In this document: positions 1-64,000 of the stretch, piece by piece
Numbering within the stretch: position 1 is the stretch's first letter
Layout: each line of letters opens with the position of its first letter
NCBI GenBank assembly: GCA_021904315.1
Contig: CM038920.1
Location: 10,726,001 to 10,790,000 of the forward strand
Direction of reading: 5' to 3'
DNA from: Sphagnum magellanicum
Taxonomy: Eukaryota > Streptophyta > Sphagnopsida > Sphagnales > Sphagnaceae
Length of the DNA: 64,000 nucleotides
Notes under the pieces: generated by a model
Databases searched by the model: none
What the model was told of the DNA's origin: nothing
What the model saw: only the letters and a program-made list of their open reading frames with translations
Position numbers and translations under genes: made by a program

Positions 1-660
1 ATAATCACCAATAACCATTAATAGTCATTAATAAAATACCACTAATAGTCATTAATAAAATAACCATCAATAGCCATTAATAGAATAGCCATCAATAACC
101 AATAATATAATAACCACTAATAACCATTAATAGCCACAAATAGCCCTAATAAAAGAACAACCAATAACTATATATTATAATTGCTTAGGATTGTCAAAAA
201 TAATTTAGGATGAAATAATCTATAATAAACAGAAGTACCTTAAGGTTAAATAGCCTATAATAACCTAAAATTTGTCAATAATAACATAAGGTGAAATAAC
301 CTTCAATAGCTAAAAATAACCAATAATAGCTTCACATAATTGAAAATAACCTAAGACGAAATAATTTAGAATAACCAAAAATAACTTATAATATTTGCAA
401 GTAGCTTGAAGTGAAATAATTTATAATAACCAAAAATAACATAAAATAAGTAAAAAAATTTACAATAGTTGAAAATAGCTTAAGTGAAATAAATTAAAAT
501 ATCCAAAAATAACTTAAAATGACCAAAAATAGCTTAAGGTGAAATAGACAAAAACAACAAAAAGTAATTGAGAGTGGCCATAAATAACCATAAATAATGT
601 AGGGTGAAATAATTTAAATTAATGAAAAATAGTCATATAATAAATGAAAGTAACTTAACA
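1..660. repeat. Degenerate AT-rich minisatellite
   Basis: The stretch is built from imperfect copies of short words such as AATAACCATTAATAG and AACTTAAGGTGAAATAA. The first 150 bases use the CCATTAATAG form, the rest a longer unit mixing AAAAATAACC and GGTGAAATAA. Copies are too diverged to give a firm period. No open frame of note. Confidence 0.7.
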
Positions 661-1104
661 TAGCTATTATTATTATATTAGCAAAAACATTATCCATTTA
701 TTAAACATTTTGTTTTTCAAAAGAATGGTCATTGCAATGTTATTGAATAATGATATTCAATTTTATTTTTTGTTCAAATGATTTTACAGTTTCAAAAGGA
801 AATAAATGTAATTATGTACATTACTGAAATTTTATAAAAAAAAACTTGAATCATTTCATTTGATCAAAATCTTAATAAGATATGAATTTTCAAAGTTTAT
901 ATTTTTATAATGTTTAAAATGAAGTATTTGATAAATAGAATGTAATGTCACATATTATCATAATAAATGAGATGATTTGATAGTAGGGGTGTTTGCCTTT
1001 ATTTTAAAGGTTAATGGATCAAACCTCATAAGTGGTGTTGTGTGTGGTCAACACTGGTAAGTGGATTAAATATTCTCCTATTTAGTTCCCTAGAATATGT
1101 GTTT
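661..1104. other. AT-rich DNA, nothing recognised
   Basis: No coding or repeat signal seen on either strand. It separates the degenerate minisatellite from the tandem duplication that follows. Confidence 0.6.
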
Positions 1105-1798
1105 AGGTTGATTACATGGCCTATCTACATAGGTTAGGTTTTTAACCTAACCTAGGTAGTGACACGTGTCAATAAAGCATAGGCCAAAAATCAGGAAATT
1201 ATGATGATATTATATCTTAAATATTTTTATTTTAATTGATTTCCATGTTGGCTAGTTAATTAACTAACAAGTGAATGGCTTAGTAAATTAATATTTCACT
1301 TAAAAATAACATTGTTTCACTGGGTATTAATGAAACAATTCATTGCCCATAGCAATTGGCCCCCATTCACTGAAGGGTTAATCAATTTCATTAGGTAAAA
1401 ATGTTTAAAATTTAATGAAACCTAAAGTGGACTAAGACGCATTTTGGTGTAGTCTAAGTTGATTACATGGCTTATGTACCTAGGCTAGGTTTTTAACCTA
1501 ACATAGGTAGTGACACGTGTCAATAATTCATAGGTTAAAAAATCATGAAATTATCAGTAATATTAAATATTAAATAATTTGAATTTAATTGATTTCCATG
1601 ATGCTTAGTTAATTAACTAACAAGTGAGGTGGCTTGGTAAATTTGTATTTCATTAAGTACTAATGGATCAATTCATTGTTTATAACAATTTGTCCCCGTT
1701 CATTAAGGGGTTAACCAGTTTCACCATTGTAAAAATGTCCAAATTCAATTAAAATTTAATGAAACCCAAAATGAACTAAGATGCATTTCAGTGTAGTG
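1105..1798. repeat. Tandem duplication, unit about 350 bp
   Basis: Two diverged copies in direct orientation, about 1105-1453 and 1456-1798. Both hold the order GATTACATGG, GTTTTTAACCTAAC, GTGACACGTGTCAATAA, TTGATTTCCATG, TTAGTTAATTAACTAACAAG and a final ACTAAGA(C/T)GCATTT. Offsets between matching words are 344-351 bases. Each copy has a small palindrome around TTAGGTTTTTAACCTAA and an ACACGTGT (G-box-like) core. Non-coding. Confidence 0.85.
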
Positions 1799-2560
1799 AA
1801 TTCAGTGGCAAAATCAAAAAACACAATTTGAAATATCTACTAAATTTTATGTCATTGAATTTTGTAGAATATCAACAAAAAAATTTACAATACTTACAAT
1901 TATTGTATCTCATAACTCATTGGTGGACCATTGAATAAAAAAACTTGGGGGCATTAAGTAATTGAAAATAATTATTTATTAGAAAATAAAACCATTTGGT
2001 GGCCACCAATGGGTATCATAATCCTAGTTTGAAAACATACTAAAACATATACATTGAACATTTAAACTTGAATAGGAAGAAGTTTTCTTATTATGAAATA
2101 TGAATTTCACCCTCTAGAACCAACAACCAAAGTAAACCTCAAATGCACGAAAAACAATTATTATCAATTTATTGATTTCATACAAATACATTGAATATCA
2201 AAAACTATTTTGCCATCCATATAGGAATTTGGAATATGAGCTACTAAAACTAAAATTCCACTTTATAAGCAACCAAAAATTGAAGAATTGTCTAACTTTT
2301 AAAACCAATAATTAAATATGTAACTACATCTTTTACCTCTTTAAATAAAAATCATGGTTGGGAGCATGATTTTCTACTAGTTAGAATTGCAAATGCCTTC
2401 GCATAGTCTATAAATAAATGTGAAATTCCATTACAAACATAAATGAATAATTGAAATTTCCCCAAACTACAAACTTCAAATTGACAAAATATAAAATAAA
2501 ACAAATAATTAAACTAACGTGAAATTAAAAACATGGAAAACAAAACTAAAACAAGGAAGG
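1799..2560. other. AT-rich DNA, nothing recognised
   Basis: No feature seen apart from generally low GC. The following 197-codon open frame on the - strand ends at its right side. Confidence 0.55.
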
Positions 2561-2562
2561 GT

Positions 2563-3156
2563 TTAGGATTTATTTAAGATGTCACCTAAAAGAAGTTGCG
2601 TTATTGTCAAATCCCCCTTCAAACTTCCCTCTTTGCTTGAACCAAAAATAAAATGGATATTGAAAATTGAATGATGGCTTCGAAAATTACATGATAAATT
2701 GTGAAATGGACGTAAACGATCTTTGCAAAAGGCAAACCTTTTAATGTCGACCATAATCGAAATGTAAGGTCTAACCATTGTACCTTTTTTTAAATAACTC
2801 ATGTCCTTTAAATGGCGCAAGGAAAAGTCCACTCTAATTTGGATTTCAAAGGGTTTTGCTAGGCTCATCATCAATGAATAATGTTTGATCATGTCCCCAT
2901 AAAGCAGACCTCTACATGCAAAGTGAACTTGATCCAAGTCCTTCAAATAGTAATAGATTGAAAGTGTGAGCTGACCCATTGTTGTAATGCATTGTTCATG
3001 TCCCCAAGCAAACACAAATTGATCGATGAGAATTTTGGGCATCAACAAAGGTAGAATTTCAAGGACATCTTCTAACAACATACACAACCAAATAACAATG
3101 TAAAAATGTTCAAATGCTCGCAAAGAGAAATCTTGTACTCCAACACAAATTTCCAA
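2563..3156 (-). CDS. Unrecognised 197-codon open frame
   Basis: This is an uninterrupted - strand frame in DNA where frames of this size are rare. The predicted protein starts MEICVGVQDF and is rich in aromatic and hydrophobic residues in its first third (around residues 15-45). Its second half has scattered Lys/Arg/His. No family motif was recognised and there is no clear splice context or promoter. It could be a remnant of a mobile-element or host protein, or a chance frame. Listed because of its length only. Confidence 0.2.
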   Translation of the reverse strand: MEICVGVQDFSLRAFEHFYIVIWLCMLLEDVLEILPLLMPKILIDQFVFAWGHEQCITTMGQLTLSIYYYLKDLDQVHFACRGLLYGDMIKHYSLMMSLAKPFEIQIRVDFSLRHLKDMSYLKKGTMVRPYISIMVDIKRFAFCKDRLRPFHNLSCNFRSHHSIFNIHFIFGSSKEGSLKGDLTITQLLLGDILNKS

Positions 3157-6041
3157 CTTGGATACGTTTAAATTTTTCCCAATATTTTGTTGATCCTATT
3201 GAAGAAAAGCACACTTTGGAAAGTAACAAAGGACACCATTGACACTAAAAATGAGGAACTTTTTAGTTGTGCCAAATCAAGGTCAAAAAGACCAAATCCA
3301 CCTCTTTGGATTAAAAAGAGAAACATGATGCACCTACCAAAAAGAAGAAAGGTTAGAACAAAAAGAAATTCAAGAATGAGTAAAAGCCTCCATCCTTGTC
3401 GTAAGAGATGTTAATCCAAGAATGAATTTAATATAAAAAATATGGAAGGATAATTTTGATTGGGAATTTGGTAATAACATGGACTAAAAACACACCTATC
3501 ACGACCTAGCAACCATTAAGTAAATGAAAGAGAACACCAGGCAGTCTCCAAATGGTCCTAGGAATCAAAGTTCAACCCAAAGGCCACCAAGCCAAAACCA
3601 AATGCTTTAAAAACAAATAGTACAAACAACATTCAAACAATATAATTTTTATTTTATTTTATTTTTTCAAAAGGAAAATTATGAAATATTCAAAAAAGCA
3701 AAATTTGAGGATGAACAATTAATTTCAATTCCATAATATTTACAAATTTGGGTGAATAGGTACGATTGCATTTCATGAACAACATTTTTAAAAGTCATGG
3801 ATTATTGGATTAATACATTTAATCCTACCAAAAAGATTGTGTTCAACAAAAATGGGAACACCATATCTAGACGAATGAAGATTTTCCAAGTAAAGGAGAA
3901 TAAACCCCAACAAATATTGATCTTCCCCACAAATATCGTCAAAAGACTAAAAAAAATGGGATTATATGGGCCGTTAAACATGCTTTTGTATGACATATTG
4001 TTTATGAACATGTTGCTAACGTGAGTGTAAGGAAACATAGAAAAAAAAACATTAAGGTTTTTACAAAAAATTGGCTTGTTAGGTTATCTAGTAAAAAATG
4101 CAGATGTTGCATGCAAAATGTCTAATCAAACACTCTAGAAACACGTATGGAGATTTATGTTTTGCGCCACATTTGATCCAAATAATTATAAATATTGTGA
4201 TGTTAGGCTACTGACCAAATGTAGATGTGGGATTATGCAAGACATTTCTCCAAGAATTCCTTCAATCCAAGATGGAAAATGATGATGCGAAATGTAACTT
4301 TTCCATACCCACCCTTATTGAAATGTGTGGCAATTAGAATTTTGTTTAAATTGAAATCGTATGAAATGGACTCACTTACGTTGTAAGCAAACAAGGCATT
4401 GGGGAGTTACCACCTGATACCAATGGAATCTCATCCAAGCCTATTTCAATGATGCTACATGAATTTGACAATTGTACATATTTCACCTCCTTAAGAAACA
4501 GCACACCAATAACCTAAAACAAAAAAAACAAAAAGTTGTTGGCAAAGTCTTAAAAATCAAAGATCACATAAATAAAAAAGTTTGGAAAATCCAAGAAAGA
4601 AATGGAAAAAGGAACAAAAGAGAAAATTTCGATTACTTATTACAAATGTTGAATGATTTCTATAGAAATAGGTGCGATAGGCCATGGCACATTTTTTGAA
4701 CAATGTCCAAAATCTAACATTGTCTTCCTTGAGACTTTTAATGGTACTAAAAAGATAGAACTCCACAAAGGTGGGAACACTAAACCTAGAATAATGAAGA
4801 AACTCTAAATACTGGATAAAAGTCTTCATGAAATAATAATCCTCTTTTGGCAAGTCCTCATAGGACTCAACAAATATGGCATTAAAAGGTGGATTTAGGT
4901 AGGTTCTGTAAGCATATCATTTACCAATAATGCATTCCAAGGTGAATTATTAAAATACTTAGGGAAAAAATTAGAAAGGTTCTTATGATAAATTGTTTTA
5001 TCACAAGTGGGATGATAAATGCAATTATAGTTTCTTTTGAAAAAAAACTATAGAAAGTGCTTGTTAATCTTGCACAAATCTCAACCAATAATCCTTTGTG
5101 GGTCAATCTCAAGACTTGTTTCTTTTGCTATTTTTCTCAAGTATGCATTCACCTTGGCAAGTGGAATAGATGTCCATATGTAGATGATAAATTGTTCAAA
5201 ACACCTCAAAAGGAATTCTTTTAGAACTAACCTTGGAACAACGTTCTTGCCTAACAAGGTGTGACCTAAACTAAGTTAAATGGCAAAGGCAGGAGGTGAT
5301 TAATTTTGAAATACTCCTTCCCAACAAGGACCCCTTTCAAATTGAAAATCATGTGCAAAAGACTTATTTTCGTGTCCTTTGCATCTACATAAAATGATTT
5401 GGAACCTCCAAAAGTATTTTTTTTCCTTTTATCTTCCTTAGTAATTTCAAGGAGAACTCTAGAAAGTTTATCACTTTTGACCCAATCGAATCCCACAAGG
5501 GGCAACTATGGCCGTAACAAGACAAATGGCTTGAAGATGGTAGGAATGCAAGTGCAAATTGAGGTGGGGAGACATAACCTCGATGCAACAAAGGCTAGAT
5601 TGGATATGGCATTGGTATCCTCCATCTCTCTTGCTTTTTCATATGCCATGTCCAACGCAATTCAGTCTTGTCCAATTGTCCAAATAATTGAACAACAACC
5701 CTTTGAATTCCACCAAGGCCAAAATAAGACTCATGCTTGCCCCAATCATTTGAGTCTTCAAATGTATCCTCACCCAAATCATTGGACACATAACCTCTAT
5801 CAAATGGACCTTCGTTTACAAATAGAAAGTAGAAAGGGTGAAAATGTACCCAAACAAAAATAATTCCCAACAAGGCAATTGAAAAGTAAAAGCAATTTTT
5901 TAAAAATGGAAAGGAGGGAATTAGAAACCAAATAATGGACATTAAAAAATTAAAAAATTAATTATTGCAGGTACAATAAAAGTTTCAATTTTAAAATCAA
6001 ACACCATTATATTTTTCCAATTTTTCAACCACATGACTATT
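3157..6041. other. Unassigned AT-rich DNA with short broken frames
   Basis: Several short frames exist on both strands (for example + 3797-4024, - 4557-4853, + 5399-5863 and - 5595-5942), many overlapping each other on opposite strands. Two + strand stretches near 3836-3880 and 4757-4800 share a word pattern (ACAAA..TGGGAACAC...CTAGA..AATGAAGA), which suggests diverged copies of one ancestral sequence. Nothing was recognised as a known protein; most likely decayed repeat DNA. Confidence 0.4.
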
Positions 6042-6955
6042 TGCCAAGCACCCTCAAACTCCTAGAAAGGCTCAAATGTGAATCCCAAAATGAAAACAAT
6101 GGAAGAAAAAGGAGTTGGGGCATGTTTCTAACTCTCAACACTTTTGGGGTAAGAAGGTGTGTTGGGGCTCCAAGATGGGGACTAAGAAAAGTGATAAACA
6201 AATTAATTATTCATAATGATCTGCATAATCCAAACAACAAGTTGGTTAATGTATAGTTGGAACATTTTTGGTGCACAAACACCACGGGCATACACAAATT
6301 CACAAAATTTATCACAGCCTAGATTTTGGGGAAGCCACCACCTTCCCTCTTATAATATTCTTTGTGATTTGCCATAGGGGCTACACCTAAATGTCATTTT
6401 TCCTAGGACTCCCAAATTAAGAATATCAAAAATTTCAAAATTGAGACTCTTGTCACTTTGGACGTTTATAATTTTTTGTGCAGACTTCCAATTGAATTGA
6501 GGTCTAAAGCAAAGTTATAGCCCTCATCGACAAGTTTCCAACAACATGTAGCACATTTCCTACATGCATTTAACTCAAGGTGATTCCTAACTTTTAATGA
6601 TCGGGAGTCAAATTGACACTTTGATTCTTGACCCTTTTTTCGGCCATAACTTGTGTTGTAAGTATTCAAATGGATAATGCAACCCCATTTTAGACATTTA
6701 AGCCTTAAGAAATTTTCAATGTATAAAAAAGTTTTCAATCCAATGAGTTTTAACCCTTCGAAACACTTTCTGAAAATTTGGGAGTCCATGGGAACTCTAA
6801 TTCCCAAAATGGGAATCCACTTAGGAGTGTGTGGGTTCATTCCCTCACACTCTTTTGCATTCTTGGGAGTGTGAATGTACTCTCGAGTTGCACTTTTGGT
6901 TTGCGCTTTTCCATGCCTTTACCTTGGTCACAATCCCAAGATTAAGGTTGTGATA
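6042..6955 (+). repeat. Solo LTR, family 1, copy A (decayed)
   Basis: Aligns along its length with the copies at 16204-17186 and 60623-61440. Shared blocks, in order: ACTCCT near the left end, GGGGAAGCCACCACCTTCCC, a TATA-like stretch, a GTGATTTGCC block, TCTAAAGCAAAGTT, TTTCCAAC, TTTTAATGATCGGGAGTCAA, GGCCATAACTTG and a terminal GGTTGTGATA where copy B has GGTTGCGACA. The final CA is changed to TA and no target duplication could be matched. It is the most diverged of the three copies, with much C-to-T change. The choice of left end (TGCCAAGC) is approximate. Orientation is given relative to copy B. Confidence 0.8.
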
Positions 6956-9900
6956 ATCTAACAACCATTAAATAGACTTATCTAGCAGCCACAAGATCAT
7001 AATATAAGGCGCCCACCAAATAGGTCAATTTGGTGGCCACCAGATCACCACCACCAGATACAAAACTTTGATAATTACCAAATCACATGATGCATCTAAT
7101 GGCCACCATGTTGACATATTTAGTGGCCACCAAATGCAAAATATTTAGCGACTAATAGACAAAATAATAATAATCTAATGGCCATTAGATGAAATTTACA
7201 TTTTAAAGTAAAATTGAAAGAAGAATTGTATCTAAATGTATTCATAATTGAAAAGATTGTACAATGTTTGATGAGGAGAACAATTAATCGTAATTTAATG
7301 TAACTTTAATTGGGCTCAAGTCTTCCAAAAGATTTGTTTGTTCATCTCCTTACCAATGTCATCATCGTCAATATCCTTGACATCACCTTTCCTCCCAATA
7401 GTGGGGTTCTACAATGATTCTGCAAAGTAAATACCAAGTTGTGCTAATACGTCACTAAAACATTACTCTTTGTCTACCATTTTCCTATTTCCAACCACAT
7501 GAGATGGAAAACTCCTCAGGATTGACAAATTATCGTTATTCCTTCTCATGTTAACCTCCCTAATAACAACCCCACAAGCATTTCTCTTTCCCCTTTTCTT
7601 CCTTTTGCAATTTTTCTTTTACATTTGGCCTTAATTATTCGGGTTCTCTAGGTGGGGGTTGAACACAAATTGCAAGGGGCATGGCATTGGATTTGTAAAA
7701 AATTCATAAAAAAAAACCTATGAACACAAAAGTATAGCAATAAAGAAAAGAGAGGGATAGAACTTTCCCCTCTTGCAACACATAAATAACAAGAAAATTA
7801 TCTTCAAAACAAAGTGCCCACAAGAAGAAAATTTGCACAAAACAAATTATCGATACATTCACTTGATAGAATTAAACTCCAAGAGCACTCAACACAAAAG
7901 ACAAGGTAAAAAAAAAGTACATGGGTACAATAGAAACATTATATGAAAATGAGAAAAAAGTAAAAATTATTTTATTCCCTATTATTTCATTGTTTTTGTG
8001 TGTTTGGTGTGTGCCATTTTTCTTTTAAAACTTTGTTAACAAGTTCAAAGTGCATTATGTCACTAAAAGTGTTTTGCACTTTAAACTTGGGCTACCATCA
8101 CTTGCATGTATTTGCCATTTTTTTGCCCTTTCAAATCATTGTTATTCATGATTCACTCTCATTACTCCTTGCCCCATTTATTTGCTATAGTTATCATGGA
8201 ATTTTCAACTCCAGACATGTTTGTTAGCATGGAATTGAACCTAATGGCCTTTGTGTTGGTGCTAGGCATTTAACAAGGTGTAACAATTCAATATCATTAT
8301 GAATATATTAAAATAGGAGGCTCCATCTAAAGCTTCATCTTACATTAACACAATGATCTTATAGTGTAAAAAAGGTTGTTGCAAAACTTGAAGAAATAGG
8401 CAAAGCTTTGGAAGCCTCACCAAAGGACTTTTCACACTTGGAGCTTCTTTGAGGTGAACAATAACCAAGCTGTTGATTTGCGGTAAAGTCAAATGATGAA
8501 ATGCATTATTTATCATAGTGAGACAATTAGCCTTAAAATTCTGGCCTTGTGCACAAGATGCTACACACATCGCATTGATCACAAGGTTAATGGCATATTA
8601 GCCATGAAAAAACATGTGAAACAAGATCATGTTGTTTTACTTAAAAGGTATGTAAAAGAGGTACATGCTCATCCTCAAAATCTTCTTAATTGAGAACCAA
8701 TTTATAAATGGCCAAATGTGAAACCCTAAACCCCAAGTGCCACCTCTAGATCAATATTTTCCTCTTCAAATCCATCTTTGAAAAACCATGAAAGATAAAA
8801 GGGGTTCTTAGAGGACATCACATTGTTTGTGATCAAAGGTTTTTTGCCACTAAGGATTATTAAGTCTATTTAGTTCCACGTATTGGTTCTTTGGTTTTAC
8901 CCATGGGTGAGCTTCCCATGTAAAGGTTTTCATTGAATTTTTTCTTGCATTGGTGAACAAGAGCTTAGTAGAACATATGTAGCTTACATTGGTTGAATGC
9001 TTTTCAACCACATGCATATTTGATCTTTGGATGTCAAAAGGCACCCATGATGTTTTTGTTACAATTGTCAATTTTCTCTTTAGCAATTGGGAGCCAAAAC
9101 ACATCACTATTGGGTAACTACTTGAGGCTTATGACACAAGTGGTGCTAAAACAAATTGACCACCTTTATCAAATGATTTTTGTTAACCAAAAGTAGCCCT
9201 CTAATTCAAGGGTTGGGTGTTTTAAACCTTTTGACCTTGCGAATGCATGTGAGACATAATCAACATGGATGGAAAACTTCATGGAAAATTTGAAGCTGAG
9301 GTTGAATAGGAACGTTTTTGGATTTTTGTGATTTTTTATTTCCCTTTTTGATGTTCCTTAGGGTAAACTTTGATGTTCCTTGTTCCTCAGTCCACCAATA
9401 TGAACATAGATCTATTTTTTTAAAATGTTGATCAGTTTTTAATTTTGATGTGGATCATTGAAGTTTTTATTTTTACTACATTGTATTTTGGATTCTTGAT
9501 TTTAAGTGTAAATGCCTTGGTTGAATGAAAATGCATTTGGGCTATCTTTGTTAAATTTGTTGCCATGGTTGATTTTCAAACAAATATGTAATTTTAGTGC
9601 CTTGTTGAAACTTAAAACTAAAAATGTTGTGTTGTTTTTTTTAATTTCAAAACAACTTTTCATATAATCGACAAGTTTTATCATAAAAATTTGATCAAGA
9701 GAACTATGTTCTTTGACCTTCAAACCCCTAAAATCAGCTGTTCTTACAAATTTTAATTTTTAAGGAATCAAAATTGGTTAGTTTTTTGAAATTGTATTTT
9801 TGGTAAAAACTAAAATTAGCCAATTATTCAATTTCTTAAAAATTAGCTACCTTGAGTTGGTCGACATTGTTTGTAACGTTTTCAATTTTGAAGGTTTATA

Positions 9901-10900
9901 TGTTTCATCAACTTTTGATGCTTGTAGTAAATTACTTCATCTTGTTGACACTAGGGCAAAAAAATTCAATGAGTTTTGTGAGCCCCAATACCTTCATGGT
10001 ATGCATAGTTGTTGGTTTGTATTAATATTATGTGGGTATAATGTTTTTGATATATCTTAAGATAAAGGTATATACAAATTTTCAATTTATTTACCCAATG
10101 TGTAAAGGTATATTATGAATTTTTTTTCATAAGGGTAGGGTTTGGGTAAACAAATTTTATAATTTTGGGTAGATGTGTAGGGTTTAGGTACCCCTTATTG
10201 TATACCCGTAGTTAGGGTTTTAAAAAAATCTTATTTAATAAAAAATGGGAATTGTTTTTCACATTTTGAAATTTATTTAGACAATTTTCATAGGCCTAAA
10301 TCTAATGGGACAATGCACGCATGTGATATCAAATTTTAATAATAAAATTACATAAAAATATTTCAATTTTTAATTCCTAAACATACATAAAATGAGAGGC
10401 CATTAAAATAAATTGGAAAACATGCCACTTACTCTACTAAACATAAATGAAAATTTGATAGTGATATAATCATATCAACAAGCTTAAGATAGTGATCTAA
10501 TTGGTTTTCAAACTCCTTTTCAATCTTACCTAAAAAATCTATTTCAACATGTTGCTAAAGTCATCAAGAGACACTCTTTCTCAATATTACACACCTTGCA
10601 CAATGATCACACATAACAATGGTGACAATTTTAGAACTTAGGGGAGACTTGCCCTAACAAGATTTACCCGGGTTTGAAAACATACTTGACTTTAGGTATG
10701 CATATTTTTTTGAATGTATCCATAATTATGCTACAGATATATTTTTTCAATTTATATACCCTTGAATATGCATTTGATTAGAGTATATTGATTTTTTAAA
10801 AACAGATAATACAAATAATATACCCTGCCTATACCCAGCGGGTATAACCAGGTAAACGGTATACCTGTGCACAACACTGGTTTTTACACCTATATTTCTG
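6956..10900. other. Unassigned AT-rich intergenic DNA
   Basis: About 6990-7200 carries irregular repeats of a TGGCCACCA-containing word. The rest shows only short overlapping frames with no recognisable product. Around 10060-10880 the words GGGTAT and TATACCC recur, and the stretch ends in a motif (ACAACACTGG near 10870) resembling a hAT-type terminus, but no matching left end was found. Confidence 0.4.
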
Positions 10901-13900
10901 TACTATCTGCAAGGTACTAGGATTCATAATTACCTTTCACACTATCATGCAGATATCTTATTTGCCTCCTCTCTCCTGACATAATAGATAGCAGATTAGC
11001 AGCAAGCGTTGGTACCAGATTACATTTTTCATGAATCTTAGGGCTTCTCCACCCACAGCAGTAAATAACATGGAAACCATATTTTGGATGAAGTTCAGCA
11101 ATCAAATAGTGTGAAACCCAATTGAGGCCTGTAAATGTGTGTATGGTACAGTGCCCTCCAAGAGGGTTAGCAAAAATGAAGTGACTTATTTCTATTGGCC
11201 AACCATAATGATTGACTCAGGTGGTGAGATTTACATAGTCTCTCACTAAGTGGTAGTACGATTACCACTTCCATATGTGGTAGTACGAAGGCTGGTTCAG
11301 CAGAATCTTACAGAATTATGGAAGCTCAAATATTTCACCATGCAAAACTATAATCTTTGCAAAATCCTCTGAAAGACACCAAAATCCTTCAAGATCTGGT
11401 AACTCTGTGACTAATCTCAAGTTTCAACACAAGCCAAAATTTCATCTTTCAAAAATCCTCATATAAAAATAGACCTAACACCTAGGGGCCAAAATCTGTT
11501 AAGCCACTATAGTGGGGGTGAAGATACTCCCACATGTCATGTTTTTGTGCAGATCATCTTGCAAATGCACTCTAATAAGAGGCTAGTGAGCAGTTTTGAG
11601 TGGGAAAATCTCTGCATGAAGTACTGAGAAGTATGACCCTTCTCGAGAAAGAAAGCACAAGAAATTGCAATGGGGCCGAATATGATTGTTATGACAAAAG
11701 GGAAAGAATGTTTTGTGTTGTGTAGAGAAATTAAGATATGCCTGTGGCTTAGGAGGTGGCTCCAACTTAGTATATGCCTTTTGCAATTCTTTTGCAGTTT
11801 TGAAGCTTCCATAAAAACACAAAAGGCTTCAAGGTCTTTCTTTCATGATACAATCTGCAATTGTACCGCATTCCAAAACCAGGAATGGCTATGTGTACAA
11901 TTGCACCATCTTTCTGTGCACCTTCTTTGGTCTCCACGTAATTCTGGTTGCAACTCTGATTGCAGTGCGTACATGATGTAGTAGTACAAGGAGCACACAT
12001 GGAGCAGGCATAAAGATTCTGATCATGATACTCAGCTGCAAGAAGATGGAGAACATTTGGCATGTTTTTCTGTGTTTTGGCACTGAAATGTTTCACATTA
12101 TGGAATGGACAATGAGTTGAAGAATCATGGACTGTGGCTGCAAGCTGTCCAACTTCTGATGATGCACTTTCTGTTTTCTACTTCAATGGCTATTGTGTGG
12201 GTCAGTCATGGAATCTTGCTCTTCAAGGGAATTTAGGTCTTAGTATTTTGTATTGATATGTTTGAAATTTGCTTCTTGCTTGAACTCAGATCATAACATT
12301 GTGGATGGGGATCATGAATATAAAGTGAAAGAAAAATAAGAGGGTGAGGAAAAGGAAAGTGAGGATAAGGATACAGGAATTTTTGAGGCATGGTCTGGGA
12401 AGCTGGGAGGATGATTATCAACTCCAATGGTGATGAATAGGCTGAAGAGCCAAACAAAAAGGGACCCATTGCTGCTGGAAGTACCACACTTGTTTTCTAG
12501 GTAGCATTGAAGCAAGCTGTTGTTGTGTATAGGAGAAGGGCCTATCTTGAGAAACTTCTGGAATTTGAGGTACTTGTCCCAAGGCCGGTAGGCTGAGTGG
12601 GAAGTATCAAAAACCTTTGAGGGGGTCTCAAGATGGCACTTGCAAAATGTTCCTTTCTGGAACCTATAGAAAATAGAAGGTGCAGGGAGGGATAAAATTG
12701 TAGACTCTGAGTCCAACACGCTTTACTCTCAAACCTTACAACTCAGTGTCTATACAACTTGGACTTCTCAATTTGTCTAGACACAGTTGCAAGGTTGGTG
12801 AGTAAATTAATGGTAATGGATTCCTATGGAGTTGTAACCATAAACTTATCCAGCTTTGCAACAAAGTTATATGCCAAGCATCATTCTTGTCTGAAATTGG
12901 TGGCTGTTCTTGAATTAGATAGGGACTAGTTTTGTAGACTGCAACATTCGGTTTGCCAATATTGGAGAGATTACTGTTTCTGCCACAACAAATTCTTGCT
13001 AAAACTCATGTCTTGATTCCACTACAAGAGAATGTGGTCTTTCTAAAACAAAAACCCGTGGCTCATGACTTATATATGAATTAGACTTTGTGGCTCCATC
13101 CATTACAATGTGCACTGTGTGGTGTTTACTGTGGCATATATATCACATTAAAAAAGCAATTTGACATTAGGTCACACTGACTAGAGATTAATCAAAAGTA
13201 CAGTGAGTGCACATAGCTCTTGTAACTCCTATTAAGTTGGATCCAGAACAAAAATGGCTTGTAATTTTAGCTGTTCCACGATCCTCTCCATTACTCTCCA
13301 TAGCTTCTGAATTTTCTCCAGATAAATTCTAGTGACACACTACACAGTGGTGAGCATGGATTTAAGTCAAATGTTTCCTAATTTTTAGGAGCATGGTTCA
13401 TAATATGCTGGCCACTGAAATTGGTTGCTGCCAGGTAGTGGGTGGTGACCATCTTGATAATGCCAAATCAGTCAGGGTTTGAAGAGATCAGTTCATTAAA
13501 TACATGTTGAGGCCGACAACAAATCTTGAAAATATTTATAAAAGAACAAGCCTTAAGGCACTTGAAAATATACTTTCAAATGTCTTTTGATTTGTAAATA
13601 AGTTCATATGATATCAATTATGAAAAATGCCCAATTTATTGATAAATAAGGATAGACATTGACGTTTCTCCCACTTGAAATAACGTGTAGGGTAAAGCCC
13701 AAGGAGTTGGGATTTCCCGAAGTGAGCACCCTCCTGAGGTGGATCTGAGGGGCACTTCGAGAACTCCCTTGCTCAGAGGGCATTACTGAGCATAAAAATC
13801 AATGAATTTCCCAGCAGGTATCACTGGATAAAAATGGAAAAAATGATGGCAGGCATTTTGTTTTTTGAAACGCCCGCCTCTTGTGCACAACTTATTACAC

Positions 13901-14475
13901 TCCAGGTATGCATACCTCCAAATACACTAGAAAGGTTATTAGAGGGTTTTACATTGCAAAATAATGCACTCCAAACACACAGGAGTACTCAATAGGTGAC
14001 CTCCCCATGAAATTTGTACATTTGAACTTGTTGTGGTGACATTGTAGACATGGAATGATTCAAGAAGCAAGAAATGGACTATTTGATTTCAAGAGATGTT
14101 GCATTGCTCATGTAAGTCACTCCTTCTAATAACATAACATCATCTTAACATATATAGCAGATGACCAATGTTCTTTGCCCAAACTATCCTACTCTTAAAT
14201 TGTTGCACTTGGTTTTAAAGTTCTGCAATAGAGTGCCAATGGAATGCCAATGCATTCTGACTGCATCTTGTGTAAAACAATCATCTGTTTTTTACTATTA
14301 TGGAGTTGAGTTTTGATGGCTCTTTCTCATGACTTCAGTTATGCAAATTGAGCTTTGATATTAGGAAAGTTCATACAGTAATGAATTCCCATTGTCCTCT
14401 TGATATCAGCATGTATGAGCACTCCAGCTTCGGCTCTTACCATGTTCAAGTGTTTGAATTGGTAGGATGGTGTCA
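10901..14475. other. Unassigned, less AT-rich sequence
   Basis: Base composition is visibly more balanced than the surroundings, which could mean old genic or transcribed DNA. The longest frames are on the - strand: 11767-12096, with a Cys-rich patch (CSMCAPC...CTHCNQSC), and 12312-12719, Ser/Pro/Phe-rich. Neither was recognised, and both are overlapped by frames in other phases (11537-11822, 11670-11981, 12233-12487). No splice model could be supported. It could be a pseudogene, long introns or a non-coding transcript. Confidence 0.35.
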
Positions 14476-14490
14476 ACTTTTTCACCCATG
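14476..14490 (-). promoter_or_regulatory. Candidate polypurine tract of the retroelement
   Basis: On the - strand the sequence reads GGGTGAAAAAGT and is followed at once by TGACACCA. The same eight bases begin the upstream LTR at 24234 on the - strand. A purine run directly before an LTR start is the expected layout for second-strand priming. Beyond these eight bases the downstream sequence does not match the 5' LTR, so the assignment is weak. Confidence 0.25.
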
Positions 14491-14784
14491 ACGATTAACA
14501 CTTTTAACAATTTTAACAATTTTGTAATCACGAGGTTGTCATGACGTGTAGTGTCGTGATGTATGGTGTTGTAAGGGTGTAAATATGTAGTAAACTCTAC
14601 TAAACAAAAAGACTAAAGCCAGTCAAAGGTATAAACTAATCAACCAAAAAGAGATGCACGCACACATATATATACAATGCACAAGAGGAAGCTGAGATGA
14701 AATTCTCGTGTATCCCCCCTAGACCTGAGCCGAGAAAAGCGTGGCATGGTCTGAATAGGAATCAAGGTGTTGTAGGAGAACATG

Positions 14785-14915
14785 ATGAATAGTACCAATT
14801 GTCGGCGGGAACTTGAGTGAGCTTCAGCTAGGGGTAGAAGAGATGGTATCCACCATTATAGTTATTGCAAAACAAAATCTAATCAACATCATCTGTCCTC
14901 TAACATACCTGACAT
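14785..14915 (-). pseudogene. PHD finger at the C-terminus of the retroelement Pol
   Basis: About 80 codons after the integrase C-terminal part, the - strand frame reads CQVC, eleven positions (two of them stops), then CNNYNGGYHLFY, then a P-x-L-...-VP-x3-W-Y-Y-S-S-C ending. The spacing fits the PHD C4-H-C3 pattern: C-x2-C, C-x2-[C], x4-H-x2-[C], then W-x-[C]-x2-C. Three zinc ligands are Tyr instead of Cys, each explained by TGT-to-TAT, and both stops are TAG. PHD fingers usually bind histone H3 tails by methylation state, so in an integrase-linked position it could guide insertion (inference). The copy is dead. A different Cys/His finger is possible but the W-x-C-x2-C ending favours PHD. Confidence 0.78.
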
Positions 14916-15118
14916 GGATAATCAATTGGAGGAATCCAAGTTGACGTGATGATGGTAGGATCCAAGTTTGGCAGGTGGTAAGGCGCACAATTTTTGGAAT
15001 GATCCCAAATTGTGCGTCCATTAGTTTTTTGCAACTCCAACACACTTGAAGGCCTGATCGTTTTAATCCTCAAGATAGTGCGACCAGAAGAAGTGTCTAA
15101 AATGTCATTAGGTTGCTG

Positions 15119-16198
15119 CTAGAAATACACAAAATCACCAACATCAAATTGTTTCACCTTAGGTTTGTAACTACCACATTGTGTGTGTGCATACCGTAAG
15201 ATGTTTTGATGTTGTGCAATGGACAAGTTCTCCATGGCCATGCACATAACCCTCCTGACTAGAATAACCCTTTTTGTAATGACCCTAGCCCAAATGGCTA
15301 GGGAGTCCAAGTCCACAACCTGGTCCATTTGAACAACAATGGAAAAGGGTGGAATGGGATGTTTCCCAAAAAGTAAAAAGTAAGGAGAGAAATGAGACAA
15401 AGAAGCATGTTTGGACATCCTATAACCCATGGCAATGTAAAGGAGGGCTAGGTTCCAATCCTCTTTGTTTTTAATGAGGCAAATCTTTCGAAGTCCCTTC
15501 TTGCACATTTGAACCATCCTCTCTACAAGGCCATCAACTTGGGGATGATCTCTTGAAGTTCGATGATGTTAATGAAAGCATGGTCAAGCAAGTCTTGGAA
15601 TTTTCCCTTGAATTTTGATCCTTGATCAATAAGGCATTCAATGCAAGCCCCAAACCTACTTAGAACTTGTTGTAAGAAAGCATGGTTAGTGTTATGTGAT
15701 GACTTGTTTAGTAACACAACAAGCTCAACCCACTTTGAAAAATGCTCAATCATAATCATGATGTAAACATTACCCCTGGAGGTTTGTGGTAACTCTCCAA
15801 CAAAATCACATGACCAATAGTAAAACATGCCCTAAATAGGGAGTGGAGAAAGCATGAGCTGTTGAGAGGAGAAAGAAGTTCTCACTCTATCACATTGTTC
15901 ACACCTAGCAATGACATTTCGGACTTGAACATACATACCTCTCCAATGGTAATGAGGAGCGAGAATGCTATAAGTACGCTTAACTCCAAAGTGTCCAAAC
16001 TCTGAGTATACCTTTTAAATAAGACCAAGTTGTTCATGTGGTTGTGAAACCACTATGTTGCCTTGTGGTAAACATCAGACGAGGTGATTGTCCCTCCATG
16101 AGTAACGTTTGGACCATTGTTGTATGCGATCCCACTAACTTGATGTAACTTGGGGAGGGTATTCCCCATGTTAAAGAAACTTCAGAATGTCCAAGTCC
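15119..16198 (-). pseudogene. Integrase of the Ty3/gypsy-type element (frameshifted)
   Basis: Inserts the cDNA copy into the genome. The N-terminal zinc-binding part shows GHFGVKRTY and CEQCDRV (CxxC at about 15892-15903); the first His of the HHCC set is not evident. The catalytic core starts at SCDFVGELP (first Asp), followed by EHFSKWVELV, then LIDQGSKF (second Asp). After that the frame is lost near 15545-15565: a one-base change moves the rest (SRDHPQ...ERMVQ, which holds the catalytic Glu) into the neighbouring frame, open over 15119-15517. A TAG stop lies just before the core. The C-terminal part has the KVKQFDVGDFVYF stretch typical of the integrase tail. The right side is cut by the nested solo LTR. 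Confidence 0.9.
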
Positions 16199-16203
16199 TC
16201 CCA

Positions 16204-17186
16204 TGACGCACCCCCAACTCCTCAAGGGACTCAAATGTGAGCCCAAGTATAAAGCAACGGAATAAGGAGGAGTTGGAGCACGCTCCCTAGCTCACAACCC
16301 TTTGAGGGGTAGAGGGGCGGGTTGGAGCTCCGGGATGGGACTAGGAAGAGTTGACAAGCTTTAGTCACTCACACGGGCCTGCACACAACCCACACAAAGT
16401 GGTTAGTGCAAAGTTGGAGCACCCTTGGTGCTAGGACGAACCACGAGCAACACGGACACACAAGACTCACCACGGCCCGGACTTGGGGGAAGCCACCACC
16501 TTCCCCCTTATAGTATACTCTGTGACTCGTCGCGGGGGTGGCATCCAAATGGCCATTTTGTCCCGGGACTCCCGGGACTCCCGCGTGAGAGTCCCGAAAT
16601 AGCGCATTTTCGGGACTCCCGCGACTTTGAAGCTTCATAACTTTCGGAGCAGACCTCCGATCGACTCGCCATCTGAAGCAAAGTTGTAGGTCTCGTCAAG
16701 ACCTTTCCAACGGTATGTCGCACGTTTTCTGCAGCCAATTATTTCGGGTCGATTCTTGACTTTTAGTGGTCGGGAGTCAAAACTGGCAAACTCCCAGGAA
16801 TTCGATTCTCGACCCTTCTTTTGGTCATAACTTGTATTTCAGGTGTCCAAATGAGCAATGCGAGCCCATTTTAGATATCTACGCTTCAAGAGCTTTCGAA
16901 TGATATAAAGAACGCCACAATCCATTGAGGTTTGACCCCTGCAATCGCTCTCTGAAGCTTCGGGACTCCACCGGGACTCCACCGGGACTCCACTTCCCAA
17001 AGTGGGAGTTGCCTTGGGAGTGTGAGGGTTCACTCCCTCACACTTTCTAACACTTTCTCACACTCCCGGGAGTATGTGATGTGACTCCCAGGCTTCCTCT
17101 TACCTTAACTCCTGGGCTTTCCTTTGGCCCGCACCCTTGCAACCCCCCCCTTGCCTTAGTCGCAAGCCAAGGCTAGGGTTGCGACA
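16204..17186 (+). repeat. Solo LTR, family 1, copy B, nested in the retroelement
   Basis: 983 bp, beginning TGACGCACCC and ending GGTTGCGACA (TG...CA), flanked by a perfect 5-bp duplication TCCCA at 16199-16203 and 17187-17191. It has no coding domains, so it is a solo LTR left by LTR-LTR recombination. It splits the host element between RNase H and integrase, so it inserted later. It is GC-rich relative to the surroundings and contains runs of GGGACTCCC-type words. A TATA-like TTATAGTATAC near 16508-16518 after a pyrimidine-rich block suggests transcription in the + direction (inference). Confidence 0.95.
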
Positions 17187-17191
17187 TCCCA

Positions 17192-18714
17192 TATATCCAT
17201 AATGGGATGCTCAATTAGGTTACATTGTAGTAGTGCAAAATAACTAGATGCATAAGATACATGTATTGCTGGAATTTGGTCAAAATCTTGCTTGACTTTT
17301 GAAAAATCTTCAGACGTAATGAGGGGTCTCCACGACATGGTATTTGCATTCTGATGTGTAATATTAGGTCGGTGAATAACTTTGAATTCATACTCTTGAA
17401 GTATAAGCACCCAACGAACTAACTTACTAGTAAGTTTATCGTTGGTCATCCACCACTTGATAGGCTGATGGTTGATATACAAAGTGAAATTGGTGCTATA
17501 AAAATAGGGCTTGAAATGTATGACAGCCCATACAACAGCAAGGCACTCCCTTTCATATGAAGAGTAGTTGCTCTCAGCCTTGTCGTTGCTTCGGGATGCA
17601 TAAGCGATAACATATTCCTTGCTTTCTTCATCAAGTTGGCCAAGAATAGCTCCAATACCAAGAGCACTCGAATTAGTGTGTAGAATGAAGACCTTGTTGA
17701 AATTAGGTCTTCTCAGAATGGGGAACTCTGAAAGCTTTTCCTTGAGTGTGTTGAAAGCTTCCTGAACTTCATCATTCCATGTCCAAGCAACATCTTTTTT
17801 TAACAATGCATAGAGAGGATGAGCAATAGTACTAAAGTCTTGGACATAAATTTTGTAGTAATTACATAGTTCGATGAAACTCCTCAATGTGTGAACATCA
17901 TTAGGATTGGGCATCTCCAAAATGGCTACTACTTTGGCGCAATCAACCATAATACCATTTGATAAAATTCTATGTCCAAAGGTAGACTACTAAGGTGACA
18001 ACAAACTCACACTTTTTAAGATGGATCTTCATATTGGTTTCGTGGAGCCTCTTGAATAACTCTTCAAGATGAACCAAGTGCTGCAGGAGTCCCTTGCTAT
18101 GCACTAAAACGTCATCTATGTAACATTTCAGGAAATTTGCTGGTCTATGACTTGCTAAAAGAAGACAAGTGCATTCTTCAACCCAAAAGGCATCACAAGC
18201 CATTCCCACAACTTGTTGCTTCCATGGAATGTTGTTTTCTTTCGATCCTTCGCAACGAGCACAATCTAGTTGAAACCTTGCCTCAGATCCATAATTGTGA
18301 AAATGTTTGAATCTCCAATGCTATCAAATAGTTCTTTAGGGATGGACATGGGGTACTTGTCTTGAGGTGTAACTAGGTTCAAAGGCCTATAATCCTCGCA
18401 CATCTTTTTCTCAATCCATAATCTAACTTAATCCTTCTTTGTTGGCATTATTGTAGCGATTGCGAAATTAGAACTTGATGGTTGAATGAGATTAGCCTCA
18501 TGGAGCTTTTTACATCTTTCATCTACTAATTCCCACTCATGCTTGTTCAACCTATGCCTCCTCTGATAGATGGGGTCTCATCTGTAAGGTCTATAGAGAA
18601 GTGCATGGTCTTACACCTACCTAAGTCTTTCATTGAAAATGCGAACACATTCTTGTACTTAATTAACAAGTCTATGACCTGGTCTCTCTCCTTCTTGGTG
18701 AGTTGGTTCCCCAT
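17192..18714 (-). pseudogene. Reverse transcriptase and RNase H of the Ty3/gypsy-type element
   Basis: Reverse transcriptase begins near 18714 with a KNVFAFSMKDLG-like stretch. It continues through HEWELVDERCKKL, DYRPLNLVTPQDKYP, the active-site YIDD (about 18111-18122) and KCEFVV, then the thumb region FIELCNYYKIYVQDFS. RNase H follows: HTNSSALGIGAILGQ, YASRS, YSSYERECLAVVWAV, INHQPIKWW, and a C-terminal HQNANTMSWRPL. Two RNase H catalytic Asp positions are Asn (codons at 17672-17674 and 17471-17473), both G-to-A changes, while the Glu of SYERECLA is kept. Several stops and a frame break separate RT from the long RNase H frame (17950 down). Non-functional. Confidence 0.93.
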
Positions 18715-18989
18715 AACAAAAAGGTAGTTGGAAACACATGGAATGGAATTAGAAAGTGTGTTTGAAGAACCTATTGGAGTATATTGGGTTCCCCACTATC
18801 CAATTGTGCAAATTCATAGAAGGTTGTAATTGTTTATCTAGAAGTTGATGTACCTCCAAGTGTATTAAACACAACTTGAATCAAATTACATGGTACCTCC
18901 TCCCCCCCAACATTAAAAGTGAAATGTAGAGTGTTGAAAATAGGTAAGTGTACTTGGTCGGGGTGCCATGTGATCGCATCACTAAAACC

Positions 18990-20320
18990 GTTAGCTGATT
19001 GAATAAGTGTTGGTGTTGTGTACATTTGAAAGAGTACACAGGTTACCAATAACCATGTAAGGGAGTTCATGTCCATGCCTCTCCCCAGTAGAGTGTTACG
19101 CTCCAATTTTGTCACCTTAATGTGACTAGTAATGCTAGCTTGGAACCCCATAACCCTTTATTTTTCTTTTAGGCTTGGTTCATCCCAAGTGGTTGAAGCA
19201 TGACGATACACCAAGCTTGGTCCATTTCCTTAAAAGGCATGTGCTCCTAGGAAAGAGACAAAGGTGGGCCAAACACCTCTTGGTTTTTGTATTATGTTCG
19301 CAAAAAACCAAGGAGGTTTCTCTTGCCTTGTAATTAGTTGGCAAGAGTTCTGATCATCCAATATTTGGGATGTGAAACTAATTATTTATACATTTTCCGT
19401 CAATTAAAGGAATCCATATCAACGATCATATTGTCATTACTTTTACTTTTTGAAATTCTTCTTAATCAGTTGAAATATACTTTTGTTTTTCGAAGTGGGT
19501 AAAATAAGAATCGCTCCTACATTTAAGGCTCCTTTTTAACCATTAGGTATGCCCCGGGATTTTATTAGGAAAGGGGGGAACAATCCCTTTGAATAGTGAG
19601 AACTCTTAACAAAACTTGTAACCTGCATTAGCAAAGTTAAACGTGGGTATGTAGCTCAGAAACGAACCTGCAAGTTGGGGTCTTTGATGGTGTATCTTAA
19701 AGCCAACTGCAGAACTAAGAGTGGCGCTAAGTTGGTCCACCAATTGCACAACCGGTGCGTATAGGAACTGCATTGTGCTGCATCAAATAGGAGTGACTCT
19801 CCAAGGTAATGCTTGACCAGTTTGTAGTGCTTTTAGATTTTCTCCCTCTGGTCAAGCTTAAAAGGGGTGTTCTCAATTACATAACCAAGCATAGGAGAAA
19901 TGGATTGAGCCCAAATGATCAATTGTATCATGTTTATGAAGAGACCAGATCTTGTGTCACTCAAGCCTTCTCCAAATCTAGTCGTTGAAAATCCTTGACA
20001 CTCCTAACCTGAAATGATGAGGTTGACGGGGACAAATAATTCTGTATGTTTCTTCTGAATTAGTTGTATGTCAGAGGGTAAAAATGTGAAACTAGTCTTC
20101 CATGCAATGGTTGCAAACTATTGTGGAAATTTGGTTGTGAACTCCCTCATTCTCGATGCCGCCACTTGCCTTGTAATAGGATCAATGTCTACGTAAAAAT
20201 ACTTCCGAACCACCATCCCTAACTGTAGTAAGGCTTTGAGACTTATACCAATACCACCAAAGAACTTTAGTAATGTAATCCCTTCCTTAGGTGGTCTCTA
20301 AGTGATTAATTGACGAAATA
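18990..20320 (-). pseudogene. Cytosine-5 DNA methyltransferase domain inside the retroelement
   Basis: Transfers a methyl group from S-adenosylmethionine to carbon 5 of cytosine. In order on the - strand: motif I KFFGGIG (20247-20267), with the following acidic KYFYVDIDP; motif IV SG*ECQGFS (19986-20012), with catalytic Cys codon at 19998-20000; SDTRSGLFINM; motif VI IENT (19866-19877); a motif VIII-like SSYTHRLCNWWTNLAP; then, after a presumed target-recognition stretch with many stops, WPTFVSF, RVMGFQ (motif IX region) and LGRGMDMNSL (motif X-like, 19061-19090). The span of about 440 codons fits a full catalytic domain. The A-x-x-x-S-Y-x-H-R-x4-W-T-N-L block is nearer Dnmt3/DRM-type than bacterial HhaI-type spacing (impression, not tested). 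The usual Pro before the catalytic Cys is Glu (GAG), which one transition does not explain. At least eight in-frame stops make it dead. Confidence 0.87.
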
Positions 20321-20464
20321 ATGGCTTAATCGATTTGCCATGGTTCTCCATGCTCTCAAACTAAACAAAGCTTTGACTAAAGGCTTGTGGGCTACTATGA
20401 ACCTTTGTAAAACCTCTGGCCCATGTTGAATGTCAGTAGGAACCACCTTCAAGCTTTCAGTAGC

Positions 20465-21419
20465 TTAAGCATAAGTTATTTCCTCTTCATTTCCCTTTAT
20501 CCATTCATGGCTAATTAGTTGGATGTATGAAATGGTGTGTGCTTCCTTGAGCATACAACTGTGAGCCATAGGACTATGGTTCCCATGTAAATCAAGGGGT
20601 ATGTATCCCAAGTGGTCACCATCAGTCTCCCAATCCATTCGGTAGTACACATGCTTGAACCAGTTATCAATTATGAAACTTGGTGGAAACAGGGCCTTTT
20701 GCCCAATGAGCACATCATAATTGGTGGCATTGGTGACTAAACATCTAACTTATTAACAAAACTCCTAATCTTTCATTGAAGTTAAGTGCAATCAAATCCG
20801 AGCATACCCCAAGTACCTCCTCTACGCTCCCACTAACAGTGCGAATCTACCTCATAGACTTCCATAGTTTAGAGTCAAGTATGCCCATCTTCTTGGTGAA
20901 TTGAACTTTAAGAATCACTAGTTGGGCACTTGTATCAAGAAGTACCACTTTGGGTGTATGTCCTCCCATTTGGATTGTTGACCCAGTATTGTCGACAATG
21001 GTAACTTTGGTGGTGATGGAAATTCTTTCACTAGGCACCACCTTCGAAAATGAGTGAGAGACTTTGTGGAGGGAATGGCTATCCATAACACCTTTGCTAA
21101 GTAACAAATCCACAAGTGAAGTGTTTTTAACTCCCTTCTGATATGTGAATGTAGATACAGAGGTAGGAAAGCCCACTAATTTAAACATGCTAAAACTAGT
21201 GACTAGATTACGAACGCCATCTGTAACACATGAGCCAATCGAATATCTTTCCAAGGTGTTGGATGGGACCTCTGTAGCATGTGGATAAGGGATTGGTAGA
21301 GGACCTGATGTAGTGTTCAAGGTATCCTCTAGTACTACAATCATGTCCCTGGTGCTTAGCTTGAAATCTTGAAAACTAAACGATGGTGTATTCATAAGCT
21401 TTTGCGTCACTTCATGCAT
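20465..21419 (-). pseudogene. Retroviral-type aspartic protease and linker of the element
   Basis: The - strand frame 20847-21419 ends in a stretch with KVTIVDNTGSTIQMGG and VVLLDTSAQLVILK (Asp codon near 20934-20939). This is the D-T-G-A active-site loop of retroviral-type proteases with the Gly replaced by Ser. Downstream, 20465-20713 continues with VLIGQ/ALFPPSFIIDNWF and a linker of unknown role (YYRMDWETDGDHLGYIPLDL), leading into the methyltransferase domain. Such proteases act as dimers that cut the Gag-Pol precursor. Loss of the Gly and the stops between the two frames make it inactive. Confidence 0.82.
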
Positions 21420-21946
21420 TTGAAGTTAGCATTCCATAAGCTGATAAATGGAAAATTGTGTGTTTTCCTAATGTACATGTACTCCTAAGACACGGGAATT
21501 TCATGCCCTAACAACTTGTGGTGTAATAATCTCTTCTCCCCTCGCCAACAAGGTGCATTTTTCGTCTGTGTTGAAAAGACGAAAAGATTGTGGCATGACT
21601 ATTCGAGCTCCTCTAGCCCTGGTAATAGGACTTGAACCAAATGCGAGTCCATCAGTCTTAATTACATACCTAGTGGTAGAAACTCTAGGTGCCACACTAG
21701 CTTTTTATGTCGCAACATAGGAAAGGTAAAAAGAAGTAGCAAATTCTAGTGTGAGACTAGAATTGTGTGCAATGGAAAGAACATACTCCCCAACCATAGC
21801 ATCGTGTGGGAGGCCATAGAACAACTTAGGAGGTCCCTCCTGTGATCTTGAACCTTGTACAGGTTGGGCATGACTAGCTAGTTAGGAGGACTTGCCTTTT
21901 AAATTAGCAAGTTAAGCCCTCAATGATTCGAGTTCATTTGTAGAAT

Positions 21947-23437
21947 CTAAACTTGAATTGCATGGGCTTGAAGCACCTCCTTCTTGTTATCATTGTGCTC
22001 CTTCTTCTTAACATTCTTATTGGAATTACCTTTGGTGGGCAAAGCCTGAATGGAAGGTTGAAGTGCCTTGGCTTTTGGTTGAAGGACAACGGAAGATGCT
22101 GGTAGATTTTGCCATGGTAATCGGAGTTGTTTCCATTCCAGGAACTTGGCAAAACAGATAGCTTCCTGATGTCCCTCTTTCCCACAATAGTCACAAAAGA
22201 GATCCTCGGAAGGAATGTTGCACTCATTAGCTTTGTGGGCAGGATTGCCATAGTAGTTGCAAATAGGTAGGATGGGTGTAACCGAGTGCACTACTTTAAC
22301 ACTTGAAGAAGAATGTGATGATCTAATTAGTGCAACTAGTGTAGGTTGAGGCCTTAAATGTGATGGAGGCCTCATAGTACTGGCTTCATAGTGTGCATGA
22401 GCTAGTTTTAGCTTTTTGGAAATGTTGTACACATCCATCAAAATGTACGAATCTCCAAATTTTGTAAAAACATGTTGTAAAACTTGCACATGGAGTGTTA
22501 GAGTACCTTCCAATGAACGAAGATACCGGTGGGTAGCTTCCAGATCTGTGATGCTCTGGGTATTCTCTTTGAATTTGAAAAGCCTCCTGTAGAGCATCTT
22601 GAGGGTTTCATCTTTTTGTCGAGAGAAGCTGGCGAACTGCAGAATTTTTTTAGAACTTTTGACTAAAAATTCCAGCTCAAGAACTTGAAAGAATTCCCCC
22701 ACTGGATCAGCAAAAGCTCATGCATCAATGGTGGGAAGAATGTTTGCGGTAAGAACAATGAGTTGTTAAGGAAAAAGGTTTACTAAGGTAGGTACCGGGT
22801 CTGGATCATTGGGCATAGTCCCATGATGTATAATTGCAGCTTGTAATGCAGTTTGAGAGGCGATGGTGATGGCTATGGCGTAAACTAGATTAGGAATTTG
22901 GGTGATGCCCAAAATCCTTGCAGAATGTTACTCGTAGACATCCAATGCCACATAGTGCACATAATCGACCAATTAATTGAATACAAACACCTCGATGTAA
23001 TTAATGCCATACTTGAGTTCCAATTCACAAACCACAATTGAGAAAGTTGTTTTGAACTCCCTCAAAGAAATGGTACTTGGTCATCCGTTGAACTTCTTAA
23101 TTCTTCCAAAGGAATTGTTGACCTCCATGGTGTATATGGGTGTAAAGGTTACAAATTGGAGCGGAATATACAGTGATGGTGTGAAAGCAGGTGCAACAAC
23201 AGGTGTACCCCATTAATTAACCCCTCCAAATGGACTCTGATGTACCATTGATGTAGTGTAACCTCAACCTACATTCTTGGTAGAAATTGTATTCGATGAC
23301 GATGGTGTTGTAGATGTTTAATGGTACCATCGTGAAGATCGTGAGCTTAAAAAAATCAGCTCAAAGGATTGTGTGTTACTTCATAGCTGATACTTAGGCT
23401 TTCGTTGAAGGGTAGTGCTGTCATCATCTGAGGACAT
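21947..23437 (-). pseudogene. Gag with zinc knuckle of the Ty3/gypsy-type element
   Basis: The start was chosen at ATG 23437 because it opens MSSDDDSTTLQRK just inside the LTR and is in phase with the long open part (22702-21947). The capsid-like centre reads EFFQVLELEFLVKSSKKIL...LYRRLFKFKE. The nucleocapsid end has CDYCGKEGHQEAIC, a perfect C-x2-C-x4-H-x4-C knuckle, preceded by a damaged one, CNYYGNPAHKANEC (second Cys replaced by Tyr). Stops interrupt the first 245 codons, for example TGA at codon 19. Gag forms the particle that packages the element RNA. About 497 codons in total. Confidence 0.9.
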
Positions 23438-23462
23438 GACGTTGTCCCATGCCCCAAAATTT

Positions 23463-24234
23463 TGTGATAATACACAACACTAGCTACAAAATTATAACAC
23501 AACATATGATTTGAAAAATAGTGTGTCGTTGGGAATCACTCGCAACATACAAATAACCCATGGAGGTCAAACGAACATTTAATGAAGGTCGAACGAAGGT
23601 TAGATGGAAGTCAAACAGATGTCAAATGGAAAGGTAGGACGACATAACGGTAGGACATAGGACAAGATGTTGGAGAGATAACGAAAGTCGAACGGACATT
23701 AGATGGAAGTTCAACGAAAGCCTAACAAAAGTCGAACGAATGTTAGACAAAAGTCCAACCAAAGTCAAATGGACGTCGAGTGGAAATCCGATGAAAATCC
23801 GACAAATGTTGAAGGGATTGAGGTCGGCCGCCATTCCTACGATGGCAACACTATAACTATGGCGACACTATGACGCTACCGCTTGCGACATTGCAACGAT
23901 GGCGATGTCATGTGGTCACACCGCATCAATGGTGACGTCGCGTGGTCACGCTGCAACGATGGCGCCACAACGTCGCTGCGCTGCTACATTGTCGCATTGT
24001 AGTGATGGCGACGTTATGTCGCCATGCTGTTGCATTGCCACACTATAACGATGACGACGCTACATTTTTTTGAAAAACAAATCAACAAAAAAGTAATTAT
24101 TTTTGGTCAATGTAACTAGATTTCTATTCTTGGCTATTATAGATCACCAAACTATAAAAGAGTCTTTTTAAATAAGTTTTAGGAAAAGGTTGCCGGTTTC
24201 TCTTAAATCACTCTTGGGATGCTAGTTGGTGTCA
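23463..24234 (-). repeat. Probable 5' LTR of the retroelement
   Basis: On the - strand it begins TGACACCAACTAGCATCC and ends GTGTATTATCACA, giving TG...CA ends about 25 bases upstream of the gag start. A TATA-like CTCTTTTATAG near 24150-24160 (read on -) would fit the LTR promoter. Its centre is occupied by two minisatellite blocks. No clear tRNA primer-binding site follows: the first TGG-containing word after the LTR (TGGGGCATGGGACAAC) was not recognised as complementary to a known tRNA 3' end. No matching 3' LTR was seen. Confidence 0.55.
23575..24062. repeat. Two adjacent minisatellites inside the LTR
   Basis: From 23575 to about 23815 the sequence repeats words like AAAGTCGAACGAA and GTTAGATGGAAGTC with a period near 12-25. 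From about 23828 to 24062 it switches to a GC- and CpG-rich unit around GCAACGATGGCGACGTC with TCGC and GTCACGCTGC variants. Copies are imperfect. Confidence 0.75.
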
Positions 24235-24239
24235 CTACA

Positions 24240-27200
24240 ATAAAAAAATGAAAAAAAAACCACTAGTCAACACATGTTATTCTTTCACATCAAAGGAAAT
24301 GTTGAAATTTAAGACATCTAGGACAATTTGCAATCATGATGTGTAAGTAAACACTTCAATTATAATTAAATATTCATGTTTCAAAACATTAATAATGTAT
24401 TATTATGTGCCATTAAACTTAAAATGTAGTTGATGAATGAAAATGTGAAACACAAATGCATTTGAATGTGAATCATACACTTTTAAATAACAACATGCAC
24501 AAAAGAACCTCAAGGTTTTCAAACCCATAGTGTGATACATAGTGATAGTAAGTTGAAAGCCATGTGATTTAACCAAAGTATTAAATAATTGAGTAATGTA
24601 GATTTTGAAATCAAAAGTCAAACTTTAAATATGTTTTAAATACACAAAAATGAATGAAAAAATTATATATATATATATATAGTAAATTATTGTGATTCAT
24701 TTGCACATCGCAATTTGCATCCAATTTGCAAGCATTGGTCTATAATTCAAATTAGACCACTTCTTTTTCTTCTACCCTTTTTCACTACCTTTTTTGTTTC
24801 TTTTTTTCCTTCTTGCAATTTTTTTTTTGACAACAATTCATTCATTCTTCCATCATTTAATTCAATTAACAACACACATGAAAAGAAAGTTGCAAACCTT
24901 ACAACATATTCATGTGATGTGAAAAACACACATGATTTAATAGATTCATAATATTTTCAAGGTTGCTCAAATGCATTTGATTAATGTAAATACAAAGGAA
25001 GCTTCAACACATGTCAATTAATGAATTTTGAATATTTCAAAAAACAATGTATTCTCCTTCACAAAAAATTGTTTTTGTGAAATTACAACATTTATTATGT
25101 AGATAAAATAATAAGTGTCAAAGATGTCAAGATACTATGTTAATAAATAAAATGTAAATATAAAAATGACATCCCTATCCAATAAATTATACAATAAATA
25201 AGATGGAGTTTTTTTTTAGTAGGTCATATTTGCATAATGGACAAGGATCACCAAAAGAATTTGAAAAAACATGCAAACCATTTGATCTCATAAAATTATG
25301 CTTGTTTTATGGCAACATTTTCATGTTCTATTTTTTTTTACAAGTTCCATAACAAATATAAAGGTTTCCATAATATATTTTAAATTTATATAATAAGAAA
25401 TCGATAATTTTTATATTGTAAGTTTATTAAGATTTTATCATCAAGCAATGACATTTGTGATGAAGACAATGTTGTTCATTTGCCCATATAATTAATAATG
25501 TTCCAAATTGAATTTTTAATTAATGAGAATTTAAAAACTAGAAAAAAAATCACAAATTTAATCCATCATAAATACATAGGAGCATCATTTTTATACAACA
25601 AAAGATTCATGCAAAAGTCTAAGTTCTATATATTTATGATAGGAAAATGTGGGGTGCCCAACATGCCATTAATATCCCAATAGATTATTAGTAACCATTG
25701 ATTTGTCACAAGACATGCACAAAGTTATTTCATTTATTTATTCATATTATGTATGCAATCTTATAACGATGATCAAGTGGCATTTTGCATATATTATAGA
25801 TTTTTGTAAATATTCATAAATCCTTATTCAATTTTATTAAAGATTGATTTTATGAGACAACAAAATGTCAAATGTGAATTTCAAAGATGATATTATTTGC
25901 AAATATATTTATGAACAGTCAGTATTTGATCACTTTTCTTTTGTGTTAAATTGCATCTTCAAGTTATTTCAATCTTTTGCTTCATCTTGTTTAAATAATT
26001 TGACAAATATTTAGGTTTCTTTCCCTTTTGAACGACAAGTACCCAAGTCACTTAGGATCATGTTTGTAAATGTATAAATGGTTTGTTATCATATGGCTTA
26101 TGCTATATAATAATGATGTGATGCATAAATTTTAATCAAATTATCAAAACACAAATCCAAATTATTTTTTAGCTAAAAATAAATTCATAGGAAGAACATT
26201 GAGGAAAATATTACATCCTCCCTTTTCTGGTTCATTAAAAAAATTAATTATTTATTTTCACATAATGCACACATAATGAGGTGAATGTCACTTGTTATGT
26301 AACATCTTAAGTGAATGCAAACCACAATGAAGGAGAAGAAAAGTGCATGCCCAAACATTAAAAAATTCATGACAAAAATGTTCCATTAAAAACCACAATT
26401 TATGTGAGAATAAAAAAAATTTACATAATTTTCATACTTAAATTCTATGGTTAGCCTTCATTCTTGTTTTGTGTTTGAAACACATAAGTTTCATTGGATT
26501 ATTATCAAATTCATAATGTGCTTTCACATTTGCTCCCTCTTGCCCATTGTGCATCATGGTTGTTTTCCACATTCTAAATACAAAGACATTTTTTCATTTT
26601 CATTGTTTGCATTAACATTTGTTTCTTTGTTAATAATATCTTTAAATAACGCCAACATATCCACATGAAACCTAATTAGACAACACATATTCATATGTCA
26701 ATGATATGTCATGTTGATATAAATAAACTTCTACCAAAAAATAATAATGATACAAAACAAAGTATAACATGTAATAAATTTTATTTATTTGCACCAAAAC
26801 AAGGGAAATAAAATAATTCTCCATATTTTTTTGAAGTGTGGGACACAAATCATTCTTATATGAAGCTAAGACATGAAACACAAAAATTACAAAAGACATA
26901 GTTCCATGCCATTTCATTTAACAAAAATGTAAAATGGTTCACATCCAAAATTGTTGTAGTGATGAGTACTAATGAACCCTATACCTAGTTCACATAAACC
27001 AATTCCAATTATTATCGTCATTGGGATTTGGTTCAGCACTTATGTGTTGAAATTTTATTTTATTTTTCAAATTAAATTTAGTATGAGATTTTTGATTTTG
27101 TTGAAATAAAAAATTTGCTAATGATGATGGATGATTGCACTTAATGTTCATGAAAAGATCTCATTAAAAGAGAAGTATTGTATGATTTGTTGGTTAATTT

Positions 27201-28030
27201 CATTGTAAAAAATACAATTGTTGATTGTGAGTAGCAACTTTGTATCCAACAACTTAAGTCAGTCATAGTAAATATTAGAGTTGTTGCTAAGAATAAGTAA
27301 GCAAGTGTGAATAAATCATCTACCTATTAAATATTGAGTAATGAATTTTTAAAAAAAAAACTTTTAGTACAACATACTCAATTACAAAATTTCAACATTG
27401 ATGAACAAGTAATTTTCCTTAACTTTCGACATTTCAAGAAGATTTTTTAATAAAAAAATTGACATTTTGAAAGTAATATAATTACTACTGAACCTGGAAA
27501 GGTACCTTTCTATGGTAATCTAAATATGGATGATTATACAGAAGCTATGTACTTGAAAGAAAATATATAATAAATGTGTTAAAAATATGTTAACCCATTG
27601 AAACTGTGCACGGGCCTCATATATATAATATAGGTGATACGGTTATTTTCAGTGTTACGTTCCAAAAAGTGGGCATCTGGAAAATTAATTTTTACCAATT
27701 GTGGTTTCTTTTTTCTTTTTCACTTAAACAATTTCAAACTCTTCAACAATGGTTCCTTCAAATGTTAAAAACCCATTGTCACATTTCAAATGCTGAGCTA
27801 AAAATGAGGTTCCTCAAAATTATTTGAGCCTTTGACCGTGTAGTCTATAGGATTAAACCTTTTTGAAAAAAAAATGAGCTTTCCTCATTTACAAGATTAT
27901 GCTACGCTGGAAGAGAGGTGTGAATTAAAAAAAATTATTGTAAAGTATTATGTTATATTAGCCAACGTGTGAGATAGGGCAATAACAATTTTTGAAAGAA
28001 TATTTCAGTAAATTAAAGGTATTTACACTT
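24240..28030. other. AT-rich intergenic DNA, nothing recognised
   Basis: Very low GC with many poly-T and poly-A runs and a short (AT)n at about 24664-24682. Only short frames without recognisable products occur. No structural RNA or element end was found. Confidence 0.6.
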
Positions 28031-29185
28031 TGAAAACTTTCCAATCTTGGAAAAGGTAAGATAATACAAGCTTTTCAAACTCATCAATCCAAGTAAAAGT
28101 AAAGTTAGATGATGAACATTTAACCTTCAATGTAAAAGTTGAGGTATATATGCACAATCTACAATATATTTATCACATATATATGGGTCACAATGTGAAA
28201 ATTTCACTCCAAAAATTTGAAACATTGTGACTCATGGATATGTGATGAATTGCCTTGGCCAGCCCATCAAATCCATAAAGAGCCTCAATGAGGTTCCTTA
28301 CCCAATACATAGAATATTGGGAATTTATTTTCCCATGCAAGTGTGATCATCTTAAATTGCAAAATAAAAACCTTACACATCTTACATGCACAATAATCTG
28401 TAAGGTCTCTATGTTTTGAAATCTTTCCAATCTTGGAAATGGTAAGATAATACAAGCTTTTCACACCCATCAATCTGAGTAATAGTAAAGTTAGATGATG
28501 AACATTTAACCTATTCATAACATAAAAGTTGAGATGAGTATAAAGAGTTTAAAACATTTTTGTCACATATATAAGTCACAATGCAAAAACTTCAAACCAA
28601 AAAATCAAAACATTGTGACTTGTGAATGTGTGATAAATCACCTTGGCCAGGTCCTCAAATTCAGAAAGAGCCTCAATGTCGTTCCTTACCGTACACATAA
28701 AGTATTGAGAATTTCTTTTCCCATGCAAAGGCGAGTGTCATAAATTGCAGAATCAAGACCTTACAGGTTTTCCATGCAAGACAATCTGTAAGGTCACTAT
28801 GTTTTGGAATCTTTCTAATCTTCAAAAAGGTAATATAATACAAGCTTTTTCAAACCCATCAATCTGATTAAAAGTAAAGCTACATGATGAACATTTAACC
28901 TATTCATAATGTACAAGTTGAGGTGAACATACACAGTTTATAACATAATTATAGATGAATCACAATGTGAAAATTCACACCAAAAGATCGAAACATCTTG
29001 ACTCATGTATATGTGGTAAATCATCTTTCTCAGGCCCTCAAATCCAAAAAGGGCCTCAATGGGGTTCCTTACCCTATACATAAAGAATTGGGAATTTCTT
29101 TTCCCATGCATATGCGAGCACCCTAAACTGCAAAATCAAGAGCTTACGGGTTTTCCATGCAAGACAATCTTTCAGTGGATTTCCC
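28031..29185. repeat. Tandem triplication, unit about 387 bp
   Basis: Three direct copies start at 28031, 28417 and 28805 with TGAAAACTTTCCAATC, TGAAATCTTTCCAATC and TGGAATCTTTCTAATC (offsets 386 and 388). Each copy then has AATACAAGCTTTT, AGATGATGAACATTTAACC, a GTCACAATG...CATTGTGACT inverted pair, TCAATG.GGTTCCTTACC and TTTTCCCATGCA. Copies differ by perhaps 15-20 percent by eye. Non-coding. Confidence 0.92.
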
Positions 29186-29464
29186 TGTAGGACAACTATG
29201 CAAGCACTTTTTTTTTTTGCTTCAATGGGTCAAAAGTTGTCAAACTTGTCGATATGCAAGGGAAAGATAGAAAACTCTAAAAAAATCAAATTCATTTTCT
29301 TTATGCAAGGGGAAAGGTTTAGGGTTTAAGGGAAAAACCCAATAAAGAAAAAAGAAAAATGAGGAAGTACGAGGCTCCAATATAAATGTTTGAGACTTCA
29401 ACACATTTGGTTTGGATCTAGTTATATTGCACTAACATATGTGAAAGTCACGAATAATCTCCTC

Positions 29465-29554
29465 TCCACACAGCATTGCTAAAAGAAGAAGAGCTTTCCA
29501 TGACATATGTGAAAGTCATGGAAAGCTTTTCTTCTTTTAGCAATGCAGTGTGGA
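29465..29554. repeat. Near-perfect 40-bp inverted repeat with 10-base loop
   Basis: The left arm 29465-29504 contains GCTAAAAGAAGAAGAGCTTT and the right arm 29515-29554 is its reverse complement with two mismatches. The loop is ATATGTGAAA. The word ACATATGTGAAAGTCA occurs both about 66 bases upstream (near 29437) and across the loop, which points to origin by local template switching. It could alternatively be a microRNA-like precursor. Confidence 0.9.
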
Positions 29555-29839
29555 CTTCACACCCCCCATCCGCACTTGAACCCACCATTCCCAAATTGAA
29601 AAAGAAGGCTTTCCATTGGCATAATATTTATCTTTCAAACCTTTCATCTTCAATAGAGATATCCATAAAGTGACTCTAACTGGGAACCTTCAAAGCCAGT
29701 TTGGCCAAAACTGGTGCTGCGATTTGAGATGGGACGCCAGATTTGAACTATTAAAAGATAGGGGACCAAACTGAAAAAACTTTCTAAACTTGAATGCAAA
29801 ATAATTTGGGACGAATCCATGTTTGCAGTTTCACCTTGT

Positions 29840-30375
29840 GTGAAGACCAACCTAAGTAGGTAGCCCGCCTCGGCGGGTTGATACTTTAGGTAGGTGGGTA
29901 CATATGTGGATAGGTAGTTAGTATATGGAAACATGTAAGTAGCCTAAGTAGGTAGGTAGCCTAAGTGGATAGGCAACCTAAGCAAGTGGGTAAATGGGTG
30001 GTACATAACCAAGGCAATTGGATAAGTAAGTGGGTAGGTAGGTAGCTTAGTTAGGTAGGTTGTTAACATGGGTAGTTAGATATGTAATTTAGGTAGGTAT
30101 AATAAGTAAGTGAATAGGTAGTCTGAGGTAAGTAAGTAGGTTCACTAAATAGGTGAATAAGTAGTTTATTTACATGGGTAATTTAGGTAGTTTAGGTGGT
30201 TATGTAGGTTGGTAACCTAGGTAGTTGGATAGGTATATTAAGTAAGTATTAAATAGTTTGGATGAATTGGTAATTAAACAAGGTAGGTAGGTGGTAAATA
30301 GGTAGTCTTGGTGGGTAAGCAGGTTGATAACCCAGGTAATCGGATAGGTAGCCTTGGTAGGTATGCAGAAAGGTT
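29840..30375. repeat. Degenerate TAGG tetranucleotide array
   Basis: Long run of imperfect GTAGGTAGG and AAGTAAGTGG words mixed with GTAGCCTAAG-type words. It is similar in kind to the CTAC arrays at 51.1-51.7 kb read on the opposite strand. No coding signal. Confidence 0.8.
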
Positions 30376-30499
30376 TAAAGGGTACTATGAAGAAGGTATG
30401 CAGAAATTGTTTAAAGGGTGGACGGACTTCTCGCAAGTCCACTAGAATGTAAGGTTGGTTGGTAGAATGTAGTAGGGATACCAAACTTTAGCGGGCTTA

Positions 30500-30678
30500 T
30501 GCATCACAAGGTCTCTTAGTCTCTCTACCCATGAAGGGCAGATAGAGCCAGCCAACAAACAAACAAAGGACATAAGAAGGTTCATAACAGGTGCATCACA
30601 AGGTCTCTTTAGTCTCTCTACCCATGAAGGACAGATAGAGCCAACAAACAAACTAAGGACATAAGAAGGTTCATAACG
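30500..30678. repeat. Tandem duplication, unit 92 bp
   Basis: Two direct copies start at 30500 and 30592 with TGCATCACAAGGTCTCT. Both go on through CTCTCTACCCATGAAGG, CAGATAGAGCCA and GGACATAAGAAGGTTCATAAC. They differ only by a few substitutions and short indels, so the duplication is recent compared with most repeats here. It lies about 0.3-0.5 kb upstream of the GH17 leader. Confidence 0.92.
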
Positions 30679-30805
30679 GATGGAAAACTAACGGTTCTGA
30701 GTCACGGGCTAACTTCATCAGGACGAGTAAACTCGTAGTTAGGATTGTCGAGAGAACGTGCTGGGAACGTGTTGGGAAATTACCTACAACCGACCAATTC
30801 ACAGT

Positions 30806-30842
30806 AGCCTAGTGAGTGAGTGAGTCAGTGAGTGAGTCACTA
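30806..30842. repeat. Short GTGA microsatellite
   Basis: GTGAGTGAGTGAGTCAGTGA followed by GTGAGTCACT, an interrupted tetranucleotide run in the upstream region of the GH17 gene. Confidence 0.8.
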
Positions 30843-30951
30843 GAACTGCGTCTAGGTATTGCCAAGAAAGAACCTGACCAATTCTTTGGCCACCTAAACT
30901 ATATTACTCGGCGTCTTCCGATAGGCCAACCATTTGGGACTCCACGAAAAG

Positions 30952-30957
30952 CACGTG
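30952..30957 (+). promoter_or_regulatory. G-box CACGTG upstream of the GH17 gene
   Basis: CACGTG palindrome in a stretch less AT-rich than the flanks, close to the probable transcription start. G-boxes are bound by bZIP and bHLH factors in plants; use here is inferred from position only. Confidence 0.35.
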
Positions 30958-30999
30958 TGAACGCAGCCTCAATGTAGCTCTCGTTCACACTGTAGAAGG

Positions 31000-31907
31000 T
31001 TTTGAACCTGTTTCGCTGTGTTGTGCTAGAGAGTCACTTTTGTTTTTTTCTTTCTTTCTTTGCGAAGAACAGGCCACTGTGCGCGTCCTCTTCTTCTTCT
31101 TCTTCACACCTTTTCTTGGGCCCCAAAATTTTGTGCAAACAGTTGTTGTTGTATTTTTTTTCTCCCATTTGGTTTTGTCTTTTTAGCTGCCAACTGTTTA
31201 GTGATAGATCTCAATTTATCAATCGGAAAACATTCAGTCAATGTTTTCAGGGTCTTTCCTTTTCTTTTTTCCCCCCCCACCTTTCCGAAGCTGCTTTGCT
31301 TTCTTGAGCATGGTCTTCTTGCTCGTACAACAAGTCGTTGTTGTCGTTCTTGTTCTTGTTCCCTTTTGAAAATTGCTCCTTTGTTTCTTCATGAGTGTAT
31401 AGTAGCTCTTCTTCATCGATTCCTACACAGTGAGAGAGTGAGTGAAATGGGTTTTTCTGTACTCGAATTTTGCTTATTAGGTAGGCGCAATCTACCCACT
31501 TGAATTGTGTGTTACACTCTGTTCTGTTTGGAGTCTGTGAGCTGCAGAAAGGTTTATCAATTGCTGATCATTCTTTTGCCAAAAGCATCCAAGATCGATT
31601 TGAGATTTTAATTTTATTTATTTATTTCTTGCGTCTTTTCTCTTTTTTTGGAGATTTGGGTTGAAGCAACTGTTTCCAATTGTTTTCTGATTGCTTCAGA
31701 ACTCCCACTGAGGTTTTGGCTCTGAGGATTTAGTTTATGGGTTTGGTCGTTCAATACTCTTCAAAAAGGAGCATCATCTGAGCCTACTGCAGCGGGTCAC
31801 AAACCTGCTGTGAGCTTCTGCAACAGGTACCTATTCGAACCAAATTAAGAATGATCCTGTCTTATGTGCAAGCCGGAGGAGGAGGATCACAACGGAAGGA
31901 GAAGAAG
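31000..31907 (+). promoter_or_regulatory. Probable 5' leader of the GH17 gene
   Basis: Pyrimidine-rich tracts (TTCTTCTTCTTC, CTTTCTTTC and long T runs) typical of plant leaders fill this stretch. Several upstream ATGs open frames of 60-150 codons that overlap one another (for example + 31060-31503) and do not join the GH17 frame. A splice acceptor-like TTGCTTCAG near 31690-31698 and a donor-like CAG/GTACCT near 31827 hint at an intron in the leader, which the sequence alone cannot settle. Confidence 0.45.
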
Positions 31908-32205
31908 ATGGGTGTTGAGAGGAGGGTCGGATCATTTTGTTCCGAGAAGGAGGAGGCGTGGAATTGCGGAGTGCTGCGCGGAACCCTATTGTTCTTGATT
32001 TTGTTTTGCATGTGTTGCTCGCCGTCAAGCTGCGACTATGCTCCAGGTGCGAAGAAAGAAATATACCCAATCTTCCAATATCTCTACACCACTCGATGCA
32101 GCAATTTTTTTCTCAGACTGCGTCCATAATTGAGCCCAATTCCTGCAATGGGTTTGGACCAAATCTTAGCTTTTCTGCAACATCGGCAAACCAAGTGTGG
32201 TCTGA

Positions 32206-32241
<36 letters not shown>

Positions 32242-33504
32242 ACAGAGGCGCATACAATTGGGATCAACTATGGGCAAGTTGCGGACAATCTTCCTGCCCC
32301 AGCTGTTGCTGTGTCACTCATCAAAAGCCTGGGAATCGGGAGAGTGCGGATCTATGACTCTGATGCTGCCACCCTAACTGCTCTGGGGAATTCTGGCCTA
32401 CAAGTCACAATTGGGATGGGAAACGATGTCATTCCATCGCTTGCAGCTAGTGCAGTAGCAGCTGATCAATGGATTCTAGCAAACGTGGTTGCATATCTTC
32501 CTGGAACAAACATCACAGTGATTCTGGTTGGAAATGAGCTTTTCACAGATTACACACTTACAGCTGTGTGGACACAACTGGTTCCAGCTATGCAAAACCT
32601 TCAAGCCAGTTTGGTGAACCGGGGTCTTTCATCAACGATCAAGATTTCAACAGCTATTGAGAATAATATCCTTTCATGGTCTTCTCCACCCTCGAATGGC
32701 TCATTCCGAGCAGATATTGCGGTTCCTGTCATCACACCCCTGCTTCAGTTTCTGAATGACACAGGATCTTATCTGTATGTGAATGCGTACCCATACTTTG
32801 GTTGGGTTGACGACCCTGGGTACATTCCATTGGATTACGCACTCTTCACTCTAACCACTCCCTTTATTCAAGACGGTCCATACAATTACTTTTACTTGCT
32901 AGATGCACAGCTTGATGCTCTTGCATCAGCCATGGAGCGTATTGGGTTTGACTATGTGCGGCTTGCAGTTAGCGAATGTGGATGGCCAACACTGGGGACC
33001 ATAGGAGCCAATGTAAGTGATGCACAAACCTTCAACCAGAATTTGGTTGACTACATACTCAGTAATCCTACCGTGGGTACTCCTCGAAGACCCCAAGTTT
33101 TCATACCCACTTACATCTTTGCTCTATTCAATGAGGACTTGAAACCTGGAGGTGTTGCTGAACAGAATTGGGGGATTTTGTATGCCAATGGCTCTCAGAA
33201 GTACCCACTTGATTTGACAGCAGATGTGCCTTGGGAAAGCCCTGCCCCATTAGTTTCTCCTCCCACAAGTGCTCCATTGGGGTTACCACCAACATCTCAA
33301 GCTCCATCATCAGGTTTTACAGCAGCTTCTCGCTTGCCTCTGTCACCAGGCTCTCCCCCAATTTCTGGCCTTGCTCCTCCAAGTGAAAGCCCCATTTCTT
33401 CCATTCCTGGGGGTGCAGAACTTTGCCGAGCTACTAGATCAACTTTACTACTTCCTTTTGCCCTTTCCCTTCTAGCTGCAACTTTGTTTTATTTTCAGCA
33501 GTAA
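31908..33504 (+). CDS. Glucan endo-1,3-beta-glucosidase (GH17), GPI-anchored type, two exons
   Basis: Hydrolyses internal bonds of 1,3-beta-glucan (callose), probably at the cell surface. Exon 1 is 31908-32046 and exon 2 is 32246-33504. The 199-bp GT-AG intron splits codon 47 (G|AG), giving 465 residues. ATG 31908 was chosen for its context (AAGATGG); an in-frame ATG at 31851 would add 19 residues. A hydrophobic segment (about 26-38) acts as signal peptide, and the mature domain starts near HTIGINYGQ. The likely proton donor is Glu144 in VGNELFTD and the nucleophile Glu290 in SECGWPT. After residue about 390 comes a Pro/Ser-rich linker and a hydrophobic tail (LLLPFALSLLAATLFYF) with no X8/CBM43 module. 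That layout matches GPI-anchored GH17 enzymes, some of which act on callose at plasmodesmata. No disruption seen. Confidence 0.94.
32207..32238. repeat. (TG)16 microsatellite at the GH17 splice acceptor
   Basis: Sixteen TG units end seven bases before exon 2 and occupy the place of the usual pyrimidine tract; the intron closes with TACACAG. Slippage would change the 3' splice-site context. It also creates a false in-frame run of Cys-Val codons in unspliced frames. Confidence 0.95.
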
Positions 33505-34659
33505 TTCAATGTTTCCAACCCCAGATGATAGATCCCCTTTTGCTTTGGGATTTATTTTTTCAAATAATTGTAGGAATTTATGCAGACTCATGATCGCTGG
33601 TGGCAATGGCCACCTCTGTTAACACACACAATTTTGAGGATTCCTTGATGAATAGACCACAATGATGGACAAAAACATCTATCAGGCACCATTTTCATGT
33701 GGACCACCTATTGATTCACAAGTCAGCACAGTGTCAAATGTCATCAAGTCTTGAGCAGAGCTTCAATCAACATGGTTATGCACAAATTCCATGTGCTTTT
33801 GCCAAGTTGTCAAGGATCTTGATTTTAGAATCAGCGATGTTCTCAGGTACAGAATTGTAGGATTCTGGATTGAAGGCAGTCACAGTGTCATCATTTTCAG
33901 TTCTTGGGTATGGCATTGGAGGATTCTGGATTACATGATATTAAGCTCTTGGGTTTAGCATTTAGGATTTGCAAGCTCAAACTCAAATTTAGTCTTTAGC
34001 CCAAATTTCTTTATGAGTGATTTTACCCCCTCACCTTGTGCCAGAGCCAGTTAGTAGTACACCACTGTTAAGGACCATTTGCTGCAAGCGTGCAATTAAG
34101 GTAAAGTGAAGGAAATCATCCTACCCTCTACCATTCTCCTTCACTCCTGGGATCCCTTTGTCACACAGCACTGGGTTTTCCTATTTCCATGAAACTGTCT
34201 TTATTCTGTTCCATAGCATTCTTGTTTAACAGCTCTGTTTCAGCTTGATGTTTTGCTGAAGGTATTTTTTTTTTCTCGATGTGTTGAAAACACTGCACCA
34301 TTGGGTAGTGATGTTGGGTTTTCTCAGTTACTGCCCTTCTGGTTTGTACTCTCCAAGAGTTTCAGGCGTCACCAAGCTTGGTCACATTCAGCTCTCTGAC
34401 ATCCTATTTACAAAATTTCAATCCTAGAGGCTTCTGATCAGGTACCTGTATCAAGGCACACAAATGAGCTAATGTATAACAATAATAGAACTAATGAAGA
34501 AGGTAGTAATTGTATTTTTTCATCTGACCATTGTGGTATGTATACACTAGGTACACACGCACTTGCCTTGATCTCCACCAGCAGCACAAAAATGGCCTGT
34601 ACACAGTCGGTACTTTGCATAAAGCAATGCCTGTAAAGAGTGTGAACTTAAGTCTTGAC
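33505..34659. other. GH17 3' flank and unassigned DNA
   Basis: Should contain the 3' untranslated part of the glucanase transcript. AT-rich words such as TCAAATAATTG near 33560 could serve in polyadenylation, but no single signal stands out. The rest has no recognisable coding content. Confidence 0.45.
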
Positions 34660-35218
34660 TAGTGTTGGGCGGTTTTTAGCAGTCCACTCGTTTTCAGGAA
34701 AATCTTACACTGAAACCCAATTGTTCTCATTTTGAGTGAGAATGGGCCGGGTACTATAGAGACTCAAACTTGATGCCCATGACGGTTATCAATTGAACTC
34801 TGAAAATTGGTTCTCATAACTGCATAGATTCATAAAAACTCGAATAAATATAACCATTTATTTTTATCATTAAAGAGTTTGAACCCAAAATTTGTAAAAA
34901 ATCTCAACAAACAGTAACCATTATTTCACACCCTTTCATATGCGCAAAATGAAGTTGAACTTTAGATTTAAAGTTTACATCTAATAATGGTCCTAACTTT
35001 AAAATCATTAGGATGAATAAACATTAAATAAAAATATTCATATGCTTTATTTATATATGATTTTATGTTTAATATTTAATTTACTTTGGAAAGGTCTTGG
35101 TTCAAAACCTCATTTCGGTGAGAATGGACTTACTTTAAAATTGAACTGGTTCTCTTTTAATTCTTACAAAAATTGAAATCAATGATTCTCTCAAAACTAT
35201 GAGAACCACCCAACACTG
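34660..35218. mobile_element. Non-autonomous element with terminal inverted repeats (hAT-like ends)
   Basis: 559 bp. The left end TAGTGTTGGGCGGTTTTT and the right end, read inverted, CAGTGTTGGGTGGTTCTC match over about 15 bases. CAGTGTTGGG-type ends resemble hAT MITEs. The expected 8-bp duplication is not visible (GTCTTGAC left, ATTTTAAA right). Near both ends lie related words (TGAGAATGG). No coding capacity. Confidence 0.65.
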
Positions 35219-35470
35219 ATTTTAAAAATTTAACCTGTAAATATGCACAGGACATAATGATTTCCAAATGAGCCAATAACAAAAGAAAAAATATTGCATT
35301 TGATTGGCCCACCATAAGAATTGAGCTTTGTGGTTGCACTTAAATACACTAGTGCAGGTTAGCTTCAACACATGTTTGTCAAATAATTAATTAATTTTTA
35401 AGTTTTCATGTTGAAAATAGAACATTCATGAAGATTCCCAAAAGATTCTTTATTTTCCTTCACAAAATAT

Positions 35471-35805
35471 TTTCCTTCAAACATAGAAGGTTTTACAATA
35501 GATGAGGACACCCAATGCCTACCCAACAAGTCATAATTGGATGATAGTTAAGCTACTTGTGCGTCCAACCCTAAACTAGTGAAAATTATCCAAAGGTTTT
35601 GGGGTAGATATGATGGTCTTCAAAGGACAACCTAAATTTTCCCTCAAAGATAGAAGGTTTTACAATAGATGAGGACACCTAATGCCTGCCCAACAGGTCA
35701 TCATTGGATGATAGTTAAGCTACTTGTGCATCCAACCCTAAACTAGTGAAAATTATCCATAAGAGTTTGTGGTAAATATGATGGTCTTCAAAGGACAACC
35801 TAAAA
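35471..35805. repeat. Tandem duplication, unit 167 bp
   Basis: Two direct copies share AGAAGGTTTTACAATAGATG (at 35485 and 35652), ATTGGATGATAGTTAAGCTA, CCAACCCTAAACTAGTGAAA and TGATGGTCTTCAAAGGACAA. Divergence is low, with a few substitutions and a short indel near 35595/35763. Confidence 0.92.
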
Positions 35806-35819
35806 CAACATCAAGTTTT

Positions 35820-36584
35820 GAGCATGGATTAGGTGAACATGACTTATGTCTCTCATTTCAGTTATGGGTTGTTCACATTTCAAGTCTCAAACCCCATATG
35901 AAGGAAAATCAAACATGTGAGAGGTTTCAACTGACATGACCATGGAGGTTGACCATTGAACTCTTTACAACGCTTGGTTGAAAGGAATACTTCGTCATCC
36001 CTACCTTCATGTAAACTTTCCTCTTGGGAATTGGCTAGGGTTTTTCTTACCACTTACAAGCATTGTTCAATGGCCAATGCATTACATATGATTCGTGCTT
36101 CACAAACCAAACATTCCAAATTCAGTTCGTGTAACACAGCTAGACTGACAATTTGTCAGTTAATCACATGTCAATCTGCAAAGAAGCTATGATTTGGTAT
36201 GTAGATTCAACAAACATCATTCACCAAGCTTGAGTTTCATGTAAGAACGGAAGCTATTGAAGGGGAAAGTATGTTAGTGAACACTGCTACCGTTGAGGCC
36301 ATTTCAAATGTTAGAAGGCCAAATTTATGTGTGCCAAAAGAGATTGACATGGTACTTTGATAAGTACAATCTGGTAAGGAACTAGCGAATCAACAGAACA
36401 TACCAAAGAGCAACCACAGATTTTTATTTTTAAAAAGCACATCAAAAGATATGTATGCAAAAAAATTGGAGCTTGTGGCAAGTCTACCTTGAAGCTTTTG
36501 GGAATTGTTGTGTATGGAGTTGTTGGTCCAATATGAAATGACTATCGTTGGAAACAAAAGAGTCCAGATGCAAGACATGGAGTA
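35820..36584. other. Unassigned DNA with short coding-like fragments
   Basis: A + strand stretch at about 36250-36357 reads open for about 35 codons before a TGA and looks protein-like, but no family was recognised. The region may belong with the open frame that follows it. Confidence 0.3.
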
Positions 36585-37343
36585 ATGCAGAGACACAATT
36601 GCAATGCAAGAAGAAACACCAGGGACCCAAACAATCCAAATGTCTGGGATTTAGTGTCAAAGATATCACGAGCCTTGACTATTGCACATGAGCAACTTGT
36701 GGGAATTGCATCGAACACCCTACTGGACCAAACTTGTATGAATCTGCCGTCAAATGTTCAATCAAAAGCTTCCAACAACAACTATAGTTCTCGAGGCGCA
36801 GGGAGTCAAACCCCTTGTTTCCATCAAGCACATGCTCATCATGGCAGGATACAACTTGCTTCTGGCAATGTCAATGCTGGTAGACCACCTTCATGTAAGA
36901 AAAGTGCTATCTCCCATTCCACAGGGCAACACGGAATCCAAAACATATCATCAACCTTTGAGCCTTACACACATCTTATTAATGGTCAGAAAAAAAATTG
37001 TGTGCCCAAAAACCATGGTCACTGCAGACATGGTATGAGCTCCAATCAGTATGCCACAAAAGCATCCAACAACAACAACCCCACATATTGTGAACACCGC
37101 AATCATCGAAATGTGCATTTTGTTAAGGAAAAGCAGTCATTTGGACATTCAAGATATGAACCCACGTATACACAACAGGCCAGTGCCAAATCCACGGCAA
37201 TTGGACATTGCTATCAAAACAAGGCATTGTGTGTGCATCCTCTCCACAGTAGACGACCCACGCACCAAAGCAATTGTCCTATGACAAAATGTCCTGCAAG
37301 GTATTCTCATTCCATACACAACAAATGCAAATGGAAGGAGTGA
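36585..37343 (+). CDS. Unrecognised 252-codon open frame, His/Asn/Cys-rich
   Basis: One of the longest uninterrupted frames in the window outside the GH17 gene. The protein starts MQRHNCNARR and is rich in Asn, Ser, Gln, His and Cys. Cys/His clusters recur (CFHQAHAHH, CVPKNHGHCRHG, YCEHRNH, HCYQNKALC) but without regular zinc-finger spacing. The DNA is rich in CA-type words, which carry few stop codons, so the frame may be open by composition alone; two other + frames overlap it. No signal peptide or membrane segment. Function unknown, coding status doubtful. Confidence 0.25.
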   Translation: MQRHNCNARRNTRDPNNPNVWDLVSKISRALTIAHEQLVGIASNTLLDQTCMNLPSNVQSKASNNNYSSRGAGSQTPCFHQAHAHHGRIQLASGNVNAGRPPSCKKSAISHSTGQHGIQNISSTFEPYTHLINGQKKNCVPKNHGHCRHGMSSNQYATKASNNNNPTYCEHRNHRNVHFVKEKQSFGHSRYEPTYTQQASAKSTAIGHCYQNKALCVHPLHSRRPTHQSNCPMTKCPARYSHSIHNKCKWKE

Positions 37344-38056
37344 AGCAACAAGCAACAACCACCCACACAAATAAATGAATGGGCGTATACTACAGTCATA
37401 TCTTCATGCTATGCAAACTCACAAGTCTTGTTGGTGTGAATTGTCAAGAGGACAACATGTATGATGACCCGCGATTGTTTGTTTTTTGGTCAAATTTGTG
37501 AGGTAGATGGGTTGGCAATCATCCACAAGAGGACTTAGCCAAATTTAGCTACACATCAGAGAGGAAAATAAAAAAGGTTTAGGAATCATGTTATATTTTG
37601 GCAACATCATACAACCTATTGTCTAAATCAGGCAATTTCAATTTTTTCTGCCCATAATATGATGACAATGGGCCATTTTTTTCCCCCCATAATGTGACTA
37701 CAATGGGACTTTTTTCCCCCAGCAAATCCTTTGTACTTGTTGCAAGGACCTTCTTTTTGTCACCAGGTTGTGAAATTTCGCCCAAAAAAAAAATCACTGA
37801 TGAATACTACATGCATTGTCATTCACAAAAATCCACAATCCATATCTCAATGGCCACAAGCAGTGAACAATCAAGCTTGTGGATACCTATTTCATCTTGC
37901 TTGTATTGATATGCTGGTTTTAGTATTAAAACAGACCTTGTACCGCATGTGTGAACCCATTGTTTCCATAAAGAGCTTTTGCTGATTGAAACATTAAAAT
38001 CGAGGTATTGTATATGAAGATTGAGCTCTGTAATTGGAGTACAGAACTAAATCAGA
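37344..38056. other. Unassigned DNA
   Basis: Short overlapping frames on both strands, homopolymer runs (C and T near 37680-37720, A near 37784), nothing recognised. Ends at the left terminus of the TA-flanked MITE. Confidence 0.5.
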
Positions 38057-38311
38057 TACCTTACCCTAAGGTCAGTTTCGTCATTAAATAATCCTCAAAA
38101 TAGTGCAATGAAATTTTGTGAAAATATGAAGTTGACATGTTGAAAATTATCAAAATTATCATAGTCTACATTCTGAATAATTTCACTACTGATGTCACAA
38201 TAGTATAGTAGATGATGGAAAAATATATATTTCAAAAAAAAAATTTAATCATTTTTTGGGAAAAAAAATTATTTGTTTTGTCAATGTGGAAACTGACCCT
38301 AGGGTAAGGTA
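38057..38311 (+). mobile_element. MITE, family 2, copy 1 (23-bp terminal inverted repeats)
   Basis: 255 bp. The left end starts TACCTTACCCTAAGGTCAGT and the right end is its inverted match ending ACCCTAGGGTAAGGTA; the 23-base arms differ at one position. The outermost TA on both sides may be the target duplication, as in Tc1/mariner-type elements. The interior is AT-rich and aligns with the copy at 62572-62824 (shared GTGAAAATATGAAGTTGA, GAATAATTTCACTA, TTGTCAATGTGGAAACTGAC). No coding capacity. Confidence 0.92.
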
Positions 38312-39175
38312 GTAAACCACCCATGTTTTTATTTTGTTATGTTCTCATACGATTTCAATATTTCATCATTATTTATGTCAATTCAGATTCACTTTGAATT
38401 AATATAAATATCATGGATATGAAAAGGTACATGTTAATTTTATTTTTTTCCATTTCCATGTTGATGGGTAGAGAAAAAGAGTGAGGTAGTCATTATGGAT
38501 AGGAGATAGTTATCACGAAAGTTAGTAAGGAAAGAAGTGAGGTAGTTAAGCTTGAAATGATGGAAGTATGAATTGTATTTGAAATTGCCCAAGGATAAGC
38601 ATATGAAGGATTAAAGAAAATTTCCCATATACCACTTTCTCGAAAGTTTTCCTCATTCTAATTTTGCATGAAGTATGACAAATCCAAAAGTATTGCAATC
38701 AAATAGTGTAAAACTACTTTGGGTTGATAAATTAGGAGGTCCAAGGTTCAATTATCTCGGTATGATAATTGGATATTTGAAATCTTCACTAGGTTGCATA
38801 TGATTTGATTGATTATTGAATATCATTGATTCAAAACTTTATTTCAAGAATAAAGTTGTGGATCATTGATGATTCAAAAGCCTCTACTACCTAGTATTTA
38901 TCATCCCTCGATTGATGGTTGTAATTCTCAACTAAGTAAACATGAAATAAAGGAAAAATTTATTGCGAGATGTTTAAAACTTCACCCTTGATATAAAATA
39001 ATCAGCAGTTTAAATCAGCAATTATTTTGAACAAGATAATCAAATCTTGAAACCTCTTAGTATGCCCATTTTAGGGGTGCCTTACAATAAGGCCAATTAA
39101 AAGAAAATTAACATTGCACCTTGGATGTGCTATATACTCATCAAAGCTCAAATGGGGTTGTCACTTGGCATTTCT
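38312..39175. other. Unassigned AT-rich DNA
   Basis: No coding, RNA or repeat feature recognised between the two inverted-repeat elements. Confidence 0.55.
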
Positions 39176-39736
39176 AAGAGCATCTCCACCCACAACCCCC
39201 ATTTGGACCTCTATCGGTGTTTACCATACCCATCATTTGGTGTTAAGTTGTTGAAATACAGAACTCTTTCAATAAATTTCCAGCCACCAAGGAAGGGAAC
39301 CAGCACCCACCAGCTGGTAAGTGGTCAGGAAATAGTTCTCAATTGGGTTCCAGTTACCTAGCTAACCATTGTGATTAACTCACTTCCTCCTTTAACTAAC
39401 CTTGTGGGTTGTTATCAGGTAGGTAGTAAAAACAACCTTTACTTATGTATAAACCACCTACTTCTACTTAGTTAGTAGTCACCTATTTTCCTACCTATCT
39501 ACATGTATATAGGACCTACTTCTTACAGGAGGGGTTACTGAGGTGAACCAGATATTAACACAGTTAAGGTTCATCCATAATATCCATCCATAACTGGATA
39601 TTTCGTTGATGAGTGCCGGTCCAATTTGGCTTACATAAGTTACAGGCCCAAACTGAGTTTACACCATTTGAAAGCTGTAATTGATCTGAATAGTGTATAC
39701 CGGCCATTTACTGATGTGGGTGGAGGAGATGCTCTT
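39176..39736. mobile_element. Non-autonomous element with GAGCATCTCC-type inverted ends
   Basis: 561 bp. The left end AAGAGCATCTCCACCCACA and the right end (inverted) AAGAGCATCTCCTCCACCCA match with a three-base indel. GAGCATCTCC-like ends occur in Tourist/PIF-Harbinger MITEs of plants (from memory). No clean 3-bp duplication seen. A frame at 39125-39361 runs across the left end and is not taken as a gene. Confidence 0.65.
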
Positions 39737-42700
39737 CAGTTGCATATCAGAAATCCATGAAGGATTTGAGCCAGGTTTTTTTTCCCCCCCCCAATTTTTG
39801 TGCTATTAGCAAAATTAGTCAAATTTACAATAGAAAATAAACCCAAAAAATCAAAATGTTTTTGTCAAGATAAAGAATACAATTTCTCCAAAAAATAGCC
39901 ACCAATTAGAGCAGAAAGGCATTAGAAAAACAAGAAAAAATGTAGTTGAATGTTATGTTCAATGACCTAGAACTTCATGGCAACCACTTTGTGCACACTC
40001 TGAACATCACAGTCACGAGTACGTATTGCTGAATGTTGTTGCAACCAGTGACCAAAAGCTTGTGGGGAGGGGATTAGAACTGCAAGTGAGCTTACAATTG
40101 ACCTGATCTCTAACTGTAAGCTGTCTTTCTTGGAAAGAAGTGGAGTGCCAGAATTGTTGGGTTTGGTGCAAAGGCAGGACACATGCAAATGAACGAGTGG
40201 CCATAAGGATGTGGTACTGTTATGCTGTTGAAAAGAGTTGCTCCCTGGACAGAACAATTCCACTCTCTTGTGTACCAATTTACACATTCCATGGCAACAA
40301 CAACAACATCGCCATTTGCTTTCCCAGTACAAGAAAGCAGATCAGAAATTAATTTGGTTTGTTGGTGTGGGTGCTTGTGGGTGGTTGATGAGACAATAGT
40401 GATGAGAAAATAGTGCTGAACATTTTGCAATTAGGAATCACAATTTTTGTGTGCATTACAGTGTTTTCAGTACTTTCATTTGTTGCTCACTAATTGTGAT
40501 TAGGTACTTGAGGACCCCTTGTTACACATGATCTTGAATATGTCAAGGGTCAAAGCAAAGACTGTTTTTTTGCTTTCTTTATTTTTCTCTCCTTTTAGAA
40601 ATCACTTAGCCTACTTGACTCATTGACATTTGATACATCCACCATACTATTGCAGGTACTTAGAATTTGGATAGGCCAAAAGCTTATCTTTGAATCCTTC
40701 AATCACTCTATGTGTGAGTTGGAAATCTTATGGGATTTTTGTCCCAAGGTTAGCCCTGATGATGCTGCCTCTTGTCTTGTTGATGATTTGGATCAAAAGC
40801 TTGTTTTCTCTCTATGAAAGTAGAAAGGAAACATTGTGATTTGCCCACCTGTAGTTTAGTGCAGTATTAATGTGCTTTGAGTGGTACTTAGGTTGAATTT
40901 ATAATCCCATACGTGCATATAAACTTTGCTAGCTTGTGTATATGAACCTGAGACCCTCTTTGTTGAAATATTTAGATCCAAAATTTGCCAAGTTTGAAAT
41001 TACAAATCAAACCCAAATTTTGTTTAGGTACTTGTTTCATCAATGGACACATTTGGGTGACATAAAATCAACTTTATGAGCTTCTGGATGTTGTGGGTCT
41101 CCAAGATTAAGAAAAATCTTGGAAATTTCTGTGTTAGGATTGAACTAACTTTTCATTTTTTGGTATAGCAGGGAGGTTACCTGTGTGTTCCAATTTTTGA
41201 AGTTTTCAAGGTTTGGTATTATGTCATGTGGCCCAATGTGCTCCATCACCTTGAACACTTCGATCACCTACTTTCAACCAATCATAGGCCAACAACAGTT
41301 AAAGACCAGCTACTCTCAGCTAATCATATAGCAACCTTTCGATCCATTTGTCCTAAGAAGATTTGTCACCTTCCTAGATTGAACTGTTCTTCTTTATGCT
41401 TAGCCTGTACTACTATGGAGTTAGCTAGGCATAGTACATTGCATGAATTCAAACACGTGATGAATGGTAGGATCTCACCCTAGAGTTAAACATCCCACAC
41501 AACAATGTATGAAATTTGAAGCATATAGGGTGCATTTTCACTACTTTTTACCTTGTTTTTGAGGGGAGGGGAGGGGAGGGGGCCAAGTTTTACATCAACC
41601 CAAAGTCTTCCTTTTTTTGCATTGAAGGATTGTGCCACATAAACTTCAGGCAAGTTATATAAGAAATTGTTGTTTGGGGAAGTAGAAGAGGGGAATACTT
41701 AATTCCAAGGAAATCGTAGGTCCCATTCCAAGCTAGAGAGTGCTTCTTTTAATCCAAGTCATTTGCCCCCCCCAAAAAATGATTCCTCTTTTCATTTCCA
41801 AGTGCCTGGAAACCGTTAAATTATTACCAACCAGAATCCACTTATCACTATCATCAAGGCTAACACCACCCATGCATGTATAGTTGTAAGTAGTTTCTAA
41901 GTCCTATTTATGCACTTTTACAATATTTTGTTAGGAGAGACAAGCACCCACTTACTAGCTCCACTTTTGGTGCTATAAGTGTCAACTTTAATGCAAATAA
42001 ACTATTGATAAAGAAGGTACTTGAAACATTGATCAACGATCAAAAATCAGTTATGCTTTGGAACAGGCCTTGGAGGAACCCATTATCACCAAATGGAACA
42101 ACAACTAACCCTACCAGGCTTGCCATGTTCCCGGGTGGAACGAGCCTGGGCCCATTTCATAGTACATAGCTGGAATCTGTTGTTCCATTATAGAGAGTGT
42201 TGTTCCCTAAAACACTAACTTAAAATCTGCCAAGATTCACTAGGTTGGACCCATAATATTGCCCTTGAGAGGTATAGAGACATGCAACTAAAATGATTAA
42301 GAATCTCTTTTCTTGGGTTGCTCAACTACCCAGAGTACTTCCACTCTTTCAGGATGAGTTTTATTCATGTTTGCAAAATATCACTTTATAGGTTGTTGAA
42401 TCTCAATGTAGGTAATTGAATCATGATTGCAACAAACTTATGAAGTTGAAGCTAGTCAAAAGCTACTCCTCTTAGGAAGAGTTTCCCTTTTGGTACCTAA
42501 GAAGAAATGACCAAGAGAGGTTCTCTTTGAAAAGGTTTGAAGTAGACTAAACCTTATATGTATGAAAATCATCGTAGTAAAGTCCTTCAGAAAGGGCATT
42601 GAACTGGGAAATCATCTCTTTACAATATTTTACCTTATTTCGTGTAGTCAGTTTATGAACATTATCACACCTCTTTTCATGCTTGATGAGGATAGATAGA

Positions 42701-45700
42701 GCTTGAATGGGGAACTAGCTAGAATACAACATGTAACCTCTTGGAGTACATCATGCAATTCAAATGGACATGGCCTACTTCCCTAATTTGCCATTCGGTG
42801 TGTGTCTACATGATTATACCAAAATATGTAATAAATATTATTCTCAGCTAACAACCCTTTTCCTTACTTAGGTCACCCTTGCATTCTAGATGAGAAGAGA
42901 CCCAACAATCATATAACTTGTCCACAAGATGGCAATGGGGAAAAACAACCTTGGAGGAGGAGACAAAATTTGCCATAAGGCTTAAAATTTGGATCAAGTA
43001 ACAAATGATACTTGATCCAAACATTGAAGATACACAAAGGTTACAAAATGTTTGTGGTGTTTAGAGACATCCTATAATTGTGCTTTTCAATCACCAGCTT
43101 ATGTTTCTCATTCATTAACAAAGGGATTGATGTGCATAGAAACTTATATAGAGAGATTGGAAATGGACTTGCAACACTTTTTTTTTTCGGTCAAAATGTC
43201 AAAATGCAGGGAAGAAGCACAAACTCCCAGATGTCTTCTTGTATCCTCAAACAGATGTGGTGTTGGAAAAAGAGGCAATTCTGAAGGTCCCTTTACTTAA
43301 GTCTCAGACACCAACTTCCTTTTTGGTTGTTGCACTAACTTTGGCATGATTATTTTGAAACATTCAAAGTGCTTCTTCTTTTTCTTTGTAAGATTGGCCG
43401 TCTAAGAAAGCTTTGTTCAATGACTCAGTCTTTTTGGCAGTGTTTTTATGCACTGCAGTTACGTATTTCAGCTGGGATGGCTATCATTTCTGATTCAGTC
43501 AACAACAACCGGACCAGCCCCACCATGTGACTCCTTACCCTTTGTTTTTTTAATTAAAAAAAACTGGGATTGTGTTTTATGCTTTTGGGGATGGGTTTTT
43601 TTTGTTTTTTTTCAATTTTTTTGTTTTGAAATTTTGGCAATTTTTTTCCTGATTTTTTTTCTCTTTTCTCAATTTCACTAGAAAACCCCCCCAAAAAAAC
43701 ATTTGTCATTAAAATGTGAAAATTCCCCCCTCCCCCCCACCCCCAAAAAAACCACTGTTTGTGGTGATGATGTTTTCTTGCAAATTAAAACTTTGATTAG
43801 AGGTTTTCTCCTTGAATATTTCTTTATTGGCTTGCAACTGCATTCCGAGTGGAATTTCAATGTGATTTTATTATTCTTTTGGTGATTTTTCAATGTTTTT
43901 TTTTTTTTTAAAAGGTGGAGAGTGTCATTTTATTTTAAGTTGTTGGGCCTAAGTGCTTCAGGTCATTAAATACCTTAGCCTGGGCCAGTTAGTTATACCG
44001 TTTTCAAAAAGTTTGAAATTTTCAAGAAAATACTTTTTTTGAGGGAAAATAAACAATTTGATGGAATATTAGGGAATATATCATTTATCAAAACGAAATT
44101 CTCAAACATTTAATAATTTATCCAACAAACATGTGTTGAAGTGGCCAAGGTATAGAGTATTCTCCGTATTGAGATTGAAAAATGTGTTCAAGGAATTTTC
44201 ACACAACAAGGCTAGCTACTAACTCAAAAATAGGTGAAAATTCTTTACAACAGGCTATTGAGTTTCCACTCAACAAATATGATGTAATTGCCAGCCAATA
44301 GTGCTTGTCACAAAATAGAACTGGTCAGAATTGCCACTTCTAATGAGTTTTCCAAGTGTGTTCATTGTGAGGCAAAACATCAGAAATGGTTCTGGTTTTG
44401 GCCTCTTACAATTGGTTCATGAAATAATTTACAAGTTAATAAACCTGGTTTATTATTTTAGGACAATTGATTCATTAAATAATTTTCAGAAATCATAAAT
44501 ATTTTAATAATTTAAATTTCCTAAGTCCTGACTCCCATTGTCTGAAATATTGGGGGTAAGATCCCTCCTCTTTTCTAAGAATTATATTCACGAATATAAG
44601 GTGCCCTTCAAATACTTTAGGGAATTTCTCTGAGTGCCCCCGCACCCTTCAGCTTTATTGATTGTAAAGCATGATGTGCAGGTTGCCATGAGCCTAACCA
44701 TGCATAGATCATAAGGTATACAAGGGGAAGTGCAAATAGGTGTGAGATCCATTCCCCTCTTAAGAAGTAGGGTGATATTCATACATCATATAACATGCCG
44801 TCAACATATACTAGGAAATTTCTCCAAGTGCCTTAGGAGATGGTACCTCAACCTAAGGTTCCACATGGGGAGCCTTACTAGTTGTAAGATGGGGTTTTTG
44901 TTTTGGACAAACTTTGTAGTTCTTGTTTTTTTGGACAAAAAAAAAGTCCAGTGTAAATTTGAATAATTCTGGAAATTTTCGCCAATTTTTTTTAATTTAC
45001 AAAAAAAATTAATTAAAAACACTAGTTGTTAGGAGCCTCCACCTATTTCCTATCTTTTTTACACCAAGGAAAGATATGAAAACCATTTGGGACATAAGGC
45101 CCTTGGATGGATGACCTATGAGTTCCAAAAAACATCGAAGGCTTACCTATTGGAAGCCCTATTCATTTTCCATCCATATACATTCATCCAATATTTGTAC
45201 AACCTTACATTCCCATAAGCTACAAACAACATTTTTCACATTTACCCAAGGTCTTGGTTATACATTTTGGCTTTTGGAGGTAGTGTTGGCATCTATCTAC
45301 ATTTTTGTTATGTACAATTGGCAACTTGCAAAAGATGTAAATAGGAATATGACATTCAAAAAATAATTCAAGATAGCATATAGTTGTGGCACGAAAATTT
45401 GTCAATTGTGACAAATTGTTTACATTGTGTTTTCACACATACAAGATTTTTCAATCTTTTCAACAAAAATTTATGTGCATTGATGAGCATTTCAAACATT
45501 GTGTACAAAATGTGACAAAATTTTATATATAATCCACTTTTTGTGCCTAGAAATTGAAGGACTAAAGAGAGATAGAACCCCAATTCTCTCAAATTTTACT
45601 CATTGCAACCCAAGTTAGATATGCACAATCAACACATGTTAAAACCTTCTTTACATTCCCACATTCAATCAAGCATATGTCATGCACTACTAGATCAATG

Positions 45701-46769
45701 CCCATGACAAAATGATGCACATGAAAACATACACAATTTTTTTTTAAAAATCACTTAGAAATCATAGGAATCGAACCTCAAAACATTAAAAACAATCACA
45801 TATTCCACTTGTGTGCTTTGAAAGTTCAAAACCCAAAAATGAAATTCTAGAGCCACACCATGGGGATACACCCCCCAACCATGAAAAGTTGAAACCTTGT
45901 TCACAAACATAAAAAACAACTTTAAAAATTAACTATTATACAATAAATACCTAACAAGTACATAGTTTGAGCAACTTTTTGTCCAATGTTATCATTCCAA
46001 CATTTTTTTGGAATGTTTTTCATCTTCAAGATTAAAATAAAAATTTCATGGATTCAAAATTATTGATAGGATGACCTTGTTTCAAAAGCCAAATATTGCA
46101 CAAAATAATCTTTTATTCTCTCCAACTAAATACCCCACAACAACACATGATTATTAAATTGTGTCTTTTCCCCAACTAGAAAACAATTTTTTTTTGCATG
46201 TTGTGAATTTGTAAACATGTACCACTACCCCACACTACAATTAAATTTTACTTTCTTGCATCCGTGCCTCACAACGTGCTTCTAAAAGCTATTAAATTCA
46301 ATAACCACAAGCTTCTCTTTCCCTTCAATTTGTATGCACATTCAACATCTAACCATATGCATTTTCCCCCTATAACCAACCATAACTTTGCCCATGGAAG
46401 CTTTATTGCCCTTAAAGATTTGATTCAATTCCCATTCCTTCACGTTTTTTCTTTTTATTTTCCTTTTTTTTATGTTAAGTTAGCCTCAAATAATGGGTTT
46501 GGACTCAACAAAACCCTTGCAACACAATGATCATGAACACCACTAGTAACCTCGCCATCACCATCAACTAGAATGCAACAAAACATGTTGCAAATGACAT
46601 CACCATCATCATGGATTGCAATGTAACAATCATTATTTCAACTCATTTTTTTCAAAGATGTTCAAGTTGATTAATTTCTCATTTTTTACTAATGAACATG
46701 TCTACATTTTGACTAAAGGCCAAAGGCTTGAATGACACATGTATTTTTTGATTAATCAACTTGGCTCAA
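39737..46769. other. Long unassigned stretch
   Basis: No gene could be supported. Around 39967-40430 several frames overlap on both strands, the longest on - (39967-40332 and 40110-40430), which suggests low stop density rather than a gene. Frames + 40623-40817 and + 41226-41483 were not recognised. Composition is more balanced to about 43.5 kb and then turns T- and A-rich, with C runs near 43685-43745. Two distant segments near 44600-44640 and 44810-44850 share GGAAATTTCTC.(A/G)AGTGCC, a possible old duplication. Confidence 0.45.
41561..41582 (+). other. G-quadruplex-type run
   Basis: Four successive GGGGA-type units ending in GGGGG, i.e. four G-tracts with one-base loops, in otherwise ordinary DNA. 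It fits the standard G-quadruplex pattern; no gene is attached to it. Confidence 0.85.
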
Positions 46770-47437
46770 CCAGGAAAAGTTCAGAAGGAGCACGATCCTC
46801 GATCGAGGTTGGAAGAACAAGCTAAAACCAGGGAAAACAAATTTCCCTGCATCCGCCACGTCCCTTGGAAAGGATCACATAAACACAATTTGAACTTGAA
46901 ACAAAATTGGTAAAAGGGAAAAACAAGGAAAATAGATGGGAAATAAAGAATACCTCGAATAAACCAAAAAATCACGAAATGCAGAACGTCTCGATCCGTG
47001 TGTGCGACAGACACATAATTCTTAATGACCCCCATGGTAGTGAATGACATCTTTCCAAGACGTGCCTTGAGTTTAGGGAACTCTTCGGGATAGGCATCTT
47101 CCAGCTATAGAAACCAAGACGCCAAATGGGGGCATAAGTTGGTGTCGACAAACTTGTCGACCCAAACATTGGCGTAGGCCTCTAAGTCTTCCGTCATGTG
47201 CGCGAGAAGGGATTCCTTGCTCCGCTGATTGTGGAAGAACCTGAAGAAAGATCGAAAATCAAAAGGTTTGTTCGAGGGAAAAAACCAGGAAAATGAGAAC
47301 GGTACGTCTAAGGTTTAGAAACTCACTTGGTAAAGACACAATCGTTGTAACAAAATTTGTGTCCAAACATGGCCATCCTGGTCTGGGGGGAACAAGTCTT
47401 GGTGACGCGTCCGCCGAATTCCCACATGTGGGCCATC
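46770..47437 (-). pseudogene. 2-oxoglutarate/Fe(II) dioxygenase-like coding region, spliced and broken
   Basis: Read on -, the first part (47437-47337) encodes MAHMWEFGGRVTK...HKFCYNDCVFT and ends at a strong donor GTGAGT. A 96-bp intron (47336-47241) ends in TTCAG. The next exon (47240-46954) restores phase 2 and encodes FFHNQRSKESLLAHMTED...NLCPHLASWFL, a TAG stop, then KARLGKMSFTTMGVIKNY and SVAHTDRD. It ends at G/GTATTC. A last piece (46863 to about 46770) reads GDVADAGKFVFPGF and LFFQPRSRIVLLL in a frame one base off. The H-T-D (47002-46994) and the later F-P-G-F...P-R-S block resemble the double-stranded beta-helix of 2OG/Fe(II) dioxygenases. The distal His is missing because similarity stops at 46770. 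Family identity is inferred; substrate unknown. Confidence 0.6.
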
Positions 47438-47613
47438 TTGAAGGCATGGCAAAAATGGGTGGCGAATGACATACCCATATGTCTCTTTAAAGTATTCATT
47501 GACAGACTTCATAGTCCCTCTCTCATCAATAGGGAATATGCAGGAAGAACTCATTGTGAATCGGATGGCCTCTATCCAAAACACCCATGACTATTTTGAC
47601 CTTTTCCAAACTC
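47438..47613 (-). pseudogene. ARGONAUTE PAZ-domain fragment
   Basis: The - frame reads CIFPIDERGTMKSVNEY then FKETYGYVIRHPFLPCLQ (47535-47438). This closely follows the plant AGO1-clade PAZ stretch with FPVDxRxTxKSVxEYF and LPCLQ (known family pattern). PAZ binds the 3' end of small RNAs. Only about 45 codons are present. The similarity ends at LPCLQ, where the dioxygenase-like reading starts one base out of phase. Upstream a pyrimidine tract and TTTTCAG (47614-47620) could be an acceptor. No MID or PIWI sequence was found. It looks like an exon captured by, or joined to, another transcription unit. Confidence 0.8.
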
Positions 47614-48150
47614 CATCCAATTGCAAACTGAAAAGATGAACATACCACATTAAAGGTACAAGTTAGGATGCTGCATACACAAGCTCATTTGTGGCTAGTT
47701 TCGTGAGCCTTGAAACTTGGTATTTCCGTTGCATACTTCCACAATGTGTGACCTCAACCTTCACACCATGCAAGGCCACAAATCCACAAACACAATGCCA
47801 AAATGATTATGGAACTCACCACCTCATAGATTGGTTAGGGATTTTGCCGCCCATGGCTCCCCTTAGAACCCTAAAATAAATCACCATCCACACGCCCTGT
47901 CCAACTCTACAACTCCCGCGCGCATCTGCAGAACACAAAGACCAATCCTCTAAATGAATAGGAATAAGAAAAAAGGTTGGCCTTGCTGTGCGACGCACAA
48001 ATTCATGCAGCACGGGAACAATCCCAATACCAATCAACAATCCTATTAGAGAACAACAAAAACCCTAAAAAATTCGTCACCGATCACCGAGCTGAGAAAC
48101 GTTCCTCTTTCGGTTTGAATCTATGCAAAAATTTATATCAATGGGCTTAC

Positions 48151-48420
48151 TTGTTTGCAGGAACCTCCATCGCTTGGAATGAAGAAGAAACGAACACCCC
48201 AAAGCTTGACGAAATGTAACTGCTGGTCCATCTTCTTCCCACCCTCCTGGCAAAAATAAAGATCGTGCTTCTCTTCGGAGGAAGAGGAGGAGGCAATCGC
48301 GGCAGGAGTCGGGAACAGAATATATGTCGTGACGCGTCCACTTGGTGAGGGCTTGTGCAATTTATGGCAACAACAAAAACTAAACCTTAGGACTAAATAT
48401 GCTGCCGTTGTTAGCGCCAT
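48151..48420 (-). other. Possible first exon of the dioxygenase/PAZ unit
   Basis: An open - frame starts at ATG 48420 (MALTTAAYLVLRFSFCCCHKL, hydrophobic start) and meets a good donor AACAA/GTAAGC at 48151-48145. If spliced, the next acceptor on the same strand would be the one before the PAZ fragment at 47614. An alternative frame over the same bases is also open, so the phase is unsure. No protein family recognised. Confidence 0.3.
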
Positions 48421-48534
48421 TGCGATAACGTGGTAACGATTGCGATCGAGCTTGCATATAATTATGGACGAACCTTACAAAATCTTTGCTTTGAAGGTGT
48501 TACAGGTGATGCCGGGCAGCACCCTGGAAATTTG

Positions 48535-48770
48535 GGTTGCATTTTGAGCCTTCAAGCCTACTTCCACTGAAGAACTTGTGACCATAAGCAAAAGGAAAAG
48601 CATGTTGGAAGCTTAATTGAGTTATGCCAACCTCTCCGACGGATTCAGAGTCGATTTCAGCTGAAGGGCTTGTGACCGTAAGCAAAAGGAAAAGCGTGCT
48701 GGAAGCTTAGTCTAGGCTGTGCCAACCTTTCTGACAGATTAAGAGTTGAGTTGTGCCAACTTTTCCAATG
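48535..48770. repeat. Tandem duplication, unit about 118 bp
   Basis: Two direct copies contain TTGTGACC(A/G)TAAGCAAAAGG (at about 48577 and 48670), AAAAGC(A/G)TG(T/C)TGGAAGCTTA and TGCCAACCT(C/T)TC(C/T)GAC. A third partial TGCCAACTTTTCC follows at about 48757. It lies between the two divergent coding regions. Confidence 0.8.
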
Positions 48771-48929
48771 AACGTGAATCTGCCACCATCCATTGCTTGT
48801 GCGTGTCCCAAGGGATTGATGGCTGCCATTATATGCCATCGAAAGTTTAGATGTTGTTGCCATCTTTCAAACTAAACTTCATTCTTCCCGTGAACGTTTT
48901 CGCCCTAGGGCTTCAGGCTGGTTCTGGCC

Positions 48930-49345
48930 AGAGCCCAGCGCCCCTTTTGCCATTCTTCCAAATTTGTTGTGCGGTCGCCCTCTTTTGTCGGGCTGCGCTC
49001 TTGCCATTCCTCCGAACCGGGTTCAGCTAGATGGTTGTGTGGTTCCCCTCTTCCGCTGGGCTCTGCCAGACAACGGTGCGGGCGCCCTCTTCTGCCCAGC
49101 TCTGTCAAACGGTCATGCAACTTCGCCAAACGACGGTGCGGGCGCCCTCTTCCGCCTAGCTCCGCCAGACAACAATGCAGCCGCCCTCTTCCGCTGAGTT
49201 CTGCCAGACCACTGTGCACCTCCGCCAGACGACCATGTGGTTGCCCTCTTTCACGCCGCTCCTCTAGACGACTGCACAATTTCGCTAAACAATGGTGTTG
49301 GCACCCTCTTCCACCTAGCTCCACTAGACGGCCATGCACTTGAAG
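48930..49345. repeat. GC-rich minisatellite
   Basis: Imperfect copies of a unit built from GCCCTCTTCCGCC(T/C)AGCTC, CGCCAGACGA and CGGTGCGGGC, period about 35-60. It keeps frames open on both strands, including a 255-codon - frame (48905-49672) whose repeats (GRGRPHRRLAEL-type) are only translations of the minisatellite. CpG-rich, unlike the surroundings. Confidence 0.88.
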
Positions 49346-49483
49346 TCCTACCATTCTTCCGCTTGCACCCCTCATCAGTTTTATCCTCCTGGTTTTTTTC
49401 TTGTCACATTCTTCAGCTGCAACATCTTCCAACTGCCTTCCTTCACCTATTTCAAGTTTTTTCCTTTCTCGAAATACACAGCC

Positions 49484-50168
49484 ATGGCACCTTCGAGTAG
49501 AGTGAGTAGTTACTACTGTGAGCTCTATGATAGGACTCTTGTCCCCGGTGCCAACCTCAAGGAACACAAAGTCAGAGCCATCCATCGAGGCTTGTTGGAG
49601 GCGTTTGGGAAGATGATAAAATGTTAACTTCAAGTGTTTCGAAAGGACTTGAAGGTCGGCCATCATAAACAAAAGTTGTCGGCTAAACGAGCCATCCTAG
49701 AGGCTCTATGAAAGCTGTGGAACTTAGCAATTGGTGCGTTCCTTTTTTTCTTTCAATTGTGTTTTATTGGGTTTTTTTTTTTTTGCCGTTTTTTTTTGTC
49801 TTCTGCCTCATGATTCGGTTTGTGATAAAAAATTCCCCTTCGCGCGTAGGATCATGGGCTTGAAACAGACCGTACATTAGGGGCCTCTAGAGAGCGCTTG
49901 GATCCTCCACCATTTTTGACAAAAAGGGATCGATATCCTAGACGTTGTGAAAGACGTTATTGGGCTCGGTTGTGAAACAACGCAAGAGCTGAAGATGAAA
50001 GAACAGAACGCAACCTTGGACGATTTCCGAGAGCCCCTGATGGATTGTGTCTTGATTTATGAAGGGGCCATGGTTGCCATATTATTGCACGAGTTTGTTC
50101 CGTTCAATCAAACCGTCGAGTATTTCGCCGCGACATTGGTGGAATTGATCAAATTTTTGTTAATGTGA
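49484..50168 (+). pseudogene. Unrecognised two-exon coding region, broken by stops
   Basis: Exon 1 starts at ATG 49484 (MAPSSRVSSYYCELYDRTLV). It has a TAA at 49625-49627 but stays coding-like up to KLWNLAIG, then a donor G/GTGCGT at 49734. A T-rich intron ends CGCGTAG at 49849. Exon 2 has stops at about 49878 and 49917, then a long clean frame from KKGIDILDVVKDVIGLG to a TGA after 50165 (EQNATLDDFREPLMDCVLIY, HEFVPFNQTVEYFAATLVEL). The join is one base out of phase. The even, non-repetitive amino-acid make-up and the splice layout argue for a real former gene or element protein. No family recognised. It diverges from the dioxygenase/PAZ unit across 1.1 kb. Confidence 0.5.
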
Positions 50169-53100
50169 ACATAATCCCTTCTCGATCTCACAATTTTTTG
50201 GACATGGAAAGTGTGCATTAATAACAATGTGATAGAGACTTACTAGGTGCCTATAATGAGGTGTATCTTCAACTTATAGAACAACAAACTTTGATGTGGA
50301 AACCACACAACAAAATTTCTATTTGTTGAAGTTTTTTTACTGTAAACAATAACTTGCTTATTGATATGTTGAATCCTCAAATGTTGAAGTGCATCATGTC
50401 AATCCCAACAAACTTTTGGTAACATTTTAGATTGATCTAATTATGTTATTAAAAAGGGTTTCATCAAGTATGAAAAAACTAATGGTAGTACTCCTATGAA
50501 AACACATGTTGATAATGTTCATCTTCATTTGGTTACTAAAAGATTTTTTTTATTTAAAATGAAAAAGCAATGGCTATGCATTTTAAAATAGATCACAATC
50601 AATAGCATGGGAAAAAAAAAAGGTTGGGGCAACTAGTTTTGTAATCATTTTCTTCTTTGGATCAACACACTCGTACAAGAATGCCAATGAAGCACAACAA
50701 AGATTTATTGAAGACCTTGTGTTGTACATCTCATTATAATAATCATGGATTTTTTCAAAATGTTCAATTTGATTAAAGTGTTTGCATTCAACAAAAGGAT
50801 GTTCGCTTTGACTAAAAGCATAGGGCATGAAATACACATGGTTTTTTTGGTTTTTTAAAAAACTAAAATGATCATTTTGATTAAGTGTTAAATTGTACAT
50901 TTAATCAAAAGGGACAATTTTTTTAAATGATCCATCAAGATGCCCATGGATTAGTCAAATTAGAAATATTGAATGGCCATGCTTAGTCAAATTGGCCATA
51001 GTAATTTAATTAGCTAACATATTTGTTATCCCTATTAGGTTATCTACCTACCTATTCACCTAACATATATTTACCTATGTCCTTTTTACCTATTTATCGA
51101 AATATGTCCATCCTACCTACCTACCTACCTACCATCTACCTACCTACCTACTATCTATTTACTATTTACCAAAGTTACCCTATTTATTTACGTACCTAAC
51201 ATCACCTTAATTTCCTACCTAGTTACATATTTATTTACCTATCAACCTATTATCTACCTATTTTTTTACCTATTTATCTACCTACATACCTATATATACC
51301 TACATACCTACCTACTTATTATTTACCTACCTACTTACTTAATTATCTACCTACATACTTACATATACCTATCTACCTAATTAGGTACCTAGGAAAAAAA
51401 TTGAAGTTCAAATGTTGTTATACACATTAACAAATAAATTCAATGAAGTTCAAGGAAACATGTTAAATGCATTTAGTATCATATTTTTTACAAAGTGATG
51501 TGGTGGTTTGATGGCCAAAACATTAGTGTGAAGGCAAATATTTATCTATTTATCTACTTACATACCTATATATACCTACCTACCTACCTAATTAAGTATC
51601 TACTTAAGTACCTACTTACCTACTTATGAAGAAAATCGAAGTTCAAATGTCATTATACACATTGGCAAAAAAAAATTCATTGAAGTTGAAGGAAACATGT
51701 TAAATGCATTTGGTATCATATTGTTTTATAAAGTGGTGTGGTGGTTTGATGGTCAAAACATTAATGTTGACCCAAGGAGACCACTCAGTTCAACCCACTT
51801 TACCAACATATATTATGTGAAGTATGTGTATTCGTATATATACATTGTACATGTGTGATCATATAATATTTAAGTGGGTTGTGGATAGGTAGGCAAGAGA
51901 CCATGGTGGGTGGGTGCATAAATATTATTTATTTATTTATTAATTTTATTATACTTTAATATTTAAAATTTGAACTATTTTTAATTAACAAAATTTGGCT
52001 ACCCAATTTTGTCTAATTTGATTAGTATAAAAGACCATCTTATGGTCAATAAAAGAAACCAAATTTGACATGTTCAAATTGATTTGTGCAATATGACAAA
52101 GTGGTCAAATTGACCAAATGTCAAAATTACTAGTTTTTAATCTAGTTTTCCAATCAAATAAACCATGATTTCTTATAGTGTTTGCAAAGGTTACATGTTT
52201 CTTTCAACATGTGAAAACATTTGGCTAAGAAGGTTAGTATTGCACCAGTGTCCCTTCATTGTATTTCTTTCTTATTTTTCTCTTGTGGAATAAGTGCTTC
52301 TTACATTGGTCACAAAGACCATTGTGAAGAAGTTTTGCACATCTTTTGACTTAAAGGCATGCAACTCACAAAATTCATTCGGGGTGAAATTATTATGTAA
52401 TCATGTTTTAACAAGTTAAGATGTGATTCAATGGAAAGTAATGAATCACCTAAAGGAACCTATTACATTGTGTGTCCACTTAGTTAGTACCAAAAAATGT
52501 TGAGAAAATCAATATATTTATCATGACAAGATGTAAAAAAGTGTTGTGTTGTGTTCTAGTTGGAAATTCACCTTTTTTGATAATTTGACCCCCCCTCATT
52601 CTAATTGCCATAATGTTTTCATACAATTCTCAAATCTAACATGCATAGAATGGTTGAAAAGTTAATCTTAAAAGCAACACTCATACAAAATTTCATACAT
52701 TTTTATTTTTGTAATTGGGAAATATATTTCAAACTCGAAAGCTAGTTTGACAACATTGGGGAAAAATGACCTTAAAACCCATCCACTTCTGGCATGAATA
52801 CCTCCCTCATGGATGCTCAAATGATGTTAAAACTTTGTGAGGACATTTTTCAACTTGTACACTAATATTGCTTGAAGTTTGAAACAAATCCAACAATAGA
52901 TCTAAGAAAAATAATTATTTTCACTTGAAGTTTCAAAACTTGTTCATCAAATTATTTTGTAATTATTCAACTATCACTACTTGCTACACATAAGTGTTTT
53001 TCCATGTTCTTTTACTTGCACACATCCTTTATTCATGAATAACACACACATACCCCCATATACCAAGTTTTTTTCCTTCCTCACATACACTCTTGCCAAT

Positions 53101-54840
53101 CATAAGTTTCTTCCTTTTCAACACAAGCAAAAATTATAAATTCAAGGAGCCACCTATAAGACCCCTTTTTGAACTTGGTTTTTTTTTGCCAATGAAAACT
53201 TATGGAAATCCCTACTTCCAATCAATGGCCTCCTTTCCTTTTATGAAGTAATGGGACTTGATGATGACTCCATTTTCTGATGATGGTTAGGATGAGAATC
53301 CTTGTACCCAATAAGAATAGTAAAAAAGTTTCGATTTTCTATTCAAATATGATAATAATCATCATGACCAATGAATTTGGAGGATCCATCCTTTTCCTTA
53401 CTCTGGTTATTTTGATGGGATCTTTGAACTTCATTATTGTTAATCCCATCCATTCGGCCCCAACGTTTTAATTTTTCATCCTAATTTTTTAAAAATAATT
53501 AACATTTATGATAGTTTATTGGTAATAAAAAATAAATGTCTTTTGGTTCTTCTTTGGCTAAGGCAACACAAAAACATTAGTGACCTTCCTCTCGACCCAC
53601 GTACTATTCACTTATTTAATACCCATTATTTATTCCTTCGCATGTAGTAATTAGTTGTGTAGTATGTAATAAATTGTACTATTTACTTAAGTGGTACATA
53701 GTTAATTCGAACTAAATTTTCCACTATAAGAATTCTTTTGCACTATTTAGATCCACTATCAAAATTAGGGCTTAATGGATCTATTGGAACTAGGGCATTG
53801 AGGTTTTCATATAAGTCTATCATCGGAACCCACACCACTACATATTATGTTTACCCTAATTTATAAAATAAAAACATCAACTTTATTCAAATGTAAGTAC
53901 AAAGTTTGTTATTCCAAGCTATTCTTTGTTTTTTGTTAACATAAGTGGAAATCTAATCATGGCAAATGATGCCGCCACGTTTTCAAATCTTCTAGTCGTG
54001 CCAATACAAGATGAAAAGCTTGAATAAACATCGTTTAACATGAATGTCTCCTAACAATTGTGCGAAAAAAATTAGAAGGGTGGTGTGCATTCGAGTGGTT
54101 TAATCTGTATGGGATCATCAATTATCGTTTAACCCTTATGTTCTTACCCCTTATTTTCTTACCATCTACCAAAAATTAGTTTTTACTTTCAAAAATAAGG
54201 TTAGAAGGTTCGATGGATGTCAATATGAGGATGATGACGTTCATTTTTTTCCACAAACTTGTGTCCCTAGAAATGGACATTACCGTTCGTTAAAAGGCCA
54301 ATTAACTTGCTAGCGATGGAACACAAGGTAGAATACATTGTTCGCACCATTTGTTGACTTATCAAATTTTTATTACTATGAACATCTACTAGGTTATGGT
54401 CTAATAGATGTATTATTTTGTTGTCCTATCCTTCATAAAAGATTTTAGTGACATATGGATTTTCCTACACGTCTATTAATTGATATTATGTTCATTTGTG
54501 GAACACTTATTGTACTTTTGAATTGTTTTGAATCAAATATTTTTTAGTGTTCAACTGGATTAGTAAGCTTGCCTTTCAAATGCTTGTTTTAAAAGTGATC
54601 ACAATTCACTAGAATTACACTTGCAACTTACGTACTATTAAAAATGATTTTAATAAATAATGCTTGGATACTAATATACATTTCATTATGCTAATAGGAT
54701 TATTCAACATCTAATATTTGAAAAATTAACCCCAATTTACTTAGTAAGTTTGAAATGGCTCAAGAAGTTCAATTCAATTATAACTTCCTAAATGTTATTA
54801 TTATTTATTCAAAAGGTTATTTATTGGATAAAGAACCAAA
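50169..54840. other. AT-rich DNA with CTAC arrays, otherwise unassigned
   Basis: Apart from the repeats listed at 51.0-51.8 kb, only short frames occur (for example - 50583-50900 and + 53280-53471), none recognised. The last kilobase may include the diverged N-terminal part of the hAT-type transposase relic, but no zinc-finger pattern could be read. Confidence 0.45.
51044..51770. repeat. CTAC tetranucleotide arrays within a 235-bp direct duplication
   Basis: Blocks of (CTAC)n and (CTAT)n run at 51044-51390 and 51540-51625. Each is followed by a matching unique segment: ATTGAAGTTCAAATG at about 51398 and ATCGAAGTTCAAATG at about 51634, both going on to GAAACATGTTAAATGCATTT, TATCATATT and GTGGTGGTTTGATGG. 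The offset is about 235 bases, so array plus unique segment was duplicated together. Confidence 0.88.
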
Positions 54841-55740
54841 TATGAAGCCCAAGGAAAGGATATTGTTGAACTAAGGCTCACAACAATGGAATTACATGTT
54901 CTGCCATATCTAGAATCAAAAGTTATTATGTCTACTAGCTTTGATTTTTGGATGTCTAGAGGTGGTGTACATGTAGATACATTTGTTTCGGTCATTAATT
55001 ATTTAAATGATGTTTGGACACCTAGGCATGCTATTGTCGGTTTATTTGAAGTGCATGAAACAAGTGGTCGTGCCATGGCTTTGTAGCTCTAATCTCTACT
55101 AAAAAAAGTTAGATTAGTTCTCCAGGTGATTACTATTGTGAAAAATGAAGGCAACAACTTGGGAACCATGGTTGCAACATTATGATCAATCATTGATTAT
55201 GAACTATTCAAATTCTTCTAGGTTTATGAGGGTACTTGCTTCAGACATGTTGTATGAATACGTGATGAATGATGATAAGGTTTCAATGGGTCTAATTTTG
55301 GTGAATGTCAAAGATGTTCAAATAAGTTTGTAAAAAATAATTATTAGGACAAAGAAATCAGGGAAAGGGAAGTAGGAGTGGGAAAAGGCCTACATTCAGA
55401 GTGGGATGCAGCATCGGAAGTTAAAAACTCCAGTGAAAACCACATTTGCAAGTAAAATAATAATGTTTGAAGGAACTTTGGAATTCAAACAAGCCATCTT
55501 GTTATGTTGTGGAAGGCAAAAGAAACTAACATTACAACAAAAAGTTCCTAAGGCCCAAGTCTAGGCCGTTGTGGAAGTTATCACTAATTGCTTGAACCTT
55601 GTGGTGATAACATGTGTGATGAACCAATCTAAAGGCCACTAGTTACTATCAGATGCCTTAGTTATAGCGATTAATTTAATTGTGGTTATGGAATCTGAAA
55701 CAAATCTTGTTGAAGTGAGAAAGATTTTTGTAACCCAAAC
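54841..55740 (+). pseudogene. hAT-type transposase relic (DUF659-like)
   Basis: Readable pieces in changing frames, in order: IMSTSFDFWMSRGGV...DTFVSVINYLND, HAIVGLFEVHETSGRAMAL, VKNEGNNLGTM, TKKSGKG-like DNA near 55350-55370, then KLKTPVKTTFASK, IIMFEGTLEFKQAILLCCGR and VPKAQV. The order S-F-D-x-W-M-S, G-L-F-E-x-x-E-T-S-G-x-A-M-A, V-K-x-E-G and K-x-P-V-K-T-x-F-A-S-K is that of plant hAT-related transposases with a DUF659-type core. Frameshifts and stops are frequent, and neither the BED finger nor the C-terminal dimerisation part could be read. Family recognition is from memory of the motif order. Confidence 0.75.
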
Positions 55741-55905
55741 CGGTTTTTTAACCAAATATAATAGAAACTCCTTTGAAGCAATGTAACCGAAACTAATTTT
55801 TACGTAATCAAAACTGGATTTGGATAACCAAAACCAAATTGTCGTAATCAAAACTGGAATTATTTCAAGGTAACCGAAACCATATTTGTTTTACCAATAC
55901 CATAT
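55731..55905. repeat. Degenerate short tandem repeat
   Basis: Imperfect units around GTAACCGAAAC and GTAATCAAAACTGGA with a period of about 30-35 bases, five or so copies, directly after the hAT relic. Confidence 0.65.
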
Positions 55906-57299
55906 TTAAAGGTGGTTATTTTTAACACCAAAAATCTAGAAATGATTAGTTGATCTGGTAATTACAATTTTTTTTTATAAGGTTTGGAAGCTATATATTT
56001 AAGGGGATTTTTTTGTTTTTTTCTCTCTCGAAAATAGTAGATTGTACAAAGTTGTTTCAAGCAAATTGTGGAGAAAGTTCAAACCTTTTGAACTTTTTAC
56101 CTTCTTTTTGAAGTAATCAATGTTTTTTGCTAGATTCTTATTTCTCCCCCAAGTTTTATGTTTTCAAGTATGTCCTTTCAATGTGTGTGTTTTTCCATGG
56201 TTATTTTATTGTTGTCACATGAGTTTTAAGTTTAATTTTTTTATATATAAGGTGGCTATAGGTGTCTACCCCCACTTCAAATTTGATAAGGTTTTGAAGT
56301 GGGGGCAAACACCTGCCAAAAAATGAAATACTTAAAGAATCTATTTGTCCTACAAGTAGCTTGTTTTGGTGGTTTTAGATATCACCCCCCTTGGACAAGA
56401 ATTGATTAAATTCCAATTTCACTCACAAACCCGATTATTTACCAAGTGGCCTTAATAAATCCCTTTTATGGGAGTGAAACGTTTGACCTTTTTGATGTGG
56501 AGCTCCACACATTGAACAAAAACATGTAGCAAAAGGTTGTGAAGGTATTTAAAAACCTTTTCAAAAAATTTTGAAGGCATTTGATTCTTGTCAAAATCAT
56601 AATATGTTAGCCTTGATGTTGAATCCTTGTTTCAAATCTTTACATGTTGTGGAAAGTTTTGTGAGGCATGGCAATGCAATCCACCTTGTTACTAAGTGTG
56701 ACATGAAAAAGGCCATCCTTTTTCTAATGATTTTTTTGATCGATTGAATTGTATTATTGAAGCAGTTACAATATTATGTGATGAACCTATTCTTTAAATT
56801 GAAGAAGAGGACAATAACATGTTCGATGTTGGAGCTTCCATGGAGGAATTTTCATGAGCACTTATTACTATAGAACTTTCCTTATTTCAAAGGCTATCTA
56901 TTCCACAATCTATGTGTGTAGATCTTCTTGCTTGATGGCGGACCCATGAGGGTTAGTTTTTAAATCTTGTTTTCTTGGCCAAATAAATCCTTGGACTTTT
57001 TGGTTTTCATATTGAAACAAAAATGGTGTTTAACCTTGTTGGTGTTTCAATAACTTTGAAACACTATTGCTTACAAGTGGAAAATCTTGATAAAATTACC
57101 ATCATTGTAAAAAATTAACTAGATGATTTGTGCATGAATTACATGACAACTGCAAACTTCAAGGATTATATCAAATATGAAATTGCTCTAGTTGAAAAAA
57201 ATTATGAGTTCATTGAAAAATTTAAATATTTTGAAATGATTAAATAAGTTTATTTTTTTCCTTTAGTTGTTCCTTCAAATTGAATTTACTTTTTGTTTC
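55906..57299. other. AT-rich DNA, nothing recognised
   Basis: Contains a short inverted pair near 56264-56310 (CCCCCACTTCAAA and TTTGAAGTGGGGG separated by about 20 bases, a possible hairpin). No coding region supported. Confidence 0.5.
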
Positions 57300-57760
57300 C
57301 TGTCCATGTTGATGCTCCAAGGTTTTGGGCCTTTTGTTTGTGTTGTTGATGAAATCATAGTTGATGTTATAACGTTTTAGGCCTTCTTGATCAAGGTGTA
57401 ATCGATGCTACAGGGTTTTGGGCATTTTGTTTTTATTGCTAATGAAATTGTAGTTGATGATGCAGGGTTTTAAGCCTCCTATCTTTGTTATTGATCAAGT
57501 TGTAATTGATGCTATTAGGTTTGGGCCTTTTGTTTTTGTTGTTGATCAAGTTACAACATCAACTTCCATATCAATGTTGCTAGGTTTTGGGCCTTTTGTT
57601 TTTATTGTTGATCAAATTGCAACATCAACATCAATTTCCATATTGATGTTACTAAGTTTTGCGCCTTTTTTTTGTTGTTGATCAAGTTGCAACAACTTTC
57701 TTATGTCCTATGGGCTTTTGAGCATTCTATTTTGGTGCTAATCAAACTATAACAACTTCT
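57300..57760. repeat. Minisatellite, unit about 60-70 bp
   Basis: Repeats of TTTTGGGCCTTTTGTTT(T/G)T followed by GTTGTTGATCAAGTT and GCAACATCAAC. About seven imperfect copies. A 75-codon + frame at 57454-57681 is a translation of it (repeated GFGPFVFVVDQ). Confidence 0.85.
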
Positions 57761-58199
57761 TAGGTGGGTGGGTTGGGTCGTTGGGTGTTGGGGTATTTTT
57801 GTGGGTGTGTTTTTGCAAGCAACTTGTGCTACATTGGGTAGAATTTTTTTAAGAATTGGGGTTCAACTCCCTAAAAAACTACTTGATTTTCAAAAATGAA
57901 ATTAGTGTGTATGATTACCAAGTATGAAACTAGGGCTTAAGATTTCTAATTATGATATTAACATGTGAATTTTACTACATATAACTAAAATGCATATCTA
58001 TAATTTATCAGAAAATTGAAATTTTGATAAATGCATAACCTACAATGAATGAATTTTTTTAATGGATGCATAATCATATTTATAATTTTATAGAAGATTT
58101 TTTTCAAATATGTGGATGCATATCTTCTATTCATTTTTTTTAAAAAAATGCCTTATGCATATCCTTTGGATTAATCTAAAATGTTATATTCGGCCAACA

Positions 58200-59035
58200 T
58201 TGGTATCTACCTTTTACCTACTCACCCACTTATTTATTTAGTTACTTAATTTATGCCCACCTACCTACATACTACCTATTTATTTATTCACTTGCTTATT
58301 TACCTAAATTAAGCTAGTAGGTGTAATCATTAAATTTAACTTCTAAGTTTACCCATAATTTAATCAATTTTTAACCATCAAATTTAGTTTAAATTTAAAT
58401 ACTAAGTTTAAGCATTAAATGTAATTACCACTATGTTTAACCATATTTACGTTTATCCATTAAATTTAGCCATTAAATTTAATCATTAGGTTTATCCAAG
58501 GTTTAGCCTCCATGTTTAGCCATTAAATTAAATCATTATATTAAACCATTAAGTTTAACCACATGATTTAATTATTAGGTTTATCCAAATTATAACCACT
58601 AAATGTCACCTAAGTTTAACCATTATGTTTAGCCATTATTTTAATTCACTAAGTTTAACCAATAGATTTAGCCATTAATTTTAGCCATATTGTTAAGTCA
58701 CTAAATTTGTTTAACTATTATGTTTAGCCATTATTTTAAATCATTAAGTTTAATCACTAGGTTTAGCCATTATTTTAAGTCACTATATTTAACCACTAGG
58801 TTCAACTATTTTAAGTCATTAAGTTTAATCATTAGGTTTAGCCATTATTTTAAGTCACTAAATTTAACCACTAGGTTTAGCCATTATTTTAGGTCACTAA
58901 GTTTTAACCACTAATTTAACCATTACTTTAAATCATTAAGTTTAACCATTAAATTTACCTATTATTTTAATTCATTAAATTTAGATGTTAGGTTTAGCCA
59001 TTAATTGTCACCTAGGTTTTGCCATTATATTTAAT
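58200..59035. repeat. Degenerate minisatellite of TTTAACCATTA/TTTAGCCATTA words
   Basis: After a CTAC-rich start (58200-58320) the sequence is a long run of imperfect AAGTTTAACCATTAGGTTT and AGCCATTATTTTAAGTCACT units, most regular at about 58620-58900 with a period near 55-60. No coding meaning: the 64-codon frame at 58720-58914 merely translates it. Confidence 0.85.
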
Positions 59036-59084
59036 GATGTGAAACAAACATATGAAATAAAAAACTTGATAAAAGTTGAACACT

Positions 59085-59475
59085 TTTGATGGTGTAATCC
59101 ATTGGTAAGGACTTGGTTTATCATTATGAAGGTTTGGGGTTTAATTCTTTATACTTACAACTTATGTGCATGTTTAGAAGGCTAGGGTAGGTAGGTAGGT
59201 TAGATTAAAATAGTTTGGTGAAATTAAGTTAGGTTGGGTTAAGCTGGTTAGGCTAAGTTAACACCTACCTATATAATGCATTTTTTCAACCTACCTAGAC
59301 ATATTTACTACCAACCTACCTACCAATTAGTTTTTAAAATAATAATTTAGAAAATGATTTTAATTTAGGTATAAAATTGACCTACTCAAATGGTCCACTA
59401 TCTATTAGTCAAATAATCAGTCACTTTATTAATCATTTTGCTAGTGAAAATGATAAGGTATAGTTAGTCAAAAAA
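59085..59475 (+). mobile_element. tRNA-derived SINE-like element, copy 1
   Basis: Starts with an A-box-like TGGTGTAATCCATTGGTAAGG (59090-59110) and a B-box-like GGTTTAATTC (59138-59147), spaced as in a tRNA-type RNA polymerase III promoter. The tRNA-like head is followed by a body shared with the copy at 59593: TTTAGAAGGCTA, AACACCTACC, TTCAACCTACCTAGAC, TCTATTAGTCA. No sharp 3' end or target duplication could be fixed. Confidence 0.6.
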
Positions 59476-59592
59476 CCCACTGCTCAAAATAAACAAAGTC
59501 AAAATCGACTTGTCTAAAATGACACCTTGGTCAAATCGACTAGTGTCATTTTTTGGTCCTTTTGGACCAATTTCCTTAGTAAAAAAGATCAT

Positions 59593-59930
59593 GGCCTTTG
59601 ATGGTGTAGTCCATTGGTAAGGACTTGATTTATCATTGTGCAAGTTTGGTGTTCAATTCCTTATACTTGCAACCTATGTCATATTTAGAAGGCTAAAATA
59701 GGTAAGTTAAAATAAAAGAGTTTTGTTTGGTTAAGTAAGGTAATCTATGCTAGCACCTACCTATTTAAGTGTTTTTATTCAACCTACCTAGACCTATTTA
59801 CTACCTACCTATGTATTAATTTTAAAAAATAAAATAAAAATGTTGTTAATTTAAATATGAATTCAACTTAGTCAAATGGTTCATTATCTATTAGTCATTT
59901 TACTAATCAAAATAACAAGGTCCAAATTGA
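59593..59930 (+). mobile_element. tRNA-derived SINE-like element, copy 2
   Basis: Aligns with copy 1 over most of its length. The A box TGGTGTAGTCCATTGGTAAGG (59602-59622) and B box TGTTCAATTCC (59650-59660) are closer to the tRNA consensus (GGTTCAAATCC type) than those of copy 1. The two are 512 bases apart in the same orientation, so they may instead be one tandem duplication that includes intervening DNA. Confidence 0.65.
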
Positions 59931-60622
59931 CTACCCATTTGCAATGGCAAATCCAAATTGACAAGGTGATAGTTTTTACACGTATGATTTTGGGTATTTT
60001 TATACTAGAAAACCTTATTAAAAAAACTATGAATTGTAATACTGAATATGCACTACAGACAACAAAAGGACAAACGCCATGGTGAATTCAATTAGATAAC
60101 ATCTTAAAAACCTTAAGGAAAAACAAATTCAATTTAGTTGTCTTTTTGAAAAAATCATGTTTTTTTATTAGGAAATAACAAACTATTGTTAAATCTTTCA
60201 ACAATCCAACCAATTCAATGAACCTTCTTGTAGCATTTGCTAATCTTGTAAACATTATAAAACTTCAAACAGTGTTTCCAACTAGTGCATACTTGTTCCA
60301 TTATAAACTTAACGTTTGATGAAAGTTTGGATGGATTGTGAATTGCATTGTCAAGTTATGATGATGTGAGGAAACAAAGCTCATTGAAGTCCTTGAGTAT
60401 GGTTTGATGCATAATTAAAGCTTTGGATTTGTTTTCAACCTTCCCATAATTTCATGACTTTGATGGTTTGTATGTGTAAATAGTTTATATCATCAAATGG
60501 ATCAATTGTTGTTTATATCTCTTCTTTGGTCTTAGGGCTTTCAAAGGCACCTTAATACCTCGCTAGGAGTTCACTCAACCATTTTTTTTGGGTCTCCAAG
60601 TCAACACAAAAGAGACATCCTT
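59931..60622. other. AT-rich DNA, nothing recognised
   Basis: Short frames only. Ends at the TCCTT target duplication of the solo LTR. Confidence 0.55.
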
Positions 60623-61440
60623 TGTCGCAACCCCACTTTGGGGCAAAGTGAGAGAATGCAACTCCCACTCCCAAAAGTGGAGACTTGGAGTCCTCCGGGA
60701 CTCCCGAAAATTCAGAAGACGATTTGAGGGGTCAAATCTCCTCGCCTTGGTGCGTTTTTTATATTAATGGAAAGCTCTTGAAGTGTAGATGTCCAAATGG
60801 CCTCACATTGCCCATTCGGACATTTGTAGCTCAAGTTATGGGCAAAAGAAGGGTCGGGACTCAAACTGCCAGTTTGACTCCCGACCACTAAAAGTCAGGA
60901 ATTGACCTCTTCCCGACATTGCCTCAAGGAGTGCGACACGACGTTGGAAAGCTTTTGACGAGAGCTACAACTTTGATTCAAGACTCGTCCTGATTCGAGC
61001 TCGGGGCGAGGAGCTGTGGCTGTTCAAAGTCCCGGGACTCCAACCTGGGACAATTTTGAGACTCCCACTTGGGAGTCTTGGGAAAAAAGGCCATTTGGAT
61101 GTAGCCTCGGCGAAGAGCTGCAGAGAATACTATATGGGGGAAGGTGGTGACTTCCCCCGAGTCCAGGCCGTGGTGAGTCAAGTAGTCCAAGTTGCCCGTG
61201 GCTTGTCCCAACACTTAAGGGTGTTCCCGAATGTGAACTAACCCTCTTGTGGTTGGTTTTGGATGCAGATTCGTGCTTGATTTTTTAATCCATCTTCCTA
61301 GTCTAATCCCGGGACTTTTAGCACGCCCTCTACCCCTCTTTAGTGCTGCAAGTCGGGAGCGCCCCTCAAGTCCCACTTTTTCGCAACTCAACATAATTGG
61401 ACCCTCAAGTGGGTTCAATCCGGGACTTGGGAGTGCGTCA
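60623..61440 (-). repeat. Solo LTR, family 1, copy C
   Basis: 818 bp, on + beginning TGTCGCAACC and ending GAGTGCGTCA, so on - it runs TGACGCACTC...GGTTGCGACA, the same ends as copy B. A perfect 5-bp duplication TCCTT flanks it (60618-60622 and 61441-61445). Inner blocks shared with copy B (inverted) include GGGAGTTGC-type words, AGTCCCGGGACT, AAGAGGTGG/GAAGGTGGTGACTTCCCCC and AAAGCTTTTGACGAGAGCTA. It is shorter than copy B through internal deletions. Frames over it (60685-60891, 61056-61659) are not genes. Confidence 0.94.
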
Positions 61441-61445
61441 TCCTT

Positions 61446-62571
61446 AAAAGCGATGCATGGTTTTGGAAGAATTTGTCATTTGTGTGGTGTGACAAACTTG
61501 GGTATCTTGCATCTCAATTTCTTGATGATGATGGTAGATAGTTCACAACACCATTTTTGTAATTTAGTAGGTGGTCATGGTTTCCATGGATGTTGTCCAA
61601 CAAATGTGATGAAATTGGGCTATTTAGATGTTAAAAAAGTTGTGAGGCATTGGGTGTGAATAAAGAGGTTGCATGATAATTTTGTTATCCAAAGATGATA
61701 CTTTTGTATAGTGGATCCACCTTTCCTGGAAATGTAAATACTAGGTGGATCTTTGTGAAAATTTCACACATGCCAACATTTTAGTTATACCCAAATTTTT
61801 GAATCCATTGTAAATCAATGAATTATCCTATAAAATAACATCTCCATCACATTCAAAGTCGCATTAAACTTCCCCAAGTTTGACCGAAAGCATAATGATC
61901 TTCAACAAACAACACAATGTGTATGTTCATGAACCCAAATACCAACACAAAATGTGACCACTAAAGGTGGCAACATAAAGCTTATGTGTGTGAAAGAAAT
62001 GACAACCTAAAAACCAAAGCTTGGATGTTCAATGGCGATGAAACATATAGTGAATGTGTAATGAATGTTGTTGAATGAGAACAAAATGAAAATGCGAGGA
62101 GGAGGATTCGTTAGCAAGTAACTCCCCTTGTCACGTCCAAACTCCAACTATCCCTATATCCTAAACCCTAGGATCCCAGTGAAATGAATAGTTCAAGTTT
62201 TTCAAAAATTATGTAAGGATGTCACAACCCTTTTTCCTCGGTCATGAATTGATGAAATTTCACCAATAAAAAAATCCCTGTTACACCTAAGTATTTGACA
62301 CATTAGTGGGTGTCAAAAAACTTTGCTTATTTCAACAAAGATTAGCGCTAATAGCATAAGTGAAAATCTGCACTGATTGCTAGGTGTGCATGTAATTGGC
62401 CTAGAACTCTTGGTGATGAGATTAGTGTTGATCTCTTGGAGGGTATTGGAACACTTTTATTTTTCATTACACTTTTTTTTGGGACATAAATAATAAGATA
62501 AGCGATTGATGTTTAGAAAGGGCATCAAAGTTAAATAGAGGATGATCTCCTCTCATTACTTCCTTTCAAAT
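61446..62571. other. Unassigned DNA
   Basis: The part to 61659 continues a + frame that starts in the LTR and contains a Cys/His-rich stretch (ICHLCGV, HHFCNLVGGHGFHGCC). It is not a recognisable finger and the upstream half is LTR, so no gene is called. The rest has no feature. Confidence 0.45.
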
Positions 62572-62824
62572 TACCTTACCCTAATATCAGTGTCATCTTT
62601 AAATGTTGAAATGAATTTTTGTGAAAATATGAAGTTGAGATGTTGAAAACCTTCACAATTATTTCGTGCTATGATCTGAATAATTTCACTATTAATATGA
62701 CAATACCATAGTAGACAATTAAAGATAATGATTAATTTATTATTATTTTTAAAAACGAATTGGTTTTTAGAAAACAAATAATTATTAGTTTTGTCAATGT
62801 GGAAACTGACCCTAGGGTATGGTA
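62572..62824 (+). mobile_element. MITE, family 2, copy 2
   Basis: 253 bp, same orientation as the copy at 38057-38311. It begins TACCTTACCCTAATATCAGT and ends GAAACTGACCCTAGGGTATG followed by GTA. The left arm has three or four changes against the right arm, so this copy is more diverged. Outer TA dinucleotides again flank both ends. Confidence 0.9.
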
Positions 62825-64000
62825 GGGTTGATCATAATAAGCTATTATTTCAAAGACATAAGAAAAAGTTTTGACACCCACTATTAAACAGAGCCAATTA
62901 ACAAATGAAGAAGTTTTGGGGGGTGGGGAGGAGGGGTGGAGAGAGAAGGACTCTTTGCCGCAACGGACAATTTATTTCGAATTTCAACTGCCACCGCCCT
63001 TCTTTAATTTATTGGTACCTACTACCTACCATGTGTCCCGCCTCGTTGTTGCCGCCATTGTAAATACTGCATAAGCTCCATCGCCAGACTTCTTACAAGC
63101 ATCGTCGATTCGTCCTCATCCAATGGCGTCAATGGTTGAATGGCAAAACTCGATGATTGGATATTGCCATAAGTGTACAGGGGTTTACACAGTGACTTTT
63201 CATGAGTGGCGAAAAGTGGCGATTACTGTCTCTTGAGATCCCGCGCCGATGGGGGTCGCTCGTGACAGAAAAAGAGAGAGAGAGTGAGAAGAGAGGTAGG
63301 CGGACACCGACAGACAGGAACGAGAACAAACCAGAGAAATGCTGGAGTGCTTGTGAGGAGAATAGCGCCATCGATTCTGCGCTGACGGTATCGGATGTCT
63401 CATAACGGTAGAGAAGTTTCAGCTTTCTGTATGCCAGGTTTGTATAGGAATTTGTCTTTGACAGTTTTCTTCAAGGATTTGGTCCCGATTTGGTTATCTG
63501 TTTGTGCAGTCCAAAAAGATCCATTATCTTGCTCAAGGTTGGGAACGGAGTGTATGAATGAATGTTCTTATTAGGTACATTTTTGCTTGATCTTCAACGG
63601 GCTGTGCGCAGTTTTTTCTTTTCTTTTTTAAAATTGTTTTTGTTGTGCACGTTCTGTTGCGTTTTTTTAGAACTCGCACTGTTTGGTCGCAGCTTGAGGT
63701 TTTTTCCTCTCTCTCTCTCGGCCGTTCCGTGAGGACCTTGTTTTATCCTGTGCAGTTTCTCGGTATTGAAGAGTGGAATGTTTGTGGGAAGAAGACCTGG
63801 AGATTTTGATCATTTACAGCCCAAGATTCAGTGCTCGTTTCAGGCTAGGTGGAATCGAGCTCAATCGTGCAGTTTCGAGGATTGAGATTTTGTCAGGTAA
63901 AAGATTAAAGCGTGCTGCTATCTCTAAGACTTTTAAGTATGTTCAATTCGTGTTCTTTGTTTCGGATTGTCCATCTTCTTGAAACAACCGAAACGTTACA
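62825..64000 (+). promoter_or_regulatory. Possible promoter and 5' region of a gene running off the window
   Basis: From about 62990 the composition changes to CpG-richer, balanced DNA with a GA run (63273-63290) and a CT run (63709-63720), as in the 5' part of plant genes and like the GH17 leader. A donor-like GCCAG/GTTTGTA lies at 63436. No frame here is long enough to name, and the overlapping 60-80-codon frames on both strands (63129-63405, 63773-63982) were not accepted as coding. Confidence 0.35.

Follow-up and report, generated by a model that had tools for sequence, protein, structure and literature searches.

The 64,000-nucleotide stretch of Sphagnum magellanicum contig CM038920.1 analysed here (the window) carries a dead member of a bryophyte Ty3/gypsy family with the polyprotein order Gag, protease (PR), cytosine-5 DNA methyltransferase (MTase), reverse transcriptase (RT), RNase H and integrase (INT); of the identity and anatomy of this MTase-bearing element we are highly confident. 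Profile searches and tblastn placed all six domains in this order on the minus strand, which bore out the preliminary description, made from the sequence letters, in placing an MTase between protease and RT on the same strand. The element extends from the Gag match at 23128 down to the end of a PHD finger at 14780, and in tblastn of relatives against the window stops interrupted the matches of every domain. The Ty3/gypsy order PR, RT, RNase H, INT is present in the window, and RT-RNase H-INT was also found in the relative P0170.

The decayed Gag (21938..23128, minus strand, as are all element domains below) was matched by residues 1-397 of P0167 with 66% identity and 6 stops. It was called from its position, CCHC-like motifs seen by eye near 22261-22150 and homology to P0167, there being no significant Pfam match (PF00098 on the window Gag ORF, E 0.29 only). 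The Gag-PR spacer, the protease and the PR-MTase linker follow in a frameshifted state at 20366..21938 (tblastn with P0167 residues 398-787 and 798-925, and P0029 residues 1-484), with the protease motif LLDTSAQ near 20942. PF13975 reached only E 0.11 on the window protease ORF; it passed its cut-off on P0028 (31.4 bits) and was below it on P0029 and P0167. After the MTase, a linker at 18575..19009 (tblastn with P0001 and P0096) leads to the decayed RT at 17873..18574, which has a CYIDDVLVHS motif and was matched by residues 449-820 of P0096 and 212-449 of P0080, two relatives in which PF00078 was found. RNase H lies at 17390..17779 (PF17919, E 4e-34, and PF17917, E 5.2e-34, in ORF 17156-17950). 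The zinc-binding and core domains of INT were located at 15595..16218 (tblastn with P0170 residues 1004-1214; PF00665, E 6.4e-10, in ORF 15523-15828), and the end of the core with the C-terminal domain at 14930..15568 (tblastn with P0043 residues 340-539 and P0076 residues 183-319). Self-blastn and a repeat search found no LTR pair around 14.7-23.2 kb, and the copy is old. A tRNA-Met primer site was not found (25 primer-like matches against 36.8 expected), no sister DNA copies of the element were present in the viral_contigs and genome_contigs collections, and no RNA family reached its gathering threshold within the 64-kb window.

The MTase motifs were read in one minus-strand frame, which contains in-frame stops: GITLLKFFGGIG from 20282, then KYFYVDIDP, ECQGFS, VIENTPF, SYTHRLCNWWTNL, MGFQ and LGRGMDMNSL, ending at about 19010. 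Motifs I, IV, VI and VIII, including the catalytic Cys of motif IV, fall in a first part at 19665..20282, located by reading, tblastn and PF00145, and the motif IX-X region with MGFQ and LGRGMDMNSL in a second part at 19010..19370, located by tblastn. The open relative P0001 matched window positions 20360-19665 with 79% identity (E 4.6e-133) and 19370-18783 with 74% identity (E 1.1e-110) in tblastn without read-through; therefore the motifs are not a product of chance, and those listed in the preliminary description are indeed where it put them. Its assignment of the whole of 18990..20320 to the MTase holds for the motifs but not for 19371..19664 (minus strand), a 294-bp insert that falls in the gap between P0001 residues 297 and 298. 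It is absent from both P0001 and P0096 and thus specific to the window copy, and a self-search found no second copy of it within the window. The match to PF00145 proposed as a check fell short for the window MTase alone (E 2.9e-4, 20.8 bits, against a curated cut-off of 22), a weak score because this copy is broken. The profile was matched at E <= 0.01 by 11 of the 12 relatives in alignment A2, and P0001 (36.6 bits) and P0096 (36.5 bits) exceeded the cut-off.

When residues were counted by alignment column, the catalytic Cys of motif IV was kept in 111 of 113 rows, the Glu of motif VI in 86 of 93 and the His of motif VIII in 83 of 84, and the first Arg of motif VIII in only 66 of 83; the window copy retains both the Cys and the motif VI Glu. 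To our knowledge, C5-MTases almost universally have Pro immediately before the catalytic Cys. Here 90 of 111 rows have Glu in that position, among them those of the Calypogeia proteins P0028 and P0123 and the distant relatives P0170 and P0172; 13 rows (all distant relatives) have Pro and 8 another residue; a tally by text pattern over 176 rows gave Glu 81, Pro 13, other 4 and no match 78. The substitution may weaken catalysis. The domain was nevertheless placed in the C5-MTase family because of its profile, its fold and its other motifs. Both by profile and by the predicted fold of an open relative, DNMT3 chains ranked first among the solved families, the host plant DNMT3 lying outside this comparison, and we class the element's MTase on these grounds as a putative enzyme of DNMT3 type. 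A DRM identity was rejected, since in the window and in relatives motif I precedes motifs IV, VI, VIII, IX and X and the domain is not circularly permuted.

When the window MTase, with X at its stops, was searched against 3045 candidates, 95 proteins matched at E <= 0.01, the best at 4.2e-160. A second protein search yielded 693 matches at E 0.01, the top 120 of them listed, and a third yielded 18 at E 1. Several of the relatives have the MTase in one open frame with neighbouring domains: Gag-PR-MTase in P0167 (1214 aa), PR-MTase in P0029 and in P0028 of the liverwort Calypogeia fissa, MTase-RT-RNase H in P0096 (820 aa) and MTase-RT-RNase H-INT in P0170 (1217 aa; MTase identity 39%). The MTase is therefore built into Pol. 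Among the matches listed, those from Sphagnum comprised P0043 and P0076 of S. magellanicum, P0047 of S. balticum, P0095 of S. troendelagicum and P0117 of S. compactum, those from liverworts were P0028 and P0123 of C. fissa, and the rest, apart from P0169, were metagenome or assembly proteins. Identity to window positions 20360-19665, or part of them, was 79% for P0096 as for P0001, 65% for P0167 and 55% for Calypogeia (tblastn). Contamination is unlikely because the Sphagnum and Calypogeia matches sit on assembly contigs of 13.5 to 66.6 Mb. No full-length relative without the MTase span was seen among the relatives from the protein searches, and no Klebsormidium protein occurred among the matches listed (the 95, the best 120 of the 693, and the E 1 search). 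The peat moss and liverwort relatives show that the MTase is a regular component of the element. The earlier proposal of a C5-MTase within Pol of a land-plant Ty3/gypsy element is thus upheld by the shared ORFs, by the Sphagnum and Calypogeia contigs and by a plant gene near the window copy. Two of the relatives are unusual: P0169, a retroelement-type MTase, is assigned to a MAG of Candidatus Obscuribacterales and may be eukaryotic contamination of that bin, and in P0172, a JGI protein, the MTase is directly followed by an integrase zinc-binding domain with RT absent, either because its domains are ordered differently or because it arose by deletion.

Comparison of P0167 with its relatives gave identities of 73% in the MTase and 65% in the PR-linker region for Calypogeia, 43% and 39% for P0168 (Gag 20%), and 35% and 30% for P0173 (Gag 23%). 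Over deep time, therefore, conservation of the MTase has equalled or exceeded that of the protease region. Between P0096 and P0170 it was less conserved (39%) than RT (60%) and RNase H (64%). A different picture was obtained within the Sphagnum-like set, the 154 rows that remain of 176 after removal of 22 listed deep relatives. The expected fraction of variants in deep-conserved columns was 0.293, and the observed counts were 58/200 for variants shared by at least 4 copies, 54/222 for those in 2-3 copies and 142/530 for singletons; the differences of the window copy gave 20/66. No present purifying selection was seen in the protein variants of these 154 rows, which makes it probable that the Sphagnum-like copies in these data are mostly relics.

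With the Sphagnum-like MTase consensus taken as the ancestral state, the window copy has 66 amino-acid differences, 49 of which are explained solely by one-step C>T/G>A changes and 3 solely by the reverse (p 2.6e-9 for the opportunity ratio); 7 are solely transversions, 5 are mixed and 2 need more steps. The bias was weaker in the pooled Sphagnum-like variants (237 versus 103). Cytosines lost through the 54 single-step differences amounted to 7/31 in CG, 13/50 in CHG and 34/376 in CHH contexts, the loss in CG plus CHG differing from that in CHH (p 2.5e-4). Such decay would be expected from long deamination of 5-methylcytosine in plant contexts. It suggests that the window copy was itself methylated, fits a silenced copy whichever enzyme did the methylating, and speaks against the MTase having let this copy escape methylation. 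The observed/expected CpG ratio was 0.40 for the element and for the MTase, 0.38 for the whole window, 0.18 and 0.24 for the flanks and 0.32 for the nearby GH17 gene, so that no special CpG depletion of the element relative to its surroundings was seen in the window. Because the element is not specially CpG-poor, CpG content does not point to self-methylation; the CpG test applied for that purpose in PMC5890265 gives no support in the window element.

A PHD finger follows INT in at least three loci of the family. In P0043 and P0076, which lie on different S. magellanicum contigs, the INT C-terminus continues into a PHD finger (PF00628, with E 8.4e-10 for the former and 1.5e-10 for the latter); P0076 has the complete C4HC3 pattern and P0043 stops short of the last ligands. 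Window positions 15175-14765 are 74% identical over 137 residues to residues 183-319 of P0076, spanning the INT tail and the PHD finger. In the window the finger (14780..14920) is in the same frame as the INT C-terminus and is decayed, with several zinc ligands lost and the C4HC3 pattern no longer intact. That the same INT-PHD junction recurs at three loci speaks against an accidental fusion of genes, although both S. magellanicum gene models, annotated as "hypothetical protein", carry internal deletions of the element; they resemble deleted retroelement copies, not host genes. Among solved PHD fingers, those of KMT2D, the MLL3 homologue, JARID1D, ubi-d4 and ATXR5 scored best. A placement among chromoviruses was rejected: the 125-aa INT tail of P0076 is a PHD finger (PF00628, E 6.4e-11), and no chromodomain was found in this one tail at E 1e-3. 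We know of no MTase in the Tcn1-like chromoviruses of mosses. In these Ty3/gypsy elements, too, INT is followed by a module that reads chromatin, but it is a chromodomain where the bryophyte element has a PHD finger (PMC2864245, PMC3350952).

The preliminary description suggested that such an element could set its own methylation or hide from silencing by small RNAs. The function we favour, and consider moderately probable, is that the Pol-borne MTase marks the element's own cDNA or new copy and that the host keeps the mark. Made within Pol, the MTase would be packaged with RT into the particle, and the MTase or a processed product would add 5-methylcytosine to the double-stranded cDNA or the fresh insertion, after which host maintenance enzymes would keep it. 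New copies would arrive resembling host-methylated DNA and damped, burst activity being traded for persistence, which may be the benefit. Through the PHD finger, integrase would be anchored to the tails of histone H3, a tethering role that chromodomains have in chromoviruses. Several results weigh against this reading: the Glu before the catalytic Cys, the lack of methylation by KnitGypsy-Dnmt3 in yeast, the variation of Sphagnum-like copies in deep-conserved columns, the lower conservation of the MTase than of RT and RNase H between P0096 and P0170, the incomplete retention of the first motif VIII Arg, the unremarkable CpG ratio and the failure to find an LTR pair. A broader proposal, which is tentative and in our view rather doubtful, is a long-lived bryophyte retrotransposon that unites a writer and a reader in one polyprotein, a Glu-Cys de novo MTase and an INT-PHD reader of H3; it would choose both its chromatin and its own methylation, re-creating the DNMT3-ADD pairing of animals.

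Among the other explanations, one holds that the domain has been kept without methylating, binding nucleic acid or AdoMet or contributing to the structure of Pol; Glu-Cys would then be the sign of a lost or altered catalysis. The prevalence of Glu before the Cys, extending to Calypogeia and distant relatives, would agree with this, as would the KnitGypsy-Dnmt3 MTase, which gave no methylation in yeast, a result its authors call inconclusive (PMC5890265). The near-complete retention of the catalytic Cys, the motif VI Glu and the motif VIII His, however, would be needless for a mere scaffold, and we judge this explanation unlikely. That the MTase instead acts outward, changing the methylation of the host or of rival elements or disturbing small-RNA-directed silencing, is favoured only by the fact that an MTase, once made, could act on any DNA, and by the host-methylome effects discussed for Symbiodinium (PMC5890265); the window copy, however, decays like a methylated transposon, and outward action seems to us quite improbable. 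It is more improbable still that the MTase is a passenger that brought no benefit after a single capture and is now in decay. Sphagnum-like copies do vary regardless of deep-conserved columns, and the first Arg of motif VIII is kept in only 66 of 83 rows. Yet the MTase occupies the same site in elements at 35-43% identity and is conserved there at least to the degree of the protease region, a divergence over which a passenger would have been lost. A host DNMT3 pseudogene or an unrelated insertion is scarcely credible, since even though the window copy does contain two unrelated inserts, relatives in other genomes share ORFs of the MTase with PR and with RT, and we reject it unless all of these are assembly chimeras.

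Retrotransposons with captured MTases in algal lineages, mentioned in the preliminary description, are on record in PMC5890265. Among the closest systems is KnitGypsy-Dnmt3 of Klebsormidium nitens, an LTR Gypsy whose Pol ORF contains an unrearranged DNMT3-type domain free of introns, with a Ka/Ks below 0.2; its silent copies are methylated. It differs in its charophyte alga host and in repeats said to be DIRS-like in arrangement, and the term "PHD" gives 0 matches in the main text of that paper, whereas the bryophyte element has INT-PHD (PMC5890265). The dinoflagellate elements SymbioDIRS-Dnmt3 and SymbioLINE-Dnmt are also retroelements with a C5-MTase, in SymbioDIRS likewise within Pol and able to methylate CG in yeast, but belong to the DIRS and LINE classes, not to Ty3/gypsy; the authors regard them as independent of the charophyte case (PMC5890265). 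A 2025 survey refers to these streptophyte and dinoflagellate cases (PMC12344493). DNA methylases are likewise encoded by the DAM- and DCM-bearing Ty3/Gypsy and DIRS elements of many other eukaryotes (PMC6338049). The de novo enzymes DNMT3 and DRM of plants share the DNMT3-type catalytic domain and differ in being host genes, DRM moreover being circularly permuted, unlike the domain of the element (PMC6453930). Ginger1 DNA transposons can bear a PHD finger after a gypsy-like integrase (PMC2836005).

Among the matches listed in the open-licence PMC literature, no paper reported a DNMT in a retrotransposon of land plants, bryophytes included, or a Ty3/gypsy element whose INT is fused to a PHD finger. 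As far as seen, retrotransposons with a DNMT-type MTase had been described outside land plants only, and the novelty lies in the moss and liverwort hosts, the Glu-Cys pair at the active site and the PHD tail of INT. According to a 2019 paper, land plants such as tracheophytes lack transposons that encode DNA methylases, and its loss scenario is built on this absence (PMC6338049). With the bryophyte element the gap becomes smaller, methylase transposons having crossed into, or persisted in, land plants. Mosses offer a tractable setting for two questions: whether self-methylation benefits a transposon, and whether the methylation pathways of hosts evolved against elements that write this mark as well. 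Both the Glu-Cys pair and the fusion of INT to a PHD finger are novelties open to test.

The only parts of the element that look foreign are the 294-bp insert and a nested repeat between RNase H and INT (16208..17044, blastn). The latter is a dispersed repeat of about 0.8 kb with three copies in the window, the two others lying at 6048-6851 and 60655-61338 (69% and 71% identity to the nested copy). About 9 kb from the element, a plant GH17 beta-1,3-glucanase ORF was found at 32206-33504 on the plus strand (PF00332, E 1.1e-79), and a tandem array of 3 copies with a period of 388 bases occupies 28029-29170.
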